Below are positions 1-64,000 of a stretch of 64,000 nt of DNA, piece after piece. Source of the DNA: Chitinivibrionales bacterium (GTDB lineage Bacteria; Fibrobacterota; Chitinivibrionia; Chitinivibrionales; FEN-1185); NCBI GenBank assembly GCA_035516255.1, contig DATJAL010000025.1, positions 62,001-126,000 on the forward strand. Direction: 5' to 3'. The notes below the pieces were generated by a model. The model made no database searches. It was not told the DNA's origin and worked only from the letters and a program-made list of their open reading frames with translations. Position 1 is the stretch's first letter. Each line of letters begins with the position of its first letter. The position numbers and the translations under genes were made by a program.

Positions 1-2
1 AG

Positions 3-521
3 GAGGTTCTGTCGAAAGGGCTCGTGCCGGGCATGTACAACGTGGGCGAGAAGTTCAGGCTCAACAAGGTGTTCATTCCCGACGTGCTCATGGCGGCCAA
101 GGCCATGTACGCGGGCATGAAGCACCTCAAGCCGTATTTCCTGTCGGGCGCAGTGAAGCGCAGGGGCACGTTCGTGATCGGCACCGCAGCGGGGGACCTG
201 CACGACATCGGCAAGAACCTCGTGGCCATGATCGTGGAGGGCGGCGGCTGGGAGGTGGTGGACCTCGGCGTGGACGTGTCCATTGACAAATTCGTAAAGG
301 CCGCGGGCGAGCACCCGGGCTGCAGCGTGGGCATTTCCACCCTGCTCACCACCACCATGATGAACATGGAAAAAACGACCAGGGAACTCAAGGAAAAATT
401 CCCCGGCATCAGGGTGATCGTGGGCGGCGCACCGCTCACCAGGGAGTTCGCGGACAAAATCGGCGCGGCATATTCCGCCGATCCCCAGGGAGCGGTTGAT
501 TTCTTGAATTCGGGAAAATAA
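3..521 (+). CDS. Corrinoid (B12-binding) methyltransferase subunit, 5'-truncated by window edge
   Basis: Cobalamin-carrying protein of a corrinoid-dependent methyltransferase system (MtbC/MttC-like), which shuttles a methyl group between a substrate-specific methyltransferase and an acceptor. The reading frame is already open at base 3, upstream of the first ATG at 24, and the residues before that ATG (EVLSKGLVPGM) match the usual N-terminal helical cap, so the true start is outside the window. The cobalamin-ligating motif DxHxxG is present as GDLHDIGKN, with the axial-ligand histidine codon at 201. It is followed by the expected S-T-L-L-T-T-T and V-G-G-A-P-L-T segments of the Rossmann-like B12 domain. 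The homocysteine S-methyltransferase downstream is a plausible methyl-acceptor partner. The methyl donor substrate cannot be deduced. Confidence 0.9.
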   Translation, partial: EVLSKGLVPGMYNVGEKFRLNKVFIPDVLMAAKAMYAGMKHLKPYFLSGAVKRRGTFVIGTAAGDLHDIGKNLVAMIVEGGGWEVVDLGVDVSIDKFVKAAGEHPGCSVGISTLLTTTMMNMEKTTRELKEKFPGIRVIVGGAPLTREFADKIGAAYSADPQGAVDFLNSGK

Positions 522-530
522 AACAAGATG

Positions 531-667
531 GCCACAGAGGCACAGAGACACTGAGATTAATAATGTTTTAATGGTAACCTTCACAAATGTTTAATTGATG
601 TTGAAGCAATAAGCATTCCCTATCAAACTCTCATTTTGCCTTCTCTGTGCCTCCGTGTCTCTGTGGC
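531..667. repeat. Family A inverted repeat, copy A1
   Basis: Left arm GCCACAGAGGCACAGAGAC (from 531) pairs with the right arm around 641-667, which reads as its reverse complement with a few changes. The loop is about 75 bases and AT-rich. The same arms recur at least seven more times in this window, always between genes. The right arm happens to be open for translation and adds a false 17-residue N-terminus to the gene that follows. Confidence 0.8.
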
Positions 668-686
668 TAAATCTTTTGAGGAAACC

Positions 687-1577
687 ATGAAAACAATCGT
701 CGAAACCGTCAAATCCGGTTCCATCCTCGTCTCCGACGGCGCATGGGGCACCTTTCTCCACAAGAAAGGGCTCGAGCCGGGCCAGTGCCCCGAGCTTTGG
801 TGCATCACCCGGAAAAACGACGTGCTTGACATTGCGAAAAGCTACGCGGGCGCGGGCGCCGACATGATCGAATCGAACAGCTTCGGCGCCAACCGGTTCA
901 AGCTCATTCATTACGGCCTCGAGGCACGCGCAAGGGAAATGAACCGCGCCGCTGCCGCGATCTCGCGCGAGGCAGCCGGTCCAAACCGGCACGTGATCGC
1001 GTCCGTCGGCCCCACGGGCAAGATCCTCATGATGGGCGACGTCACGGAAGAAGAAATCTACGGCGCGTTCAAGGAGCAGGCAGTTGCACTCGAGGAGGGC
1101 GGCGCCGACGCGTGCTGCATCGAGACCATGACCGCGCTCGACGAGGCGTGCATCGCGGTGAAGGCGGCCCGGGAGAACACGAGGCTCGAGGTCATCTGCA
1201 CGTTCACATTCGACAAGACCGTCGACAACACCTTTCGCACCATGATGGGCGTGTCGCCCGCCGAAATGGCGGCCGCGCTTGTCAAGGCCGGCGCGCACGT
1301 CATCGGCACGAACTGCGGCAACGGCATGGAGCGGATGGTCGAGATCGTGCGGGAAATCCGCGCTGCCGACAAGGCCACGCCCGTGCTCGTGCACGCGAAC
1401 GCCGGGCTGCCGCAGGCCAAGGACGGCCAGATCGTGTATCCCGAAACGCCGGAGATGATGGCGGGACTGGTGCCCGCGATTGTTTCCGCCGGCGCGAATA
1501 TCGTCGGCGGGTGTTGCGGGACGACGCCGGAGCATATAGCGAAAATTGTAGCGGCTGTAAAATCGATTAGAAAATAA
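687..1577 (+). CDS. Homocysteine S-methyltransferase family protein
   Basis: Zinc-dependent homocysteine-binding TIM barrel of the type found in MetH N-termini, BhmT and MtaA/MtbA-linked systems; transfers a methyl group onto homocysteine to give methionine. The Zn-binding cysteines are all there: C210 in GTNCGNG and the C276-C277 pair in GGCCGTT. Length (296 aa) fits the stand-alone domain. I chose the ATG at 687 because GAGGAAA lies just upstream; an in-frame ATG at 636 would add 17 residues encoded entirely by the family A repeat. It follows the corrinoid protein on the same strand with only the repeat between, suggesting the corrinoid protein supplies the methyl group. It could instead use S-methylmethionine or betaine. 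Confidence 0.88.
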   Translation: MKTIVETVKSGSILVSDGAWGTFLHKKGLEPGQCPELWCITRKNDVLDIAKSYAGAGADMIESNSFGANRFKLIHYGLEARAREMNRAAAAISREAAGPNRHVIASVGPTGKILMMGDVTEEEIYGAFKEQAVALEEGGADACCIETMTALDEACIAVKAARENTRLEVICTFTFDKTVDNTFRTMMGVSPAEMAAALVKAGAHVIGTNCGNGMERMVEIVREIRAADKATPVLVHANAGLPQAKDGQIVYPETPEMMAGLVPAIVSAGANIVGGCCGTTPEHIAKIVAAVKSIRK

Positions 1578-1708
1578 TAATGCGGTCTCGGCCATAGGCC
1601 TCGGGCCGCCACGGCACTATTTGCAGAGACGCACTGCCGTGCGTCTCTGCAAAAGGCGGGTCCGGGCGGCATCGTGTTCCAGCACGACCTCCAGTCCGGC
1701 CTAACGCG
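1578..1708 (+). repeat. Family B repeat, copy B1 (partial)
   Basis: GC-rich, hairpin-rich intergenic sequence ending in CAGTCCGGCCTAACGCGAA, which is almost identical to the end of copy B2 at 7217-7237. Contains an internal perfect palindrome near 1622-1652 (TTGCAGAGACGCA / TGCGTCTCTGCAA). The opposite end, GGGCGTTCC in other copies, is not recognisable here. The rest of the stretch up to the gene at 1914 shows nothing else apart from an AT-rich segment that probably holds its promoter. Confidence 0.6.
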
Positions 1709-1913
1709 AAAACCAAAGATTTCAATTGTGTTTTGTTTCTTCCCCATCAGCGCCGACTCCGAGGACGGTAGGCCATTCCGAACGGGCATACCCATTTATA
1801 CCTCAGAATTCCAGGTTTTCCGCTAGAAAACACTTTTATCATCTATCGGTTTAAATATTATGAATTTTATTATATATTACTTTTAGCAGGCCTAAAACAT
1901 GGAGAAATGCAAT

Positions 1914-2876
1914 ATGAAAAATAAAGTCATGGCATTTACAGTACTTTTTCTATTTTCCATGAATGCGAATGCGGAGATAGCGGTTGGCGATACTTTTGTA
2001 CTTTGGGCCGGTTTTGGTAATTTTTTAGGCATGAGCGGTGGCTACATCGAGGGGACCGAAGTGCTCGATTCCTCCCTGGTAAAAGGAGATACCTCGGTCT
2101 ACTTCTTCTCCTGCATTAAAACGACAGCATACCAGTTCTGGGAAGGCACGCCGCAAAGACTACCTGGATTATCGATGCAGTCTAAAATGACAATCCTGAA
2201 CAAGACCCCGTCCACTATTGCAAGCAGTTCCGTCCGATTCAGGAATGCAACCTGGATAATTGGAGAAAAATCAGATTTCCTTTTTTATCCCGCGCTTAAA
2301 AATGCCTCTCCCTACTGGTCAATCCCGATCAACACAACGGATTCCGCGTTTCTTCCTAGTGATTATTACACAGTCAGGGTATCCGACACAACCGGCATAA
2401 AATGGTGCCGTGATCCCAGCGACGATCATTTGTTTAATGGAAAATTCCTTCAATTCAATGACCGGTTTGACACCATCGGAAAATATGACCCGGATTCCTT
2501 GAAGTATTCCAGTTTCAATGGCCCCCCGTCGTGGCGTGCAATCGGCGGGTATATGAGCGGCGACATCAATCCCTTTCATGTGTTGTATGTTGCAACATCG
2601 AGCACCATTCCCCCCTTACAAGCTGATTCCTTGACAATTGAGCAAGGCCTTTATAGCAACCAGATTACATATTATAGGCCCAAACAAACCGTAGGAGCCG
2701 TTATTCCCCCACCTGCGAAGAGTCCCGTTTATAATTGGAAGGTTGTCGGCCTGTATGATGTGCTTGGAAGGGAAATGCGTGGTTTTTCGCAACCAAAATC
2801 TTCAAACATCTTTATTATCAAAAAAACAGCTGCAATTAATTCAACGATGAAATACGAATTGAAATTTAAAAATTAG
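1914..2876 (+). CDS. Secreted protein of unknown function with sorting-like C-terminus
   Basis: Not recognised. The N-terminus (MKNKVMAFTVLFLFSMNANA-E) is a clean Sec signal peptide. The body is about 230 residues rich in Ser, Thr, Phe and Tyr with no known catalytic motif. The C-terminal segment LYDVLGREMRGF…IFIIKK resembles the beta-sandwich tail used as a type IX sorting signal in FCB bacteria (…YDllGR…GvYilk), though it is less typical than the other tails in the window. The ATG at 1914 is preceded by GGAG at nine bases; another in-frame ATG at 1899 has a poorer ribosome site. Base composition is clearly more AT-rich than the neighbours, which could mean horizontal origin. It stands alone between convergent or unrelated genes. 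Confidence 0.7.
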   Translation: MKNKVMAFTVLFLFSMNANAEIAVGDTFVLWAGFGNFLGMSGGYIEGTEVLDSSLVKGDTSVYFFSCIKTTAYQFWEGTPQRLPGLSMQSKMTILNKTPSTIASSSVRFRNATWIIGEKSDFLFYPALKNASPYWSIPINTTDSAFLPSDYYTVRVSDTTGIKWCRDPSDDHLFNGKFLQFNDRFDTIGKYDPDSLKYSSFNGPPSWRAIGGYMSGDINPFHVLYVATSSTIPPLQADSLTIEQGLYSNQITYYRPKQTVGAVIPPPAKSPVYNWKVVGLYDVLGREMRGFSQPKSSNIFIIKKTAAINSTMKYELKFKN

Positions 2877-2893
2877 CACATTGAATTAAACTT

Positions 2894-5002
2894 TTATCTC
2901 GGCGTCGCATCCGGCAGCCCACCGTCAACAGGAATAGTCGCACCTGTCGTCGGGGTCTGGTGGGTGACAAAGAACAAAACCGCGTTCGCCACATGCCGGG
3001 CGGTGACCTTCGCCTTGAGCAGGTTCCGCTGGCGGTAATACTCTTCCAATCCCTTTTCGTCAAGCCCGCGCGCCTTCATGCGGTCGGGCCCCACCTGCTG
3101 CCACAGCCCGGACTTGGTCGCCCCGTGCGAAAACACGGCGTCGGGCGACACCATGTTCACGCGCACGCCCATCTCCGCGAATTCGAGACTCGCGATGCGG
3201 CCGAGCTGATGCGCGGCCGCCTTGGTGGCGCTGTATGCGCCGAACTTCGCGCCGGGCGCGAAAACGTTCTTGGTCGACACGAGCACAATATCGCCGCCCG
3301 TGTTTTGCGCCCTGAAGAGTCGGCCCGCCTCGGCGAGCAGGTTGAGCGTGCCGTCAATGTTGACGCGCTCGAGCCTGCGGAACGCCTCAACGTCCATTTC
3401 GACGAGCGGCGACACATGGGCAAGCCCGGCGTTTACGATCACGATATCAAGGCCGCCAAATACTTTTATTGCCGTTTCGAAGGCAGACGCGACCGAAGAG
3501 GAGTCGGTCACGTCGAGCGGGGCATGTGCGACGCGGTTTCCATGGGTTGCTTTAAGGGCCTTCGCCATCGCGTCGAGACGATCGCCCGCGAGGTCGGTGA
3601 CCATGAGACTGCACCCCAGCTCAAGCAGCGCCTCGCAGATGCCCGAGCCTATCGCCCCCGCCGCGCCCGTGACCAGCGCCGCGGCGCCGCCAAGCGGCGC
3701 GTTTCCGCTTTTCATTTTCGCCACCTGGAAGCCGCGGAACTCCATTTCGAACAGATGGCTTTCCGCAAGCGCCTTGTAGGTGCCTCCGGTTTCAAAAATG
3801 TTGCGCTTGACAAACAGCGCCTGCTCGGTGATGTCTGCTACCGCAACGGCCCTTTTCGGGTTTTTAGCGGCGCACACGGCGCCGAGCCCGGGAATAAACA
3901 CCACGCGCGGCAAGGCATCGAATCCTGGGGACGCGGTTTGGATTTTTGTTGACGAATATTTTTTGATACGCGACGCATACATTTCGGAAAACGAGGCGAC
4001 GGCCTCGGCACATTGCCGTCTGAACGCGTTGCCATCACTAAAGTTTGGGTTGTCAATCCACAACGGATATGATTTTGTCCGTACGCAATAGTCCGGCGTG
4101 AGGGGCGCGGTGCAGAAAAGCTCTTTTGCACCATTGGCGCCCAGAAGGCCAAGCACTTCCTCGGAAATGAGCGGCGCAAGCGATATCTTGTCATGAGGAT
4201 TGTCGGGATCGCCCGAATCCGGCGACAACAGGCCGCGCAGCATGGGCGCGACCGCGGCGTACCGCTTCCAGGCGGTCTCGACCGGCGTGTCGTTGACAAC
4301 AGGCAGTTCGCGGCTGCGCGATTTTTTAAGATACGCCTCTGCCCGGCTCACCAGCTCTATGGTGTCGTCGTAGGCCTGCTTCGGCCCCGCGCCCCAGGTT
4401 ATGAGCCCGTGATGCATCACCACGACGGCGCGCGCATCTTTTTTCTTTTGTACGGTGTCGGACACGGCGCGGCCGAGCGCGAGCCCGGCGTCGGCATAGG
4501 GCAGCACCGCGACGTTTTTACCGAGCGCCTCGGAAACCGTCTTCTCCCCGCCTTCCCTATTGCACAGCGCGAGTACGGCGGCCGGGTGCGTATGGATGAT
4601 GCAGGGCTTGTCGAGAAACGCATGCATGAGCGTCTCCACCGACGCGGTGGCGTCCGATTGCTGGAGCAGGTGCGTTCGGAATTCATTTGCCATGCCTGAA
4701 TCGCTTATTGACCGAAGCTGCCTGAACTTCTTGACGTATGCGAGATCGAGGCACACGAAACCCGACGGGCCTATCGAATCGAGCGCAAGGCCCGAGGCTT
4801 TGACAAACAGCGCGGCCGAGCCGCCCGCCATGGTCTTCACCGTTGCTTTTATGGAGGTGTTGCCGCCGCCGTGCAGGGCAAGCCCGGGCTCGCTTCCCAC
4901 CAGCCGCGTTGCGTACGCCAGCAAGGCAACGGAGTTGCCGGCGGTCGCGCCATGTTTTGACACGAATTCCTTGGCGTTTTTTTCAGACCATTTGTTCTTC
5001 AT
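2894..5002 (-). CDS. Bifunctional class II aldolase / short-chain dehydrogenase (RhaEW/YuxG type)
   Basis: Fusion of a class II (zinc) aldolase and an NAD(P)-dependent short-chain dehydrogenase. In characterised relatives the first half splits L-rhamnulose-1-phosphate to DHAP and L-lactaldehyde and the second half oxidises the aldehyde. Residues 44-50 (HGGGNTS), an HTHP motif near 137 and MHHGLI are the aldolase signature and metal ligands. The dehydrogenase half starts at the cofactor loop TGAAGAIG (445-452), with NAG near 524-526 and the catalytic pair Y590-x3-K594. Length of 702 aa matches the family. No rhamnose isomerase or kinase lies nearby, so the natural sugar is uncertain; the epimerase and LsrF-type genes upstream on the same strand suggest a shared sugar-phosphate route. 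Confidence 0.87.
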   Translation of the reverse strand: MKNKWSEKNAKEFVSKHGATAGNSVALLAYATRLVGSEPGLALHGGGNTSIKATVKTMAGGSAALFVKASGLALDSIGPSGFVCLDLAYVKKFRQLRSISDSGMANEFRTHLLQQSDATASVETLMHAFLDKPCIIHTHPAAVLALCNREGGEKTVSEALGKNVAVLPYADAGLALGRAVSDTVQKKKDARAVVVMHHGLITWGAGPKQAYDDTIELVSRAEAYLKKSRSRELPVVNDTPVETAWKRYAAVAPMLRGLLSPDSGDPDNPHDKISLAPLISEEVLGLLGANGAKELFCTAPLTPDYCVRTKSYPLWIDNPNFSDGNAFRRQCAEAVASFSEMYASRIKKYSSTKIQTASPGFDALPRVVFIPGLGAVCAAKNPKRAVAVADITEQALFVKRNIFETGGTYKALAESHLFEMEFRGFQVAKMKSGNAPLGGAAALVTGAAGAIGSGICEALLELGCSLMVTDLAGDRLDAMAKALKATHGNRVAHAPLDVTDSSSVASAFETAIKVFGGLDIVIVNAGLAHVSPLVEMDVEAFRRLERVNIDGTLNLLAEAGRLFRAQNTGGDIVLVSTKNVFAPGAKFGAYSATKAAAHQLGRIASLEFAEMGVRVNMVSPDAVFSHGATKSGLWQQVGPDRMKARGLDEKGLEEYYRQRNLLKAKVTARHVANAVLFFVTHQTPTTGATIPVDGGLPDATPR

Positions 5003-5030
5003 GTATGATCCTATTGTTCAAATAAAATCA

Positions 5031-5178
5031 CCACAGGGACACGGAGAGCACAGAGAAAAAACAGAGTTGAAAGTTGAAGGTTAAAAGTTGAAAGTCACAG
5101 CACACGCAAAACACATTTAACTTTCAGCTTCCAACTTTAAACTATCTGCATTCTCTGTGTCCTCCGCGTCTCTGTGGC
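5031..5178. repeat. Family A nested inverted repeat, copy A2
   Basis: Outer arms CCACAGGGACACGGAGAGCA (5031-) and the reverse-complementary TGTGTCCTCCGCGTCTCTGTGG (ending about 5178). Inside them is a second, unrelated inverted repeat: GTTGAAAGTTGAAGGTT-type sequence at about 5066-5092 against AACTTTCAGCTTCCAACTTT at about 5119-5140. It fills the gap between the aldolase and epimerase genes and would fold into a long two-part hairpin in RNA. Confidence 0.85.
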
Positions 5179-5186
5179 GGACTGTT

Positions 5187-5861
5187 TTATTTTATCGCAT
5201 CAGTCATCATCCTGATGTTTTGCGCCACATTCCTGTCCTCAAACACGGCGCTGCCGGTCACCACGATGTCCGGCTCCATCTTCGCCACCTCGTTGATGTT
5301 CTCCTTTGTCACCCCCCCGTCGATACACAGGAATATATCCCTGCCGCTCTCCTCGATGAGCTCCCACAGCTTCGCCGCGCGGGCCGCGGTGTCGGGATAC
5401 AGGGTCTGGCCCGGATACCCCGGGTTGATGCCGAGCAACGTCACCACGTCGGCGTCCTCGAGCAGCGGCTTCACGTCGCACAGCGCCGTGCCGGGATTCA
5501 CGGCCACGCCGGCGGCGATGCCGCGCTGCGCGTCGTTGATGTTCTTGAGCGTGCCGATGAACTGCAGGCACGCGCGCACGTGCACGCACGACTCCACGTG
5601 AACCGAGATGATGTCGGCCCCGGCCGACGCGTACTGCTTGATGGAATCGAAGGGGTCTTCGACCATCAGGTGCACGTCCTTGAGCATCTTGGTCTTCACC
5701 GCCTTGACAAACGCGGGCCCGACGGTGAGCTGCGGGACAAAATGCCCGTCCATCACGTCGAAATGGAGCATGCCCGCGCCGCTGTTCTCCAAAAGCGCGA
5801 TGTCGTCCGCAAGGGACATGAGGTCGGCGCTCAGGACCCCAATGCTCAGCCTTCCGCTCAT
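5187..5861 (-). CDS. rpe: Ribulose-phosphate 3-epimerase family protein
   Basis: TIM-barrel epimerase that interconverts ribulose-5-phosphate and xylulose-5-phosphate, or a ketohexose-6-phosphate in the AlsE branch. Active-site residues are complete: H33 and D35/D38 in HFDVMDGHF, H64 in HLMVEDP and D181 in the phosphate-proximal IDGG. At 224 aa it has the usual length. The segment VVTLLGINPGYPGQTLYP departs from the housekeeping Rpe pattern (MSVNPGFGGQ), so this may be a specialised paralogue for another sugar phosphate rather than the pentose-pathway enzyme. It lies between the aldolase/dehydrogenase and lsrF-like genes on the same strand, with family A repeats on both sides. Confidence 0.85.
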   Translation of the reverse strand: MSGRLSIGVLSADLMSLADDIALLENSGAGMLHFDVMDGHFVPQLTVGPAFVKAVKTKMLKDVHLMVEDPFDSIKQYASAGADIISVHVESCVHVRACLQFIGTLKNINDAQRGIAAGVAVNPGTALCDVKPLLEDADVVTLLGINPGYPGQTLYPDTAARAAKLWELIEESGRDIFLCIDGGVTKENINEVAKMEPDIVVTGSAVFEDRNVAQNIRMMTDAIK

Positions 5862-5915
5862 ACTGTTGCTCCTTACGGGTCTTCCCGTCTATTCGTCATG
5901 TTCCAATAAAAATCT

Positions 5916-6071
5916 GCCACAGAGACACAGAGAACACGGAGAAAAATTACCCATAGTTGGAAGTTAAAGGTTGAAAGTTATAGGTTAGGAGCAAAGAAAA
6001 AAAACACCTTCAACTTTCAACTTCAAACATTAACCTTACATGTCTTCTCTGTGCCTCCGTGTCTCTACGGC
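5916..6071. repeat. Family A nested inverted repeat, copy A3
   Basis: Outer arms GCCACAGAGACACAGAGAA (from 5916) and TCTCTGTGCCTCCGTGTCTC (ending 6071), with the same kind of inner pair: AGTTGGAAGTTAAAGGTTGA near 5954 against ACCTTCAACTTTCAACTTC near 6005. The right arm ends only four bases from the stop codon of the LsrF-type gene, so on the minus strand the hairpin forms immediately after translation ends. Confidence 0.85.
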
Positions 6072-6075
6072 TATC

Positions 6076-6969
6076 TCATTTTTCCTTCTGCTTCCGCAAA
6101 TTCGCGTGCGCCAGGTACAGCTCGAACGCCTGCTCGGGCTTCATGTGCTCGTGCACCACCTTGCGCACGGCCTTGATCATTGCCACGGGCGCCTCGGACT
6201 GGAAGATGTTGCGGCCCATGTCGACCCCGGAGGCGCCCTGCTGGATCGCCTCGTACGCCATCTTGAGCGCGTCGAGCTCGGGCAGCTTCTTGCCGCCCGC
6301 GATCACGATGGGCACCGGGCAGGCCGAGGTGACCGTCTCGAAGTCCGGCACGAAATACGTCTTGACAAACGCGGCACCCAGCTCCGCGCACATGCGCGTG
6401 GCGAGCCGTATATACTTGGCGTCGCGCACCATGTCCTTGCCCACCGCGGTCACGCCGAGCACCGGCATGCCCACCTTGTTGCCCGCGTCCACCAGGCTGG
6501 TGAGGTTGGTCACCGACTGCGTCTCGTGCTCCCCGCCCACGAACACCTGCGTCGCCACCGCGCACGCATTCACGCGAAGGGCGTCGTCCATGTCCATGGC
6601 GATATGCTCGTTCGAAAGTTCCTTGAGGATGCTCGGCCCGCCGCTGGCGCGCAGCACCGTTGCCTTATTGAGCGACGGCGGGATCACGGAGCGCAGAATC
6701 CCGCGCGTGAGCATGAGTGCGTCCGCAAACGGCGCAAGCGGCAGTATCGTGATGTCGGGCCGCTCAAGGCCCGTGGTGGGACCCTGGAAATACCCGTGGT
6801 CGAACGCGAGCATCACGGTCTTTCCCGACTCGGCGTTGAAGATCCTGGCAAGCCTGTTCTTCATGCCCCAGTCGTAGCTGTTGGAGCCTTTTAGAAAGAA
6901 AAGCTCGCTCTTCTGCGGCACATCGGTGTAAAAGTTTTTTTCGACTTTTGAGGTGTCTGCTTCGGGCAT
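6076..6969 (-). CDS. lsrF: 3-hydroxy-5-phosphonooxypentane-2,4-dione thiolase / class I aldolase (LsrF type)
   Basis: Class I aldolase-fold enzyme closely resembling E. coli LsrF, which transfers an acetyl unit from the phosphorylated AI-2 breakdown product to CoA. Similarity runs through the whole chain, including blocks [23 protein letters not shown] and [14 protein letters not shown]. The catalytic lysine K203 (VKTYF) falls at the same residue number as in the enteric protein. AGGAG lies before the ATG at 6969. There are no lsr transporter, lsrK or lsrR genes in the window; the neighbours are an epimerase and an aldolase/dehydrogenase. AI-2 turnover is therefore not established, and a role as a sugar-phosphate aldolase is equally possible. 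Confidence 0.85.
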
Positions 6970-7098
6970 GTGGGACTCCTTGTATTGGATGTTTTTCGTG
7001 GGTATTTGGCTGGAAAGGAAAATAATTAATAGGATAGATGCGGGATGGGAATTAATAGACGTATAATTTGCAATTCTAAAAAATAAAAATATAAATCC

Positions 7099-7236
7099 GG
7101 GCGTTCCGCCGCTCCGCGGCGGCGGCCCTCCTTCCGGGCTAGGCTATTCGCCTCGTTCCCGGACCGCCCGATGCCGCTTCGCGGTGGGGTCGGCCGGCAA
7201 TGCGCTCCAGCGCACCCTACAGTCCGGCCTAACGCG
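7099..7236 (+). repeat. Family B repeat, copy B2 (full length)
   Basis: Starts GGGCGTTCC at 7099 and ends CAGTCCGGCCTAACGC at 7235, so the ends carry the inverted match GGCGTT / AACGC(C). The interior holds GC palindromes such as CCGCCGC/GCGGCGG. It fills most of the gap upstream of the next gene, and an ATG inside it would give that gene a false extension. Confidence 0.7.
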
Positions 7237-7302
7237 AAGAGCAAATCTAAGGAATTCTGGCGGGGGTTGGAGTTGCGTTTGGGGAGAGGGATATTTAGTT
7301 TC

Positions 7303-7827
7303 TTGGTGTTATCGCAAGAACAGACCTATTCCGATGATGCGAAGAGCCTGTTGAAAAATGAAAGGCCGAAATTGATTAAATATCTCGTTACCGTATTACT
7401 CATCGTCGTGGTTTTAGTCGTGCTTCTTCTGACAATGAATCATTCTCATCCTATCAACATGAATGCAATTAACGTTGTAATGAACAGCCTCTTTATTGTT
7501 ACAGCTCTTGCTGGCATCGTACTCTCGGTAGTTGCATATGGGCGGAAAAAGAACCTTGCATTGTTAACCATCTGTACAGTATTCGTACTTGAACTCGTTC
7601 TTGTTTACGGCAATTATGCTGTGACCAAGCATCTGCTTACAGTTAATCAATTGGAGATGCAAGGCACCGCTTACGCTGGATACAGTTCGGACACTACAGT
7701 GAATGCTCGATTTGTTCAAGAAAAGAGGGTCGGCGGCTATCGGTTTAAAATCCCCCTTGGCAATATCCTTTTGCTGCTTGCTGTTTGGCAGTTAGGATGG
7801 GATAGAAAGAATAACAATTCTCCGTGA
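7303..7827 (+). CDS. Small multi-pass membrane protein, unknown
   Basis: Not recognised. After about 25 polar residues come three strongly hydrophobic segments (IKYLVTVLLIVVVLVVLLL; VMNSLFIVTALAGIVLSVV; LLTICTVFVLELVLVYG) and a fourth near the C-terminus (ILLLLAVWQLGW), so it is an inner-membrane protein with probably four spans. The start is uncertain: the in-frame ATG at 7171 is inside the family B repeat and is unlikely; TTG at 7303 or GTG at 7306, downstream of GGGGAGAGG, are the best candidates. Codon use is more AT-rich than in the metabolic genes around it. No neighbour suggests a function. Confidence 0.55.
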   Translation: MVLSQEQTYSDDAKSLLKNERPKLIKYLVTVLLIVVVLVVLLLTMNHSHPINMNAINVVMNSLFIVTALAGIVLSVVAYGRKKNLALLTICTVFVLELVLVYGNYAVTKHLLTVNQLEMQGTAYAGYSSDTTVNARFVQEKRVGGYRFKIPLGNILLLLAVWQLGWDRKNNNSP

Positions 7828-7921
7828 CCTCCTTTAAAAAATGTTTAATTCTTCGGGACGAACCATTTTTTGTCGTGCAATTCCAACGCGGCAGTTTAAT
7901 TGAAGTTAAAGGATAACAAAC

Positions 7922-8488
7922 ATGGCAAAACTCCTCGTCTTCAACAACATTTCCCTCGACGGCTTCTTCACCGACGCGAACAGCGACATGAGCTTCGCGC
8001 ACAATGACGTGCCTGATCCCGAGTGGGACGCGTTTGTGCAGGGCAATGCTGCCGGCGGCGGTACGCTTTTGTTCGGAAGAAAAACCTACGAAATGATGGC
8101 TGGATTCTGGACCTCGCCGCTCGCGAAAAAAAACATGCCTGTTGTGGCGGAACAGATGAACAGGCATTCCAAGGTGGTGTTTTCAAAAACGCTTGAAAAG
8201 GCGTCATGGAACAACACGCGGCTGGTGAAAACCGGCATGATCGCCGAAGTCCGGAACATGAAAAAGGAGCCCGGACCCGGCCTGGCCATTCTCGGGAGCG
8301 GCAGCATCGTTGCGCAGCTGGCGCAGGAGGGGTTGATTGACGAATACCAATTCGTGGTGAACCCCGTGGTGATCGGCAGGGGAAGGACGATGTTTGAGGG
8401 AGTGAAGGAAAAAATTTCGCTCAAACTGACAAAGACCCGGGCTTTTAGAAATGGCAACGTCTTCCTATGTCATGAGCAAATCAACTGA
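7922..8488 (+). CDS. Dihydrofolate reductase family protein (RibD C-terminal-like)
   Basis: Belongs to the DHFR-like reductase superfamily that includes RibD C-terminal domains and YwjB/YyaP-type proteins; these bind NADPH, but most have no proven substrate. The N-terminal block LLVFNNISLDGFFTD, the segment LLFGRKTYEMMAGFW and the glycine stretch AILGSGSIVAQLAQEGLIDEY are the family signatures. It is 188 aa, the normal length, and is not a true FolA because the folate-site block of FolA is absent. It stands as a single gene with short gaps on both sides. Confidence 0.8.
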   Translation: MAKLLVFNNISLDGFFTDANSDMSFAHNDVPDPEWDAFVQGNAAGGGTLLFGRKTYEMMAGFWTSPLAKKNMPVVAEQMNRHSKVVFSKTLEKASWNNTRLVKTGMIAEVRNMKKEPGPGLAILGSGSIVAQLAQEGLIDEYQFVVNPVVIGRGRTMFEGVKEKISLKLTKTRAFRNGNVFLCHEQIN

Positions 8489-8638
8489 GAAATAAACCGG
8501 TTTTTTCTTCTCGCCGCACAACCGTTCTTATACGTCCTGTCAAGGAACATTAAAACATTCGTTGCCATTTTTTCGTGAGTATGGCATAATCAATGAGCGG
8601 GTTGACAACTCATAAAACCGGTAAAAAGAGAACCGCCG

Positions 8639-9007
8639 ATGCCGTTTTCCATTTCATACGATCCTAATGACGGGATTGTCTGCGTGCAGATTTCCGGCGA
8701 TGCCACGCATGAGGCCTACTGCGGTTTTCGCGACGAGGCGCTGCGGATGTACCGCGAAAAATCATGTTCATGCCTCCTTGTTGACCTGAGAAACCTGGTC
8801 ACCTCGAAGAGCTCGATACTCACCTGCTTTGATTTCGGGCAATCTTTCGCGCATGTTTTGCCGCACCTCCGGATCGCCCATGTGCTGCCGGAGGACGAAA
8901 AATCCAGGAACGACGTGGTTTTCACCTCAACGGTGGGCGCGAACCGGGGGCTGATATCAAAGGAATTCATGACGGTTGAAGAGGCGAAGCAATGGCAGAT
9001 GGAGTGA
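8639..9007 (+). CDS. Small STAS/SpoIIAA-like protein
   Basis: A 122-residue soluble protein. The alternating beta/alpha pattern (ISYDPNDGIVCVQISGDATHEAY; SCLLVDLRNL; LRIAHVLPED) looks like the SpoIIAA/STAS-like fold found in small regulatory or lipid-binding proteins. There is no clear phosphorylatable serine motif, so the assignment rests on fold pattern alone. No signal peptide or membrane segment. It lies alone between two other small genes and its function is unknown. Confidence 0.6.
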   Translation: MPFSISYDPNDGIVCVQISGDATHEAYCGFRDEALRMYREKSCSCLLVDLRNLVTSKSSILTCFDFGQSFAHVLPHLRIAHVLPEDEKSRNDVVFTSTVGANRGLISKEFMTVEEAKQWQME

Positions 9008-9049
9008 CTGCGCGAATAACTATACCTGATATTTTCTTAGGTTTCTCCT

Positions 9050-9508
9050 ATGTCCTTTTGGATCCACAAAACCGATAAAAATGGTAAAGGGTATTATTAT
9101 CTCTCTTCAGCGCATCTTGTTCTTGGCTTGCCGGTACCAATAATTATTGTTGGAATAATGGTCTCCTTCGTACTTCCGAAATTCCTAGACTCTCACAGAA
9201 TTGTTTTAGCAAAAGTTCAAGCGGAGAAAATGGGGCTTACGGTCTTGACTGATAATAGTAAAATCAACACGGATCAGAAGCAGATAATCGGCAATCTGCG
9301 GGGATATATTTCAGAAAATCATCTTGATCCAAAATATTTTTACATTGATATAAAACAAATCAATCCGAAAAACAATTCTTTTGATTTGTGGCACATCAGC
9401 GCATTTTTTCCGGAAAACCGGGGCATGAAGGGAAATCCTGGCGGGTTGTGCCGGACATTATATACTGATTCATCAGGGCATATCATAAATCAATTACTTT
9501 GGAAATAA
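9050..9508 (+). CDS. Membrane-anchored hypothetical protein
   Basis: Not recognised. One strong hydrophobic span lies near the N-terminus (LVLGLPVPIIIVGIMVSFVLP, about residues 24-44), followed by a roughly 105-residue domain that would lie outside the membrane. That domain has no cysteine pairs or catalytic signature. The coding sequence is AT-rich relative to its neighbours, and the ribosome site is weak. The radical SAM gene begins about 20 bases after its stop, so the two may be co-transcribed. Confidence 0.6.
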   Translation: MSFWIHKTDKNGKGYYYLSSAHLVLGLPVPIIIVGIMVSFVLPKFLDSHRIVLAKVQAEKMGLTVLTDNSKINTDQKQIIGNLRGYISENHLDPKYFYIDIKQINPKNNSFDLWHISAFFPENRGMKGNPGGLCRTLYTDSSGHIINQLLWK

Positions 9509-9529
9509 TGAGCGAATTTTTTCGTGACC

Positions 9530-10882
9530 ATGCCTACCCTTCTCCTCATCACCGCATCCTCCCCCGAAATCCGACGCATCAGAAAGCCGCGCGTGCTCAA
9601 TTTCCAGCAGATCACCATGCCCTATCTTGCCGCGCGGGTGCCCGGTCATTGGCGGGTTTTTCACGTTGACGAAGAAGCGGAAAAAATCGATTGGAACGCG
9701 AAGCCCGACGTGGTCGGCATCACCTTTCACACGCCGAGCGCGTATCATGCGTACGAGATCGCCGCGCATTTCAGGTCGCGTGGCGCGTGCGTGGCGCTGG
9801 GCGGCCCGCACGTGACGCTCGTGCCCGAAGAGGCGCAGCAGCATGGCGATGTGATTTTCATCGGCGAGGCCGAAGGCCTGTGGGAGAAATTCCTGAGGGA
9901 GTATGAAGCCGGGGTTTGCTCTCGCGTTTATCAACAGACAGCCGCGCCGCCGCTCGAAAACATTCCCATGGCCCGCAAGGGATTGTTCCACCGGCGCGAT
10001 CGCACAAGCGGCGTTCTCTTTGCCACGCGCGGCTGCCCGCATTGCTGCGATTTCTGCACCGTTGCCGTGATGTACTGTCACGGGCTGCGCAGAAGGCCCG
10101 TTGCCGAGGTCGCGGCCGAATACGGTTCGTTCAAGGGCAAGGTGATTATTTTCTGGGACGACAACATCGCCGGCGACATGGCATACGCCAAGGAACTGTT
10201 CGCCGCCATTGCTCCCCATAAAAAATGGTGGAGCAGCCAGGCGGCCGTTCAGGCGGGAAAAGACGAGGGTTTTCTGGAGGCGGCCAAAGCCAGCGGGTGC
10301 AGGCAGTTGTTTCTGGGGCTGGAGTCCATTTCCCAGCCGAGCATGAGCGGGGTGAACAAGGGGTTCAACCGCGTGGAGGAATACGCGGAGATCATCGGGC
10401 GCATTCATGCGCACGGCATCGCAGTGCAGGCCGGGATCGTTTTCGGGTTTGACAACGACACGCCCGAGATATTCCGCGACACGCTTGACTTTCTAGAAAA
10501 GACCGGCGTGCAGAACGCGACGTTCAACATTTTGACGCCGTTCCCGGGCACGCCGCTTTTCAGCAGGCTCGAGGCGCAAGGCCGCATCGTGACGCGCGAC
10601 TGGCGGAAGTACAACAGCCGCAATGATGTGGTCTTTTTGCCAAAGCTTATGAGCGCGGCCGAACTGTCGGCCGGTTTCCGATATGCAAACGAACGGTTTT
10701 ATTCACCCGCCTGCATTGTCAAACGGGCGCTGCGCTCGCCCGTTCAGGCATGGTGGACAATGCCGCTGAATATGGCGTACCGGCATCGATGGAGGAAGAT
10801 GGCACACTATGCCGGTCAAACGTCCGGAACGGTCCCGGTCGCCTTTCCTACTCCAGCTCCAAGCATTTTAACAAGCAAATGA
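9530..10882 (+). CDS. B12-binding-domain radical SAM protein
   Basis: Iron-sulfur enzyme that cleaves S-adenosylmethionine to start radical chemistry. The N-terminal 130 residues form a cobalamin-binding-type Rossmann domain (DVVGITFHTPSAYHAYEIAA; GGPHVTL; GEAE). The radical SAM core follows, with cysteines C169, C173 and C176 in GCPHCCDFC binding the 4Fe-4S cluster. The segments FWDDNI, FLGLESIS and PFPGTPL are typical of the BchE/HpnP/HpnJ-like branch. At 450 aa it is normal length. The ATG at 9530 is preferred over a GTG at 9524. Members of this branch methylate or rearrange lipids, tetrapyrroles and other products; nothing nearby identifies the substrate. Confidence 0.85.
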   Translation: MPTLLLITASSPEIRRIRKPRVLNFQQITMPYLAARVPGHWRVFHVDEEAEKIDWNAKPDVVGITFHTPSAYHAYEIAAHFRSRGACVALGGPHVTLVPEEAQQHGDVIFIGEAEGLWEKFLREYEAGVCSRVYQQTAAPPLENIPMARKGLFHRRDRTSGVLFATRGCPHCCDFCTVAVMYCHGLRRRPVAEVAAEYGSFKGKVIIFWDDNIAGDMAYAKELFAAIAPHKKWWSSQAAVQAGKDEGFLEAAKASGCRQLFLGLESISQPSMSGVNKGFNRVEEYAEIIGRIHAHGIAVQAGIVFGFDNDTPEIFRDTLDFLEKTGVQNATFNILTPFPGTPLFSRLEAQGRIVTRDWRKYNSRNDVVFLPKLMSAAELSAGFRYANERFYSPACIVKRALRSPVQAWWTMPLNMAYRHRWRKMAHYAGQTSGTVPVAFPTPAPSILTSK

Positions 10883-11018
10883 AACAACGGCCTCGTCGAT
10901 TTTTTCCGCCTCATGTTTGAGATATTGTTGATAATACCGGATATATTTTTAATAATTCCCGTTCGGATTATGAACCGGTTTTTTCCAAACCTCTTGACAG
11001 CACCATGAGGGAAAAATC

Positions 11019-11426
11019 ATGGCCACTATCGGCGTTTGCGGCGACAATTGCGACGTATGCCCCCGGTACCATGCCACTAAATCCGGCAAGATTGAGGATT
11101 TGGAAAAAATAAAGTCATTATACGTCCGACTCGGCATGCGCAAGGAATCCTCCCTTGCTGCCGAACTGGCCTGCAACAGCTGTTCGCCGGAAAAGCCGTG
11201 TGCTTATCCTGATTTGTTGCAGTGCGCAAATTCCAAGAGGATGAAAAATTGCGGATTTTGCTGCGAATATCCATGCGGAAAGATAAACGCCGTTTTCGCG
11301 AAAACCGATTCATGGCTGGATGCAATACAGGGTAGCTGCACAGAAGAAGAATTTCAGATGCTGGCAAAGGCGTTCGGTAAGAAGAAATGTTATCTGGACG
11401 AAATTCATAAAGAAAAACATTCCTGA
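11019..11426 (+). CDS. Cysteine-rich DUF3795-like protein
   Basis: A 135-residue protein with eleven cysteines, including GVCGDNCDVCPRY at the N-terminus, CNSC…CAYPDLLQC in the middle and CGFCCEYPC further on. This matches the DUF3795 family of presumed metal-binding proteins with no known activity. It has no signal peptide, so the cysteines more likely hold zinc or an Fe-S cluster in the cytoplasm than form disulfides. The gene stands alone; the next gene starts 39 bases after its stop and could be co-transcribed. Confidence 0.72.
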   Translation: MATIGVCGDNCDVCPRYHATKSGKIEDLEKIKSLYVRLGMRKESSLAAELACNSCSPEKPCAYPDLLQCANSKRMKNCGFCCEYPCGKINAVFAKTDSWLDAIQGSCTEEEFQMLAKAFGKKKCYLDEIHKEKHS

Positions 11427-11465
11427 CCTATCCCATCATTTTATAACCGCGATTGGATCAAATTC

Positions 11466-11894
11466 ATGAAAAATTTCTTTGCCGTCATCCCTAGTGTTCT
11501 TTACCTCATCGTCGGCGTCATTTCATTGACCATGGCGCAAAAATCCCTGTTTGCAATAAATTTCCTGCCTTTTCATGAACATGCCGCCGGCGGGTCATTC
11601 AACGCGCTGAGCAAAGGACTGCAACAAGTCATCCTCGCCTTAATGGAAACAACGGGCCTCGGCTTCTTGATTGCCGGCATATTATTGATCCTCTCTCCGC
11701 TCCTATTCATATTCAAGGCCGGTACATTGGTAAAAATCGAAATTCCTTCCCTGTGCGCGCTGTATTCCCTTGGATTGTGTCTGACCAACCTTCGCTTTCA
11801 CCGGAATACCGGCGCGGACACACCGTGGAAAGGCTCGCTGATTGCGGCGGTGCTGATTATCGTCGGCATTGTGCTGTCAAGCTTTTCATTTTAA
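11466..11894 (+). CDS. Four-span membrane protein, unknown
   Basis: Not recognised. Four hydrophobic segments can be seen in 142 residues: AVIPSVLYLIVGVISLTMA near the N-terminus, TGLGFLIAGILLILSPLLFI in the middle, a weaker SLCALYSLGLCL, and SLIAAVLIIVGIVLSSF at the C-terminus. No charged residues are conserved within the spans in a way that would suggest a transporter. The pattern resembles small DoxX- or YrdB-like membrane proteins, but I see no diagnostic motif. Confidence 0.6.
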   Translation: MKNFFAVIPSVLYLIVGVISLTMAQKSLFAINFLPFHEHAAGGSFNALSKGLQQVILALMETTGLGFLIAGILLILSPLLFIFKAGTLVKIEIPSLCALYSLGLCLTNLRFHRNTGADTPWKGSLIAAVLIIVGIVLSSFSF

Positions 11895-11947
11895 ACGGCT
11901 GGATCTCGGGTGAAAGCCGGGCACTTCCTTAATCAAACCTGAAAAGC

Positions 11948-11978
11948 AAAAAAAAGTCCTACCGGAATCCGGCAGGAC
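11948..11978 (-). terminator. Rho-independent terminator of the 12003-12797 gene
   Basis: On the minus strand a ten-base stem (GTCCTGCCGG / CCGGTAGGAC, one mismatch) with a three-base loop is followed by eight consecutive T. It starts 24 bases after the stop of the secreted protein gene at 12003. Confidence 0.85.
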
Positions 11979-12002
11979 CTAAAAAGCCAAGCACAATCCA
12001 TT

Positions 12003-12797
12003 TTACATTTCCGGGGCGAAATCATCGCTCCCGCCGTCGATGAACGGCAACGGCCGGGGCGGCACTTGCGCGAATTCATAATAGATGGTCAGGACATCGG
12101 CGGTATGATACATGCCCGCGTCATAATGAAACTCAACATCGACCACGTTGTTGTTCTCCCGGTTGCCCATGCCCGTGCCGGCCCTGCTGGATTTTTCCTG
12201 CCTTGACTCGTCCGCCGCAGCCGATCGTGCCGCCGAAGGCGCGCCTGCGAGGAACTTGTCCTTTTTGCACTCCTCTTCCCTTTGGGCAAACGGTGTGGGC
12301 GGGCGGAGGACCGCGTCGAGCTCGGCGCGGTTCCAGAAATAGGCGACACCGATAACGCCGAGGTTCCGGATGTAATTCTTATTGTCGCGGCTTCCTTTCC
12401 AGTCCGCATAGGAATTGCCTTGGTCGGTAAAAATGAACCGCCGCAAAGACCCGCGGTCAGTCTGCCATCCGCGGAGGGTGAGCGACGAATTCGCGTCAAT
12501 CATCCATTTCTGCGCTTTTTCCGGCGTGGTCCGCTTGCCGTCTATGGTATTGAGGCCGTCAATGGTCACCGCCACCGCCACCCTGACCGGAAGCGGGTTA
12601 TTGATGACTATTGAATATTCCGATCCCGGCTGCACCTGCAGCCAGGGCCTGCCGTTCTTTCTGACTTCCGGGAAACTTCCGTAATCGTTTGCGATGACCC
12701 GGGATTCGAAGTTGTAACCCTGAAAACGGGTGGTCGCCGCATCGGCGGAAGAAAGGAGTGCGGCGCAGATCCCGCAGAGAACTAGGCGCTTGAACAT
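12003..12797 (-). CDS. Secreted protein of a conserved uncharacterised family
   Basis: Begins with a signal peptide (MFKRLVLCGICAALLSSADA-A) behind a strong AAGGAGGTT ribosome site. Residues 25-150 form a compact beta-rich domain: GSEYSIVINNPLPVRVAVAV, IDGLNTIDGK, LRGWQTD, RRFIFTDQGNSYA. This pattern (GxEY.i.v.N….v.vaVdGLN.idg…gW) occurs in a widespread family of exported bacterial proteins with no assigned function. The region from about 170 to 215 is charged and low in complexity, and the C-terminus returns to beta pattern. The family identification is from memory of the motif and is tentative. It has its own terminator and forms a single-gene unit. Confidence 0.65.
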   Translation of the reverse strand: MFKRLVLCGICAALLSSADAATTRFQGYNFESRVIANDYGSFPEVRKNGRPWLQVQPGSEYSIVINNPLPVRVAVAVTIDGLNTIDGKRTTPEKAQKWMIDANSSLTLRGWQTDRGSLRRFIFTDQGNSYADWKGSRDNKNYIRNLGVIGVAYFWNRAELDAVLRPPTPFAQREEECKKDKFLAGAPSAARSAAADESRQEKSSRAGTGMGNRENNNVVDVEFHYDAGMYHTADVLTIYYEFAQVPPRPLPFIDGGSDDFAPEM

Positions 12798-13044
12798 AGA
12801 ACCTCCTTGAAAAAGTGATTGGTTGTTTTCATTGCCCTTATACCGTTTTGGACAGAGCAGAACGGAAAAAGTTCCATGAAATTGAAACGGAGGGATTTTG
12901 AGGAAAATCCAAGAAGGTCGAACATACTTGGATGAGGCCGGAATGAAGATATTTTTTAATTAAGGAGAAAAAGATCTCAATCGGCAAACTGCGGTCAAGG
13001 TATATGCTAGGACAAACGCGCTTGATGGTCGCTTTTTTCCAACA

Positions 13045-13539
13045 CTATTTATGCGACGCAATAAACTTCGCGAGTATATCCTGAGAGGTTCCTGCGCCGA
13101 TGTCGAACCATTTGCGGGAGAAATTCGTAATCGATTTCTTAAATTTTGTCCCCTTTGCATCGGCCCAATACACCACCCGCATCACAGGCCTTGATTTAGT
13201 GAGCGGGACGTTGAATTCGTACTGGAGCTCGCAGACCAGGCACTTCTTTTTGTAGGTGTTCACATTATCGAAATAGGCGATGAGGCATTTGTAGGTCCCC
13301 CGGGGGGTCGTGACGATGCTGTTCTTGACATATGCGCATAACGGGTTCTTGTCGGCGGCTTCGGTGCCGCCCTTGAGCGCACCGTCGGTTTTTGTCCACA
13401 CGCTCTCCGGGAATACCACCGCCGCCACCTTGGCCTCCACCTCGAGAAACACGGAGGATTTCGGGCAGCGCTCCGACGAGCACTGGCCAAAAACGCAATT
13501 CGCCATCACAACAAGCAAAACGGCGGCAAGTTTTTTCAT
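13045..13539 (-). CDS. Small secreted protein, unknown
   Basis: Not recognised. A signal peptide (MKKLAAVLLVVMANCVFG) precedes a 146-residue mature protein with six cysteines; CSSERC lies at the mature N-terminus and CLVC in the middle, so disulfides in the periplasm are likely. The ATG at 13539 has AAGGGGATGTT in front; an upstream in-frame start at 13620 would add 27 non-signal residues and is rejected. A sigma70-like promoter lies at 13609-13637. It is separated from the other secreted gene at 12003 by about 250 bases, so it is probably its own transcript. Confidence 0.62.
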   Translation of the reverse strand: MKKLAAVLLVVMANCVFGQCSSERCPKSSVFLEVEAKVAAVVFPESVWTKTDGALKGGTEAADKNPLCAYVKNSIVTTPRGTYKCLIAYFDNVNTYKKKCLVCELQYEFNVPLTKSRPVMRVVYWADAKGTKFKKSITNFSRKWFDIGAGTSQDILAKFIASHK

Positions 13540-13608
13540 AACATCCCCTTGCAAAACGATTTTGCCGCCCAGCCGGTCAATTTCCGGCGTGGAAGGCTGC
13601 ACTATGGT

Positions 13609-13637
13609 AAAATAAAGCATGTCTTTGTTTCTGTCAA
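13609..13637 (-). promoter_or_regulatory. Sigma70-like promoter for the 13045-13539 gene
   Basis: Minus strand: perfect -35 TTGACA (13637-13632), a 17-base spacer and -10 TATTTT (13614-13609). This places the transcript start about 60 bases before the ATG. Confidence 0.6.
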
Positions 13638-13639
13638 CT

Positions 13640-14049
13640 TTGACAAATCGAACTATCCGTTATTGGTTTCCGGGCAGGACACGTGCATTTCAATGTTGGC
13701 CGCTACCATCCGGGCAGATAATAAAATTAAGCGCCATGGAAGAACCGTTGAAATCCCGGCAATAGTAAGAACTCCATTACTAATTATCACATTTTATCAC
13801 AATTCGGATTTATCAATTATGAGAACATTTCTCATCCTTGAGAAGTTTTCCAGCTGGTGCAAATCCCCAATATCTTTATTTTTAAATTGTTTAAGAGATT
13901 TTCGCTTTATCGAATTCTCCTCGCTTTTTAATGCATGACATGAATGGTATGGCAGTTGCTGATTCCAATATGCTTTTCAGATTCACGCCCTCAAAGATCA
14001 GTAATATTTTTACACCGGTATCCGACATTATTTTGGAAGGTTTCCGCAA
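13640..14049. other. Gene-free interval, 410 bases
   Basis: AT-rich sequence between the divergent small secreted protein and lpxA. Short open frames here (for example 13549-13938 on the plus strand) lack ribosome sites and protein-like composition. I see no repeat copy, RNA gene or terminator. The TGGAAGG ribosome site of lpxA lies at its right end. Confidence 0.5.
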
Positions 14050-14844
14050 ATGGACATTCATCCTACCGCCGTTATTGATCCGGATGCCCGATTGGCCAGC
14101 GGAGTCGTTGTCGGCCCTTATGTGGTGATTGAAAGCGGAGTGACGATCGGCCCCCGCACCACAATAGGGGCTCATGCGATTATCCACCGTTTTGTACGAA
14201 TGGGGGAAGATAACCGCGTGCATCCGAACGCCATCATCGGCGGATTGCCGCAGGACATTTCTTTTACGGGAAAAGAAACCTGGGTTGAGATCGCCAATCG
14301 TAATGTTTTCCGGGAGGGCGTTACAGTCAACCGGTCCACTACACCGGACGCACCAACAAAAATCGGATCGGACTGCCTGCTCATGGCAAACGTACACGTC
14401 GCCCACGATTGTTGCCTCGGCGACCGGGTCATTCTCGCCAATAACACGGCGCTCGGGGGCCATGTGAAAATCGAAGATTTGGCGTTTATCGGCGGTGGAG
14501 TCGTGGTACACCAGTTTTGCAGGATAGGATCGCTCGCAATGGTGGCGGGATTCATCGCCGTCCGCCAGGACGTGCTCCCCTATTGCATGGTTGCGGGAAC
14601 GCCGGTGCGGCATTACCGTCTCAACACCATCGGCCTGCGGAGAAACGGCATCACCGGCGAACGTTATCACGCACTTGAAACAGCGTTCCGCGCGCTGCGC
14701 GACGGAAGAAACCCGGGCCCCGGCGCAGCATTTCCGGAGGTGGAACACCTTCGGCGGTGGCGAGCGCAGCCTTCGCGGCGCGGCGTTTATCGTTTCTTTC
14801 GTCCTGAATCAAAGACGGTTGAAGCAGAGCTACTTACATTTTAG
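14050..14844 (+). CDS. lpxA: UDP-N-acetylglucosamine O-acyltransferase (lipid A synthesis)
   Basis: First enzyme of lipid A synthesis: moves a 3-hydroxyacyl chain from acyl carrier protein to the 3-OH of UDP-GlcNAc. The left-handed beta-helix is visible as hexapeptide repeats (I/V-x-P-x-A-x) over residues 1-190. The catalytic histidine is H119 in HVAHDC, and GLPQDISFTGKET plus NVFREGVTVNRST are the substrate-loop blocks. The C-terminal helical part is present, for a total of 264 aa. Normally lpxA sits with lpxD, fabZ and lpxB; here it is alone beside a large penicillin-binding protein, so it could be a second copy or the only one, displaced. Confidence 0.93.
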   Translation: MDIHPTAVIDPDARLASGVVVGPYVVIESGVTIGPRTTIGAHAIIHRFVRMGEDNRVHPNAIIGGLPQDISFTGKETWVEIANRNVFREGVTVNRSTTPDAPTKIGSDCLLMANVHVAHDCCLGDRVILANNTALGGHVKIEDLAFIGGGVVVHQFCRIGSLAMVAGFIAVRQDVLPYCMVAGTPVRHYRLNTIGLRRNGITGERYHALETAFRALRDGRNPGPGAAFPEVEHLRRWRAQPSRRGVYRFFRPESKTVEAELLTF

Positions 14845-15048
14845 GAAAACATGCCGGACGGCACAGACCCGCCCACCTGATACCGCGTCTGCGAAATTTT
14901 CCCTTCTCCCGCGTGCGGCGATTAGTCATCTTCTTTTACTTTTCGGTTTCGCATTTTCATTCCCAAATCCGACGTTGCGCCGCCATCTGTGGCATTTTGC
15001 TTGCTCATTTTTTCCTGATTAGTCATCAGTCAATACGAGGCGCTCGCG

Positions 15049-18000
15049 ATGCCAGTACTGCAGCTCATTAAAAAGAAGGCCACCTCAGTGTTGCCGCGCC
15101 GCCCGGTTACCGAAGCCCGGGAGAAAAGCGATCGGCCTGTGCAAACCACCAGGCATTATTTCCCGATTTTCCACACCGTGGCAATGCAGTGGAGCCAGGA
15201 TTACCGGCGCGATCAGTCTGTTCCCGCCCGACAAAGAAAAATATGGTCCCGGCCGCTCTGCACGCCCGCGTTCACTGCCGCCGCGGCAATCGCTACGGTG
15301 CTGCTTGTCTTTGTGGAATTGACCTTCTCGCCGTTTGAGGAATGGTATTTCACGCGGCTTGCCAAAAAGTGCACCTTCACCGTTGAGCAGGGGCCTTCCA
15401 CGAGCATCCGGTTTCCCGCAAACGGCCCCTATGACTTGCGGCTCGGCTACAGCAGAATACCAGGATTTATCGCGGCATTGTCAAGCGCCGGGTTTGCCGT
15501 TGTGCGCCAGGCAAGAATTTCGCCCGAAATGGGCGCCGCTTTCGACCACGGCTATAACCTGCCATTCAATGAAAAACAGCAGGCCGGCATGACCATGCGC
15601 GACAAGAACGGCCGCATCATTTTTCAATCGCTGTTTCCTTCCCCGGTCTATGCATCCTTCGACTCGATCCCGGACATCACCGTCAAGTCGCTCCTTGCCA
15701 TCGAGGACAAGAAACTGCTTGACCGACGCCATCCTTCGCTCAACCCCGCGGTGAACTGGCAACGGTTTTTTCTTGCCGCTTTCCGGTACGCCGAGTCCAG
15801 ACTGGGCATCCGCTCCCGCGTGCCGGGCGCAAGCACCCTCGCAACGCAAATGGAAAAATACCGCCATTCAAGCCGGGGAAAAACGTCGGGGGCCTCGGAA
15901 AAATTCCGGCAAATGAAATCCGCTTCGCTTCTGGCCTACCGCGGGGGCGGCAACACGGTTCCGGCGCGCAGGGAAATCACTCTCCAATATATCAACACTT
16001 CGCCCCTCGGTGCCGTTCCGGGTTACGGCGAGATATTCGGGCTCGGCGAAGGCCTCCGCAGCCTGTACGGCGTGAATTTCGATTCTGTCAATGCTGCGCT
16101 CCGCGGGGACGGTACAGCGTCCCTCGAAACGCGGGCGCGTTACTTTCGCATGGTCCTGAGCCTGCTGTTCGCCCACCAGCGCCCCGGATTTTACCTCGGC
16201 TCCCATCCCGACGCGCTGGCGAGGAAAACCGACGCCTATCTGCGGCTGCTCGCAAACCGCGGCGTCGTTCCCGAGGCATTGTGCGACGCCGCGCTTTCGT
16301 GCCGCGTGAGCATCGGGCGTCCGGCGCAGGCCCTCGACCCGCCCGCGTTCCCCCTGCTCAAACCCGTCAACAGCGTGCTCGACCCGCTCGCCGAGATGCT
16401 CCCGGTGCGCACCGTGTACGACCTGGCCCGCCTTGACTGCGGCGTGGACTGCACCCTCGATTCGGCCGCCACGGCATACGCGACGGGGTTCTTCCGGAAC
16501 CTCGAAACCAGGCTGCCGTTCTTGGACTCGCTCGGACTCCGTGCGCCCAAGATGCTTGACAAAGGCGACCCGTCGGCGGCGATCTACAGCCTGATCCTTT
16601 TCGAACGGAAAAACGGCGTCAACATGGTCCGGGTCCAGGCCGACTCCTACGGCGCGCCCCTCAACTTTACCAGCGGCATCAGGCTCGATCTCGGATCGAC
16701 GGCAAAGCTGCGGACCCTCATCACCTACCTCGAGATCGTCGAGGACCTTCACCGGCGGTTCTCCGCTTTCGGCAAAAAGGAGCTTGCCGCCCTTGCCCCG
16801 CGCGACCGCCTCAGCGCCTGGGGGAAGTCGTACCTGCTCGCGGCGGCGGACACAAGCCTCGGCGCCATGCTTGACGCCGCCCTTGACCGTACGTATTCGG
16901 CAAGCCCGCACGAAGTTTTTTTCACCGCGGGTGGAGTGCACCAGTTCGAAAACTTCGACCGCGGAGACGACGGCCGCATCGTGTCGGTGCGGGAGGCGTT
17001 CAAATTCTCGATAAATCTCGCGTTTGTCAGAGTGATGCGCGACATCGTGGATTACTACATCGCGATGGCCCCGGGCACGGCGGACCTTTCGTCCACCGCC
17101 GGCGCGCAGGAATGGATGTATTACCTCAACCGGTTCATCGTTCTTGAAAGCGACGTGTTCCTCGCGGAATTCCACCGGCAGTTGAAGGCCGTTCCCCCCG
17201 GCAAAATGGCGGACACCCTCGTGGCGGAAATTCGGTCGTCGCCGCGCAGACTCGCCGCGATCTACTGCGCCGTTGAAAAAAACCCAGCCCCGGAAGGGCT
17301 CATGAAGTTCATGCAGCGCCACGGCATCACCGACACCTCGCTCGACAACGTCACGAGGCTGGTTAACAAAACGCAGGGATTCAGCCTTTCGGACCGCGGG
17401 TTTGTGGCCGGCATCCATCCGCTCAAGTTGCTGACCGCAGGCTATCTCGCGCAGAATCCCGGCGCATCCCTCGCCGCCCTTCGGCTCGCAAGCATTCCCT
17501 CGTTCCAGGACGCGTATAAATGGATTTACAGCCGCAACCGGATCTCGTTCCAGAGATCCCGCATCCGCATCATGCTCGAAACGGACGCCTTTGTGGCGAT
17601 CCTTCACAACTGGCAACGGCAGGGGTACCCCTTTGCCGAATTAACGCCGTCGTACGCCACGGCCATCGGCGCGTCGGCGGACCGTCCCTCGTCGCTTGCG
17701 CAGCTCGCCGGGATCATCCAAAACGGCGGCGTAAAACTGAAAACGGTGCGGATTGAACGCCTGACGTTCGGCGCGGGCACGCCCTACGAAACCGTGCTGA
17801 GCGACACGGGCGGGGACGCGAGCCGGGTTCTGTCGGAAGCGGTCGCGGCTAAGGTGCGCTCGTGCATGTTGGGCGTGGTGACGCAAGGCACGGCCGTGCG
17901 CGCCTGCAAGACTTTCGACGCGTCTACCGCCGTTGGGGGAAAGACCGGGACCGGCGACCACCGCCAGCGTTTTTTCGGGCCCGGCGGGGTCCTGAAAGGC

Positions 18001-18360
18001 GAAGTGTTCGTGGACCGGGCCGCAACGTTTGTGTTTTTGATCGGCGACCGGTTCTTCGGGGCCATTACCGTCGCGGTGCTCGGCCCGCGATCGAAGGATT
18101 ACGACTTCACGAGTTCCTACCCTGTCCAGCTCTTCGTTGATCTCGCGCCAAAGCTGATTTCCCTGATGGACGGTAATAAAAACGGCATGGATCGTACTCC
18201 GGACAAGAGCCATTCAGTGGACATCGTGCAACGCAAAATGTCCGAGACCCGACCAGCCTGGCTGGCGGCCGCGCCCGACGCGGCCGGCCTTTCTCTTTTG
18301 TCAATATCCGGGGGCTTGCCGTCGCCATTCTTATTCTCGTCCGCGGAATCAAAAAGATAA
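15049..18360 (+). CDS. Very large atypical class A penicillin-binding protein
   Basis: Predicted peptidoglycan synthase with a glycosyltransferase (GT51-like) and a transpeptidase domain. One membrane span at about residues 72-94 follows a 70-residue basic cytoplasmic tail. The GT51-like region (about 200-390) has the first catalytic glutamate in AIEDKKLLDRRHP (E219) and a GASTLATQMEKY block, but the canonical HxGxD and R-K-x-x-E positions are changed. The transpeptidase has all three motifs: S550-TAK, S654-IN and K965-TG. At 1103 aa it is much longer than PBP1a/1b, with extra sequence between the motifs. Relatives with the EKYRHS…ARR…YxNTxPL pattern are annotated only as transglycosylase-domain proteins. 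It sits about 200 bases after lpxA on the same strand. Confidence 0.85.
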   Translation: MPVLQLIKKKATSVLPRRPVTEAREKSDRPVQTTRHYFPIFHTVAMQWSQDYRRDQSVPARQRKIWSRPLCTPAFTAAAAIATVLLVFVELTFSPFEEWYFTRLAKKCTFTVEQGPSTSIRFPANGPYDLRLGYSRIPGFIAALSSAGFAVVRQARISPEMGAAFDHGYNLPFNEKQQAGMTMRDKNGRIIFQSLFPSPVYASFDSIPDITVKSLLAIEDKKLLDRRHPSLNPAVNWQRFFLAAFRYAESRLGIRSRVPGASTLATQMEKYRHSSRGKTSGASEKFRQMKSASLLAYRGGGNTVPARREITLQYINTSPLGAVPGYGEIFGLGEGLRSLYGVNFDSVNAALRGDGTASLETRARYFRMVLSLLFAHQRPGFYLGSHPDALARKTDAYLRLLANRGVVPEALCDAALSCRVSIGRPAQALDPPAFPLLKPVNSVLDPLAEMLPVRTVYDLARLDCGVDCTLDSAATAYATGFFRNLETRLPFLDSLGLRAPKMLDKGDPSAAIYSLILFERKNGVNMVRVQADSYGAPLNFTSGIRLDLGSTAKLRTLITYLEIVEDLHRRFSAFGKKELAALAPRDRLSAWGKSYLLAAADTSLGAMLDAALDRTYSASPHEVFFTAGGVHQFENFDRGDDGRIVSVREAFKFSINLAFVRVMRDIVDYYIAMAPGTADLSSTAGAQEWMYYLNRFIVLESDVFLAEFHRQLKAVPPGKMADTLVAEIRSSPRRLAAIYCAVEKNPAPEGLMKFMQRHGITDTSLDNVTRLVNKTQGFSLSDRGFVAGIHPLKLLTAGYLAQNPGASLAALRLASIPSFQDAYKWIYSRNRISFQRSRIRIMLETDAFVAILHNWQRQGYPFAELTPSYATAIGASADRPSSLAQLAGIIQNGGVKLKTVRIERLTFGAGTPYETVLSDTGGDASRVLSEAVAAKVRSCMLGVVTQGTAVRACKTFDASTAVGGKTGTGDHRQRFFGPGGVLKGEVFVDRAATFVFLIGDRFFGAITVAVLGPRSKDYDFTSSYPVQLFVDLAPKLISLMDGNKNGMDRTPDKSHSVDIVQRKMSETRPAWLAAAPDAAGLSLLSISGGLPSPFLFSSAESKR

Positions 18361-18606
18361 ATGTAACGATGACCGAGTTTCCGCCCGTATTCACGCCTGA
18401 CTAATTGTCATTTTTCCAAAGCCCATATTGATCAACTCCCAAAACCCGACCCGAAGATCAGACCGTGCAAATCCCCATACCTTCCGTATAAAACTCCAGG
18501 CGTCATTTTAAAGGCAATCAAAAAATCATCTTGCAGCTTCTGAGTCTATCTTATATTTATTGCCGGACAGGAAGAACGATTAAGGTAGTATCCGCTTTTA
18601 ATAAAA

Positions 18607-19332
18607 ATGAATCTCAAACTCCTCGCCTGCGAGACCTTCACCCGCGAAATCTGCGCGTGCATGGAGGGCCTGCCCCACACGGTGGACCTGGAATTCACCG
18701 CCATCGACTCGCACGACCACCCCGACGCGCTGCGAAAGCAGCTCCAGGAAAAAATCGACGCCGAGGAGCAATCAGGCAGGGAATACGACGCCGTCCTTTT
18801 ATGCTACGGCCTCTGCGGAAACGCCACGGCCGGTCTTATCGCCCGCTCGGTGCAATTGGTTATTCCGCGCGCGCATGACTGCTGCACCATCCTGCTCGGA
18901 TCAAAACATGAGTTCAAACGGCATTTTGAATCGTGCCCCAGCCAGGCGTTTCTCTCGCGCGGCCATATCGAGCGGAATTCCGGCGCGCATGTCCACCATT
19001 TGTGGGTGAAGGCGCCGGAAGAACGGAAGACCGCTTTAGCCAAAATGTACGGTGATGAAAACGCCGAATCATTGATCAGGGCAATGAACCCGCCAGACTC
19101 GAACAGGATCGTTTACATTTCCATTAAACCAACCGAGAGCAGCGAGTGCATCCGGATTTGCAAGGAAAAGGCGGATAAGGAAAAGAAGGAATACCTCCAG
19201 ATCGACGGCAGCCTCGCCCTCATCCGCAACCTCATGTCGGGAAATTGGTATGCCGACGACTTCTTGATTGTCAAGCCAGGAAAGAAAATAGTCGGCGTTT
19301 ATGATTGGGACACGATAATCCAGTCATCTTGA
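18607..19332 (+). CDS. DUF1638 family protein
   Basis: Uncharacterised family frequently encoded next to corrinoid methyltransferase systems. Family hallmarks are LLCYGLCGN near residue 60, VIPRAHDCCTILLGS near 90, and the closing block DGSLALIRNLMSGNW followed by F-L-I-V-K-P-G-K-K. The cysteine and histidine positions suggest metal or cofactor binding. Length 241 aa is normal. The corrinoid protein and homocysteine methyltransferase at the left end of the window offer a possible partner set, although they are 17 kb away. The actual activity is unknown. Confidence 0.78.
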   Translation: MNLKLLACETFTREICACMEGLPHTVDLEFTAIDSHDHPDALRKQLQEKIDAEEQSGREYDAVLLCYGLCGNATAGLIARSVQLVIPRAHDCCTILLGSKHEFKRHFESCPSQAFLSRGHIERNSGAHVHHLWVKAPEERKTALAKMYGDENAESLIRAMNPPDSNRIVYISIKPTESSECIRICKEKADKEKKEYLQIDGSLALIRNLMSGNWYADDFLIVKPGKKIVGVYDWDTIIQSS

Positions 19333-19336
19333 ATTT

Positions 19337-19542
19337 CGGGGGAGAAGTATCTCCCCCGGCCCCGGCCTCCTCGCCGCGTTAGGATGTGTTGCGAAGGGGC
19401 GGCGCCTCGCGAGCGTCATGCGAGCGAACTCGCGCGCCCCGTTGCTGGAGGGGGTGTGCCCCCGGATCACCGACGCCTCATGGATCTCGTTTTTCCATTT
19501 TAGCAAGGGAGGCGGCGGAAGCCGGGGGCCAGGGGGAAACGC
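19337..19542 (-). repeat. Hairpin plus family B repeat, copy B5 (reverse orientation)
   Basis: Opens with a perfect hairpin CGGGGGAG-AAGTAT-CTCCCCCG (19337-19358) and CGGCCTCCTCGCCGCG, both duplicated at 40906-40945. It then continues as a family B element on the minus strand: GCGTTAGG at 19376 and GGGGGAAACGC ending at 19542. It separates the convergent DUF1638 and NRAMP genes and probably acts as a transcript end. Confidence 0.6.
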
Positions 19543-19571
19543 GAAGCGGTGCCACCACCAAGTCTCAAAAA

Positions 19572-20822
19572 CTATTTTATATAACTCACCAGCAGCATCA
19601 CGTTCAATACAATCGCAATTCCGGCAATCAACAACAGGGCGATCAGCTCAAACGGCCGGTTGGCGTACTTCCCCATCACTTTCTTTGACGACGTCAAATA
19701 GATCTGCAGGCACACCGTGATCGGCAGCTGGATGCTGAGCAGCATCTGCGAAATCAGCAGCGCCTCAAACGAATTCCTCACGAAAAACAGCACGAACAGC
19801 GCGGCAATAATCGTGACGGCGATCCCGGACGTGGTGTGCCGGGTACGCACGTCGTAGGATTTGCCGAACAGGCCGGCGAAAATGGTCCCGCCGGCCATGC
19901 CCGCGGTGACGCTCGAGGCGATGCCGGAAAACAGGAGCGCGAACGCGAAAATGAACGACGAGACGCGGCCTGCGATGGGACGCAGCACTTCTTCCGCATG
20001 GTCAAGCGAATCGACCGCGATGCCCGTCTTGAAAAACGTCGCGGCCGCGAGGATGATCATGGCGCCGTTGATGGCCCAGCCCACGACCATGGAAAAAAAC
20101 GTGTCGAATATCTCGAACCTGAGGTGGCGCACCATGGACGGCTCGCCTTCCTGCCGCCACTGCCGCGACTGGATCACCTCCGAGTGAAGGAACAAGTTGT
20201 GCGGCATCACCACGGCGCCGAGCACGCTCATCACCAGCGGCATGGCGCCGCTCGGCATGGACGGCACGAAAGCGCCCGACGCGGCCGCGGCAGGGTTCCA
20301 TTTGACAAGGAACAGCTCGGCCAGGAACGACAGCCCGATGAGCGACACGAACCCGACGATTACCCGCTCGAGTTTTTTGTAGGAGCTTCCGAACAGCAGC
20401 CACACGGCCAGTCCGGCGCACAACACTGCCCCGATGCGAAGGGGGAGATGAAAGAGCATGTTGAGCGCGATTGCGCCGCCGAGTATTTCGGCCAGCGCGG
20501 TTGAAACCGCGGCCACCATGGCCGAAGCAAGCACCGGCCGCGAGAGCCACGCCGGCATGAAGGCGGTGGCCGCTTCAGCGTGGCACATGCCGGTGACGAT
20601 GCCGAGGTGCGCCGCGTTGTGCTGGAGCACGATGAGCATGAGGGTGGAGAGCGTCACGACCCACAGGAGGCTGTATCCGAACTGCGATCCGGCCGCGAGG
20701 TTCGCGGCCCAGTTGCCCGGATCAATAAACCCCACGGTGACGAGCAGGCCGGGGCCGATATATTTGAGCAGGCTGTCGGTTCCGGAAAAAAGGTGCCTTA
20801 TTTTTTTTAAATCGGGCTTCAT
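19572..20822 (-). CDS. mntH: NRAMP-family divalent metal transporter (MntH-like)
   Basis: Proton-coupled importer of Mn2+ and possibly Fe2+ in the inner membrane. About eleven hydrophobic spans can be seen. Both metal-site motifs are intact: DPGN at 34-37 in span 1 and A203-VVMPHN-209 in span 6, including the sulfur ligand M206 that favours Mn and Fe over Ca and Mg. At 416 aa it has the family length. The ATG at 20822 overlaps the stop of the upstream gene as ATGA, meaning translational coupling to a Mut7-C RNase gene. A longer frame starting at 20948 would lie inside that gene and is rejected. No Mn riboswitch or MntR site was recognised. Confidence 0.92.
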   Translation of the reverse strand: MKPDLKKIRHLFSGTDSLLKYIGPGLLVTVGFIDPGNWAANLAAGSQFGYSLLWVVTLSTLMLIVLQHNAAHLGIVTGMCHAEAATAFMPAWLSRPVLASAMVAAVSTALAEILGGAIALNMLFHLPLRIGAVLCAGLAVWLLFGSSYKKLERVIVGFVSLIGLSFLAELFLVKWNPAAAASGAFVPSMPSGAMPLVMSVLGAVVMPHNLFLHSEVIQSRQWRQEGEPSMVRHLRFEIFDTFFSMVVGWAINGAMIILAAATFFKTGIAVDSLDHAEEVLRPIAGRVSSFIFAFALLFSGIASSVTAGMAGGTIFAGLFGKSYDVRTRHTTSGIAVTIIAALFVLFFVRNSFEALLISQMLLSIQLPITVCLQIYLTSSKKVMGKYANRPFELIALLLIAGIAIVLNVMLLVSYIK

Positions 20823-21586
20823 GGCGGAACATTGCCGGGACCGCGGTCCCGCATCAACGCGTTGATCGTTTTCTGTAAATTTGGAAAATGACTGCCCTGC
20901 CAAAATACTTTGCCGCATCGGCCGCATTGGAAAAACTCGTCGTAGCATTCCCGCGTTTTTTCGGGAAGTGCGGAAGCCACCGACGCCTTGTCAACGCGGG
21001 AAATTGCGCCTCCGCATTCGATGCACAGGGTGAATGGTTTCATTGACGAATACAAATCGAACCGGCCGAGCACCTCGCGAATCTGTTGTTCCGGATCGGT
21101 GCTCCTGAGACAGTATCCGTGCGTGACCGCCTTGCGCTTTAAAATTCCCCGGTCCCTGGTAAGGATGCAACGGTTTTCCGCCAAAGCGATCTCTACGATC
21201 AGCTCGTCGCCGTAATCGTTGCGGTACAGGGTGTCGAACCCGGCAAGCCGCAAAAGGCGCGCGAGCGTTCCGAGATGCACGTCGCAGATGAATTTCGGCT
21301 CGCGCAGCGGCGCCTCGCGCAGGTGTAAAAGCGGCGTGATGTCCAATGCTTCGAACATGGGATATACCGATACGACGTCGTTGTTCCTGAGCCGATAATC
21401 GAATCCAACGGATGCCCCGTCGACAATGATGAGATCGATTTCGGTATGCGGGACGCCGATGGCTTCAATGGCGTCCTTTATTGAGGGTTTGCCGGAAAAT
21501 CCGTATTCGAACTGCTGCTTGCGTTTACGGGAAGGGAGAAAATCGTTGAGTTCTTCGTAAAATCTGAAGCGGCATGTGTTGGACAT
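20819..21586 (-). CDS. Ubiquitin-like + Mut7-C RNase domain protein
   Basis: Two-domain protein: residues 1-85 resemble the ubiquitin-like (Mut7-C ubiquitin) domain, and residues from about 95 form a Mut7-C (DUF82) PIN-fold domain predicted to be an RNase. The PIN-type acidic residues lie in FICDVHLGTLARLLRLAGFDTLY, DELIVEIA and LTRDRGILKRK. A zinc ribbon completes it (CIEC near residue 190 and CGRCGKVFW near 225). The full fusion is known from many bacteria but its RNA target is not. It is co-transcribed with, and overlaps by four bases, the NRAMP transporter; since PIN-domain nucleases typically use Mn or Mg, the pairing may be functional. Confidence 0.85.
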   Translation of the reverse strand: MSNTCRFRFYEELNDFLPSRKRKQQFEYGFSGKPSIKDAIEAIGVPHTEIDLIIVDGASVGFDYRLRNNDVVSVYPMFEALDITPLLHLREAPLREPKFICDVHLGTLARLLRLAGFDTLYRNDYGDELIVEIALAENRCILTRDRGILKRKAVTHGYCLRSTDPEQQIREVLGRFDLYSSMKPFTLCIECGGAISRVDKASVASALPEKTRECYDEFFQCGRCGKVFWQGSHFPNLQKTINALMRDRGPGNVPP

Positions 21587-21774
21587 AATCTTTAAATGAT
21601 TATTTGATATCTAAAGATATGTTTTCTGCTTACTATAATTGTTTTAAATATACTCGACCGCAGCGGTCAATCGTCGCGCGCCAAAAAAAACATTCCACCT
21701 TCAGCAAGCATCATGGTATAATAAGGGCGACCTACCTCCATATCCTGTCCGCAGTCAAAACAAGGAGGGTCCTG

Positions 21775-22758
21775 ATGCGCCTCATGATTACAACCGTATC
21801 ATTTGCTCTTTGGGCGTTTACTTTGGAAATTTTAGGAGCTACCCACCATGTTCCGAATGATTATCCCCTTTTGCAATCCGCGATCGCCGCTTCGGGAAAC
21901 AACGACACCATAGTCTGCGACACGGTCAAGGACGCGGACACAATCAAAATCGCGGGGAAAACCAACCTTGTCGTGACCGGCCCGTCGGCGGCGCCTCTCA
22001 CAAAAATAACCAAGGTCTTTTTCATTACCAACAGCACTTGCGTGTTGACGATGCTGTCTTTTACCGGAGCAAAGGGCCTCGACGGCACGAACAACTTCAG
22101 CTGCAAAAGCGCGCCGGGTCTCGACGGCCGGCCGGGTGTGGACGCGATCATCATCGACAGTTCGACGGTGGCAATATTAGGATGCACGGTAAAGGGCGGC
22201 GACGGCGGCACGTACGGGGTCAGCTATCAGGGCACCATGCTTTGCACGTGCGGATCAAAAGGCACGCCGGGGACCGCTTTGAGGGCGGACAACTCAACCA
22301 TTTCCTTATTGGGCGATTCACTGTTGCCCGGCTATTGCGCCGGTACATCGATAGCGGGATGCTTTACCAATACCTGTTCGGCTCAGGGATATGGTTGTGC
22401 CGGGCTAAACGGCTCCACAATAGACACCATTAATTCAATTGTCAACTCTTTATGGCTGGACTCGACCTCTCGTACGGGCGTGCTGACACGGGCAATTGAG
22501 GGCGGATTTCAGCCTTCATCATACCCAAAACATAGCGGCATTACCGTTTCCATGTCAGGCACGGTATCGGTTCCAAACAATTTTAAAGCGCCGTACACTG
22601 TTTCGGTCTATAACGCCAGAGGGAAGCTGCTCCTTTTCCAAAGCAATCAGGCGGCGACGGATTTCTCCCTTGCCAATAAGCTGCCCCACGGTATATTTAT
22701 CATTTCTTTGCTATCGCACGAATCCAGACTTACCGAGAGGGTGGTGATTTCTAAATAG
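21775..22758 (+). CDS. Secreted Cys/Gly-rich beta-helix-like protein with sorting tail
   Basis: Not recognised as a known enzyme. A signal peptide (MRLMITTVSFALWAFTLEILG-A) follows a strong AAGGAGG ribosome site, which fixes the start at 21775. The opening HVPNDYPLLQSAIAASGNNDTI resembles the first coil of pectate-lyase-like right-handed beta-helices. The middle is rich in glycine turns (GLDGTN, GLDGRPGVD, KGTPGTA) and cysteine (about a dozen, including CTCG and CAGTSIAGC), suggesting a disulfide-stabilised repeat fold. The last 70 residues (TVSVYNARGKLLLFQ…HGIFIISL…RVVISK) are a sorting-type C-terminal domain. Its role may be surface adhesion or carbohydrate binding. Confidence 0.7.
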   Translation: MRLMITTVSFALWAFTLEILGATHHVPNDYPLLQSAIAASGNNDTIVCDTVKDADTIKIAGKTNLVVTGPSAAPLTKITKVFFITNSTCVLTMLSFTGAKGLDGTNNFSCKSAPGLDGRPGVDAIIIDSSTVAILGCTVKGGDGGTYGVSYQGTMLCTCGSKGTPGTALRADNSTISLLGDSLLPGYCAGTSIAGCFTNTCSAQGYGCAGLNGSTIDTINSIVNSLWLDSTSRTGVLTRAIEGGFQPSSYPKHSGITVSMSGTVSVPNNFKAPYTVSVYNARGKLLLFQSNQAATDFSLANKLPHGIFIISLLSHESRLTERVVISK

Positions 22759-22894
22759 GAAACAGCGGTCAACCGGCGCACTTTCAGCCCGTTTTACAAA
22801 GAACCGTGTCATTCTGCGGGACAATCTTGGCTTAACCGCCGGTCGGGGCATCGTCGCAGAAAAACCGAAACAACAAGAGCGCGCCGGAGCCATC

Positions 22895-23443
22895 ATGGGA
22901 TCGGTATTCTCTAAAATCAACGAGTGTGAGGGGAAGCTCTTCAAGACCCATGCCATACAGCAAGAAGACGTGCAGCGTCTCGCCCTCATCGCCGCGATCA
23001 TCCACACCCACTTCATCAATCCCAAGGAATGGAAGCGCTGCAAATCCTACAACGGCAGCCTCACCTTCCAGCACAAACGGGACGGCCACAAGGCGATAAA
23101 AATCTTCGTGGATCCGGGAAACGCGCTCGCCATTGAAAACCGCGTCTTCATCGACACCGACCCGCTCGTGGTAGGCGTAGAGCTTTCCACGTGGGAACCG
23201 TTCCCGCGCGAGTGCGTGCGCAACCAGCTGGCCGCAATGTCGCCGCACAAATATTTGGACCCGAGAAAGGGGCATCCGAAATATTTCATCGCGCCGCAAC
23301 CGCAGCATTTTTATGACATCCTGTTCTTGACAAAAGCGCCGAGGTCATGCCCGGTGAAACAGGAAGTACTGGAGATGTATGTGAGGATCGTGGAGAAGGG
23401 GATGGAGGAAGATAAAGTTAAAAAAGAAAATAATAAAGAATAA
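22895..23443 (+). CDS. Hypothetical soluble protein
   Basis: Not recognised. It has 182 residues, no signal peptide or membrane segment, and a lysine/glutamate-rich C-terminus (EDKVKKENNKE). The central part (AIKIFVDPGNALAIENRVFIDTDPLVVGVELSTWEPFPRECVRNQLAAMS) is protein-like, with codon bias like that of neighbouring genes, so it is a real gene. It contains several histidines and cysteines but no arrangement I can link to a fold. No obvious operon partner. Confidence 0.6.
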   Translation: MGSVFSKINECEGKLFKTHAIQQEDVQRLALIAAIIHTHFINPKEWKRCKSYNGSLTFQHKRDGHKAIKIFVDPGNALAIENRVFIDTDPLVVGVELSTWEPFPRECVRNQLAAMSPHKYLDPRKGHPKYFIAPQPQHFYDILFLTKAPRSCPVKQEVLEMYVRIVEKGMEEDKVKKENNKE

Positions 23444-23512
23444 AATATAAAGCTGGAAGGGCCTCGACGGCCCTTAGACCCGGCAAGGAAAATGCTTGTT
23501 GTAACAACCAAC

Positions 23513-23545
23513 GGCGCTGAAAGCGCCTCCCCCTTGGAAAGGGGG
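23513..23545. repeat. Two adjacent short palindromes
   Basis: GGCGC-TGAAA-GCGCC (23513-23527) followed directly by CCCCC-TTGGAAA-GGGGG (23529-23545), in the gap between the convergent genes ending at 23443 and 23643. They could end transcription from the left, but there is no T tract. Confidence 0.4.
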
Positions 23546-23642
23546 AATTAAACAATTATTAGTCCACTGACTTCCGTAATAAATCGCGCGTCATCAAGCG
23601 CCACCATGAGTACATTCAAAAAAACAGGCGTTGTGGCCATTC

Positions 23643-24419
23643 CTATCTGCCAACTGTCTTCTTCCCCAATGCACATTCCATCATCACCTCAAACATCCCT
23701 ATCCCCTTCCACCGCATCGCCGCAACTTCCCGGTATCTTTCGCACCAGGTAAAGAGCATGACAAGCGGGACAAGCTCCTCCTTTGTCCCGGTCAGCCCGG
23801 CCGCTGCCCTGGCGAGCGCGGTTGTCATTTTCCGGTGCACGGTAAGGCGTTTGATTTTTCCCTGCAGCGGATCGGCGCAGAATTCCGGCTCCGACGTCAC
23901 GTTGTATTCCCTGCACGCGCAGGGACGCACCGGATGAATACCGCACGATTCTTCTGAGAGAAACGGGCACGGGACGCCGAGCCTGAAATAAGCCAGTGCC
24001 GTTTCCGGCCCGCGCTCATGCCCGTCCGCAATGCGCAGCGTGTCAAGAAGACCGCCGCAGCGCAGGACGTCCAGGGCATCATCAAAACGTTCTTTCAAAG
24101 CGATACGTTTTTCCGGCGCAAGCCCTTCGATATACCCGGCCAGAAAAATCGTCTCGGGAATTGACAAAGGGACAAGCTGCCTGCAGCACGCGCCGCAGCC
24201 GGGGCCGCACGTCACCGTTCTCCCCTGCCGCCGGCTTTTCTTTATCGCGAGCGCGGTTGCGCCGTTGCATAATTCATAGACCGGAGGCACGAGATCGGAA
24301 AGGCCCATGGGCGCATCGGGCACCTGCACCCGCGCCGGAGGCATTGCCCCGTCCGGGGTTTCCACAATTATTGTGAAGGCCTTGACCGGAATTTCCAAAG
24401 GGTCTGAACGGTCGGTCAT
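23643..24419 (-). CDS. YkgJ-like cysteine-cluster protein
   Basis: Member of the YkgJ/Fe-S-or-Zn chelating cysteine-cluster family. The cluster is CGPGCGACC near residue 55, followed by CPFLSEESCGIHPVRPCACREY near 145 and a further Cys near 165, the usual pattern. There is no signal peptide. Function in the family is poorly known; some members are linked to metal delivery or protein modification. The ATG at 24419 avoids the overlap that the alternative start at 24455 would make with the upstream gene. It lies 16 bases after the secreted protein gene on the same strand, so the two are probably co-transcribed. Confidence 0.8.
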   Translation of the reverse strand: MTDRSDPLEIPVKAFTIIVETPDGAMPPARVQVPDAPMGLSDLVPPVYELCNGATALAIKKSRRQGRTVTCGPGCGACCRQLVPLSIPETIFLAGYIEGLAPEKRIALKERFDDALDVLRCGGLLDTLRIADGHERGPETALAYFRLGVPCPFLSEESCGIHPVRPCACREYNVTSEPEFCADPLQGKIKRLTVHRKMTTALARAAAGLTGTKEELVPLVMLFTWCERYREVAAMRWKGIGMFEVMMECALGKKTVGR

Positions 24420-24435
24420 GATTGGTATTCCGCCC

Positions 24436-25656
24436 TCACGGCAACCCGTCCTCAATATGCCATAAAAAATATTCCCTGAGCATGGGATCGATTTCCGATT
24501 TCCGCAAAACGGAAATCGCCCTTTCTTTCTGCTGCCGGCATAGTACGGCCGCTTTTTTATTCTGGCCCTTGGAAAGCTTCTGAGCCTGGTCCAGCATATA
24601 GCGCATCTGTGCGGCCTTGAGAAAGACCGGATAAAAGGAATAATCCTGTCTCAGCCTGAAAGGGACGGGGTGCAGTTTTTCCGCTTCCGAAGAATCAATG
24701 GCCGTGCACTGCCACCGCACCAGGTTCACGTCCCGCCGCAAGAAGTAGTTGCTGGTGTCAAAACCGGCGATGCGTTCGGGTACCCAACCGAATCTGTTGC
24801 CCGAAAAGGCGTCCTTCCGGTGAAATGCCATTGCCTCGTCAACTTCCTGAAACACGTAATACGCGGTGCCGGGAAATTCGGCCTGGAGGGACTTGAAAAC
24901 CGCCTGCTTCCGCTCGGCCTCGGCCGCCTTGAACGGAGAAAGGAACTGGATGAGATATTCCTTTGCGGTGAACCTGGTGTACTGGGCGCTGTCGGCGCAG
25001 GTCTGAAGAAACACGAGGCCCGAATCGAGGCTGACATACAGCCCGTTGAAAAGCCGCAAGGCGAAATGGATGATGCCCGGCTCGTTTGCAAGCGCGCATT
25101 GGAAAAGCCCGAGCCCAAGGTAAACATCCTTCGCCTGCGGAACGAGCGTACGCACCGAGTCCATGGTCCGGTAGGCTCGGAGCCCGAGCGAGAGTGCCGT
25201 GAGCGGTTTCGCACGAATGAAAAGCGTGGCGTTGAAACCGTTGATGCCGGCCTCCAGGAACATACGCGTGGGACGGGTCGAGTCAGCGAAATGCCGCTGA
25301 TGAAGGATGCGCAGGCCTTCGCCGCGGAAAAGCCCAACCTCACGGCGCAGGATTTCGGATTCCTCCTGTGTTGCGTATTCGTCGTTGAGGATGCGCCATG
25401 CTCGCGTGGCAACGCCGAGCATGCAACTCATGGGCAGCAGGTTGCCGGCCGCCTCCAACCGCCGCATTTCACGGCACACCGTGTCGGTGCGGTTATAGCG
25501 TTTTGAAAAAAAATCGTGCATGATCTCCTGCACAAGCATGTGCTGGCGGGTAGTGATGCCGGGAAACATGGTCGTCTTGGACGGCTGGGCGACAAGGGGC
25601 GCCGGCAGAAACGCCAGGAGAAAAATAATTTTTAAGGACCCGTGGAAACGACGCAT
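24436..25656 (-). CDS. Secreted helical protein, unknown
   Basis: Not recognised. A signal peptide (residues 1-23, ending LVAQ) is followed by about 380 residues of predominantly alpha-helical sequence with TPR-like periodicity and no cofactor motif. Features include regularly spaced aromatic and leucine residues (LIQFLSPFKAAEAERK; YPVFLKAAQMRYMLDQAQKL) and a C-terminal FLWHIEDGL. There is no sorting tail, so it is probably periplasmic. It is the first gene of a two-gene unit with the cysteine-cluster protein downstream. Confidence 0.65.
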   Translation of the reverse strand: MRRFHGSLKIIFLLAFLPAPLVAQPSKTTMFPGITTRQHMLVQEIMHDFFSKRYNRTDTVCREMRRLEAAGNLLPMSCMLGVATRAWRILNDEYATQEESEILRREVGLFRGEGLRILHQRHFADSTRPTRMFLEAGINGFNATLFIRAKPLTALSLGLRAYRTMDSVRTLVPQAKDVYLGLGLFQCALANEPGIIHFALRLFNGLYVSLDSGLVFLQTCADSAQYTRFTAKEYLIQFLSPFKAAEAERKQAVFKSLQAEFPGTAYYVFQEVDEAMAFHRKDAFSGNRFGWVPERIAGFDTSNYFLRRDVNLVRWQCTAIDSSEAEKLHPVPFRLRQDYSFYPVFLKAAQMRYMLDQAQKLSKGQNKKAAVLCRQQKERAISVLRKSEIDPMLREYFLWHIEDGLP

Positions 25657-25771
25657 AGGATGTTTGTCCCAAAGACCTCCACTGATGGAAATATAAGGCT
25701 TAAAAAAATTGTTGTCAACGATGGAAAATGAGTATGCCGAATTCGGTGCTCCTCAAATTATTTTTTAACCA

Positions 25772-26422
25772 ATGACCATCCCCGTTCTTTTCGAAGACAG
25801 CAACGTTATCGCCGTCAACAAGCCCGAGGGCCTCACCTCCATTCCCGGAAGCGAAAAGGGCAAGGAAACGCTGCTCGAGCTCCTGTCGAAGCAGTGCAAC
25901 CGGAAACTTTTCGTGGTGCACCGGCTCGACAAGGACGTGAGCGGCGTCATGCTGTTTGCGAAAAACGCGGCCGCGCATAAGAATCTCAACGACCAGTTTT
26001 CAAACCACACCACAAAAAAAACCTATGTCGCCGTCGTGCACGGAGCATTGGATGGCGCAAAAGGCGTGATCGCCAAGCCGATCCACAAATTCGGATCCGG
26101 ACGCATGGGGGTTGATGAATTGCGGGGCAAACAGAGCAGCACGGATTACGAGGTCATTGAAAGGCTCGGCGCATTTTCTCTTGTCAAGGCGCTCCCGGGC
26201 ACGGGCCGCAAGCACCAGATCCGGGTGCATTTCTACAGCATGGGCCACCCGATCGTGGGCGACAGATTGTACGGTGACAAAACCATTCAATCAACGTTTC
26301 CGCGCATGATGCTTCATGCGCAGGAGATTACGTTCAAGATTTCGTCCGGGGAAGATAAAACGGTCGAGGCGCCGATGCCGGAGTCGTTTGCGGTCGTCCT
26401 GGATTCTCTGCGCAATTGTTAA
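25772..26422 (+). CDS. RluA-family RNA pseudouridine synthase
   Basis: Converts uridine to pseudouridine in rRNA or tRNA. The catalytic aspartate is D53 in VVHRLDKDVSG, and the family blocks INKPEGL-type (AVNKPEGLTS), KTYVAVVHG and TGRKHQIRVHF are present in order. At 216 aa it is a compact member with no S4 RNA-binding domain, like the RluA/TruC-type short forms; the exact target nucleotide cannot be named. It is a single gene followed by a family A repeat. Confidence 0.9.
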   Translation: MTIPVLFEDSNVIAVNKPEGLTSIPGSEKGKETLLELLSKQCNRKLFVVHRLDKDVSGVMLFAKNAAAHKNLNDQFSNHTTKKTYVAVVHGALDGAKGVIAKPIHKFGSGRMGVDELRGKQSSTDYEVIERLGAFSLVKALPGTGRKHQIRVHFYSMGHPIVGDRLYGDKTIQSTFPRMMLHAQEITFKISSGEDKTVEAPMPESFAVVLDSLRNC

Positions 26423-26430
26423 ATAAAATT

Positions 26431-26483
26431 GCCGCAGAGACACAAGAGGCTTTGTCGTCTCTGTGTCTCCGGGTCTCTGTGGC
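26431..26483. repeat. Family A inverted repeat, copy A4 (short)
   Basis: Arms GCCGCAGAGACACAAGAGGC and GTCTCTGTGTCTCCGGGTCTCTGTGGC nearly touch, so this copy lacks the inner repeat and is only 53 bases. It starts just after the pseudouridine synthase stop. Confidence 0.75.
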
Positions 26484-26638
26484 CATCTTCTCCCTCATTT
26501 ACCAAACATTTTTTCATTTCCGGAATTACCGTCATTCCCTGGCCGTTTAATCCCTTAAAAACATTTCAAAAACGGGGAACGATAATTGCTTTTATTCCCC
26601 GTAGAAACGAGAGAAAGAACGAGGGAAAGGAGCTTTAT

Positions 26639-27541
26639 ATGATTGTCATAACCGGAGCAAGCGGAAAAACGGGGTCAAGGACCGCCGAACTTCTGCTCCT
26701 CAAGAAAAAAGAAATCAGGGTAGTGGGCCGCAACGCCGACCATTTGAAAGTGCTGGAATCAAAAGGCGCGGAGGTGATGACGGGAGACCAGGCGGACGTG
26801 GGATTCCTGACAAAAGCCTTTGCAAAAGCGAAATCGGTTTACCTCATCGTCCCGCCGAAATACGACTCCGATGACTACCGCGCGTATTACAACGCGATCG
26901 GCGACGCCGCGGTTGCCGCGATCAGGAAATCGGGAGTCAGGAAAGTCGTTTTTCTTTCGAGCCTTGGAGCGGAACTGGATTCAGGCACGGGGCCCGTTTT
27001 GGGGCTCCATGATGTGGAGTCAAAGCTCAACACCTTGCGGAAGGTCGACACCGTGGCGATCAGGGCCGGGTTCATGATGGAAAACATTTTGTGGAGCATC
27101 GACATGATCAAGAACAAGAAGATGCTCGGGGATTCCATCGATCCCGAAGTCCCCATCCACCTGGTGGCGGCGCGCGACATCGGCGAGAAAGCGGCCGAAT
27201 TGCTCGAACGGCCCCGGTTCAAGGGTCATACCGTTATCGAGCTGTTCGGTGACCAGCTCACCTACAAGGAAGCGGCGAAGATCGTCGGCGAAAAGCTGGG
27301 GATTCCAGACCTGCCTTACGCCCGCGTGTCGGACAATGATGCGCGAACGTCCATGACGGCCATGGGAGTTTCCAAGCATGTCGCCGACCTTTTTGTCGAA
27401 ATGTCTGAAAGCATGAACGCAGGCAAACTGTCACCCGTAAAGGCCGCATCGGACAAGCCCAACGCTCCAACGCGGTTTGCGATGTTTGTCGAGGAAGTGC
27501 TGGCGCCGGCCTATCGCGCGGCGGTAAAACCCGCGGCATGA
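26639..27541 (+). CDS. NmrA-like NAD(P)-binding protein
   Basis: Atypical short-chain dehydrogenase of the NmrA/YtfG group; these bind NAD(P) and act as quinone reductases or redox sensors. The N-terminal dinucleotide loop is ITGASGKTGSRTAE (GxxGxxG), followed by VVGRNADHL and SVYLIVPPKYDSDDY. The usual SDR Tyr-x3-Lys pair is absent, as expected for the group. Length is 300 aa. AAGGAG before the ATG at 26639 decides the start; a longer frame from 26429 would run through the repeat. Confidence 0.82.
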   Translation: MIVITGASGKTGSRTAELLLLKKKEIRVVGRNADHLKVLESKGAEVMTGDQADVGFLTKAFAKAKSVYLIVPPKYDSDDYRAYYNAIGDAAVAAIRKSGVRKVVFLSSLGAELDSGTGPVLGLHDVESKLNTLRKVDTVAIRAGFMMENILWSIDMIKNKKMLGDSIDPEVPIHLVAARDIGEKAAELLERPRFKGHTVIELFGDQLTYKEAAKIVGEKLGIPDLPYARVSDNDARTSMTAMGVSKHVADLFVEMSESMNAGKLSPVKAASDKPNAPTRFAMFVEEVLAPAYRAAVKPAA

Positions 27542-27894
27542 CGTTTCAAAGGGAGTAGGTATAATGAAATGAAGGCAAGAAATTCGCAGCGGAGGCATGG
27601 TGATCACGGGGCGTCGTGAAGAGAGGCCTTTTGAGTGCTTATGTTTCCGTTGCGAATGTAAAAATCTCTCGCAAAGACTTGAGAGAGGCGGGTCGAGGGC
27701 TCAATTGAAGAACCCCGCCCCAAATGGCGGGGATTCTTCCTTGGCTATGGAATTAGAATATTTTATAGTCGCCCGCTAATCCCGCGCCAAGTCGCGGGGA
27801 ATGCGCGGGCTGTGCCATTCAAGGTTGTGGAAGCAACGCCGGGACAAGGAGTGAAAAACTCTGAATGATCCGTGGTTCTTTGCGGGAGACTTTT
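27542..27894. other. Gene-free interval with hairpins, possible transposon remnant
   Basis: About 350 bases without a credible gene. It holds a strong hairpin, AAGAACCCCGCC (27708-27719) against GGCGGGGATTCTT (27726-27738), of the kind seen at the ends of IS200/IS605 elements, and a second perfect palindrome CCCGCG-CCAAGT-CGCGGG (27781-27798). A 60-residue open frame at 27597-27779 spans the first hairpin but shows no convincing TnpB residues. It may be the scar of an IS605-like element. Confidence 0.35.
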
Positions 27895-28356
27895 TTATGT
27901 CCCCGTGTGCCCGAACCCGCCCGCTCCCCTCTTCGTTTCGGAAATATTTTTTCTTTCCGTAAAATCAACCTTGTTCGCCACGGGCGCGACCACGAGCTGG
28001 GCGACGCGGTCGCCGCGCCTGATGGTAAACGGCGCGCTTCCAATGTTGGCGAGGATGATCTTCACTTCGCCGCGGTAGTCGGAGTCTATGGTGCCGGGAG
28101 AATTGAGCACGAACACGCCGTGCTTTACCGCAAGTCCCGAGCGCGAGCGCACCTGCACCTCAAGCCCCTGCGGGATTTCGAAGCAAAATCCGGTGGGAAC
28201 GAGTGCGCGGCCGCCAGGTTCTAACATAGTCTCGGCTTCAACCGCGGCGCACACGTCGCAGCCGCTGGAGCCTTTGGTCATACGCCGGGGAATAGGAAGG
28301 CCGGCGCCGTGCGGCAGGCGCTGGACGATGATTTTTTTAAAGGATTTTTTTGGCAT
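27895..28356 (-). CDS. dut: dUTP diphosphatase
   Basis: Hydrolyses dUTP to dUMP and pyrophosphate, keeping uracil out of DNA and feeding thymidylate synthesis. Trimeric dUTPase motifs appear in order: GCDV (motif I), RSRSGLA (II), [10 protein letters not shown] with the catalytic Asp (III), RGDRVAQLV (IV) and the closing [10 protein letters not shown] loop (V). At 153 aa it is the normal bacterial length. Downstream of the LUD-domain gene on the same strand but separated from it by a repeat arm. Confidence 0.95.
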
Positions 28357-28377
28357 ATGCTCTTAAAAAATAAAATT

Positions 28378-28411
28378 GCCGCAGAGACACAGGGAACACA
28401 GAGAAAAAAAT
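28378..28411. repeat. Family A single arm, copy A5
   Basis: GCCGCAGAGACACAGGGAAC followed by ACAGAGAAAAAAATGAG: one outer arm of family A with no opposite arm nearby. Located between dut and the LUD-domain gene. Confidence 0.7.
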
Positions 28412-28423
28412 GAGGCCTGAAAT

Positions 28424-29050
28424 TTAAAAACCCAAGCTTTCCCCGACAATAACCACTTTGATTCTATCCCTAAATGTTGACATGGTGGTAATCATCAGTT
28501 GACTGGCTGCGACTCTCGCTTTGTCAATCAGATCGTCAAAGGAGACGGGCTCACTTTTTGAATGCGGTAGTACGCACAACGGCGCAGCGACGGTCTTCGC
28601 GCGAGCCACTGCTGCGTCCAGGCTCTGCTCAACCTTATTTATTCCGGCGACCATGATTATGTGTTTGGGCCCGTAGCTTAAAGACGCCACCCTGTTGCCG
28701 ATGCCGTCCATATTCACCAGTTCGCCCGTTGCGGAGATGGCATTGGCGCTCATCAGGTAATAATCTGCATTCAAGGCATGGTGGGCAACCCTGTCCATTT
28801 CAACGCCGCTTTTCTCGGCCCGAGGGTCCAAGACTTTATATTCGCCGTTTTTTATGGCATCTGTCAAGCCGACTTCGCCGAGCGTTTCGGAGCCTCCCCA
28901 GGACACCACGCTGCCTTTGGGGATCATCTGAAGCACCTTTTCCAAAGCTTCTTTCTTTGTCTCGCAGTAGAATCCTTGGATGTTTCGGTTTCCAAGTTCC
29001 TTGATCACCTTCTGCGCCAGCAGTGCGTTGTATTTTTGTCGGGGTGTCAT
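28424..29050 (-). CDS. LUD-domain protein (LutC/YkgG-like)
   Basis: Member of the LUD (DUF162) family related to LutC of the lactate-oxidising LutABC complex. The characteristic blocks are visible: GSVVSWGGSETLGEVGL, ADYYLMSANAISATGELVNMDGIGNRVASLSYGPKHIIMVAGINKV. It is 208 aa. No lutA or lutB partner lies nearby, and this long single-domain form is common in anaerobes without LutAB, where its role is unknown. A link to lactate is therefore only suggestive. Confidence 0.82.
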   Translation of the reverse strand: MTPRQKYNALLAQKVIKELGNRNIQGFYCETKKEALEKVLQMIPKGSVVSWGGSETLGEVGLTDAIKNGEYKVLDPRAEKSGVEMDRVAHHALNADYYLMSANAISATGELVNMDGIGNRVASLSYGPKHIIMVAGINKVEQSLDAAVARAKTVAAPLCVLPHSKSEPVSFDDLIDKARVAASQLMITTMSTFRDRIKVVIVGESLGF

Positions 29051-29080
29051 AATTTAAATGCCTCGCTCAAAAAATTAATT

Positions 29081-29144
29081 CACCGCAAAGACGCAAAGGA
29101 CGCAAAGAAGAAGAATCACCACGGAGACACAGAGAACACGGGGA
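29081..29144. repeat. Family A arms in direct orientation, copy A6
   Basis: Two related arms in the same direction: CACCGCAAAGACGCAAAGGA (29081-) and CCACGGAGACACAGAGAACA (29119-). A short direct run of GCAAAGGACGCAAAG is embedded. No right arm is seen. Confidence 0.65.
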
Positions 29145-29218
29145 TTGGAAAGAGATCAAGAAAATTTCTGACCGCTGACCGGTGAATTCTGGCCTCCGTC
29201 TTTCTGCCCGCTTCAAAT

Positions 29219-29241
29219 AAAAAGGGCGCCTCACCGCGCCC
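29219..29241 (-). terminator. Rho-independent terminator of the 29266 gene
   Basis: Minus strand: GGGCGC stem with a six-base loop and GCGCCC, followed by five T, located 25 bases after the stop of the secreted protein gene. Confidence 0.8.
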
Positions 29242-29265
29242 CCTCATTTTATCCTCAACTGCTAT

Positions 29266-30183
29266 TTACTGCTGCATAGGTAAAATCCGCGATTCGGCGG
29301 AAATGCCGTTCTGCTCCAGCCGCAGCACATAAACGCCGTGGTGCGTTCCGATAGATGGGAGAATCAGTTCGTGCGTGCCGGCGGAAAGGAACCGTTCTTG
29401 CGTCGATAAAACGGTCCTGCCCGCGCAATCAATCAGGGAAATCCTCACCGGACCGGCGGCATTGCAGGAAACCGAAAGCCGGTCGTTTGCGATCAGCTCC
29501 GCCCTAAGGCCGGCCGGGCCGGCGTGCAATGGCGCTGCCGTCCGAACATCGGTCCCGCCCTTGAGCCGGAATCGCGCCCAGTCGGAATTCCAGGCACCTT
29601 GAGCAAACGTTATTTGAACGACCTGCAGACCCGTGTCGAGCGTGACGGAATCGACCGCGAAGTTGACGGTCCAATTGTGCCAGATCTCGGTGACTCCGCC
29701 GGGCGGAGGAGTCACCAGCACCACTGCGGGAAGGTTCTTCACCGAATCCGTTTGGACCTTTGTCCCGTTGTAGTAGGTGAGCGTTATAAGGTTCGGCGGC
29801 GCGTTGACATTGGCAAGCTTGAAGTCGACGTAGTACGTGCCGGCGGTGTTGACATGAACGGTATATTTCGGATTCAAACCCTGGGCCATGTATGCCAGAT
29901 GCGAGGTGGGATGCGTGGCATTCACCGAGGAATCGAGCTGGCCGTTGGTGCCGTAGCCGAGGCAGTCATAATCCCAGTTGCTGTAGGCCTGCGTCGTCAC
30001 GTTGCCGCCGCCGACATCCACGAATATTTCCTTTATAACGCCCGGAAGCTGTTGCGGTTTTCCCAGGAGCGTGTCGCCCGCATAGGGCGTGCCCGTGTAG
30101 CCTGGCGGAATCGCGGCGCCGGCCATAGTGACAAACAAGAAACAGACAATAGCTGGTAAGTAAGACTTAACGGGATAAAACAT
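29266..30183 (-). CDS. Secreted carbohydrate-binding-like protein with sorting tail
   Basis: Signal peptide (residues 1-23, ending MAGA-A), then a domain of about 180 residues resembling CBM6/CBM35-type beta-sandwiches: IFVDVGGGN near the start, YTVHVNTAGTYYVDFKLANVN, and VVQITFAQGAWNSDWARFRL at its end. There is no catalytic domain. The last 90 residues (VRISLIDCAGRTVLSTQ…GVYVLRLEQNG…RILPMQQ) are a sorting-type C-terminal domain. A stand-alone secreted CBM would help attach the cell or other enzymes to a polysaccharide; the ligand is unknown. Single gene with its own terminator. Confidence 0.7.
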   Translation of the reverse strand: MFYPVKSYLPAIVCFLFVTMAGAAIPPGYTGTPYAGDTLLGKPQQLPGVIKEIFVDVGGGNVTTQAYSNWDYDCLGYGTNGQLDSSVNATHPTSHLAYMAQGLNPKYTVHVNTAGTYYVDFKLANVNAPPNLITLTYYNGTKVQTDSVKNLPAVVLVTPPPGGVTEIWHNWTVNFAVDSVTLDTGLQVVQITFAQGAWNSDWARFRLKGGTDVRTAAPLHAGPAGLRAELIANDRLSVSCNAAGPVRISLIDCAGRTVLSTQERFLSAGTHELILPSIGTHHGVYVLRLEQNGISAESRILPMQQ

Positions 30184-30502
30184 ATCAACAACTCCTTTTT
30201 TTAAAAAATGGTGCTCTCCAACTGTTCAAAGACGATCCCAACCTTCTCCTTACACGTGTAATATAGCACGCGGAGATCTTTTTTTCCTTAAAAATTTTCC
30301 TCGTTCATGTGTAAACGGGCAGGTTGCATGACCATGTGAAGAAAAATCACCACTGAGACACAGAGAACACGGAGAAGAATAGAGTGAAGAGTTAAGAGTG
30401 AAGGGTGAAGACTGAAGATAAATCAGAAGAATGTTCTAGCCGGCCGCTGACTGGTGACTGATGGCTACTGGAAGCTGACCGCTGTCTTTCCGTCCACTCC
30501 AA
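30184..30502. repeat. Repeat-rich interval with family A copy A7
   Basis: Upstream of the secreted CBM gene. Contains a family A arm at 30348-30377 (ACTGAGACACAGAGAACACG), followed by an inner-type tract of GAGTGAAGAGTTAAGAGTGA style (30380-30420) and a GCTGACTGGTGACTGATGGC tract near 30445-30480. A related CTGACCGCTGACCGG run occurs at about 29170. No gene. Confidence 0.55.
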
Positions 30503-30527
30503 TAAAAAAGGGCGCCTCAAAGCGCCC
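30503..30527 (-). terminator. Rho-independent terminator after pnp
   Basis: Minus strand GGGCGC-TTTGAG-GCGCCC followed by six T, 32 bases after the pnp stop. It ends the nine-gene rimP-pnp operon. Confidence 0.88.
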
Positions 30528-30558
30528 TCTTATTTCATCACAATACTGCGGACTACTG

Positions 30559-32670
30559 CTATTGCTGCGGCTGCGGCGCCTGCTCAGGCTGCTTCAGCAG
30601 CGCTTTCCGCGACAGCTTTACTTTTCCGAACCGGTCGAAGCCGATGAGCTTCACCCGTATGATCTCGTCCATCTTGACCACGTCTTCGGTCTTGGCGACG
30701 CGCTTGAGGTCAAGCTCGGAAATGTGCACCAGGCCTTCCTTGCCCGGCAGGTATTCCACAAACGCGCCGAACTCGACGATGGACTTGACCTTTGCGTCGT
30801 AGATGGCGCCGAGCTCGGGCTCGGCCACGATGCCCCGGATCTTGGCCAGCGCCGCGTCGCGCTGCGCCTTGTTCGTGGCCGCCACCTGCACCGAGCCGTC
30901 GTCTTCGATGAAGATGGTGGTGCCGGTGGTCTCCTGGATCTCGCGCACCACCTTGCCGCCGGGGCCGATTATCTCGCGGATCTTGTCCTTGTCGATCTTG
31001 ATCGTGGTGATCCGCGGCGCATAGTCCGAAAGCTCCTTGCGCGGAGCCGGGATCGCCTTCTCCATTATGTCAATGATGCGCAGCCGGGCGTCATGCGCCT
31101 TGGCAAGCGCCTCGGACAAAAGCTCGGGCGTCACGCCCGCGATCTTGATGTCCATCTGTATCGCGGTGACGCCGTCGCGCGTGCCCGCGACCTTGAAGTC
31201 CATGTCGCCGATGTGGTCCTCGGTGCCGAGGATGTCGGTGAGGATCACGTGGCGGTCGCCCTCCTTGACAAGTCCCATTGCCACGCCGGCCACGTGCGTC
31301 TTTACCGGCACGCCGGCCGCCATGAGCGACAGCGACCCGCCGCACACGGTGGCCATCGACGACGAGCCGTTTGACTCGAGGATCTCCGACACGATGCGGA
31401 TGGTGTAGGGAAAACTTTTCTCGTCGGGCAGGATGGGCGCGAGCGACACCTCGGCCAGGTGTCCGTGCCCCACTTCGCGCCTGCTCACCGAACCGAGGCG
31501 CTTCACCTCGCCCACGGAGAACGGCGGGAAGTTGTAGTGCAGCATGTACGACTTGTCGTATTCGCCCTGGATGTCCTCGATGTGCTGCTCGTCGAGCTTG
31601 GTGCCGAGCGTGGTTGACACAAGCGACTGGGTCTCGCCCCGCGTGAACAGGGCCGAGCCGTGCGCGCGCGGCAGGATGTCGAGGTCGCAGGTGATGTCGC
31701 GGACCTGGTCGAACCCCCGTCCGCCGATGCGCTCGCCCTTGTCAAGGATGGCCCTGCGCATGTCCTCTTTCTCGATTTCGTGCAGCGCCTCGGCCATGGC
31801 TTTTTCCTTCTCGGGATATTTTTCCTTGAGTTTTTCTTGCACTTCCTCGAGAAGCTTCTTGACGCCCTTGTAACGGGTCTTCTTGTCGCCGTTGAAGCTT
31901 GTCTCGTGGAACCTGTCCTTGACAATCTCCAACACGTCGGCGCGGATCGCGCTCTCTTCGGTGGCGTCGGGCGCCACGTACGGTTCGCGCTTTACGCCTG
32001 CCTTGGCGACCAGATCCTTCTGCATGGCAACGAGCTTCTTGATCTCGCCGTGCGCGAGCATGATCGCGTCGACGATCACGTTTTCCTTCACCTCGCTGGC
32101 ATTTCCCTCCACCATCACGATGGAGTCTTCCGATCCGGCTACGACCAGCGAGAGCCGTCCGGCCTCAGCCTCGGCCAGCGTGGGATATACCTTGAGCTTG
32201 TCGTTGGCCAGTCCCACCCGAACGGCCGCGATGGGCATGAGAAAGGGGATGTCCGAAAGGCAGAGCGCGCATGATGCCGCGGTGATCGCCATGACGTCGG
32301 CGTCGTAGGTCTCGTCGGCCGAAATCACGGTGTTGATGATCTGCAGTTCGTTACGGTAGGTTTTTGGGAATAGGGGCCTTATGGGCCGGTCGACGAGACG
32401 GGCGCACAGCACTTCCTTTTCGGTGGGCTTGCCTTCGCGCCTGAAATAGCCGCCCGGTATCTTGCCGGCAGCGTAGGTCTTGGCGATGTACTCAACGGTG
32501 AGCGGAAAAAAATCCTGCTCTTTGAATTCGTTGCCCGCGCATGCGGTTGACAGCACCATGGTGTCGCCGATCCGGGCGACCGCCGCGCCGCCCGCCTGCT
32601 TGGCGATACGGCCTGTTTCGAGTGTCACATTCACTCCGCCGATGATTGCATCGACTTTCTGATGACTCAT
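30559..32670 (-). CDS. pnp: Polyribonucleotide nucleotidyltransferase (PNPase)
   Basis: Phosphorolytic 3'-to-5' exoribonuclease and component of RNA degradation complexes. The order is classic: first RNase PH domain (about 1-220), all-helical linker, second RNase PH domain (about 310-540), KH domain with IIGPGGKVVREIQ near 560, and S1 domain near 625-690 (GAIYDAKVKSIVEFGAFVEYLPGKEGLVHISEL). Length 703 aa is standard. The ATG at 32670 has AGGAGAG in front. Last gene of the operon and 36 bases after rpsO; in many bacteria pnp autoregulates through RNase III cleavage of this intergenic region, but I see no large hairpin here. Confidence 0.97.
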   Translation of the reverse strand: MSHQKVDAIIGGVNVTLETGRIAKQAGGAAVARIGDTMVLSTACAGNEFKEQDFFPLTVEYIAKTYAAGKIPGGYFRREGKPTEKEVLCARLVDRPIRPLFPKTYRNELQIINTVISADETYDADVMAITAASCALCLSDIPFLMPIAAVRVGLANDKLKVYPTLAEAEAGRLSLVVAGSEDSIVMVEGNASEVKENVIVDAIMLAHGEIKKLVAMQKDLVAKAGVKREPYVAPDATEESAIRADVLEIVKDRFHETSFNGDKKTRYKGVKKLLEEVQEKLKEKYPEKEKAMAEALHEIEKEDMRRAILDKGERIGGRGFDQVRDITCDLDILPRAHGSALFTRGETQSLVSTTLGTKLDEQHIEDIQGEYDKSYMLHYNFPPFSVGEVKRLGSVSRREVGHGHLAEVSLAPILPDEKSFPYTIRIVSEILESNGSSSMATVCGGSLSLMAAGVPVKTHVAGVAMGLVKEGDRHVILTDILGTEDHIGDMDFKVAGTRDGVTAIQMDIKIAGVTPELLSEALAKAHDARLRIIDIMEKAIPAPRKELSDYAPRITTIKIDKDKIREIIGPGGKVVREIQETTGTTIFIEDDGSVQVAATNKAQRDAALAKIRGIVAEPELGAIYDAKVKSIVEFGAFVEYLPGKEGLVHISELDLKRVAKTEDVVKMDEIIRVKLIGFDRFGKVKLSRKALLKQPEQAPQPQQ

Positions 32671-32706
32671 GAATCTCTCCTGAAAGCAGCAACTCCGGTT
32701 GCGGAA

Positions 32707-32976
32707 CTACTTTCTGATGTTAAGTTTTTTGATGAGTAACCGGTATTTTTCTATGTTGTGTTTCTTCAAATAATCGAGCAGGGATTTCCGCTGCCCCACC
32801 AGCTTGAGCAGGCCCTGGCGCGAGTGATGGTCGCGCACATGGCCCTTGGCGTGTTCGGTGAGGAAATTGATCCGTTCGGTGAGCAGCGCGACCTGGACGC
32901 CGGAGTCCCCGGTGTCGGCTGCGCTTTTTCCGTACTCCTTGACGAGCGCCTGATTGCGTTCCTTGGCTATCGGCAT
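32707..32976 (-). CDS. rpsO: 30S ribosomal protein S15
   Basis: Primary 16S rRNA-binding protein of the small subunit platform. The full 89-residue sequence shows the S15 signature [48 protein letters not shown] and the conserved C-terminus Y-R-L-L-I. It begins inside the end of ribF (10-base overlap) with AGGAGAAGGA in front of the ATG, so the two are translationally linked. Autoregulation of rpsO by S15 is common, but no pseudoknot can be judged here by eye. Confidence 0.97.
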
Positions 32977-33914
32977 ATTCCTTCTCCTGCAAAAAAGTTT
33001 TTTATTGCGTCAACGTCTTTTTTCATCTGTGCTACGAGCTTGTCCTGCTTCGCGAACTGCATGTCCTTCCTGACAAGACCGTGCAGCCACAGGTGCGCTG
33101 TCTCACCTTCGCCGGGAACCTCGCCTGTGAAATCGAACTCGTGGAATTCAAGGTGAAAATCACGGTTGGAAAAGGTCGGACAGTTTCCAAAATAAAACGC
33201 TCCCTGCCATTTTCTCGCCCCGTGCTCCAGCACGGCCGCGTACACCCCCGGCGGAGGAAGCACTTTATCAGCGGAAGGCCGCGAAAAATTCAGTGTCGGG
33301 AACCCCAGCTTCGTGCCCTGTTGCATCCCCGATATTCTCGCCGCGGATACAAGATACGGGTGTCCCAGCATCGCCACCGCTTCCTCAACCCCGCCTTCCA
33401 GAAGCTTCCTTCGAATCTCGGTTGAAGAAACGACCGTTTCCCGAAGCTTGAGGGGCGCCACGGGAAGGACGTAAATATGGTTCCTGCCAGTGCCGGACTG
33501 CAAAAAGTTTTTGTTCCCGGCTTGCTTTTTGCCAAAGGTGTGCTGCTCGCCCATCACCCACTCCCTGGCCCGGAGCTTCCCCACGATCACCTTTTCCACG
33601 AAGTCCGAAGAGGACGTTTCCGCGAATTCGCGGTTAAAAGGAATCCACGCCAGGTAATCAGCGCCAAGTTTACCGATCAGAAACGCCTTTTCCTCGAGCG
33701 TCGAAAGCACGGGCTGGGCAGATTCAGGTGAAACCACCGTGCGGGTATGGGGGTCAAAAGTGACAATGACGCTGGCAAGGCCTTTTTCCTTTGCCCGTTT
33801 CACCACCTCGCTGATAAGCGCGGCGTGGCCCCGGTGCACGCCGTCGAAATTTCCGACGGTGACGACGGAGGCCTTAATTGATTTCGGGAGTTTCTGGTAT
33901 GGGATTAATTTCAT
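32967..33914 (-). CDS. ribF: Bifunctional riboflavin kinase / FAD synthetase
   Basis: Makes FMN and FAD from riboflavin and ATP. The N-terminal adenylyltransferase has the nucleotide motifs [10 protein letters not shown] (residues 22-31) and a C-terminal-side [10 protein letters not shown]. The C-terminal riboflavin kinase region carries [11 protein letters not shown] near 210 and PPPGVYAA, then [16 protein letters not shown]. Length 315 aa is normal. Its placement between truB and rpsO is the usual one in bacteria. A family B repeat lies between it and truB, inside the operon. Confidence 0.95.
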
Positions 33915-33931
33915 AGATTAATAATTCAGTT

Positions 33932-34061
33932 GGGCGTTCCCCCTTGTAGAGGCACGGAATCGCGTGCCTTCACAAAGGGTCGGTTCTACCCCTTCGGGTA
34001 CTTCCAAGGGGCGTCCGGGCAGCACCGCGCTCCGGCGCGGCCTCCGGTCGCCCCTAACGCC
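33932..34061 (+). repeat. Family B repeat, copy B3, inside the nusA-infB operon
   Basis: Begins GGGCGTTCCCCCTTG at 33932 and ends CGCCCCTAACGCC at 34061, so its ends form GGCGTT / AACGCC. The interior has several perfect palindromes, for example AAGGCACGC-type arms near 33948-33980 and CCGCGCTCCGGCGCGG. It fills the gap between truB and ribF. Confidence 0.75.
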
Positions 34062-34092
34062 TGTTCTTAGTTATTGCTCCATTCCTTAAAGT

Positions 34093-34968
34093 CTAGTAAT
34101 TAACAGAGAGAAAAACTTTTAACGGGTGATAGATATTATCGTCTTTTCGTGACAGGACCGCCGCTATTTCGTCCTTCTCCGTGTACGCAATCACCGTTTT
34201 ATCCGTCAGATTAGTCCCGTCCGTCCTAATATCTTTTCCTTTGGCAATCGCCTCGCATTGGTCAGCCGTCACCTTTACCGACGGCAACGAACTTAACGCT
34301 TGACTGACAGGAACAACATGCTTTTCAATGTCATCGATTCCTTCCAGTAATACCGCATTCTCAACCGTAAACGGTCCTATTGCCAAACGTTTTATGAACG
34401 ACGCGTGTCCGAAGGTCCCGAGTGCCGCCGCGATGTCCCGGCAAAGGGCACGCACGTACGTGCCGCTCGAGCAGGTGAGGTCGAGGGCCGCCTCGCCTTT
34501 TTTTTCGTCATACGACGAAAGCGCCAGCGAATACACCGTCACCCGCGCCCGGCCAAGCTCGAATTCCACCTGCTTTCTCGCAAGGTCGTAGGCCCGCCGG
34601 CCGCGCACCTTTTTCGCGGAATATTTCGGCGGCGTCTGAAGCAGTTCACCGGTGAACCTGGGCAACGCCGCCTCAACCTCTTCCCAAGACGGGACGCGGC
34701 CGCCGCCCTTTACAATAGTTCCCTCTGTGTCAAGCGTATCGGTCTCGGCGCCGAACCGTAACCCGAACGCATATTTTTTGGGTTCGGCCGGCAGGTACGG
34801 CAGGAGCCGCGTAGCGTCGCCGATGCCGCAGATGAGAAGGCCGCTGGCGAGCGGGTCGAGCGTGCCCGCGTGGCCGACCTTGGCGCCGCCGAGCCCCTTG
34901 CGCACCTGCCGCACGATGTCAAACGAGGTGGGCCCCGAGGGCTTGTTCACAAACAGGAAACCGTCCAC
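34093..34968 (-). CDS. truB: tRNA pseudouridine-55 synthase
   Basis: Forms pseudouridine 55 in the T-loop of tRNAs. The catalytic aspartate is D38 in GHAGTLDPLASGLL; KxSGPTSFD at the N-terminus and YSAKKVRGRRAYDLAR are TruB hallmarks, as are SSGTYVRALCRDIA and GxxAxxxxLxRxxIGPF. Length 291 aa is normal, including the PUA-like C-terminal part. It follows nrnA with only two bases between stop and start, within the translation operon. Confidence 0.96.
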   Translation of the reverse strand: MDGFLFVNKPSGPTSFDIVRQVRKGLGGAKVGHAGTLDPLASGLLICGIGDATRLLPYLPAEPKKYAFGLRFGAETDTLDTEGTIVKGGGRVPSWEEVEAALPRFTGELLQTPPKYSAKKVRGRRAYDLARKQVEFELGRARVTVYSLALSSYDEKKGEAALDLTCSSGTYVRALCRDIAAALGTFGHASFIKRLAIGPFTVENAVLLEGIDDIEKHVVPVSQALSSLPSVKVTADQCEAIAKGKDIRTDGTNLTDKTVIAYTEKDEIAAVLSRKDDNIYHPLKVFLSVNY

Positions 34969-34970
34969 AC

Positions 34971-35936
34971 TTACCCGAGTTCCTTTTCAATGATCGCGAG
35001 CATGGCCGCCTTTGCCTCTTTGAACGGCATTTCCATGGTGCAGCCGGCCGCGCCCGAATGCCCGCCGCCGCCCTTCACCTGCATGGCGATTTTCCCCACG
35101 TCAACGCGGCCCTTGGAGCGCAGGGAGAAATGGGTCAGTTTCTCGTCGTATTTAATCAGCATGCCTACCTCGACATTCGCGCCAATGATGGTGAGATCGG
35201 CCATGCCCTCCGAATCGCCGTAGGTGGCGCCGAGATCGGCGATGAGGCCGTAGGGCATTTCCATGGAGCAGATTTTTCCGTCGCGGTAAAAGGCGAGTGT
35301 GGACCATATCCGCGACTGGAGCATGAGGCCGCTTGCTGAAAACGAGGCGTACACCTTTTCGTAGATTTCCGAGCTGTCCGCGCCGCGGTCGCACAAATCG
35401 GCGCACATGCGAAGGATGCCGGCGTTGGTATTGGAAAAGCGGAAGGCGCCGGTGTCGGTCATGATCGCGGCGTACAGCGACTCGGCCACGTGCGCCGGGT
35501 ACACGACATTCCTGTGTGTAAAGTATTCGTGGATGACCTGCCCGGTCGCGGCGCCGTCGGGCATCACGAGGTTGATGGTGCCGAAGCGCACGTTGTCGCG
35601 GTGATGGTCGATGTTGACCACGCGCGGGCTCATTTCTTTCCAGCCGTTCCATCCCAGGCGGCTGGGGTTCGAGCAGTCGAGCACCATGAACACGTCGAAG
35701 GGTCCGGCCGGCCGCTCCTGCGTGAGCACGGCGGCGTTCGTGAGGAACCCGAATTTTTCCGGGAGCGAGTCGTGGTTGTAAACGCACACGCGCTTGCCCA
35801 GCGACGTGAGGTACCAGTACATCGCGAGCTGCGACCCCACGCAGTCGCCGTCGAGCCCCACGTGCGACGAGATGAGAAACGATGAATTCGCCCCGATGAC
35901 CGCGTCGAGGTCAGACCAGATCATCTTTGATTTCAT
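34971..35936 (-). CDS. nrnA: DHH-family oligoribonuclease / PAP phosphatase
   Basis: Degrades very short RNAs and 3'-phosphoadenosine 5'-phosphate. DHH motifs are present: SSHVGLDGDCVGSQL (ligands H and D), LDCSNPSRLG, and the signature IDHHRDN. DHHA1 sits at the C-terminus with KGGGGHSGAAG (glycine-rich). Length is 321 aa. ATG at 35936 is chosen; the frame also opens with TTG at 35939 and has another ATG at 35924. All overlap the end of rbfA, so translation is coupled. nrnA next to rbfA and truB is a common arrangement. Confidence 0.93.
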   Translation of the reverse strand: MKSKMIWSDLDAVIGANSSFLISSHVGLDGDCVGSQLAMYWYLTSLGKRVCVYNHDSLPEKFGFLTNAAVLTQERPAGPFDVFMVLDCSNPSRLGWNGWKEMSPRVVNIDHHRDNVRFGTINLVMPDGAATGQVIHEYFTHRNVVYPAHVAESLYAAIMTDTGAFRFSNTNAGILRMCADLCDRGADSSEIYEKVYASFSASGLMLQSRIWSTLAFYRDGKICSMEMPYGLIADLGATYGDSEGMADLTIIGANVEVGMLIKYDEKLTHFSLRSKGRVDVGKIAMQVKGGGGHSGAAGCTMEMPFKEAKAAMLAIIEKELG

Positions 35937-36261
35937 CAAGGAGTTCGTTGATGTGCTCGCTTTCTTCGAGGGACTTGTCGAGTTTGAAATACAGCTTGGG
36001 GAAAAACTTCACCACGATGTTCCGGGAAATGACGTGCTGGAGAAACGGGGCCGCGTGGTTGAGCACCGCGATCGCCTCCTTCTTTTCCCTGTCGCCGCCC
36101 ATGACGCTCACGAAAACGGTGGCGTTGCGGCAGTCGGGCGCCAGCCGCACCTCGGTGACGGTCACCACGTCCGGGATCCGCGGATCGCGCATTTGTTCGG
36201 CGATGGCCAGGGTTATTTCCTTTTGCAATTCTTCCCTGAGACGGGGGATGTGCCAGTTCAT
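35911..36261 (-). CDS. rbfA: Ribosome-binding factor A
   Basis: Assists late 30S maturation and cold adaptation by binding the 16S rRNA 5' region. A 116-residue KH-like protein with family blocks LREELQKEITLAIAEQMRDPRI, VTVTEVRLAPDCRNATVFVSV and P-x-L-Y-F-K-L-D-K-S near the end. Located directly downstream of infB as in most bacteria, but separated from it by a palindromic repeat. Confidence 0.95.
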   Translation of the reverse strand: MNWHIPRLREELQKEITLAIAEQMRDPRIPDVVTVTEVRLAPDCRNATVFVSVMGGDREKKEAIAVLNHAAPFLQHVISRNIVVKFFPKLYFKLDKSLEESEHINELLDEIKDDLV

Positions 36262-36296
36262 TTTTGACGATGATTTTCTAATTGATGATTTTCTTT

Positions 36297-36389
36297 GCGC
36301 GCCTCACCCCTTTTCCCCCCAACCCCTCTTCCCCTCCCCACGAGTGGAGAGGGGAAGAGGGGTGCCCGAAGGGTGGGGTGATGAGGCGG
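36297..36389. repeat. Family D nested palindrome between infB and rbfA
   Basis: Outer arms GCGCGCCTCACCCC (36297-) and GGGGTGATGAGGCG (to 36388); inner arms CCCCTCTTCCCCTCC (36325-) and GGAGAGGGGAAGAGGGG (to 36362). Inserted within the operon, only twelve bases after the infB stop, so the RNA would fold into a two-level hairpin there. Confidence 0.78.
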
Positions 36390-36400
36390 GGCGCATCCAA

Positions 36401-38815
36401 CTATAACGCCAGCTTCCTCGCCACCTGGGTTTCCTCGTAGGTCTCGATGCGGTCGTTTTCCTTGAAATCGGAGAAATTCTCGAGCGACACGCCGCATTCC
36501 ATGCCGGCCGACACCTCACGCACATCGTCCTTGTGCCTGCGCAGCGAGGATATTTTCGAGTCCACGATCTCCACGTCATCGCGGATGACGCGCGCCTTGG
36601 TGCCGTTTTTCACGGTCCCCGAGACCACGTAGCCGCCGGCGATGGTGCCCACCTTCGACACCTTGAACACCTGGCGCACCTCGATCTGCGCGATCACGGT
36701 CTCCCTGATCTCGGGCTCGAGCATTCCTTCCATGGCTTTCTTCACCGCCTCGATGGCCTCGTAGATGATGCGGTAGGTGCGGATGTCGACGCCTTCCTTT
36801 TTCGCAAGCTCGCGTATCTTGCTGTTGGGGCTCAAATGGAACCCGATGATGATGGCGGTTGACGCGAGCGCGAGGTTGATGTCCGACTCCTTGATCGCGC
36901 CCACGCTCTTGTGGATCACGCGGATCTTGATCTCGCCGGTGGAGAGCTTCTCGAGCGACGAGGCGAGCGCCTCCACCGACCCGTCAACATCGCCCTTGAT
37001 GATGAGGTTGAGCGTCTTGACGCTACCGGCCTGGATCTGCTCGTACAGGTGGTCGAGCGACAGGCTGCCGATCTGGCGCTGCTCGCGCTCCTTCTGGGCC
37101 AGCCGCCGCCGCGCGCTGATCTCGCGCGCTTCTTTTTCATCGGTAACCACGCGGAACGAATCGCCCGCCTGCGGAGTGCCCGAGAGTCCGAGCACGAGCA
37201 CGGGCTGCGAAGGACGCGCCTTGTCCACGACCTTGCCGCGGTCGTTGAACAGGTCGCGCACGCGCCCGTAGTGGATGCCGGTCACGAAGGCGTCTCCCTT
37301 GGAAAGCGTGCCCTTTTCCACGAGCACGGTGGCAACCGGGCCTTTGCCTTTGTCAAGTTCCGATTCGATCACCACGCCGCGCGCCGCGCCCTCGGGATTG
37401 GCCTTGAGCTCCATGATCTGCGTCTCGAGCGACAGGACCTCAAGCAGCTTGTCGACGCCCTTGCCCGTCTTGGCCGAGATCTCCACGCTGGTCACCTGGC
37501 CGCCGTAGGAGTCCACGAGCACGTTGTACTGCGCGAGCTCGCTTTTGACGCGGTCGACGTTTGCCGTGGACAGGTCGACCTTGTTGATGGCAACTACGAG
37601 CGGCACGTTGGCGGCGCGCGCGTGGTCGATGGCTTCCTTGGTCTGCGGCATGACGCCCGCGTCGGCCGCGACGATAAGCACGATCACGTCGGTGATCTGC
37701 GAGCCGCGGGCGCGCATGGCGGTGAAGGCCTCGTGGCCCGGCGTGTCGAGGAAGGTCACGGTACCGTGCGGCGTGAAAACCTCATAGGCCGCGATGTGCT
37801 GCGTGATGCCGCCCGCCTCGCCCGCGGTCACGTTGGTCTTGCGGATGTAGTCGAGCAGCGACGTTTTTCCGTGGTCGACATGTCCCATCACGGTCACCAC
37901 GGGCGCGCGCGGCTCGAGCTTTCCGGCCGCGGCCTCCTCCTCGACTTCCTCCGTGTCGGTCGCATATTCGGTCATGAGCTGCGCGGTAAAGCCGAATTCG
38001 TCGGCGACCAGCTCGATGGTCTCGAAATCGAGACGCTGGTTGATGGTGACGAACAGCCCGAGCTCCAGGCATTTGGCGATCACCTCCGATACCGGCGCCT
38101 GCATCATGTTGGCAAGCTCGGCCACGGTTACGAACTCGCTCACGTTGAGGACCTTCTTGTCTGTCGCCTCGGCGCCGCCCTCTTCCTTGGGCCGCGCCTC
38201 CTTCTTGTATTTCTTCCGCTCCGAACCGGAACCGATCTTTGCGAGCGTCTTCTTGATATTCGCCTTGAGCTGCATCTCGTCTATTTCCGGACGCTCGGAT
38301 TTTTTCTTGCCGCCTTTTTTCTTTCCCTTCTTGAACGAGGGCCGCTTGTCTCCCCTGTCCTGCGGGGCCGGCGCGGCGCCCTCGGTGGGCGGGGCGACCT
38401 TGATAAAATCCATGCTCTTGATGCGGGGCGAGGCCTCCTCCCTCCGGAATTCCGCGGCCGCATATTCCCGGCGGATCTTGCGCGCCTGTTCGCGGCGCTC
38501 ATCGATCGCGGGCGCGGGAACGGGCGCGGTGGGCGCCTTCTTCGCCTCCACGGGCGGCTCCGGCGGCTCCGGCTTTTCCACTTTGGTAAGCAGGTCTTCC
38601 TTCGCCTTCACGATAATCTGCTTCTTGCGCTCGTATTCCTTCTTTATCTCCGCGCGCTCCGATTCGAATTTCTTCTTGATTTCGTCGCGCAGGTTCTCGT
38701 CGACCGTGCTCATGTGGCTCTTGACGATAATGCCCATCTGCCTGAGCATCTGCACGAGCGCCTCGCTCGACACCTTGAATTCCTGCGCTAGTTTATATAC
38801 TTTTTCTTTTGCCAT
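36401..38815 (-). CDS. infB: Translation initiation factor IF-2
   Basis: GTPase that brings initiator tRNA to the 30S subunit. The N-terminal IF2-N domain ([22 protein letters not shown]) is followed by about 180 residues of charged, lysine/proline/glutamate-rich linker, a second IF2-N-type segment, and the GTPase with G1 GHVDHGKTS (from residue 311), DTPGHEAF (G3) and NKVDL (G4). Domains II-IV complete the C-terminus. Length 804 aa is typical. It follows nusA by 78 bases. Confidence 0.97.
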
Positions 38816-38893
38816 ACGTAACCTCTAACCGGATAACGATGATTCGCCGATGGTGAGCCTTCTCAATAATTCCACGTTCGATTTTATGCCGAC

Positions 38894-40255
38894 TTACGCG
38901 TTCTCTTCCCCGCCACCTTCCTCCTCGCTAGCGGCCGGGGCACTTCCCGGCGCGAGCTTGTCGGGTTCGATTTCGATCTCGGATTCCGACTCCTCCTCAA
39001 CGGCACCCTCAACGAGCGATTCCACCATCGCGTCGTCGGCCGTGGCCTCCGGCGCGGCGGCTTGGGGCGCATCGTTTTCCCTGGCTTCCTCGGGCTCGCC
39101 TTCAATTGCGGCCGGGCCTTCTTTTTCCTCCTGTGCCTCGGGCGGCTTGATCGGCAGGCCCGCCTGTATTGCGGTGCGTTCTTCTTCTGTAAAGGCGGCG
39201 AATTCCTCGTCGCCGTACACGTCGATGTCCTTTTCGAGCATCTTGGACGCGAGCCTGATGTTCTGGCCCTCCTTGCCGATGGCCTGCGCAAGGTCTTCCT
39301 CGCGGATGATGACCACGATCTTCTTTTCGCTCACCGGCACCACGCGCTTCACCTCGGCCGGCGAGAACACGCGCCTCACCAGGAGCGAGAGCTCCTCGGT
39401 CCAGTTGATGATGTCGATGCGCTCGTTCGAAAGCTCGCGCACGATCGCCTGCACGCGGTTGCCGCGCATGCCCACGCAGGCGCCCACCGGGTCGACCCGG
39501 TCGTCGCTCGTGGTCACCGCGATCTTGGAGCGGAACCCCGGGTCGCGCACGACCTTCACGATCTTCACGGTCTTATCGAATATCTCGGGCACCTCGAGCT
39601 CGAACAGCCGCGCCAGGAACTCCGGCGCCGTGCGGGAGATGATCACCTGCGGCCCCTTGGGATTGTTCTTCACCTCAACGATGCAGCCGCGGATCGGGTC
39701 GCCCTGGCGGTACCGCTCCCGGCGGATCTGCTCCTTGTAGGGCAGCAGCGCCTCGGTGCGGCCCAGGTTGACCAGGATGTTGCCTTTGTCAATCTGCTGC
39801 ACCGACCCGGTCACCAGCTCGCCGATGCGCTCGCCGTAGTCGGCGAACACCTTTTCGCGTTCGGCCTCGCGCACGCGCTGGATGATCACCTGCTTCGCGG
39901 TCTGGATGGCGCTCCGGCCGAACCGGTCGATGTCGAGGTCCTGCATCAGCTCGTCGCCCACCTCGAGCTCGGGATCGATTTTCTTGGCGTCGGCGAGCGT
40001 GATCTCCTTTTCTGAGTCGACAATGGTCTCCACCACGGTCTGGCGCGTGTACACCTCGATGAGCCCCTTTTCCTTGTCGACCTTCACCTCGACGTTGGTG
40101 GGCGTGCCGAGGTACCGCTTGGCCGCGGTCACGAGCGCGTCGCGCAGCGTGTCGGTCACGAGGTCCATGCTGATGCTTTTTTCCTTGGTGACGCTCGCGA
40201 GCGCCGCCGCGATGTCAAGCGCCTTCACATTCTCGCTTTTGTTTTTCTTGTTCAT
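38894..40255 (-). CDS. nusA: Transcription termination/antitermination protein NusA
   Basis: RNA polymerase-associated factor for pausing, termination and antitermination. Domain order: N-terminal NusA domain (1-125), S1 (GELVTGSVQQIDKGNILVNLGRTEALLP, from about 133), and two KH domains (residues 200-345; ACVGMRGNRVQAIVREL and AIGKEGQNIRLASKM). The C-terminus is an 85-residue acidic alanine/glutamate tail, not the acidic tandem repeats of the E. coli protein. Total 453 aa. AAGGAAACGGAG stands in front of the ATG, 21 bases after rimP. Confidence 0.96.
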   Translation of the reverse strand: MNKKNKSENVKALDIAAALASVTKEKSISMDLVTDTLRDALVTAAKRYLGTPTNVEVKVDKEKGLIEVYTRQTVVETIVDSEKEITLADAKKIDPELEVGDELMQDLDIDRFGRSAIQTAKQVIIQRVREAEREKVFADYGERIGELVTGSVQQIDKGNILVNLGRTEALLPYKEQIRRERYRQGDPIRGCIVEVKNNPKGPQVIISRTAPEFLARLFELEVPEIFDKTVKIVKVVRDPGFRSKIAVTTSDDRVDPVGACVGMRGNRVQAIVRELSNERIDIINWTEELSLLVRRVFSPAEVKRVVPVSEKKIVVIIREEDLAQAIGKEGQNIRLASKMLEKDIDVYGDEEFAAFTEEERTAIQAGLPIKPPEAQEEKEGPAAIEGEPEEARENDAPQAAAPEATADDAMVESLVEGAVEEESESEIEIEPDKLAPGSAPAASEEEGGGEENA

Positions 40256-40276
40256 GCTCCGTTTCCTTGTTTGTTT

Positions 40277-40732
40277 TTATTTAAACCGTATGTCCATTTT
40301 CGCCTTTTGTATCTGAGCGAGCGGGACCTGCTTTTCGCTGTGGTCGTCCAGCTCGATCATAAGCACGTTGTCGATGCAGGACACGCATTTCCCGACCAAC
40401 ACAGGCTTTTGTTTCTCTTCGGATTTGAGCTCGAGGCTCACATAATGGCCGATAACCTTTAAAAAGTCCCGTTGCGTGGCAAGCGGCCGGTCGGCGCCGG
40501 GCGACGAGACCTCGAGGGTGTAGGGGCCCTGCGAAAAATTCTCCACGTCGAGCAGCATCGAGAGCTCGCGGCTCGCCTTTTCGCAGTCGTCAATGGTCAC
40601 CCCGCCCTCTTTGTCGATGAACACGCGCAAAATAGAGTGCCTGCCCGCCGGAATGAACTTGATGTCGTATAGCTCCATGCGCAGGAACTTGAGCTTGTCC
40701 TCGATGATAGGGGTGATTTCTTCAAGCGTCAT
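40277..40732 (-). CDS. rimP: Ribosome maturation factor RimP
   Basis: Small factor needed early in 30S assembly. A 151-residue protein with the N-terminal LGxELYDIKF-type block (LKFLRMELYDIKFIPAGRHSILRVFIDKEGGVTIDDCEKASREL) and the conserved YTLEVSSPGADRPL. First gene of the operon, as is standard, with AGGAAGAGAAGG before the ATG. A terminator-like hairpin lies 35 bases upstream of the start. Confidence 0.95.
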   Translation of the reverse strand: MTLEEITPIIEDKLKFLRMELYDIKFIPAGRHSILRVFIDKEGGVTIDDCEKASRELSMLLDVENFSQGPYTLEVSSPGADRPLATQRDFLKVIGHYVSLELKSEEKQKPVLVGKCVSCIDNVLMIELDDHSEKQVPLAQIQKAKMDIRFK

Positions 40733-40768
40733 GCCGCGCCTTCTCTTCCTGGTTTTCTTCCCAACAAC

Positions 40769-40788
40769 AAAAAACGGGCTTTCGCCCG
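40769..40788 (-). promoter_or_regulatory. Terminator-like hairpin in the rimP operon leader (attenuator candidate)
   Basis: Minus strand CGGGC-GAAA-GCCCG followed by six T, between the likely promoter (TATATT element near 40825-40830 with TTGTAC 18 bases upstream) and rimP. It is placed so that termination there would switch off the whole operon. NusA is encoded in the operon and is known in E. coli to control its own operon, so feedback by attenuation is plausible. Confidence 0.55.
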
Positions 40789-41233
40789 CCTACACATTGG
40801 ATGCAAAACTCTTACTCAGGGGTAAAATATACGATATGGGAGTGGAGGAGTACAACGATGGATTAATTTTTTAAATTATTCGATATAATTTAATAAATTA
40901 AGATTCGGGGGAGAAGTATCTCCCCCGCCGCGGCCTCCTCGCCGCGCGGCAGCGGAGTCCTCGGCACTCCCCTCTCCTGGGTGCAGCCGGGTACCGGCCT
41001 CATGATCAATCAGAATTGAATTTAGTTTGCAGTCCCGGAGGGACGGAATGTTTGTAGAAAAAATGATGGTTGAAAAATTTGCAAGTCCCGTTAGGGACGA
41101 CATGGAATTTAAAAAGCGTCTGAGTTTATCTATCTCACACCGGAGCAGATAATAAGAAGATTATTATACTTGACTGACCAGCATCGTTCGACCGGTGTCG
41201 CAACCGGTGGTCTATACACACGAAGTTTGCCGC
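40789..41233. repeat. Intergenic region with duplicated hairpins
   Basis: Holds the promoter region of the rimP operon at its left end. Then a perfect hairpin CGGGGGAG-AAGTAT-CTCCCCCG (40906-40927) plus CGGCCTCCTCGCCGCG, a second copy of the sequence at 19337. Then two copies of a 'GTCCCG…GGGAC' motif: GTCCCGGAGGGAC (41041-41053) and GTCCCGTTAGGGAC (41094-41107), each flanked by similar sequence (TTTGCA before, GGAAT-type after). No gene. Confidence 0.6.
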
Positions 41234-41458
41234 CGCGTTAGGTGCCGGACTGGAGGCCGTCGCCATAGCGCGGTGCTGCTTTCCGATTGATGATTGCGGA
41301 TTTCGGATTGCGGAATTAAAGACAAGAATAGGATGTATTTTCAATCTGCAATCCGCATTCCACAATCCGCAATTTTGAAGGGCCGTGGCGGCCGGAGCCG
41401 GAGGCGAGACCGGAAGGAGGGCCGCCCGCGCCCCCGTTGCGGGGGCGCGGGAACGCCC
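41234..41458 (-). repeat. Family B repeat, copy B4, with nested inner inverted repeat
   Basis: Minus orientation: GCGTTAGGTGCCGGACTGGA from 41234 and GGGAACGCCC ending at 41458. Its middle contains a separate inverted repeat, GATTGCGGATTTCGGATTGC (41286-) against GCAATCCGCATTCCACAATC (near 41349-41370). Insertion of one palindrome inside another is the simplest reading. Located just after the CCA-adding enzyme gene. Confidence 0.65.
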
Positions 41459-41466
41459 AGATTTTT

Positions 41467-42783
41467 TTATTCTTTTTTTAAACTATTTTTTACCCACTCT
41501 ATCGCCTCATCCCTCGTCTGCAATTTATTCTCCAATTGTAAATCATACGCCTCACCCAAAATTTTCCCAAATATCGGCCCAGGTTTATATCCTAATTCAA
41601 TCAGGTCTTTTCCATTTATTAATGCCTTCGGCTTTATCTCCTCCACCGGCATCTCCGCCTGCTTCTCCTTTATAAAGGTATAATTGGATATATCGCCGTG
41701 GCTGGCAAGGCAGTCAACGCGGTGGACCTCGAGCTCGTCTGCCAATGTGGGCCGCGCAAGGAACCTCTTGAGCGTGGACAGCCGCATTTTCCGTACGTTG
41801 ATGAAATTCATGTGGTTTGCGATGACGTCGCACACGCTTTCAATGAGTGCGGAAGGCGCTTTGAGCCTGCGCAACAAGCCGGCGGCCATGCCCGCGCCCA
41901 CGTTGTCGTGGTTGGAAAACCGTATGCGGTCGCTCACCTCCATGGTGGGCGGCTTGCCGATGTCGTGGAGGAGCGTGCTCCAGGCCGCCACCTGCGTCGG
42001 GTTTACAAGCAGGGAAAGCGCGGTCACCGTGTGGGTGAACACGTCGCCCTCGGGATGGAACTGCTGCGGCTGGCCCACGCCCACCGTCTTCTCCACCTCG
42101 GGGAGAATCCTTGTAAGCAGGCCGCTTTCGTGAAGCATGGTCATTGCCTTGCCGCTGCTGGGCTCGGCAAGGATTTTGTCAAGTTCCTGAAATACGCGCT
42201 CGGCGGATATTTGCAGAATGCCCTCAGCTTTTTCTTTTAGCGCGGCCCACGTTTCCTTTTCAATTGCAAACCCGAACCGCGCGCTGAACCGTATGGCGCG
42301 AATCATGCGCAGGTAATCCTCGTTAAACCGCAGGCGCGCTTCGCCGATCGCCCGGATTATGCCTTTTGAAATGTCCTCCCCGCCGCGCACATAGTCGAGC
42401 ACTTTGTCGCTGAGCGGGTCGTAGAACATGCCGTTGATGGTGAAGTCTCTGCGCAGCGCGTCTTCCTTTTCGTCGCTGAATGTCACCGATGCCGGGTGCC
42501 TGCCGTCCCCGATTCCCACGTCTTTCCGGAACGTCGCGACCTCAAAGGGCATTTCGTTGTGATTGACAATCACCACGCCGAAATGCTCGCCCACCGTCAC
42601 CACATGCGGGAACAGTTTGCACACAACCTCGGGCGTCGCGGAAGTGGCGATGTCGATGTCTCCCTTGGTGGGCAGGCCCATCACCATGTCGCGCACGTAC
42701 CCGCCGGCATAGAGCGCCCGGTGGCCGTGATCGGCAAGGAGCTTGACAATCTCAAGGGCAGCGGCTTCTTTGGGCGTTTTCAT
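41467..42783 (-). CDS. CCA-adding enzyme / polynucleotide adenylyltransferase family
   Basis: Class II nucleotidyltransferase that adds or repairs the 3' CCA end of tRNAs. The head domain has GGYVRDMVMGLPTKGDIDIATSA (the GxG/RR-linked site and metal-binding DxD), then RRDFTINGM, RAIGEARLRFNEDYLRMIRAIRFSARFGF, and a C-terminal HD phosphohydrolase-like region (FTHTVTAL, LLHDIGKP). The HD domain distinguishes it from the minimal CCA enzyme. Length 438 aa. Start ATG at 42783 fits the family better than an upstream alternative at 42837. Confidence 0.93.
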   Translation of the reverse strand: MKTPKEAAALEIVKLLADHGHRALYAGGYVRDMVMGLPTKGDIDIATSATPEVVCKLFPHVVTVGEHFGVVIVNHNEMPFEVATFRKDVGIGDGRHPASVTFSDEKEDALRRDFTINGMFYDPLSDKVLDYVRGGEDISKGIIRAIGEARLRFNEDYLRMIRAIRFSARFGFAIEKETWAALKEKAEGILQISAERVFQELDKILAEPSSGKAMTMLHESGLLTRILPEVEKTVGVGQPQQFHPEGDVFTHTVTALSLLVNPTQVAAWSTLLHDIGKPPTMEVSDRIRFSNHDNVGAGMAAGLLRRLKAPSALIESVCDVIANHMNFINVRKMRLSTLKRFLARPTLADELEVHRVDCLASHGDISNYTFIKEKQAEMPVEEIKPKALINGKDLIELGYKPGPIFGKILGEAYDLQLENKLQTRDEAIEWVKNSLKKE

Positions 42784-42899
42784 GGAGCGTTTTCCAATTT
42801 GATTTTTTGTATTGACAATACCCCTGCAAAAAACCATCTTAATGTATTAATTATATATTTGTCATATACAAACTTACATAATTAATGAGGAGGATGGCA

Positions 42900-43919
42900 A
42901 TGAAAAAGGTTTTGAAAGGATTGGCGTATTTAAACGTTTTTCTCCTGGTGATTTCCTTTTCCTCCTGCACGTCTGACGAGGCAAAGGGAAACACGGCCTA
43001 CAACCAGGCCAAGCATTCCGAAGGCATCAATAAGCGCACGCTCGAAAAACGCGCGTATATTTTTTATCAGAAGGTGTACCAGGCCCAGCCCGACAAATCC
43101 AAGCTCAGCCTGCCGTTCCGCAAGAAATTCATTGAAATGACGCTCATCAGGGCCAACATGGTGCTCACCGAAGGCACCTACGACATGGACCCGCTCAAGC
43201 TTTTTATCAGAGACATCGACACGCTGCTGACCAAGGAACTCCCCAGCGAGATCCGTCAGGACTACGCGAAATTCCTCCTTCTCATGGCGGATTCGAGCGT
43301 GGCACGCAACAAGCTCGACGACGCGCTCGACTGGATCTCGAAAGCGCAGAAGGTCGTTGACGATCCTTCGTCCATGGATGCGAAACGCAAGGCCCTCATC
43401 ACTGATTTCACCAAACAGTTCTACGAAATGGCGGCGCAGGCATACAGCGAGGGCAAGGATTCCAAGGATGTTGAAGCACTTCTCAAGGCGGAATACTACG
43501 TCCAGCTCGTGCTGGTGTATGATCCCAATTATCCCGGCGCCGCCGATCTCCTGAGCAACCTGCGCAAGGCGAACGTGAGCACCTATTCCGGGTATGCTCG
43601 CGTCATCGAAGGCAAGCTTGATCCCCGCGTCAACAAATACGACATCTACCTCGCGGTCAAGAGCGGTACCACCAACATGACCCTTTCGATGTTCAATTAT
43701 TCCTACAACCCGCTGCGCCTCAAGGCCGAGAATTTCTACCTCGTGGATGTCAAGGGCGAAAAATACCGCGCGCTTCCGTCTTCGAAACTCGATCCGGAGA
43801 TCCTCGACACCCAGCACGAGACCAACAACCTCAAGCTGGTGTTCCCGAAGCCCAAGGCCGAGCTTAAAAAAGTCATCTATGACAACGGGGAACACTATAC
43901 GGAGAAATGCTTCTTCTGA
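42900..43919 (+). CDS. Lipoprotein, unknown
   Basis: Not recognised. The N-terminus MKKVLKGLAYLNVFLLVISFSSC is a lipoprotein signal ending in a lipobox-like S-F-S-S-C, so the protein is anchored in a membrane. The mature part is about 315 residues: helical, TPR-like in the first two thirds (KFLLLMADSSVARNKLDDALDWISKAQK; KDVEALLKAEYYVQLVLVYDPNYPGAADLLSNLRKA) and beta-rich at the end. An AGGAGG site six bases before ATG 42900 fixes the start. Its own terminator follows. A role in envelope assembly or adhesion is possible but unproven. Confidence 0.72.
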   Translation: MKKVLKGLAYLNVFLLVISFSSCTSDEAKGNTAYNQAKHSEGINKRTLEKRAYIFYQKVYQAQPDKSKLSLPFRKKFIEMTLIRANMVLTEGTYDMDPLKLFIRDIDTLLTKELPSEIRQDYAKFLLLMADSSVARNKLDDALDWISKAQKVVDDPSSMDAKRKALITDFTKQFYEMAAQAYSEGKDSKDVEALLKAEYYVQLVLVYDPNYPGAADLLSNLRKANVSTYSGYARVIEGKLDPRVNKYDIYLAVKSGTTNMTLSMFNYSYNPLRLKAENFYLVDVKGEKYRALPSSKLDPEILDTQHETNNLKLVFPKPKAELKKVIYDNGEHYTEKCFF

Positions 43920-43945
43920 TGTTTTAAAACGTTCCAGTGCAAAAA

Positions 43946-43974
43946 GGGCGGAGGCGAAAGTCTCCGCCCTTTTT
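43946..43974 (+). terminator. Rho-independent terminator after the lipoprotein gene
   Basis: Eight-base perfect stem GGGCGGAG/CTCCGCCC around an eight-base loop, then five T and an A-T run, 26 bases after the stop. Confidence 0.92.
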
Positions 43975-44127
43975 ATTTGTTTTGGGGTATTTCGCCACCC
44001 AGGGTGTTATATAAAAAATCCCGTCAAACAGTCATGTAAATTCTTTAATACAGACCGCTCAAGAAAGTATATTTGATAGTTACTTTTTTCTTCAACCTGC
44101 CGATCAAGAAACATTTCAGGGCCCGCA

Positions 44128-47115
44128 ATGCCAGAACGTTTGTACGTGGGAAACAAATATCAGGTGCGGGACGCGCTTGGCGAGAAAATCCGCGCGAAAA
44201 TCATCGCCGACCTCGAAATAGGCACGGTCAATTCGGTGCGGACCGCTTCGGTGTATGTCCTCAACGGATCCCTGTTCCCCGCCGATCTTGTCGCGCTCGC
44301 CGAAGGGCCACTCTCCGATCCCATTGTCCAGGACTACACGATCAACAAATCCTTCATCGAGAATTTCGACTGGATGGTCGAGGTGGGGTTCAGGCCGGGC
44401 GTCACCGACAATGTCGGACGGACGGCGCGTGAGGCGGTGGTCATCGCGCTCGGCCGGAGCTTCCCGGAAAGTTTTTCGGTGCACACCGGCACGCAATACT
44501 TCTTTTTCGGCAACATCTCCAAAAAACAGATCGAGCGGATTTCCGATGAGATCCTCGCCAACACGCTCATACAGACCGTAAAAATATTTTCCAAAGACGA
44601 ATGGTTCCAGGTGCACACCAAGGATTTTCCCGCGCCGGTGGTGATCGACACGCACTCCGCGCCCCTGTTCCGCGAGGTGGACCTGAACGTTGACGACGAG
44701 GCGCTTACGGCCATCAGCAAAAACTGCATGTTGGCCCTGTCGCTCGACGAGATGAAATGCATCAAGGCGCATTTCGCAAAGCCCGAGACAGCAAGCCAGC
44801 GCAGGCAGCGCGGCATGCCCGCGAACATCACCAACGTCGAGCTTGAAATCATCGCGCAGACATGGTCCGAGCACTGCAAGCACAAGATTTTCAACGCCGA
44901 CATCATTTACCTTGAAAACGGCAAGACGCCCGTCCACATCAAGAGCCTGTTTAAAAGCTACATTCAGAAGACCACGGCCATTGTCTGCGAGCAGAAGGGA
45001 AGGCAGGACTTCTGCCTCTCGGTGTTCAAAGACAACGCCGGGGTGATAAAGTTCGACGACAAGAACGCCATCGTGTTCAAGGTGGAGACGCACAACAGCC
45101 CGTCGGCGCTCGACCCGTACGGCGGCGCGCTCACCGGCATCGTGGGCGTCAACCGCGACCCGTTCGGCACCGGCCTGGGCTGCCGGCTCATCGCCAACAC
45201 CGACGTGTTCTGCTTTGCCTCGCCGTTCCACACGGGCAAGCTGCCGCCCCGCATCCTGCACCCCAAGCGCGTGCTCGAGGGCGTGCGCGAGGGCGTGGAG
45301 CACGGCGGCAACAAGAGCGGAATCCCGACCGTCAACGGCACCATCGTGTTCGACGAGCGGTTCCTCGGCAAGCCGCTGGTCTATTGCGGCACGCTCGGTC
45401 TCATGCCGCTCGACGTGGGCGGACGCAAGGGCTGGGAAAAGAAGGCGCTGCCCGGCGACCACATCATCATGGTGGGCGGCCGCATCGGCAAGGACGGCAT
45501 CCACGGCGCGACGTTCTCGTCCGAGCCGCTGCACGAGGGCTCGCCCGTCACCGCGGTGCAGATCGGCGACCCGATCACGCAGAAGCGCATGACCGATTTC
45601 CTGCTTCGCGCGCGCGACCGCGGCCTGTACAACTCGATCACCGACAACGGCGCGGGCGGGCTTTCGTCGTCAATCGGCGAAATGGCGAGCGACACGGGCG
45701 GCGCAATGGTGCACCTCGAAAAGGCGCCCCTCAAATACCACGGCCTCGAGCCGTGGGAAATTTACGTTTCGGAAGCGCAGGAACGCATGAACGTCGCCGT
45801 GCCCGCCCTCAAGGTGTCAGCCTTTCTGGCGCTGGCGCAGGAGTGGAACGTGGAGGCGACCGATCTCGGCGAGTTCACCAGTGACGGCTTCCTCGACATC
45901 AGGTTCGGCGACACCGCGATCGCGTGCCTGTCCATGGATTTTCTGCACCACGGCCTGCCGGGCATGCGGCTCTTTGCAAAATGGGAAGACCGGAACAAGG
46001 GAAAAAAAGGCGACTTCCCCGCCGCCGATTTGAAGGCCGACCTGCGCGGCCTGCTCAAACGGCTCAACATCTGCAGCAAGGAATACGTGGTGCGGCAGTA
46101 CGACCACGAGGTGCAGGCCGGCAGCGTGGTGAAGCCGCTCTGCGGCGCGAAGAACGACGGCCCGTCCGACGCCGCGGTGATAAGGCCCGTACTTGATTCC
46201 TTCGAAGGCATCGCCGTGAGCAACGGCATCGTGCCCCGCTACAGCGACGTCGACACCTATGCCATGGCCGCCTGCGCCGTGGACGAGGCGGTGCGCAACG
46301 CGGTGTGCGCGGGGGCCGACCCGCATTTCATGGCCGGGCTCGACAACTTCTGCTGGTGCGACCCGGTGCAGAGCGACGCGAACCCGGACGGCGAGCTCAA
46401 GCTGGCGCAGCTCGTGCGGGCCAACAAGGCGCTTCTTGACATATGCGTCACCTACGGCATCCCGCTCATCTCCGGGAAAGATAGCATGAAAAACGACTAC
46501 CGCATCGGCAACACGGCCATTTCCATCCCGCCCACGCTGCTTTTCAGCCTCGTGGCGAAGGTGCCCGACGTGCGCAAGGCCGTCACCATGGATTTCAAGG
46601 AGAGCGGCAGCCTCATCTACTGCGTCGGAACCACCTTCCCCGAGCTCGGCGCCTCCGAATACGCGCTTATGCAAGATGTTAAAGACACCAGGGTGCCGGT
46701 CGTGCACGACGCGGGGCAGGCGTTTGCCTGCTACGCCGCGCTGTTTTCCGCGATCCAGGCCGGGCTCGTCCGCGCCTGCCATGATCTTTCCGACGGCGGG
46801 CTCGGCGTGGCCATTGCCGAAATGTGCTTTTCGGGCGAGACCGGCGCGAGCATCTCGCTTGCCGCCATGAACCAGTCCGGATGCACCGAAGACTACGAAG
46901 TGCTGTTTTCCGAATCGCAGGCCAGGATCCTCGTCGAGGTGAGGCCCGAGCATGGCCAGCGGTTCGAGCTGCTCTTTAAGGGGCTGCCGCTGTCGCGCAT
47001 CGGCGCGGTTGTCAAGGGCGATATGATCCAGGTGATGGGGCTCAAGCAGGCGCCGGTGCTGAGCCTGTCGCGCATCGACGCGAAGGCGGCGTGGAAAAGC
47101 ACGCTGCAATTTTAG
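44128..47115 (+). CDS. purL: Phosphoribosylformylglycinamidine synthase with two N-terminal PurS-like domains
   Basis: Fourth step of purine synthesis: converts FGAR to FGAM using ATP and ammonia from glutamine. Two PurS-like segments precede the catalytic part: residues 1-75 (KYQVRDALGEKIRAKI…VRTASVYVL) and about 80-165 (VEVGFRPGVTDNVGRTAREAV). Then comes the linker with TWSEHCKHK, the ATP/FGAR-binding block VETHNSPSALDPYGGALTGIVG, DNGAGGLSSSIGEMAS, and the C-terminal half with ISGKDSMKND and LSDGGLGVAIAEM. Length 995 aa lies between the short PurL of PurSLQ systems and the 1300-aa fused enzyme; the glutaminase is encoded separately as purQ downstream. Confidence 0.95.
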   Translation: MPERLYVGNKYQVRDALGEKIRAKIIADLEIGTVNSVRTASVYVLNGSLFPADLVALAEGPLSDPIVQDYTINKSFIENFDWMVEVGFRPGVTDNVGRTAREAVVIALGRSFPESFSVHTGTQYFFFGNISKKQIERISDEILANTLIQTVKIFSKDEWFQVHTKDFPAPVVIDTHSAPLFREVDLNVDDEALTAISKNCMLALSLDEMKCIKAHFAKPETASQRRQRGMPANITNVELEIIAQTWSEHCKHKIFNADIIYLENGKTPVHIKSLFKSYIQKTTAIVCEQKGRQDFCLSVFKDNAGVIKFDDKNAIVFKVETHNSPSALDPYGGALTGIVGVNRDPFGTGLGCRLIANTDVFCFASPFHTGKLPPRILHPKRVLEGVREGVEHGGNKSGIPTVNGTIVFDERFLGKPLVYCGTLGLMPLDVGGRKGWEKKALPGDHIIMVGGRIGKDGIHGATFSSEPLHEGSPVTAVQIGDPITQKRMTDFLLRARDRGLYNSITDNGAGGLSSSIGEMASDTGGAMVHLEKAPLKYHGLEPWEIYVSEAQERMNVAVPALKVSAFLALAQEWNVEATDLGEFTSDGFLDIRFGDTAIACLSMDFLHHGLPGMRLFAKWEDRNKGKKGDFPAADLKADLRGLLKRLNICSKEYVVRQYDHEVQAGSVVKPLCGAKNDGPSDAAVIRPVLDSFEGIAVSNGIVPRYSDVDTYAMAACAVDEAVRNAVCAGADPHFMAGLDNFCWCDPVQSDANPDGELKLAQLVRANKALLDICVTYGIPLISGKDSMKNDYRIGNTAISIPPTLLFSLVAKVPDVRKAVTMDFKESGSLIYCVGTTFPELGASEYALMQDVKDTRVPVVHDAGQAFACYAALFSAIQAGLVRACHDLSDGGLGVAIAEMCFSGETGASISLAAMNQSGCTEDYEVLFSESQARILVEVRPEHGQRFELLFKGLPLSRIGAVVKGDMIQVMGLKQAPVLSLSRIDAKAAWKSTLQF

Positions 47116-47214
47116 GATTATTTTAAATTATTGGATGACTTAAAAAAAATTGCTGTCACTCCCGCGGACGCGGGATTGACAATTTCAATAAAAACCGTCC
47201 ACAGGAATTGTATC

Positions 47215-48042
47215 GTGAGTAAAGACATTGCCGCAATCGTCCTGGCGGGAAACGGCACCAACTGCGAAATGGAGACGGCGCACGCCTGCCGCATGGGGGG
47301 ATTCCCGGTCGTCGACATCGTGACGATCTGGGAGCTCGTCGCCGGCGACGCGTCGCTTGACAATTATGATTTCCTGTGCCTGCCCGGCGGCTTTCTCGAC
47401 GGCGACGACCTCGGCTCTGCAAAGGCGCAGGCCAACCGGCTCCTCCACACGGTGGTCAAAAAAACCGACACGCCCCTCATCGCGCAGTTCACCGCGTTCA
47501 TCAACGGCGGCAAGCTCATCCTCGGCATCTGCAACGGGTTCCAGCTCATGGTCAAGCTCGGCCTCCTGCCCGGGATCTTGGGCGGCTTCACCCAGCAGGT
47601 GACGCTTACCAACAATGATTCCGGCAGGTTCGAGGACCGCTGGGTGTGGCTCAAAACCAATCCAGCCTCTCCGTGCGTCTTTACAAAAGGGGTTTCTTCG
47701 CTGTATCTGCCGGTACGCCACGGCGAGGGGAAGTTCGTGGCGCGCGACCGCGAGGTGCTCGACGCGCTCAGGGGCAGCAACCAGATCGTGCTCTCCTACG
47801 TGGACCCCGACACGCAGGCGCCCACCATGAAATATCCCGACAACCCCAATGGTTCGCAACTGTCAATAGCCGGCATCTGCAACCCCACCGGGCGGCTGCT
47901 GGGGCTCATGCCGCACCCCGAGGCATTCCTCCACCGCACCAACCACCCGCGGTGGTCCCGCGAAGACCTTCCCGAGGAAGGCATGGGGCCGCAACTCTTC
48001 CGCAACGCTTACCAGTACATTGCAGGGCAGGTAAGGCCCTAA
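47215..48042 (+). CDS. purQ: FGAM synthase glutaminase subunit
   Basis: Class I glutamine amidotransferase that feeds ammonia to PurL. Catalytic triad is intact: C106 in GICNGFQ, H234 and E236 in MPHPEAF. The N-terminal VLAGNGTNCE is typical of the longer PurQ branch. GTG at 47215 with AGGA eight bases upstream is the best start; a frame from TTG at 47131 would add 28 non-conserved residues. 275 aa, 100 bases after purL, so the two subunits are made together. Confidence 0.93.
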   Translation: MSKDIAAIVLAGNGTNCEMETAHACRMGGFPVVDIVTIWELVAGDASLDNYDFLCLPGGFLDGDDLGSAKAQANRLLHTVVKKTDTPLIAQFTAFINGGKLILGICNGFQLMVKLGLLPGILGGFTQQVTLTNNDSGRFEDRWVWLKTNPASPCVFTKGVSSLYLPVRHGEGKFVARDREVLDALRGSNQIVLSYVDPDTQAPTMKYPDNPNGSQLSIAGICNPTGRLLGLMPHPEAFLHRTNHPRWSREDLPEEGMGPQLFRNAYQYIAGQVRP

Positions 48043-48073
48043 CCTGATTTATTCACATAAATCCAATAAAACC

Positions 48074-48200
48074 TCACCGCAGAGAAATTGAAACAAAGTT
48101 GGAAGTTGGAGGTAAGCCTCAAATTTTCAACTTCCAACTCTAAACTATTTATGTTTTCTCTGCCTTGAATTCTCTGCGCTCTCCGCGTCTCTGCGGTGAA
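48074..48200. repeat. Family A nested inverted repeat, copy A8
   Basis: Arms CACCGCAGAGAAATTGAAAC and TCTCTGCGCTCTCCGCGTCT…GCGGTGAA, with inner arms GTTGGAAGTTGGAGG and TTTCAACTTCCAACTC. Lies between the convergent purQ and lytic transglycosylase genes and probably ends both transcripts. Confidence 0.8.
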
Positions 48201-48213
48201 TTTCAGCCGGCGC

Positions 48214-50325
48214 TCACGGCGTCCGCTTGAATTGTTGCGACGCGCCTTTTTCCCTCGGTTCCTCAAAAAGCGGGTACACACCGATGGCCTGTCCGGTTTC
48301 GAGCGCGATGTCACGCTCGGTCTTTTCCTCGATCACCGGAATCCACACCTGCGTCCCCGGCATGAGCCGGGCGAGGTCGGCGTCCTTATTGTGCTTGGCG
48401 AACAGCCACAGCGGGATCTGGTCCTCGTTGCAGATGCTCCAGAGCACCTCCCCGCGCGTGATGGTCTTCTGCGTTACATCCGCGACTTTGTACCTGCTGT
48501 AGAAGTCCTCCTCCAGCGCCATGTGGTACTCAAGCCGGGCCTTGACAAAACGCGCAAGAAGGTCCTGGCCCGCCGGGACCAACAGCGCGCGGCCGATCCG
48601 GATCTCCGAACGCGCGCCCAGGCCGTTGAGCTGCCGGATCGCCGCGGCGGGGACGCCGAGCCAGTCGGCGTAATGGCCGATCGTTTCGTCAACCGACACC
48701 CTGATGCGGGCGGTGGTCCCTTCCGGCGAAAGCGTCGCATCCAGCGAATACACCGACACGTCAAACGCGGGCATCAGGCCGTGTTTTCCGGCCTTTGAAA
48801 ATTTCGGCGGCGCACCGGCCCTGGCCATCACGGTTTCCTTGAGAGAATCGGCGACAGCTGGTTGCGGCGCCGGCGTTTTGCTTTTTGCGGGCTTTTCGGC
48901 TTTCGGCTCTTCCGGCGGCAGGGAGGGCGGAACAGGGGCCTGCATTTCCTGCTCGGCAGGCGCCATGGTCGTTTCCGGCGCCGAAACAGCCGGAGTGCCT
49001 GTCGCGGGCGGAACCCTGAGTACCTGTCCCGCATAAATTCTTCCGCCGTGCGTTATGCTGTTTTCGAGCGCGAGCGCCGTCACCGGAACGCCGAAGTTCG
49101 ACGCGATGCCGTACAGGTTGTCGCCGCGCCTGACGCTGTAGTACTGCTGGCGTTCAGGCGTCTCGCTTTTGAGCGAATCCGGAACCGCAGCGAGCATTTT
49201 TGCCGGTTCGGTTATTTTGGCCTCTTCCGGAATCCTTATTGTAAAGCCTGCCGGGATCTGCTTCTGCTGGAAAAACACCACCGGCCTTAATGCAGGGTTG
49301 CACTCCATGAGCGTCTTGAGCGGTATATCAAGGTACTTGCTTACCACCGCCGGCCGCATGTACGAAGGCAGGACAAAGGATTTGTATTCGTACCGCGGCG
49401 CGAAATGCAGGTCGCTGAAATAGGTTTGAGGATTGCTTGCGATCTCACGCGCTGCGAGAAAACAGGCATAGAAATTCTTTGATGCGAACTGAAACAAATG
49501 GCTCTTGTAATTCTTGATGATGTCGCTGATGTCGCGGGAACCGGCCGCCTCGACCGCCCGCTTTATGCCGTTGACCCCGTGGTTGTAGGCGGTGACCGCG
49601 AGCGGCCATGACTGCAGCTGCTCGTAGTTCTGCTTGAGCAGCCGCGCCGCGGCCACGGTCGCCGCCACCGGATCGCGCCGCTCGTCGACCAGGTAATTGA
49701 TTTTAAGGAAAAGCCTGCCGGTGCCGCGCATGAACTGCCACAAACCCGCGGCGCCCACCTTCGAATAGGCCTCGGCGTTGAACGACGACTCGACGTGCGG
49801 AAGATAGGCAAGGTCGCCGGGAAGGCCGTACCGGTTGAATATGGCGCGGATGGTGTCGAAATAGGCGGCCGAGCGCTCGAGCCCCTCCTTGAACCGCTCC
49901 TTTTCCCCCTGCTGGAGACGCACCCGCTCCGCAGCTCCGGCCAGCGCGCTGTCAGGCGCGTGGGCCTTAAACAGGGCCAGGATCTTCTTTTCATCTTCGG
50001 TCCAGGTGGATTCGGGCTTAAAGGCCAGATCGTTCAATTTCTGTTGGATCGCCCGCCGTTCGCTTTCGACATACCTTGAGACGGCGAAATCCCCCTGGCG
50101 CGGCAGCTCCAGGGTTTTGTAAATAACGAGCGGATATTCCCGGTCGTGAAGCAATCCCTGGGTGGTGGAGAGTTCGGCATATACCTTTTTCCAAAACGCG
50201 ACATTGTCTTTGAGGATTTCAGGCGCGGGGAAACATGAAGAATCGGCTTGCTGTGCCTGCGGAGAAAAACCGCAAACAATAACGACCAAAAACACCGCGC
50301 ACAGCTTTAGATTGATTTTCAGCAT
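48214..50325 (-). CDS. Membrane-bound lytic transglycosylase with LysM repeats (MltD-like)
   Basis: Periplasmic enzyme that cleaves peptidoglycan glycan strands. A signal peptide (residues 1-24) is followed by a GH23-type transglycosylase domain whose catalytic glutamate is E179 in HVESSFNAEAYSKVGAAGLWQF, with the conserved AVTAYNHGVNGI segment later. Three LysM-like modules follow: YYSVRRGDNLYGIASNFGV (about 388-435), a divergent one near 545-590, and the third near 645-690 (ITRGEVLWSICNEDQIP). The proline/alanine-rich linker separates the first two. Length 703 aa is longer than E. coli MltD (452). Single gene. Confidence 0.92.
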   Translation of the reverse strand: MLKINLKLCAVFLVVIVCGFSPQAQQADSSCFPAPEILKDNVAFWKKVYAELSTTQGLLHDREYPLVIYKTLELPRQGDFAVSRYVESERRAIQQKLNDLAFKPESTWTEDEKKILALFKAHAPDSALAGAAERVRLQQGEKERFKEGLERSAAYFDTIRAIFNRYGLPGDLAYLPHVESSFNAEAYSKVGAAGLWQFMRGTGRLFLKINYLVDERRDPVAATVAAARLLKQNYEQLQSWPLAVTAYNHGVNGIKRAVEAAGSRDISDIIKNYKSHLFQFASKNFYACFLAAREIASNPQTYFSDLHFAPRYEYKSFVLPSYMRPAVVSKYLDIPLKTLMECNPALRPVVFFQQKQIPAGFTIRIPEEAKITEPAKMLAAVPDSLKSETPERQQYYSVRRGDNLYGIASNFGVPVTALALENSITHGGRIYAGQVLRVPPATGTPAVSAPETTMAPAEQEMQAPVPPSLPPEEPKAEKPAKSKTPAPQPAVADSLKETVMARAGAPPKFSKAGKHGLMPAFDVSVYSLDATLSPEGTTARIRVSVDETIGHYADWLGVPAAAIRQLNGLGARSEIRIGRALLVPAGQDLLARFVKARLEYHMALEEDFYSRYKVADVTQKTITRGEVLWSICNEDQIPLWLFAKHNKDADLARLMPGTQVWIPVIEEKTERDIALETGQAIGVYPLFEEPREKGASQQFKRTP

Positions 50326-50497
50326 TTAGAAAAACCTGATTATGCCATCCCTCGCTGCCGTCGCCTCAATTTTCATTTATCAAGAAACAGCCTGAGAGTC
50401 GCTAAGATGATACAGCAATGACCGTTCAAACGTTACGCTAAGGTCTATAAAAATAAGGCATGCGCAGTTGGATGGATGAAGGTTCAGGGGGTCTGAT

Positions 50498-50528
50498 AAA
50501 AGAAAGTCCTCCATTGCGTCGGGAGGAC
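50498..50528 (-). terminator. Rho-independent terminator after the HU gene
   Basis: Minus strand GTCCTCC stem (nine-base loop) GGAGGAC followed by TTTCTTTT, 30 bases after the stop of the HU gene. Confidence 0.85.
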
Positions 50529-50557
50529 ATGGCGTACCGAGGGGTCAAAAGGTGTTT

Positions 50558-50824
50558 TTAATTTACCAGCTGCTTGAAGTCGGTGCCCGGCCTGAATTTT
50601 ATGATATTGGATGCTTTCACCGTGAAGGTGGCGCCGGTCCGCGGGTTCTTGCATTTTCGCGCGCGTCTCTTGACAACAGAGAAACTTCCGAATCCGATGA
50701 TCTGGATCCCCTTCTTGGCGTTTTTACGGATTGCGCGCAGCACGGAGTCAACCGTTTTTCCCGCCAGCACTTTTTTTATGCCCGCCTCACGCGCGACAAC
50801 GGCAATGACGTCCCTTTTATTCAT
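50558..50824 (-). CDS. HU-family DNA-binding protein
   Basis: Histone-like protein that bends DNA. The 88-residue sequence is typical: MNKRDVIAVVAREAGIKK at the start, then GFGSFSVVKRRARKCKNPRTGATFTVKASNIIKFRPGTDFK (arm region with the proline-containing loop). It lies 29 bases after the lipoprotein gene, so the two may share a transcript, which is unusual for HU. Confidence 0.95.
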   Translation of the reverse strand: MNKRDVIAVVAREAGIKKVLAGKTVDSVLRAIRKNAKKGIQIIGFGSFSVVKRRARKCKNPRTGATFTVKASNIIKFRPGTDFKQLVN

Positions 50825-50853
50825 GGTTCCCCCCTCACCGGTAAAACGCCTTA

Positions 50854-51471
50854 TCAGTATCCCGGATAATCGAAAAACGCCCGCGCAAGTTCCGGTTTTG
50901 TCTTTGCCCAGAATTCATAGGCGCCTATATAGGCTTTTTTCAATGACGGATCCAAGTTCTTCTGGGGCTTTGACGGCGTGTACTGCGCAAACCGTATGTC
51001 CGCAGACCCCGACATTGCCCTGTATTCGTCCTGCGAGATGGGCTGCAGCGTCGTCTGCACGCGGGTGAGCCCTCCCGACGGCGCGCCAGAGCCCGGGGTG
51101 GGCGCCGTGACCCTGCGCGCCGTTATTTTTTGCAGAAGATAATACACCTTCCCCGGCTTGAAATTAAACTTGACAGTTGCGATATTGTCAATCGCGGCAA
51201 GCACATAATGCTCCCCCGTGTCCGCCGCCATCTGGACCACGGTGTTGTCGGTATTCACGCAGCCGAAGGCGCCGTCTATATACACCGTGCCGATTTTGTC
51301 AGCATTATATGACGCGCCGGTTTTGGGAAGCGGGCGCAGCACAACGACGAGTGCCTTGTCCTGCGGGGCCTTTAAAACGGGGACGGGCGTCGAATAACGG
51401 ATCATGGGCGCGCATGACGAGAGCATCAGCGCGGCCGACAGCATCGCGCCGCACCAGGGTTTCGTTTTCAC
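50854..51471 (-). CDS. DUF2846-like lipoprotein
   Basis: A 205-residue lipoprotein: the signal (CGAMLSAALMLSSCAP) ends in a lipobox L-S-S-C, and the mature part resembles the DUF2846 family, with KALVVVLRPLPKTGASYNADKIGTVYIDG near the start, then GEHYVLAAIDNIATVKFNFKPGKVYYLLQ in the middle. GTG at 51471 with GAGGAGGA in front is preferred as start. The family is periplasmic and uncharacterised. The HU gene follows 29 bases downstream. Confidence 0.75.
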   Translation of the reverse strand: MKTKPWCGAMLSAALMLSSCAPMIRYSTPVPVLKAPQDKALVVVLRPLPKTGASYNADKIGTVYIDGAFGCVNTDNTVVQMAADTGEHYVLAAIDNIATVKFNFKPGKVYYLLQKITARRVTAPTPGSGAPSGGLTRVQTTLQPISQDEYRAMSGSADIRFAQYTPSKPQKNLDPSLKKAYIGAYEFWAKTKPELARAFFDYPGY

Positions 51472-51537
51472 TTTGTCCTCCTCTTTAAGCAATCGTTAAC
51501 GGGCGCCGCAACGGCGGCACCCGGCTCCCAATCATAC

Positions 51538-52377
51538 TCACAAGGTCATTTCAAAACTATTTGAAACCGCAAAGCATTCCATGCGGGCTCCGCCCTTTTT
51601 GACAATTCCTTTCGAACGCTCCACCATGGCGTCGATCTGGGCGTCGGTGCGGTGCCTGTTGTGATGGAACAGACCCAGGCGTTTTGCGCCGGCCCTGATG
51701 CCGAGCTTGACAGCATCGGAAAATACCGAATGGCCGTACGACCGGTTGCGCGGATAATCGCCCAGCGAGAACTCCGCGTCGTGGATGAGCAGGTCGGCAT
51801 CCTGCGAAAATGCGGCATACTCTTCGAAGGTCTGGCCGCCCGGGTGATTGAATTCGAGCTCGTTGTCGGTGAGGAAAACGAACGAGGCGCCGTTTTCCTC
51901 GAACCGGTATCCCAGCCCGCCGTTGGGATGGGAAAGAAAAATGGGCCTCACCGTGATCCCGCCGACGGTAAAGGGCTGGGAGCCGGCCTGCGAAAAACGC
52001 AAAATCGCCGAAACCGACTCAAGATCGACGGGGAAATACGGGGCGGACATGACTCCCTTAAGGATCTCCCGGTACGAGGGAAAATGAAAGCTGCACCCGT
52101 GGATGGTGATCTCGATGTCCCTGTCGTAGACGGGATTGAAAAAGGGGAATCCCATGATATGGTCGAGGTGCGCATGGGTGAACAGCAGGTTTATTTTTTT
52201 CACCTTGGACCGGGCCAGCTTCAACCCGAGGCCGCGGATGCCCGACCCGGCGTCCACCACGATGACATCGCCCCTTTTCGAACGGATTTCCAGACACGTC
52301 GTGTCACCGCCATAACGGTCAAATTGTTTGCCGCTCACAGGCAGTGAACCACGCGATCCCCAGCAACGCAGGTACAT
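51538..52377 (-). CDS. MBL-fold metal-dependent hydrolase
   Basis: Metallo-beta-lactamase-fold enzyme; the metal motif HAHLDH is intact (FTHAHLDHIMGFPFF), with other ligands in LSHPNGGLGYRF, LIHDAEFSLGD and LFHHNRHRTD. The opening RCWGSRGSLPVSGKQFDRYGGDTTCLEI is characteristic of a subgroup related to cyclic-nucleotide phosphodiesterases and RNase Z, common in anaerobes and often fused to or next to signalling proteins. No companion gene gives a substrate. ATG at 52377 follows GGAGAAG; an upstream alternative at 52476 adds 33 unlikely residues. Confidence 0.85.
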   Translation of the reverse strand: MYLRCWGSRGSLPVSGKQFDRYGGDTTCLEIRSKRGDVIVVDAGSGIRGLGLKLARSKVKKINLLFTHAHLDHIMGFPFFNPVYDRDIEITIHGCSFHFPSYREILKGVMSAPYFPVDLESVSAILRFSQAGSQPFTVGGITVRPIFLSHPNGGLGYRFEENGASFVFLTDNELEFNHPGGQTFEEYAAFSQDADLLIHDAEFSLGDYPRNRSYGHSVFSDAVKLGIRAGAKRLGLFHHNRHRTDAQIDAMVERSKGIVKKGGARMECFAVSNSFEMTL

Positions 52378-52561
52378 GGCTTCTCCGGATATTGTTGCGC
52401 CGGCGCAACAGGCATCGACCGCACGGTCTTTGCTGTTGAAGTTTGAGTAGTAATTATAACAATTTGTGTAAAACAAAGCGAGGAAAAAATGGTGGGCAAA
52501 GTTTTTACCGGATCGGTGAAAAAACCGGGAAAATTTATTTAATAAAAATGAAATAAAGGTA

Positions 52562-52590
52562 TTGACATGATTTTCAATTTTGGTTATATT
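52562..52590 (+). promoter_or_regulatory. Strong sigma70-like promoter for cysK-metY
   Basis: Perfect -35 TTGACA (52562-52567), 17-base spacer, near-perfect -10 TATATT (52585-52590). The leader from about 52597 to the cysK ATG is roughly 80 bases and AT-rich with no recognisable riboswitch. Confidence 0.8.
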
Positions 52591-52675
52591 TTAAATAGTT
52601 AATGTTGATAAACTTTGTTTACATTATTTCAATATAATTATAATGCATTGATATTTAAAAAGATGGAGGTTTTAT

Positions 52676-53611
52676 ATGCGAATAGCGCCAACTATTACAA
52701 ACCTTATCGGAAACACGCCGCTGGTCAGAATCAACAAGCTTAACAAAAACGGAAAAGCGACGGTGGCCGCCAAGCTGGAATTCTTCAACCCCCTATCCAG
52801 CGTAAAGGACAGGATCGGGCTCGCCTTGATTGAAGACGCGGAAAAATCGGGCGTCTTGACAAAAGACAGCATCATCATTGAGCCCACGAGCGGGAACACG
52901 GGCATCGCGCTGGCGTTTGTCGCCGCGGTCAAGGGCTACCGCCTGATCCTCACCATGCCCGAGACCATGAGCGTAGAGCGCAGGAAAATGCTCAAGGCGC
53001 TTGGCGCAGAGCTCGTCCTCACCGAGGGCGCGAAGGGCATGAAGGGCGCGGTGGCAAAGGCCGACGAACTGGCCCGCGAAACCAAAAATTCGTTTGTGCC
53101 CCAGCAGTTCAACAATCCGGTGAACCCGGCCATCCACCGCAAAACCACCGCCGAGGAGGTTTGGCGCGACACCGACGGCACGGTTGACATTTTCGTTGCC
53201 GGCGTGGGAACGGGCGGCACCATCACCGGCGTGGGGGAAGTGCTGAAGGCCAGAAAACCGTCCGTTAAAATCATCGCGGTGGAGCCTGCGGCATCGCCGG
53301 TGCTTTCGGGCGGCCAGCCCGGTCCGCACAAGATCCAGGGCATCGGCGCGGGATTTGTCCCGGGCGTGTACAACGGGAAGCTTATTGACGAGGTAATCCA
53401 GGTAACCGAGGAAGATGCCGGCCAAACGGCACGGGCTCTTGCCAAACAGGAAGGCGTTCTTGCGGGAATCTCCTCGGGCGCCGCGCTGTGGGCAGCGCTG
53501 CAGGTCGCGCAGCGCAGTGAAAACAAGGGCAAGCTCATCGTCGTTATTTTGCCCGACACCGGCGAACGGTATCTCAGCACATGGCTGTGGGACGAGCAGC
53601 CCCAGGGATGA
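52676..53611 (+). CDS. cysK: Cysteine synthase A
   Basis: PLP enzyme making cysteine from O-acetylserine and sulfide. K44 in SSVKDRIG carries the PLP Schiff base; [12 protein letters not shown] binds the phosphate and [20 protein letters not shown] is the glycine loop; the block G-A-G-F-V-P near the end is the CysK C-terminal element. 311 aa, normal length, ATG preceded by GGAGG. First gene of a unit with metY 24 bases downstream. Confidence 0.96.
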
Positions 53612-53635
53612 CTGTTAAAAAGAAAGGTTCTTGCC

Positions 53636-54925
53636 ATGAATGCCAAACCCTATCATTTTGAAACCCTTGCCCTGCACGCGGGGCAAACCGTGGACGCGAC
53701 GCAGTCGCGCGGCGTGCCGGTGTACCGCACCAGCTCGTACGTTTTCAAAAACACGCAGCACGCTGCGAACCTGTTCGCCCTCAAGGAGCTGGGCAACATC
53801 TACACCAGGCTCATGAACCCCACCACCGACGTGCTCGAGCAGCGCGTGTCCCAGCTTGAGGGCGGCGCAGCATCGGTCGCCGTTTCCAGCGGGACCTCCG
53901 CGGTATTTTATTCAATCATAACCCTTGCCGAAGCAGGAGACGAAATCGTTTCGGCAAGCAACCTGTACGGCGGGACCTATACGCAGTTCGACGCCATCTT
54001 ACCCAAGCTCGGCATCACCACGCGGTTCGTGGACGCACGTGACCCGCGCACTTTCGAGAAAGCGATAACCGCAAAGACTCGCGCGCTCTTCGTCGAGACC
54101 ATCGGCAACCCGACGCTCGATTTCACGGACATCGGCGCCGTCGCGGCCATCGCGCACCGCCACGGCATTCCGCTCGTTGTCGACGGCACGTTCACCACGC
54201 CCTGGCTGCTGCGTGCCATCGAGCACGGCGCCGACATCGTGGTGAATTCGTTGACAAAATGGATAGGCGGGCACGGCACCGCCGTGGGCGGCATCATCAC
54301 CGACGCGGGCACGTTCGACTGGAAGGCCGGCCGCCACACGCTGTTCACCGAGCCCGACGCCAATTACCACGGCCTGTGCTGGGCGCTCGACCTGCCGGCC
54401 CCGCTGTCAACGATACCGTTCGCCCTGCGGGTGCGGCTCGTCCCGCTCCGCAATCTCGGCGCCTGCATCGCGCCCGACAACGCATGGATCTTTCTCCAGG
54501 GGCTCGAAACCCTGCCGCTGCGCATGGGGCGCCACTGCAAAAACGCGCTGCTGGTCGCGCAGCACCTTGCGAAACACCCGAAGGCGGCGTGGGTGCGCTA
54601 TCCGGGACTCGAGAAGGACCCTTCGCACGCGACGGCGAGCCGATACCTTGACAAAGGGTATGGTGGCATGGTCGTGTTCGGCGTGAAGGGGGGGTATGAC
54701 GCCGCCGTGAAGGTCATCGACAACATCCGGCTGTTTTCCCATCTTGCAAACGTGGGCGACGCCAAGAGCCTCATTCTTCATCCCGCAAGCACGTCGCATT
54801 CACAGCTGAGCGAGGAGCAGCAGCTTGCGGGCGGCCTCACTCCGGATTTAATAAGGCTTTCGATCGGGCTTGAGCACCCCGACGACCTTATCGGCGCGCT
54901 TGACGAGGCGCTCGCGCTCGCGTAA
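53636..54925 (+). CDS. metY: O-acetylhomoserine sulfhydrylase
   Basis: PLP enzyme that makes homocysteine (or cysteine) by replacing an acetyl group with sulfide. Cys/Met metabolism family blocks are all present: LHAGQTVDATQSRGVPVYRTSSYVF, GGAASVAVSSGTSAVFYSI, ETIGNPTLDF, and the PLP-binding K208 in SLTKWIGGHG. 429 aa, slightly longer than MetB/MetC, as expected for MetY. Together with cysK it gives direct sulfhydrylation routes to both cysteine and homocysteine, the latter feeding the homocysteine methyltransferase seen at the left end of the window. Confidence 0.95.
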   Translation: MNAKPYHFETLALHAGQTVDATQSRGVPVYRTSSYVFKNTQHAANLFALKELGNIYTRLMNPTTDVLEQRVSQLEGGAASVAVSSGTSAVFYSIITLAEAGDEIVSASNLYGGTYTQFDAILPKLGITTRFVDARDPRTFEKAITAKTRALFVETIGNPTLDFTDIGAVAAIAHRHGIPLVVDGTFTTPWLLRAIEHGADIVVNSLTKWIGGHGTAVGGIITDAGTFDWKAGRHTLFTEPDANYHGLCWALDLPAPLSTIPFALRVRLVPLRNLGACIAPDNAWIFLQGLETLPLRMGRHCKNALLVAQHLAKHPKAAWVRYPGLEKDPSHATASRYLDKGYGGMVVFGVKGGYDAAVKVIDNIRLFSHLANVGDAKSLILHPASTSHSQLSEEQQLAGGLTPDLIRLSIGLEHPDDLIGALDEALALA

Positions 54926-54974
54926 CACCGGCTCCCGCAGCGGCCATCCCTGCGGCGCGAGGATTTTATCACGT

Positions 54975-55238
54975 ATGCGGACCACGAAAATTATTGTCAA
55001 ACAGGAAAACGGCATCCATATACGCGTCGCGGACGCCATCGCGAAGGCGGTCAGGAAGCTGTCGTCGAAAATCACGTTCAAAAAGGGAGGCCAGACCGCC
55101 GACGGCGATTCGGTGCTGCAGCTCCTGATGCTCTCCGCGGGCAAGGGCGCGGAGATCGAGGTCACGGCAAGCGGGGGAAACGAGGAAGAGAGCCTGATCA
55201 AGCTTGAGGAGATTTTTTCCGACGGCGGGGGGATATGA
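54975..55238 (+). CDS. HPr-family phosphocarrier protein
   Basis: 87-residue protein of the HPr family: the phosphoacceptor H15 in GIHIRVA (usually GLHxRPA) and the regulatory S46 position (GDSVLQLLMLSAGKG) both align exactly with the classical protein. The proline after the active His is replaced by V-A. Located 49 bases after metY on the same strand; no EI or PTS permease genes are nearby, so it may work in an incomplete or regulatory phosphorelay, as in other FCB bacteria. Confidence 0.85.
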   Translation: MRTTKIIVKQENGIHIRVADAIAKAVRKLSSKITFKKGGQTADGDSVLQLLMLSAGKGAEIEVTASGGNEEESLIKLEEIFSDGGGI

Positions 55239-55263
55239 GCGGCAGTTTCGTGATAAATGAATC

Positions 55264-55300
55264 GGAAGTTGAATGTTGGAAGTTGGAGGTTGAAAGCCGA
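55264..55300. repeat. Solitary copy of the family A inner repeat
   Basis: GTTGAATGTTGGAAGTTGG and AGGTTGAAAGCCGAAG between the convergent HPr and GT9 genes. It has the same GTTGAAAG-type units as the inner arms of copies A2, A3 and A8 but no outer arms, so the inner module can occur on its own. Confidence 0.6.
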
Positions 55301-55335
55301 AGCGAGAATAATGGTCAAAGGATATAGGTTCCAAA

Positions 55336-56289
55336 TCAAGCTTTCTCCAGCATTTTTTCAATCTCACTCACCACCCTATCCGGTGTAATCGTACTCACCG
55401 CCTCCCCTTTTCCCTGCTGCAACACAACCGACTTCCTGCTGAGCGGCCGGAATTTCTCCAAATTCCACTCGATGTCGGGGAACAGCGCCACCTGCGGCAC
55501 ATCGAACGCCGAGGCGACGTGCACGACCGAGGTGTCGGGCGTGACGACAAGGTTGACAAGAGAGATTAACGCGACGATGTCGCCGATGGCGGGCGAATCA
55601 TAGAGAATGACGCGCGGCTGGAGATTTTGCAGCTTTCCGGCGTTTGGGCCGTCGGCGGGCTTATAGGTGACGATAACCCTTAGGTTTTTTGACAGACAAT
55701 ACGCCGCGACCGCGGCCCATCCTTCAACCGTCCAGTACCGCGAGGAATCGCCGGCGGAAATATTGAGCGCTACGGTCTTTGCATCATCCACAAGAATGGT
55801 ATCTTTGATTTTTTTAACAAGCCGCGCATCGGGAAAAAGCTCGGGCCGGGGATCGGCTGTGGACGGCATGCCCAGCGGCTTGAGACAGGCAAGGTTCCGC
55901 GCGACCGCGTGCAGCGCGGCATTTTCCAGGTCGGAGGGAATGGGAAATGAAAAGGTGCTTTCTCCTTCCCTGTTGAATCCGACCTTGTTTTTCGCCCGGC
56001 AGATTCCAGCCAGCAGGGCGCTTTCGCGCGACGCATGGTCTTTTGGATCGATGAGCCAGTCGTATCGCGTCAACAGCAACCGGATCATCAACGAGCAAAA
56101 AGAAAACGGGTCTTTCCGGTAAACGAATATTTTTTTCACCCGGGGATTTCCGCGCAGGACAGGCGCCCCGCGCGGGGATGAGAGAACGTGCATTTCCGCG
56201 CCGGGCACGTGTTCAGCAACAGCCCGGAACAGGGGCGTGGTGAGGACCATGTCGCCGATACGCCCGATCTGCACGATAAGGATCTTCAT
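55336..56289 (-). CDS. Family 9 glycosyltransferase (heptosyltransferase-like)
   Basis: GT9 enzyme of the kind that adds heptose or related sugars to the LPS inner core. The N-terminal loop LIVQIGRIGDMVLTTPLF and the C-terminal nucleotide-sugar region (LVVTPDTSVVHVASAFDVPQVALFPD, with the conserved D-T-S/H) are typical. 317 aa. It starts 15 bases after the stop of the GH2-like gene, so it is probably translated from the same transcript, an unusual pairing for a core glycosyltransferase. Confidence 0.88.
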   Translation of the reverse strand: MKILIVQIGRIGDMVLTTPLFRAVAEHVPGAEMHVLSSPRGAPVLRGNPRVKKIFVYRKDPFSFCSLMIRLLLTRYDWLIDPKDHASRESALLAGICRAKNKVGFNREGESTFSFPIPSDLENAALHAVARNLACLKPLGMPSTADPRPELFPDARLVKKIKDTILVDDAKTVALNISAGDSSRYWTVEGWAAVAAYCLSKNLRVIVTYKPADGPNAGKLQNLQPRVILYDSPAIGDIVALISLVNLVVTPDTSVVHVASAFDVPQVALFPDIEWNLEKFRPLSRKSVVLQQGKGEAVSTITPDRVVSEIEKMLEKA

Positions 56290-56304
56290 CAAAGAAAGCT
56301 TTCC

Positions 56305-59127
56305 TTACCGCACCGCGAGCACGCGCTTTACACATTGATAGCCGCCGTCAAGGGTGAACCGGACAAAATACACGGTGTTGCCGGCCATGTCCCGGCGCGC
56401 CTTCATTCCCTCAAAACCGATCGAGTGGAACCCGGCTGCCTGATACGCGGCCGGCACGCGCATGACCACCCTTCCGCTTGCGCTGACGATGTCGACGGAG
56501 ACGGTTGCCGCTTTACTCATCAGATACCGCAGGGTCCCAGCCGAATACATGATCCTGAAGCTCGGCGCGGCTATTGACGAAGCGGAACTCGTGCGGGGAC
56601 AGCGAGTTCCCTCCATAATGGAAACCGCCGGATTTACATTATAAGAAACCGTGCCGGTCCCGAGTCCCGCCGAAGAAGCGGAAACCGTCACCGTGCCGGC
56701 GGTGAACGTCGACCGCACCGCCACCTTGCACATCCCGCCCTCGGCCGAGAGCTCATGGTCGAGCGGCGAATGAAAGCCGAGCGGCTTGCCGGCCGTGACG
56801 TACTGGTCCGACCCGCCGCGGTAATCGCCGGGCCCGGTCACGGCAAAGGTGACCGGGTTGCTCGCCGTAGGACACCAGATTCCGCTTGCGTCAACCACCG
56901 TGGCGAGAATGAAGGCCGCGTCGCTCCCGTTCGCCGTGATCTGGAAGGTGTCGCCGTCGGACCTCACCAGCGGCGGCTCCACGGTCAGCACGATGTGGTC
57001 GGCGGGACCAGCGGTCTTCTTCTCGTCAAAGCACACCACGTTTCCGCTTTGGTCAAGCCCCTCGGCGCGCAGGGTCCCCGACGCCCAGGTCACGTTCCAT
57101 GAGCACTGGAACGGCAGCTGGGTGGTGGCCTGGCCGGTGCCGTCGCCGCTCCCGCTCCACGGATTGGGCGTTTTTACGCCCTGGTCCGCGCCGTTGATCA
57201 AGAGCCGCACGCTTGGGCAGTTTGAAAACGCGTTCACCTGCACCGCGCCCGACCGGTTCCAGTGGTGCGCGAGCGAAACCACGGGCTTCACCGAATACGG
57301 CAGCCACGCCGCCTGATACGCTTTGTAAAGCAATTTGGGGATGCGGTTGAAATCCATCATGGAAGACCCGAACGACCGTACGCTTCCCTCGCCCTCTCCT
57401 TCGAGGAAATTGCCCGACTCGCCCGGCGTTTCGCACAGGTACCACTGGGCGAGGCCGAAGCAGTTGGCCTGCCTTGACTTTTTCCAGTTCTGGAGGTATT
57501 CGCTCGCGAACGCGATTTCCCAGTCCCAGGCGAAGCGCGCGGTGCGGCTGCCGCCCCACGCCTCCGCGCCCCAGCACGGCGTGTTGGGCAGACCGCTCTT
57601 CATCGCGATCTCGCAGCCCGACGACGAGCACGAGATGATGTCGGCGATCGCGGGATCGGCCGCGCTGCCCCCGCGGTCGGACTGCGCCCTCGTGTTGACC
57701 GGGTCCCATGTCTGTGAAATCGCCTTGAGCTGGCCGGCGAACGTAGGATCGATGGGGCCGTTGCTCACCTCCCACGCGAGCACCGACGGGTGGTTCCGGT
57801 CGCGGATGATCATGTCGCGGTGCAGCTGGCTCTTGTAGATAAATTTCGGCGTGTTGGTCTGCTGCCCGGCGGCGAAAGTCCCCTCGAGCTCACCGCTGGG
57901 CTGCACGAGCATCACGCCGTAGGCATCGCACGCGTCAACGAACTCGGGGCTCGACGACGAATGACCGGGCCGCCAGAGGGTCGCGCCGCACTCGGCCGCG
58001 AGCTTGGCGTCGCGCCACTGCTGCTCCTCGGGAACGGCCGTGCCCAGCGCCGGATAATCGTAGCGGCTCGAAACGCCCCACAGGTACTGCTGGTGGCCGT
58101 TGAAATACGGGAAGTTGTGGTCCCACGTGATGACGCGGATGCCCAGCGGGCTCTCGAACACATCGGTGGTCGCGGCACCGACCTTGACAATATGATAAAC
58201 CTTGTAGAGGTACGGCTTGCCGTAGATGCTGCCCGCGGGGTACCAGAGTGTCGGGTTGGCGATGGTGCCGGTCTGGTCGAACACGTAGCTCGTGTCGGCC
58301 CCCACGGTCTGGGTGCTACTCTGGCTCAACACGACGTTGCCGGCGGCGTCAGTCACCTTGGTGGTGAGCGTGACGGCCTGCGGCGCGGCGTTGTCGTTCC
58401 GCACGTTCGTGAGGATCCGCACGGTCGCGGACGCGTCGGAGGCCGACACCGTGGCGACATAGGTCCCCCACTGGTTCAGCACCGAATACACGTTGAGGGG
58501 CACATGCACCTTGTCGGTGATGTGAAGCCACACCGGCCTGAACAGGCCGTAATCGCCCTGGCCGAACCGGTAGTCGATGGAGAACCCGGGATACGCGTAA
58601 AACCCTCCGTTGCCGCTCATCCTCACGGCCAGAACATTGTCCGCCCCGCCGAAGGTCACATAGGGCGTGATGTCCACGACGAACCCGATGAAGCCCACCA
58701 CGTGCGTCGCGTTCTGGTTGATGCCGTCGTTGCCGGGAAGAAACGTGCCGTTGATGTACACCGCCGCGCCCAGGTGCGCGCCCTCGATCTCCACGAAGAT
58801 CTTCCTGCCCGAATAGGCGTTATCGATTGTAAAGTGCTTGCGGTACCAGGAAACGCCGGCGTACATGCCGCCGGTGGCGCCGCCGCCCGACTGGTTGTTG
58901 AACGATTCCGTGTCGCTCCAGGTGTGCGGAATGCCCACGTCGCTCCACGCCGCGTCGCTGAACGAGGGGCTTTGGGCGCTCGCGGGGTCTCCTTTTGTAA
59001 ATTTCCAGGGCGCGGTGCTCATGTTGACCTTCACCCGGTTGCTGGGCTCGCCGGTATAGGTTTGGGCACAACACACCGCGGCCAGCGCCAGAACGGCCAA
59101 CAGCACCGGAACCATTTTCGTTTTCAT
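56305..59127 (-). CDS. Secreted GH2-family protein, copy 1
   Basis: Large secreted glycoside-hydrolase-2-type protein: signal peptide (1-22), jelly-roll sugar-binding domain (about 35-200), Ig-like domain, TIM barrel (about 330-610), two further Ig-like domains and a sorting-type C-terminal tail (VSVDIVSASGRVVMRV…VYFVRFTLDGGYQCVKRVLAV). In GH2 the barrel strand 4 motif is normally N-E (acid/base); here it reads RNHPSVLAWEVSNGP with G457 in the glutamate position. Nearby E-A-W-G (about 520) could be the nucleophile region. The enzyme may therefore use another residue or be non-catalytic. ATG at 59127 follows AGGAGG. Paralogue at 60073. Confidence 0.8.
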   Translation of the reverse strand: MKTKMVPVLLAVLALAAVCCAQTYTGEPSNRVKVNMSTAPWKFTKGDPASAQSPSFSDAAWSDVGIPHTWSDTESFNNQSGGGATGGMYAGVSWYRKHFTIDNAYSGRKIFVEIEGAHLGAAVYINGTFLPGNDGINQNATHVVGFIGFVVDITPYVTFGGADNVLAVRMSGNGGFYAYPGFSIDYRFGQGDYGLFRPVWLHITDKVHVPLNVYSVLNQWGTYVATVSASDASATVRILTNVRNDNAAPQAVTLTTKVTDAAGNVVLSQSSTQTVGADTSYVFDQTGTIANPTLWYPAGSIYGKPYLYKVYHIVKVGAATTDVFESPLGIRVITWDHNFPYFNGHQQYLWGVSSRYDYPALGTAVPEEQQWRDAKLAAECGATLWRPGHSSSSPEFVDACDAYGVMLVQPSGELEGTFAAGQQTNTPKFIYKSQLHRDMIIRDRNHPSVLAWEVSNGPIDPTFAGQLKAISQTWDPVNTRAQSDRGGSAADPAIADIISCSSSGCEIAMKSGLPNTPCWGAEAWGGSRTARFAWDWEIAFASEYLQNWKKSRQANCFGLAQWYLCETPGESGNFLEGEGEGSVRSFGSSMMDFNRIPKLLYKAYQAAWLPYSVKPVVSLAHHWNRSGAVQVNAFSNCPSVRLLINGADQGVKTPNPWSGSGDGTGQATTQLPFQCSWNVTWASGTLRAEGLDQSGNVVCFDEKKTAGPADHIVLTVEPPLVRSDGDTFQITANGSDAAFILATVVDASGIWCPTASNPVTFAVTGPGDYRGGSDQYVTAGKPLGFHSPLDHELSAEGGMCKVAVRSTFTAGTVTVSASSAGLGTGTVSYNVNPAVSIMEGTRCPRTSSASSIAAPSFRIMYSAGTLRYLMSKAATVSVDIVSASGRVVMRVPAAYQAAGFHSIGFEGMKARRDMAGNTVYFVRFTLDGGYQCVKRVLAVR

Positions 59128-59236
59128 GTCCATTCCTCCTTTTTATATTCACGCGTTTGACGCATCAGCAAACCAGCGTTTGCCCGCGGTCGCTGTTCAT
59201 TGTTTTTGCGCTTGGCTTTTCTTTGCAGCGGCAATG

Positions 59237-60007
59237 CTATTCGCCCGCTCCGTTTTCGGGTGTGGCACTGTCCAATTCGATCGGGTGACCGTACTTCCAG
59301 GTTCCACTTCTGAAAGAGAGCGTATCATGAGCTGAGGTGAATGCATCCTTAGCCATTTCAACCCGTTCAAAAGAAATGGTGGAATCATCAACCCATTTCG
59401 CGCTGTCGGGCCCCCATTTCCCGGGGGCCGAATAAAACGCCTTTGTCAATGAATCACCGGAAATCTTCCAGATTTGAAAACCATTCGCCATGAACCCGGC
59501 TTCGATGTCACGATAATCGCAGAGCAGATAGTTCCGTCCCGGGCCGATCGTCGGCCTCGATATGAGCGTGTCGCATTTGCCATTCCTCATGTTGACGGAG
59601 AGCCAATCGCCCCACTCCCATCCTTCCCGTTCGATGACGATCGCGGACAGGGCCGGCAAATAATCCGTCACGAAATATCCGACCTGCCCGTCGTTGTCCG
59701 TATGCAGCAAGGTATCGTTGAACTGAATTTTGCTTCCATTGTCAAGGATAATCGTGAGGCTCGAGTCGTTTGCCCGGAAAACTCTGTTCCGCAATTGATC
59801 CAGCAGTTTCTTTTCTTCCATCCGCATGGTTTTTTCCTGGGCATTGGGCGCCGCGTCAGGCTGACCATTTTTCTGGCTCGAGTCCGCCGACGCGGAACCG
59901 TTTGCCGCTTTCGATGGCGCTTGAGCGTTACCGGATGATTTCGGCGCGCACGAGAGCACGGCAAGAAGAAGCGTCCCTGCTGCGAGCTTAAATGAGCATG
60001 GTCTCAT
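59237..60007 (-). CDS. Lipoprotein encoded between the two GH2 genes
   Basis: Not recognised. Signal and lipobox (AGTLLLAVLSC) at the N-terminus, then a Ser/Ala/Asp/Lys-rich low-complexity stretch and a domain of about 190 residues with strand pattern (SSLTIILDNGSKIQFNDTLLHTD; AIVIEREGWEWGDWLSVNMRNGKCD; NYLLCDYRDIEAGFMANGFQIWKISGD). AAAGGA before ATG 60007 decides the start; a longer frame from 60196 lies in non-conserved sequence. Sitting between the two GH2 genes on the same strand, it may anchor or regulate them at the cell surface. Confidence 0.7.
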   Translation of the reverse strand: MRPCSFKLAAGTLLLAVLSCAPKSSGNAQAPSKAANGSASADSSQKNGQPDAAPNAQEKTMRMEEKKLLDQLRNRVFRANDSSLTIILDNGSKIQFNDTLLHTDNDGQVGYFVTDYLPALSAIVIEREGWEWGDWLSVNMRNGKCDTLISRPTIGPGRNYLLCDYRDIEAGFMANGFQIWKISGDSLTKAFYSAPGKWGPDSAKWVDDSTISFERVEMAKDAFTSAHDTLSFRSGTWKYGHPIELDSATPENGAGE

Positions 60008-60072
60008 CAGAGTTCCTTTTGATGAATTGAAAGACCCCGCTGCAAGCCACGGCGCCGCGCGTTCCTTCCGCA

Positions 60073-62895
60073 TCACCGCGAGACAATGACGCGCTTCACC
60101 GGCTGATACACGCCGTCCACTCCGAACCGCACAAAGTAAACGCCGGCCGGAAACGCCGCGCCGGCCTGGGATTTCGCGAGCTGGACCGGATGCCACCCTT
60201 CATTCTGGAGCGATGCGGGAATCGCTCTTGTCAATTTCCCGTTCGCGCTCACGATCTGCACCGACACCAGCGCCGGCCGCGCAATATAGTAGCGCAGCCC
60301 GCCGCGCATGAGAACGGCCTTGAAGGAAGAAAACGCGGAGGGTGCGGACGGACGCGTTATCATGGCCGTCGTAAACGGCGGGTCGGTGACCGGGTATACG
60401 GTGAATGCGGTCGAAGCGGCGGGCTGCGGCAGGCCCGCGCAGGTGCTCGACACCGTGACGACGCCCGGCGTGAACAGGGAGCGCACCGCGATCTTGCACA
60501 TGCCGCCCTCCATCTGGAGTTCCGGGTCGGTGGGCGCGTGCCAGGTCTTGGGCATGGCGGCGTTGACGCGCTGGTCGGACCCGCCGCGGTAGTTGCCCGG
60601 GCCGGAAACGCCGAAGGTTATGTTGTGGCTGTCAAGCGGACACCAGGTGCCGGCGCTGTCCACCACCGTGGCCAGGATGAAGGCCGCGTCGGTGCCGTTG
60701 GCGCGGATCTCGTACACGCCGCCGTCGGGCCGGACGAGCGGCGGCTCCACGGTGAGCGTCACGTGGTGCGCCGGTCCCGCGGTCTTCTTCTCATCGAAGC
60801 ACACCACATTTCCGGTATTGTCAAGACCCTCGGCGCGCAGCGTCCCGGCCTGCCATGCCACGTTCCAGTAACACTGGAACGGCAGCTGCGTCGCGGCCTG
60901 GGTGTGGTCGTTGTCCGGCGGCACGCCGGCCGCGGGATTTGGTTTCTTCACGCCCTGGCTCACGCCGTTGATGAGGAGCCGCGCGCTGTCGCAGTTGCAG
61001 AAGACGTTTACCTGAACGTTACCGGAGCGGTTCCAGTGGTGCGCGATGGCGATCTCTGGATGGAGGGAGAAAGGAACCCAGCACACCCGCCACGCGTTAT
61101 ACAGGAATTTCGGGATGCGGTTGAAATCGAGCATGGAACAGCCGAACGACCGCTCCTTCTGGTTGGGCATGTCGAGGAAATATCCGTCTTCGCCGGGCGT
61201 CTCGGACAGGTACCACTGCGCGATGCCGAAGCAGCTGTTGGCCTGGCTCTGCACCCATTCCTGCAGGTAATCGGCGACGAACGCGATCTCCTGGTCGTAC
61301 CCCCATCTTGACAAGCGGCCATAATTGCTCCAGTCCTCCGAGCCCCACGCCGGGTTGTTGGGGAAGTTGTGCTTCACGCCTATTTCGCAGCCCGTGGCCG
61401 TGCATCCGAGGATGTACCCGTTGGCAGGGCTCGGCGTGCGGTCTGCCTGCACGCGCGTGTGGATCGAGTCCCATGTATTGGCAAGCCCCTGGCACTGCTG
61501 GGCAAGGCCGGTGCTGACCGGGCCGTTGCTTACCTCCCACGCGAGCACCGACGGATGGTTCCGGTCGCGGATGATCATGTCGCGGTGCACCTCGGCCTTG
61601 AGCGTCTGGTTGCAGGGCCCGCACGCGCCCTCATGCTCGCCGCTTGGCTGCACGAGCGCGATGCCGTACGCGTCGCAGGCGGCAACAAACTCGGGACTGC
61701 ACGGAGAATGGCCGGGGCGCCACAGGTTGCCGCCGCAGCCCGACAGGATCTTCGCGTCGCGCCACTGCTGCTCCTCGGGCACGGCCGTGCCGAGCGCCGG
61801 GTAATCGTACCGCGCGGACGCGCCCCACAAAAAATGCTTGCGGCCGTTGTAGTAGGGATAGTCCTTGTCCCAGGTGAGCACGCGGATGCCGAGCGGACTC
61901 TCGAACACGTCGACCGTGGTCCCGCCCACCTTGACAATGTGATAAACCTTGTACATATACGGCCCGCCGTAGATGCTGTTGTTCGGGTACCACAGGTGCG
62001 GGTTGGCGATGTCGCCGGTCTGGCCGAACGCGTACGACGCTCCTGCGGGGACCGTCTGCGTTCCGGTGAGCGTGAGCACGACGTTGTTGTCCTTGTCAAC
62101 CACCTTCGTGGTGAGCGACACGTCGGCGGCCGCGGTCCCGTCGTTGCGCACGTTGGTCTGGAGGAACACGGTTGCGGAGGCGTCCGTGGCGGTCACGGCC
62201 GCGCAGTAGGTTCCCCATTGGTTCAGCACCGAATAGAGGTTGAGCGGCACGTGGACCTTGTCGGTGATGTGCATCCACACGGGGCGGAACAGCCCGCCGT
62301 CCGCCTGGCCGAACCTGAATATCTCGGAAAAGCCCGGGTCGCCGTAGAAGGCCTGGTTCTTGCTCACGCGCACGGCAAGCACGTTGTCGGCGCCGCCGAA
62401 CGTCACATAGGGCGTGATGTCAACCACGAAGCCCATGAAGCCGGTCACGTGCGTGGCGTTGGGGTCGGTGGCGCTGTTGCCATGCATGAACGTCCCGTTG
62501 ATGTACACCTGGCAGCCGACGTGCGCGCCCTCGATTTCAACGAAGATTTTCCGGTCGGCGTACTGATTGTCCAAAGTAAAGTGCTTGCGGTACCAGTTGG
62601 TGCCGCCGTACGCGGTGCCGTCGTCGCCGCCGCTCGGCTCGTTCACGTAGGTGTCGGTGTCGTTCCACGTGTAGGGAATGCCCACGGTCTTCCACGACGA
62701 ATCGTTGTAGCCGACCGCCTGCGGGCCGGACGCGCCGTTCATGGCCGGATCGTTCCTGAGGAATTTCCACGGCGTTTCGCCCAGATTGATCTTCACCCGG
62801 TTGCTTGGCTCGGGCGTGTAGGTTTCGGCGAAACAGAGGGCCGCCGAGATGATCACGATGATGAAAGCCGCCGCCGACATTTTTTTTGAGTCCAT
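60073..62895 (-). CDS. Secreted GH2-family protein, copy 2
   Basis: Paralogue of the downstream GH2 gene, with the same domain order and length (940 aa): signal peptide, sugar-binding domain (WYRKHFTLDNQYADRKIFVEIEGAH), TIM barrel and a sorting-type tail (VSVQIVSANGKLTRAI…VYFVRFGVDGVYQPVKRVIVSR). The same N-G replaces N-E in NHPSVLAWEVSNGP (G458), so the change is conserved between the pair and is not a sequencing error in one. The two are similar along their length, indicating tandem duplication with an intervening lipoprotein. First gene of a likely four-gene operon ending in GT9. Confidence 0.8.
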   Translation of the reverse strand: MDSKKMSAAAFIIVIISAALCFAETYTPEPSNRVKINLGETPWKFLRNDPAMNGASGPQAVGYNDSSWKTVGIPYTWNDTDTYVNEPSGGDDGTAYGGTNWYRKHFTLDNQYADRKIFVEIEGAHVGCQVYINGTFMHGNSATDPNATHVTGFMGFVVDITPYVTFGGADNVLAVRVSKNQAFYGDPGFSEIFRFGQADGGLFRPVWMHITDKVHVPLNLYSVLNQWGTYCAAVTATDASATVFLQTNVRNDGTAAADVSLTTKVVDKDNNVVLTLTGTQTVPAGASYAFGQTGDIANPHLWYPNNSIYGGPYMYKVYHIVKVGGTTVDVFESPLGIRVLTWDKDYPYYNGRKHFLWGASARYDYPALGTAVPEEQQWRDAKILSGCGGNLWRPGHSPCSPEFVAACDAYGIALVQPSGEHEGACGPCNQTLKAEVHRDMIIRDRNHPSVLAWEVSNGPVSTGLAQQCQGLANTWDSIHTRVQADRTPSPANGYILGCTATGCEIGVKHNFPNNPAWGSEDWSNYGRLSRWGYDQEIAFVADYLQEWVQSQANSCFGIAQWYLSETPGEDGYFLDMPNQKERSFGCSMLDFNRIPKFLYNAWRVCWVPFSLHPEIAIAHHWNRSGNVQVNVFCNCDSARLLINGVSQGVKKPNPAAGVPPDNDHTQAATQLPFQCYWNVAWQAGTLRAEGLDNTGNVVCFDEKKTAGPAHHVTLTVEPPLVRPDGGVYEIRANGTDAAFILATVVDSAGTWCPLDSHNITFGVSGPGNYRGGSDQRVNAAMPKTWHAPTDPELQMEGGMCKIAVRSLFTPGVVTVSSTCAGLPQPAASTAFTVYPVTDPPFTTAMITRPSAPSAFSSFKAVLMRGGLRYYIARPALVSVQIVSANGKLTRAIPASLQNEGWHPVQLAKSQAGAAFPAGVYFVRFGVDGVYQPVKRVIVSR

Positions 62896-63077
62896 GCCCC
62901 CCCCTTTTTGATCATTAATCTATTATTATTCGCTGGATGATGCGATAGCTTGGGATGATCGGGCGATCCGATAATTTCGAAATCCCCCGCGCCCCTGTGG
63001 TTAAATATAATAAATAAGGAATACTATATGAGGTTGCCGGAAAATAATGTTCACGCCAGTGAACGGCGGAGCGAAGA

Positions 63078-64000
63078 CTAATAACGGATGAATTTTGTTT
63101 GAAATGATCCGGCCAAGGTATGAAGCCTGATGAAATAAAGGCCGCACTTCAGGTTGACAAGTTCATATTCCCTGCATCCGGTGCCGCTTTTTTCCATTAT
63201 GAGCTTGCCGTTGACAGAATAAACTGAAAGCGCGTGCCTGCCTGACGACGTGATCGATATCGAGTTATTGCTTATCCGGAAATCGGTCGCTGCATATCTA
63301 CCCGCTCCCTCCGTGGGCCTGATGACCGCCGGCGATCCGATAAGCGCCGCCGCCAGCGCCTGGCCCGCCGAAATTGCCTTCTGATGGTCGGCCATGTCCG
63401 CGACTGAAGTGAACCTGGCGCCGGGTCCCCTGAAGACAATGTAAACCAGGCCCGTGTCCTGTCCGCCGGTGTTCGGGTCGTTCGGCACGCCGAGAAGCTG
63501 GGCCATTGCCGCCGATGCCTCGCCGATCTCCTGGCTCACGCCGTCCTCGTCGAGAAAGGGGGCATAGGCGATGCTCACCGGGTTTGTCTTCCTGTTGATC
63601 ACCGCCGCAAGCTGGCCGATGGCGATCCCGCGGCTGGCGTAATCAAACGGCGAGCCGACAGGCAGCACGTAAAACGGCGTTCCCGCCGCGTCAATCGGGC
63701 CGCCGTTGTCGACGCTGCATTTCACGTTCGCGTCGCAGCTCAGCAGGTTCTGGTGCGAGGGATCGGTCCCGCCGCAAACGCCGTTGTCGCTGCCGTCGCA
63801 GTCGATGTCCATGTCTGCGTCGAAAAATACCGCGCCGGTTGTCTGGAACAGGCTGATGGTCTTGTTTTGGGCCACCGGCTGCGAGGAGCTGTTGCTGCAT
63901 TGCGTGCAGAAGCCGGTGCCGCCGTTGTTCATGTCTTTGCCGTTGGCCTTCACCACGCAGTTGGCGGCAACGGCTTTCTGGCTGTCCACCCAGTTGAGAA
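63078..64000 (-). CDS. GH75 chitosanase-like secreted protein, 5'-truncated by window edge
   Basis: Endo-acting chitosanase family best known from fungi. The barrel-like signature is present: FFDADMDIDCDG, PFYVLPVGSPFDYASRGIAIGQLAAVI, and DEDGVSQEIGEASAAMAQLLGVPNDPNTGG, followed by YIVFRGPG. A sorting-type tail closes the protein (LSVYSVNGKLIMEKS…GLYFIRLHTLAGSFQTKFIRY). The frame is open to the right edge, so the N-terminus and signal peptide lie outside the window. Gene direction and spacing (182 bases upstream of the GH2 pair) suggest a chitosan- or glucosamine-polymer degradation locus. Confidence 0.75.
   Translation of the reverse strand, partial: LNWVDSQKAVAANCVVKANGKDMNNGGTGFCTQCSNSSSQPVAQNKTISLFQTTGAVFFDADMDIDCDGSDNGVCGGTDPSHQNLLSCDANVKCSVDNGGPIDAAGTPFYVLPVGSPFDYASRGIAIGQLAAVINRKTNPVSIAYAPFLDEDGVSQEIGEASAAMAQLLGVPNDPNTGGQDTGLVYIVFRGPGARFTSVADMADHQKAISAGQALAAALIGSPAVIRPTEGAGRYAATDFRISNNSISITSSGRHALSVYSVNGKLIMEKSGTGCREYELVNLKCGLYFIRLHTLAGSFQTKFIRY

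Follow-up and report, generated by a model that had tools for sequence, protein, structure and literature searches.

The catalytic residues of a glycosidase family are regarded as invariant. Plant myrosinase (GH1) is a retaining GH-A enzyme lacking its acid/base, as the proteins described below lack theirs at its usual place, but it cleaves S-glycosides and has no substitute protein carboxylate. Within family GH2, exceptions to the acid/base glutamate of the loop-4 NE motif are known in three subfamilies, GH2_16, GH2_19 and GH2_21, as set out in the available text of the 2025 subfamily division (PMC12243196). The GH2_16 exo-beta-D-glucosaminidases (PDB 2X09) have a strict SD motif, which leaves an aspartate carboxylate at the acid/base place. 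GH2_19 belongs to group III and most of its members keep NE; for those reading TV, NA or NQ (PDB 7XYR), the available text gives the activity as unknown, calls for functional work, and reports no link with a loop-3 glutamate. In GH2_21, the same source lists Trp, Lys, Arg or Asn as replacements of the acid/base. The structure 6HPD (T2KN75) is a GH2_21 beta-glucuronidase, P17_GH2 of the Formosa agariphila ulvan locus (PMC12243196; PDB title), and its highly conserved E402 has been hypothesised to be the replacement acid/base (PMC12243196, citing Reisky 2019). The phenomenon is therefore already known, although the available text of the 2025 division leaves open whether and how NE-less members act. 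The literature examined seems to contain no description of the branch treated here, which we call the NG/NA group, of its expansion or of its GH64 fusions, even though the kind itself is known from GH2_21. Literature searches on P17_GH2, on acid/base-less clan GH-A enzymes and on myrosinase-like cases gave nothing decisive, and no activity for any NG/NA member was found there.

The window is the whole 64,000-nucleotide stretch that was analysed (C25:62001-126000 of a 4.28 Mb genome in 61 contigs). It contains two GH2-like genes and a neighbouring GH75 gene:

56305-59133, minus strand: copy 1, a secreted GH2-fold protein of 942 aa (open reading frame and Pfam domains)
60073-62895, minus strand: copy 2, a paralogue of copy 1, 940 aa, with the same domains (open reading frame and Pfam)
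63078-64000, minus strand, running off the window: GH75 (endo-chitosanase family) gene with a sorting tail, 182 nt upstream of copy 2

The complete GH75 reading frame spans C25:125078-126112 (344 aa). Pfam domains PF02837, PF00703 and PF02836 scored above cut-off in both copies and in the expected GH2 order. Copy 1 consists of GH2_N, the GH2 Ig domain, the GH2 TIM barrel, DUF4982, GH2_C5 and a weak T9SS/FlgD-like tail. An AF2 model of its residues 25-845 (mean pLDDT 93.6, pTM 0.94) matched GH2 structures in Foldseek. A 319-aa reading frame with no Pfam match lies between the copies (59237-60196, minus strand) and overlaps the end of copy 2.

The residues discussed below, all on the minus strand, are as follows:

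57792-57754, minus strand: motif HPSVLAWEVSNGP of copy 1 (sequence)
61557-61519, minus strand: motif HPSVLAWEVSNGP of copy 2 (sequence)
57757-57759, minus strand: copy 1 G459, at the place of the GH2 acid/base Glu (gap-free alignment)
61522-61524, minus strand: copy 2 G458, at the place of the GH2 acid/base Glu (equivalent position)
57883-57885, minus strand: loop-3 residue E417 of copy 1, proposed to replace the acid/base (clade conservation)
61630-61632, minus strand: copy 2 E422 in loop 3, equivalent of E417 (alignment)
57889-57891, minus strand: copy 1 E415, second loop-3 carboxylate (Glu or Asp in all 19 paralogues)
57769-57771, minus strand: copy 1 E455 of the 'WE' pair, last residue of strand beta-4 (fully conserved in the clade)
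61534-61536, minus strand: copy 2 E454, equivalent of E455 (equivalent position)
57562-57564, minus strand: copy 1 E524 in GAEAW, nucleophile position (invariant; opposite E509 of the 6HPD chain)
61336-61338, minus strand: copy 2 E520, equivalent of E524 (equivalent position)
57961-57972, minus strand: copy 1 R388-P-G-H391, the conserved GH2 Arg and loop-2 His (invariant)

Both copies share RNHPSVLAWEVSNGP. The original prediction held that a glycine stands in each at the place of the acid/base glutamate, and our alignments bear this out. The motif of both copies aligned in HMMER gap-free with the ...MWSIGNE of the beta-galactosidases 8q2h, 4ypj and 7cwd, the Gly lying opposite the catalytic Glu; thus, the acid/base Glu is truly replaced in both. 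The finding that was to overturn the prediction, a glutamate displaced by a local insertion, was looked for. Neither copy has a Glu within a dozen residues after the Gly, and a Glu shifted by one inserted residue (WE..[HL]NES) occurred only in another branch of relatives. A shift in copies 1 and 2 was therefore ruled out and the observation stands. The number given for copy 2, G458, was correct; that for copy 1, G457, was two off and should read G459. Calling the two copies independent was generous, because they are paralogues (59% identical). The inference that the change is no artefact was sound, since the glutamate is present in none of the 19 paralogues described below and in no NG/NA member found elsewhere. 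The residue observation is right and does not reflect chance. Nor does loss of the NE glutamate exclude these proteins from GH2 by fold and ancestry, because exceptions are known in GH2_16, GH2_19 and GH2_21 (available text of PMC12243196).

The genome holds 19 intact paralogues, copies 1 and 2 included, on 12 contigs. They are 51-63% identical to copy 1 and together account for 1.3% of the assembled sequence (~54 kb). A PF02836 search of the genome detected no canonical NE GH2 barrel and matched these 19 proteins only; their alignment reads NG or NA at the acid/base site in every one, where GH2 enzymes have the loop-4 NE. Eight residues are invariant across all 19: N458, E524, R388, H391, E417, E455, C502 and C507. 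E524 and R388 correspond to the loop-7 nucleophile Glu of GH2 and the conserved Arg that assists it; the roles of the Arg (R388) and the loop-2 His (H391) are taken from the available text of PMC12243196. A sister genome, MAG fen_1185, whose placement in the same genus rests on genome kinship and matching loci, carries more than 20 copies, many of them apparently one-to-one orthologues. For 13 pairs of orthologues shared by the two genomes, dN/dS was 0.10-0.16 (Nei-Gojobori); therefore, the copies are old, retained and under strong purifying selection. Runs of six to eight G precede several start codons in the family: a G8 run lies directly upstream of that of copy 2 (62896-62910), and similar runs precede those of paralogues L005, L009, L014, L016 and L018. 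They would make very strong, or possibly slip-prone, ribosome-binding sites.

The conservation bears on the suggestion, also made in the original prediction, that the two copies are binding proteins. Non-catalytic pseudoenzymes that kept the GH2 fold as secreted lectins would explain the lost acid/base, and 19 secreted copies with sorting-like tails are what binding proteins sometimes show. Such proteins should, however, have lost further catalytic residues under relaxed selection. Instead neither the 19 paralogues nor the clade members from other phyla show any change at E524, R388, H391 or the loop-3 Glu, the orthologues are under purifying selection at the dN/dS values above, and the relative 6HPD is reported as a beta-glucuronidase (available text of PMC12243196; PDB title). 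We consider this explanation unlikely, and copies 1 and 2 are probably not binding proteins.

Compared with the described systems, the proteins are closest to 6HPD. It was the nearest solved structure by sequence (E 4e-84 with a single query, 1.7e-121 with a 19-row profile) and by fold (Foldseek E 8e-73, TMq 0.85, with the AF2 model as query). It reads IWEGGNWAE at the acid/base place, and shares with the NG/NA group the GH2 architecture, the absence of the NE Glu (NW in 6HPD), the WE motif, the loop-3 Glu and the nucleophile Glu. As in GH2_21, the acid/base residue of the NG/NA group is a non-carboxylate; Gly and Ala are not among the GH2_21 replacements named in the available text of PMC12243196. 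The two groups differ in several respects: identity is only ~28-30%, Gly/Ala is found in place of the Trp/Arg/Lys of the 6HPD group, and C502, C507 and E572 are invariant in the NG/NA group but not in the 6HPD group. The loop-3 Glu aligned with 6HPD chain E411 (HMMER) or E413 (MAFFT), an ambiguity of two residues, and only conservation links UniProt E402 to chain E411. A search for the exact 6HPD protein in 300 genomes of Flavicella's family yielded at best a 79% relative.

We aligned the 19 paralogues and 6HPD with relatives from genome collections. Among 140 de-duplicated sequences (four unparsed by the pattern), the loop-3 Glu was found in all parsed sequences that lack the NE Glu, and the parsed sequences without the loop-3 Glu kept NE. 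This Glu mostly lies five residues past a proline, in the patterns P-S-G-[ED]-x-E (the type of the 19 paralogues), P-A-G-D-x-E (Duganella and Pedobacter types) or P-G-V-x-G-E (6HPD types). E417 was present in 100% of 89 aligned clade sequences versus 2% of 61 others (canonical); the corresponding values were 100% versus 26% for E455 and 100% versus 16% for R487. E524, R388 and H391 were also invariant in the 89-sequence clade, across phyla.

A quick IQ-TREE analysis (LG+C20, 72 rows, trait columns left out) placed the loop-3-Glu sequences in one clade (SH-aLRT 99) comprising two sister groups: NG/NA (SH-aLRT 100), and 6HPD with the NR, NK, NT and NE types (SH-aLRT 99). The NG/NA group is thus a clade separate from the 6HPD group, on a long stem (0.78 and 0.59 changes per site). 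Members from Duganella, Massilia and Pedobacter (NR, NK, NT, or NE with AGDxE) share the clade, the loop-3 Glu and a YE motif with the NG/NA group, but some have NE and they cluster with 6HPD. Position 459 changed at least 11 times on the tree (G, A, S, W, R, K, T, Q and E were seen there) and E417 not once. Both glutamates are present in eight clade members (YECGNES; from Pedobacter, Flavobacteriaceae and others), so E417 may have another role in them. Such members would be expected if the loop-3 Glu arose first and the NE Glu then became dispensable. The both-Glu relatives (L063, L065, L080, L058 and L166-L169, reading YECGNES or CGNEVIS with AGDxE) are possible intermediates of an acid/base transfer. 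One close NG-type relative (L022, 66%) comes from a contig of 9.5 kb assigned to a Spirochaetales bin, perhaps through misbinning or transfer.

The group with no carboxylate at the acid/base site and an unchanging loop-3 Glu comprises about 50 natural sequences. They name the residue to mutate, and the coupling makes the recent question about NE-less GH2 enzymes testable.

The coupling also bears on the idea that these are retaining enzymes without any acid/base, which act on activated leaving groups or as transglycosidases in the manner of plant myrosinases (GH1). Gly or Ala at this place is indeed what synthetic acid/base-less mutants carry, and E524 is kept. Myrosinase-like chemistry nevertheless needs special substrates whereas the gene neighbourhood is one of polysaccharide degradation, and the strict coupling of the loss with E417 would be left unexplained. 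We regard this as improbable.

The reading best supported by these results is the other one offered in the original prediction, that a different residue supplies the acid/base. A gap-free count from the shared 'YG' paired E415 with E416, and E417 with H418, of E. coli LacZ (the letters of the LacZ fragment were checked). E416 and H418 of LacZ are the two loop-3 ligands of a Mg2+ that also contacts the acid/base E461, so residues at these positions adjoin the acid/base place. A carboxylate at this point of loop 3 is suitably placed for the task, and we therefore propose that catalysis follows the classical double displacement, E524 acting as the nucleophile and E417 as the acid/base. E524 would form the glycosyl-enzyme intermediate; E417 would protonate the leaving group and then activate water. 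On this view the acid/base, once at the end of strand beta-4 where NE has become NG/NA, would now sit in the loop that follows strand beta-3 (loop 3), as E417 of copy 1 and E422 of copy 2; the vacated beta-4 position may give room for an aglycone or a branched substrate. From the residue replacement, its coupling to E417, the tree and the purifying selection, we infer that the proteins are probably active retaining GH2-type exo-beta-glycosidases with E417 as acid/base. Labelling NE-less GH2 proteins 'dead', or 'beta-galactosidase' by similarity, would then be wrong annotation.

The analogy with GH2 exo-glucosaminidases that accompanied this suggestion did not hold, since those enzymes have an Asp at the equivalent place. 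Exo-beta-glucosaminidases like those of GH2_16, acting together with the adjoining GH75 chitosanase, would account for the GH75 gene, which has the same orientation as copy 2 and lies 182 nt upstream of it; yet GH2_16 has its strict SD motif (available text of PMC12243196) against NG/NA here, and the nearest relatives by sequence, fold and tree are GH2_21-like. We rejected this very unlikely identity on motif and nearest relatives, and copies 1 and 2 are probably not glucosaminidases. Least credible of all is E455 of 'AWE' as the substitute, four residues upstream in strand beta-4: although it is close in sequence and invariant in the clade, we rejected it because 15-16 relatives with an intact NE carry it too, so that its presence does not go with the loss of NE, and it also ends strand beta-4 (V451-E455 in the AF2 model), four residues further into the barrel than the acid/base position, with R487, invariant in this clade only, as a likely salt-bridge partner. 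E455 is probably a second-shell residue, perhaps paired with R487.

Clues to the substrate come from domain fusions and gene neighbours. Nine proteobacterial relatives (from Trinickia, Paraburkholderia, Caballeronia, Pandoraea, Silvimonas and an alphaproteobacterial MAG; loci L030, L033, L035, L036, L038, L039, L040, L043 and L048) are GH2-GH64 fusions of 2370-2950 aa, with the same GH2 at the N-terminus, a series of F5/8C and Ig repeats, and a GH64 beta-1,3-glucanase at the C-terminus. The fusion was present in 10 of 250 genomes of the Caballeronia family, as open frames of 2198-2886 codons. A literature search on GH2-GH64 fusions found nothing decisive. The window's genome itself has 13 GH64 profile matches in about eight open frames on contigs C4, C17, C28, C35, C44 and C45, several of them near contig starts. 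One GH64 gene is broken by an in-frame TGA, either a true break or an assembly error (C28:1663-2667, minus strand; L127:1372-2667); three clustered NG-type GH2 genes lie 2.5 kb away from it, and the same contig carries a partial GH30. Another paralogue is also adjoined by a GH30.

Together, beta-1,3-glucan, the substrates of GH30 and the chitosan context suggest the fungal cell wall, a tentative lead from fusions and gene neighbours only. The 19 copies, as members of a sister group of the 6HPD/GH2_21 beta-glucuronidases multiplied and secreted in this genome, would probably trim beta-linked decorations or ends of fungal-wall polysaccharides associated with beta-1,3-glucan. Gene multiplication and fusion to GH64 alike point towards a still unstudied activity in the turnover of fungal biomass. 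More speculatively still, the NG/NA group may be a new GH2 subfamily with its acid/base rebuilt on loop 3, in which the freed beta-4 site opened the pocket to branched fungal-wall glucans. Its diversification in a single peatland genus of Fibrobacterota would have given ~20 copies per genome, and in Burkholderiaceae it would have become fused with GH64 beta-1,3-glucanase.

A gene for SprA (type IX secretion) is present in the genome, consistent with the tails. Secreted proteins of 475-493 aa with no clear family lie beside some paralogues (L129:8485-9963, L129:10112-11569 and L133:5779-7203); the first has at most a weak GH42/xylanase-like match, and all three are possible unnamed glycosidases.
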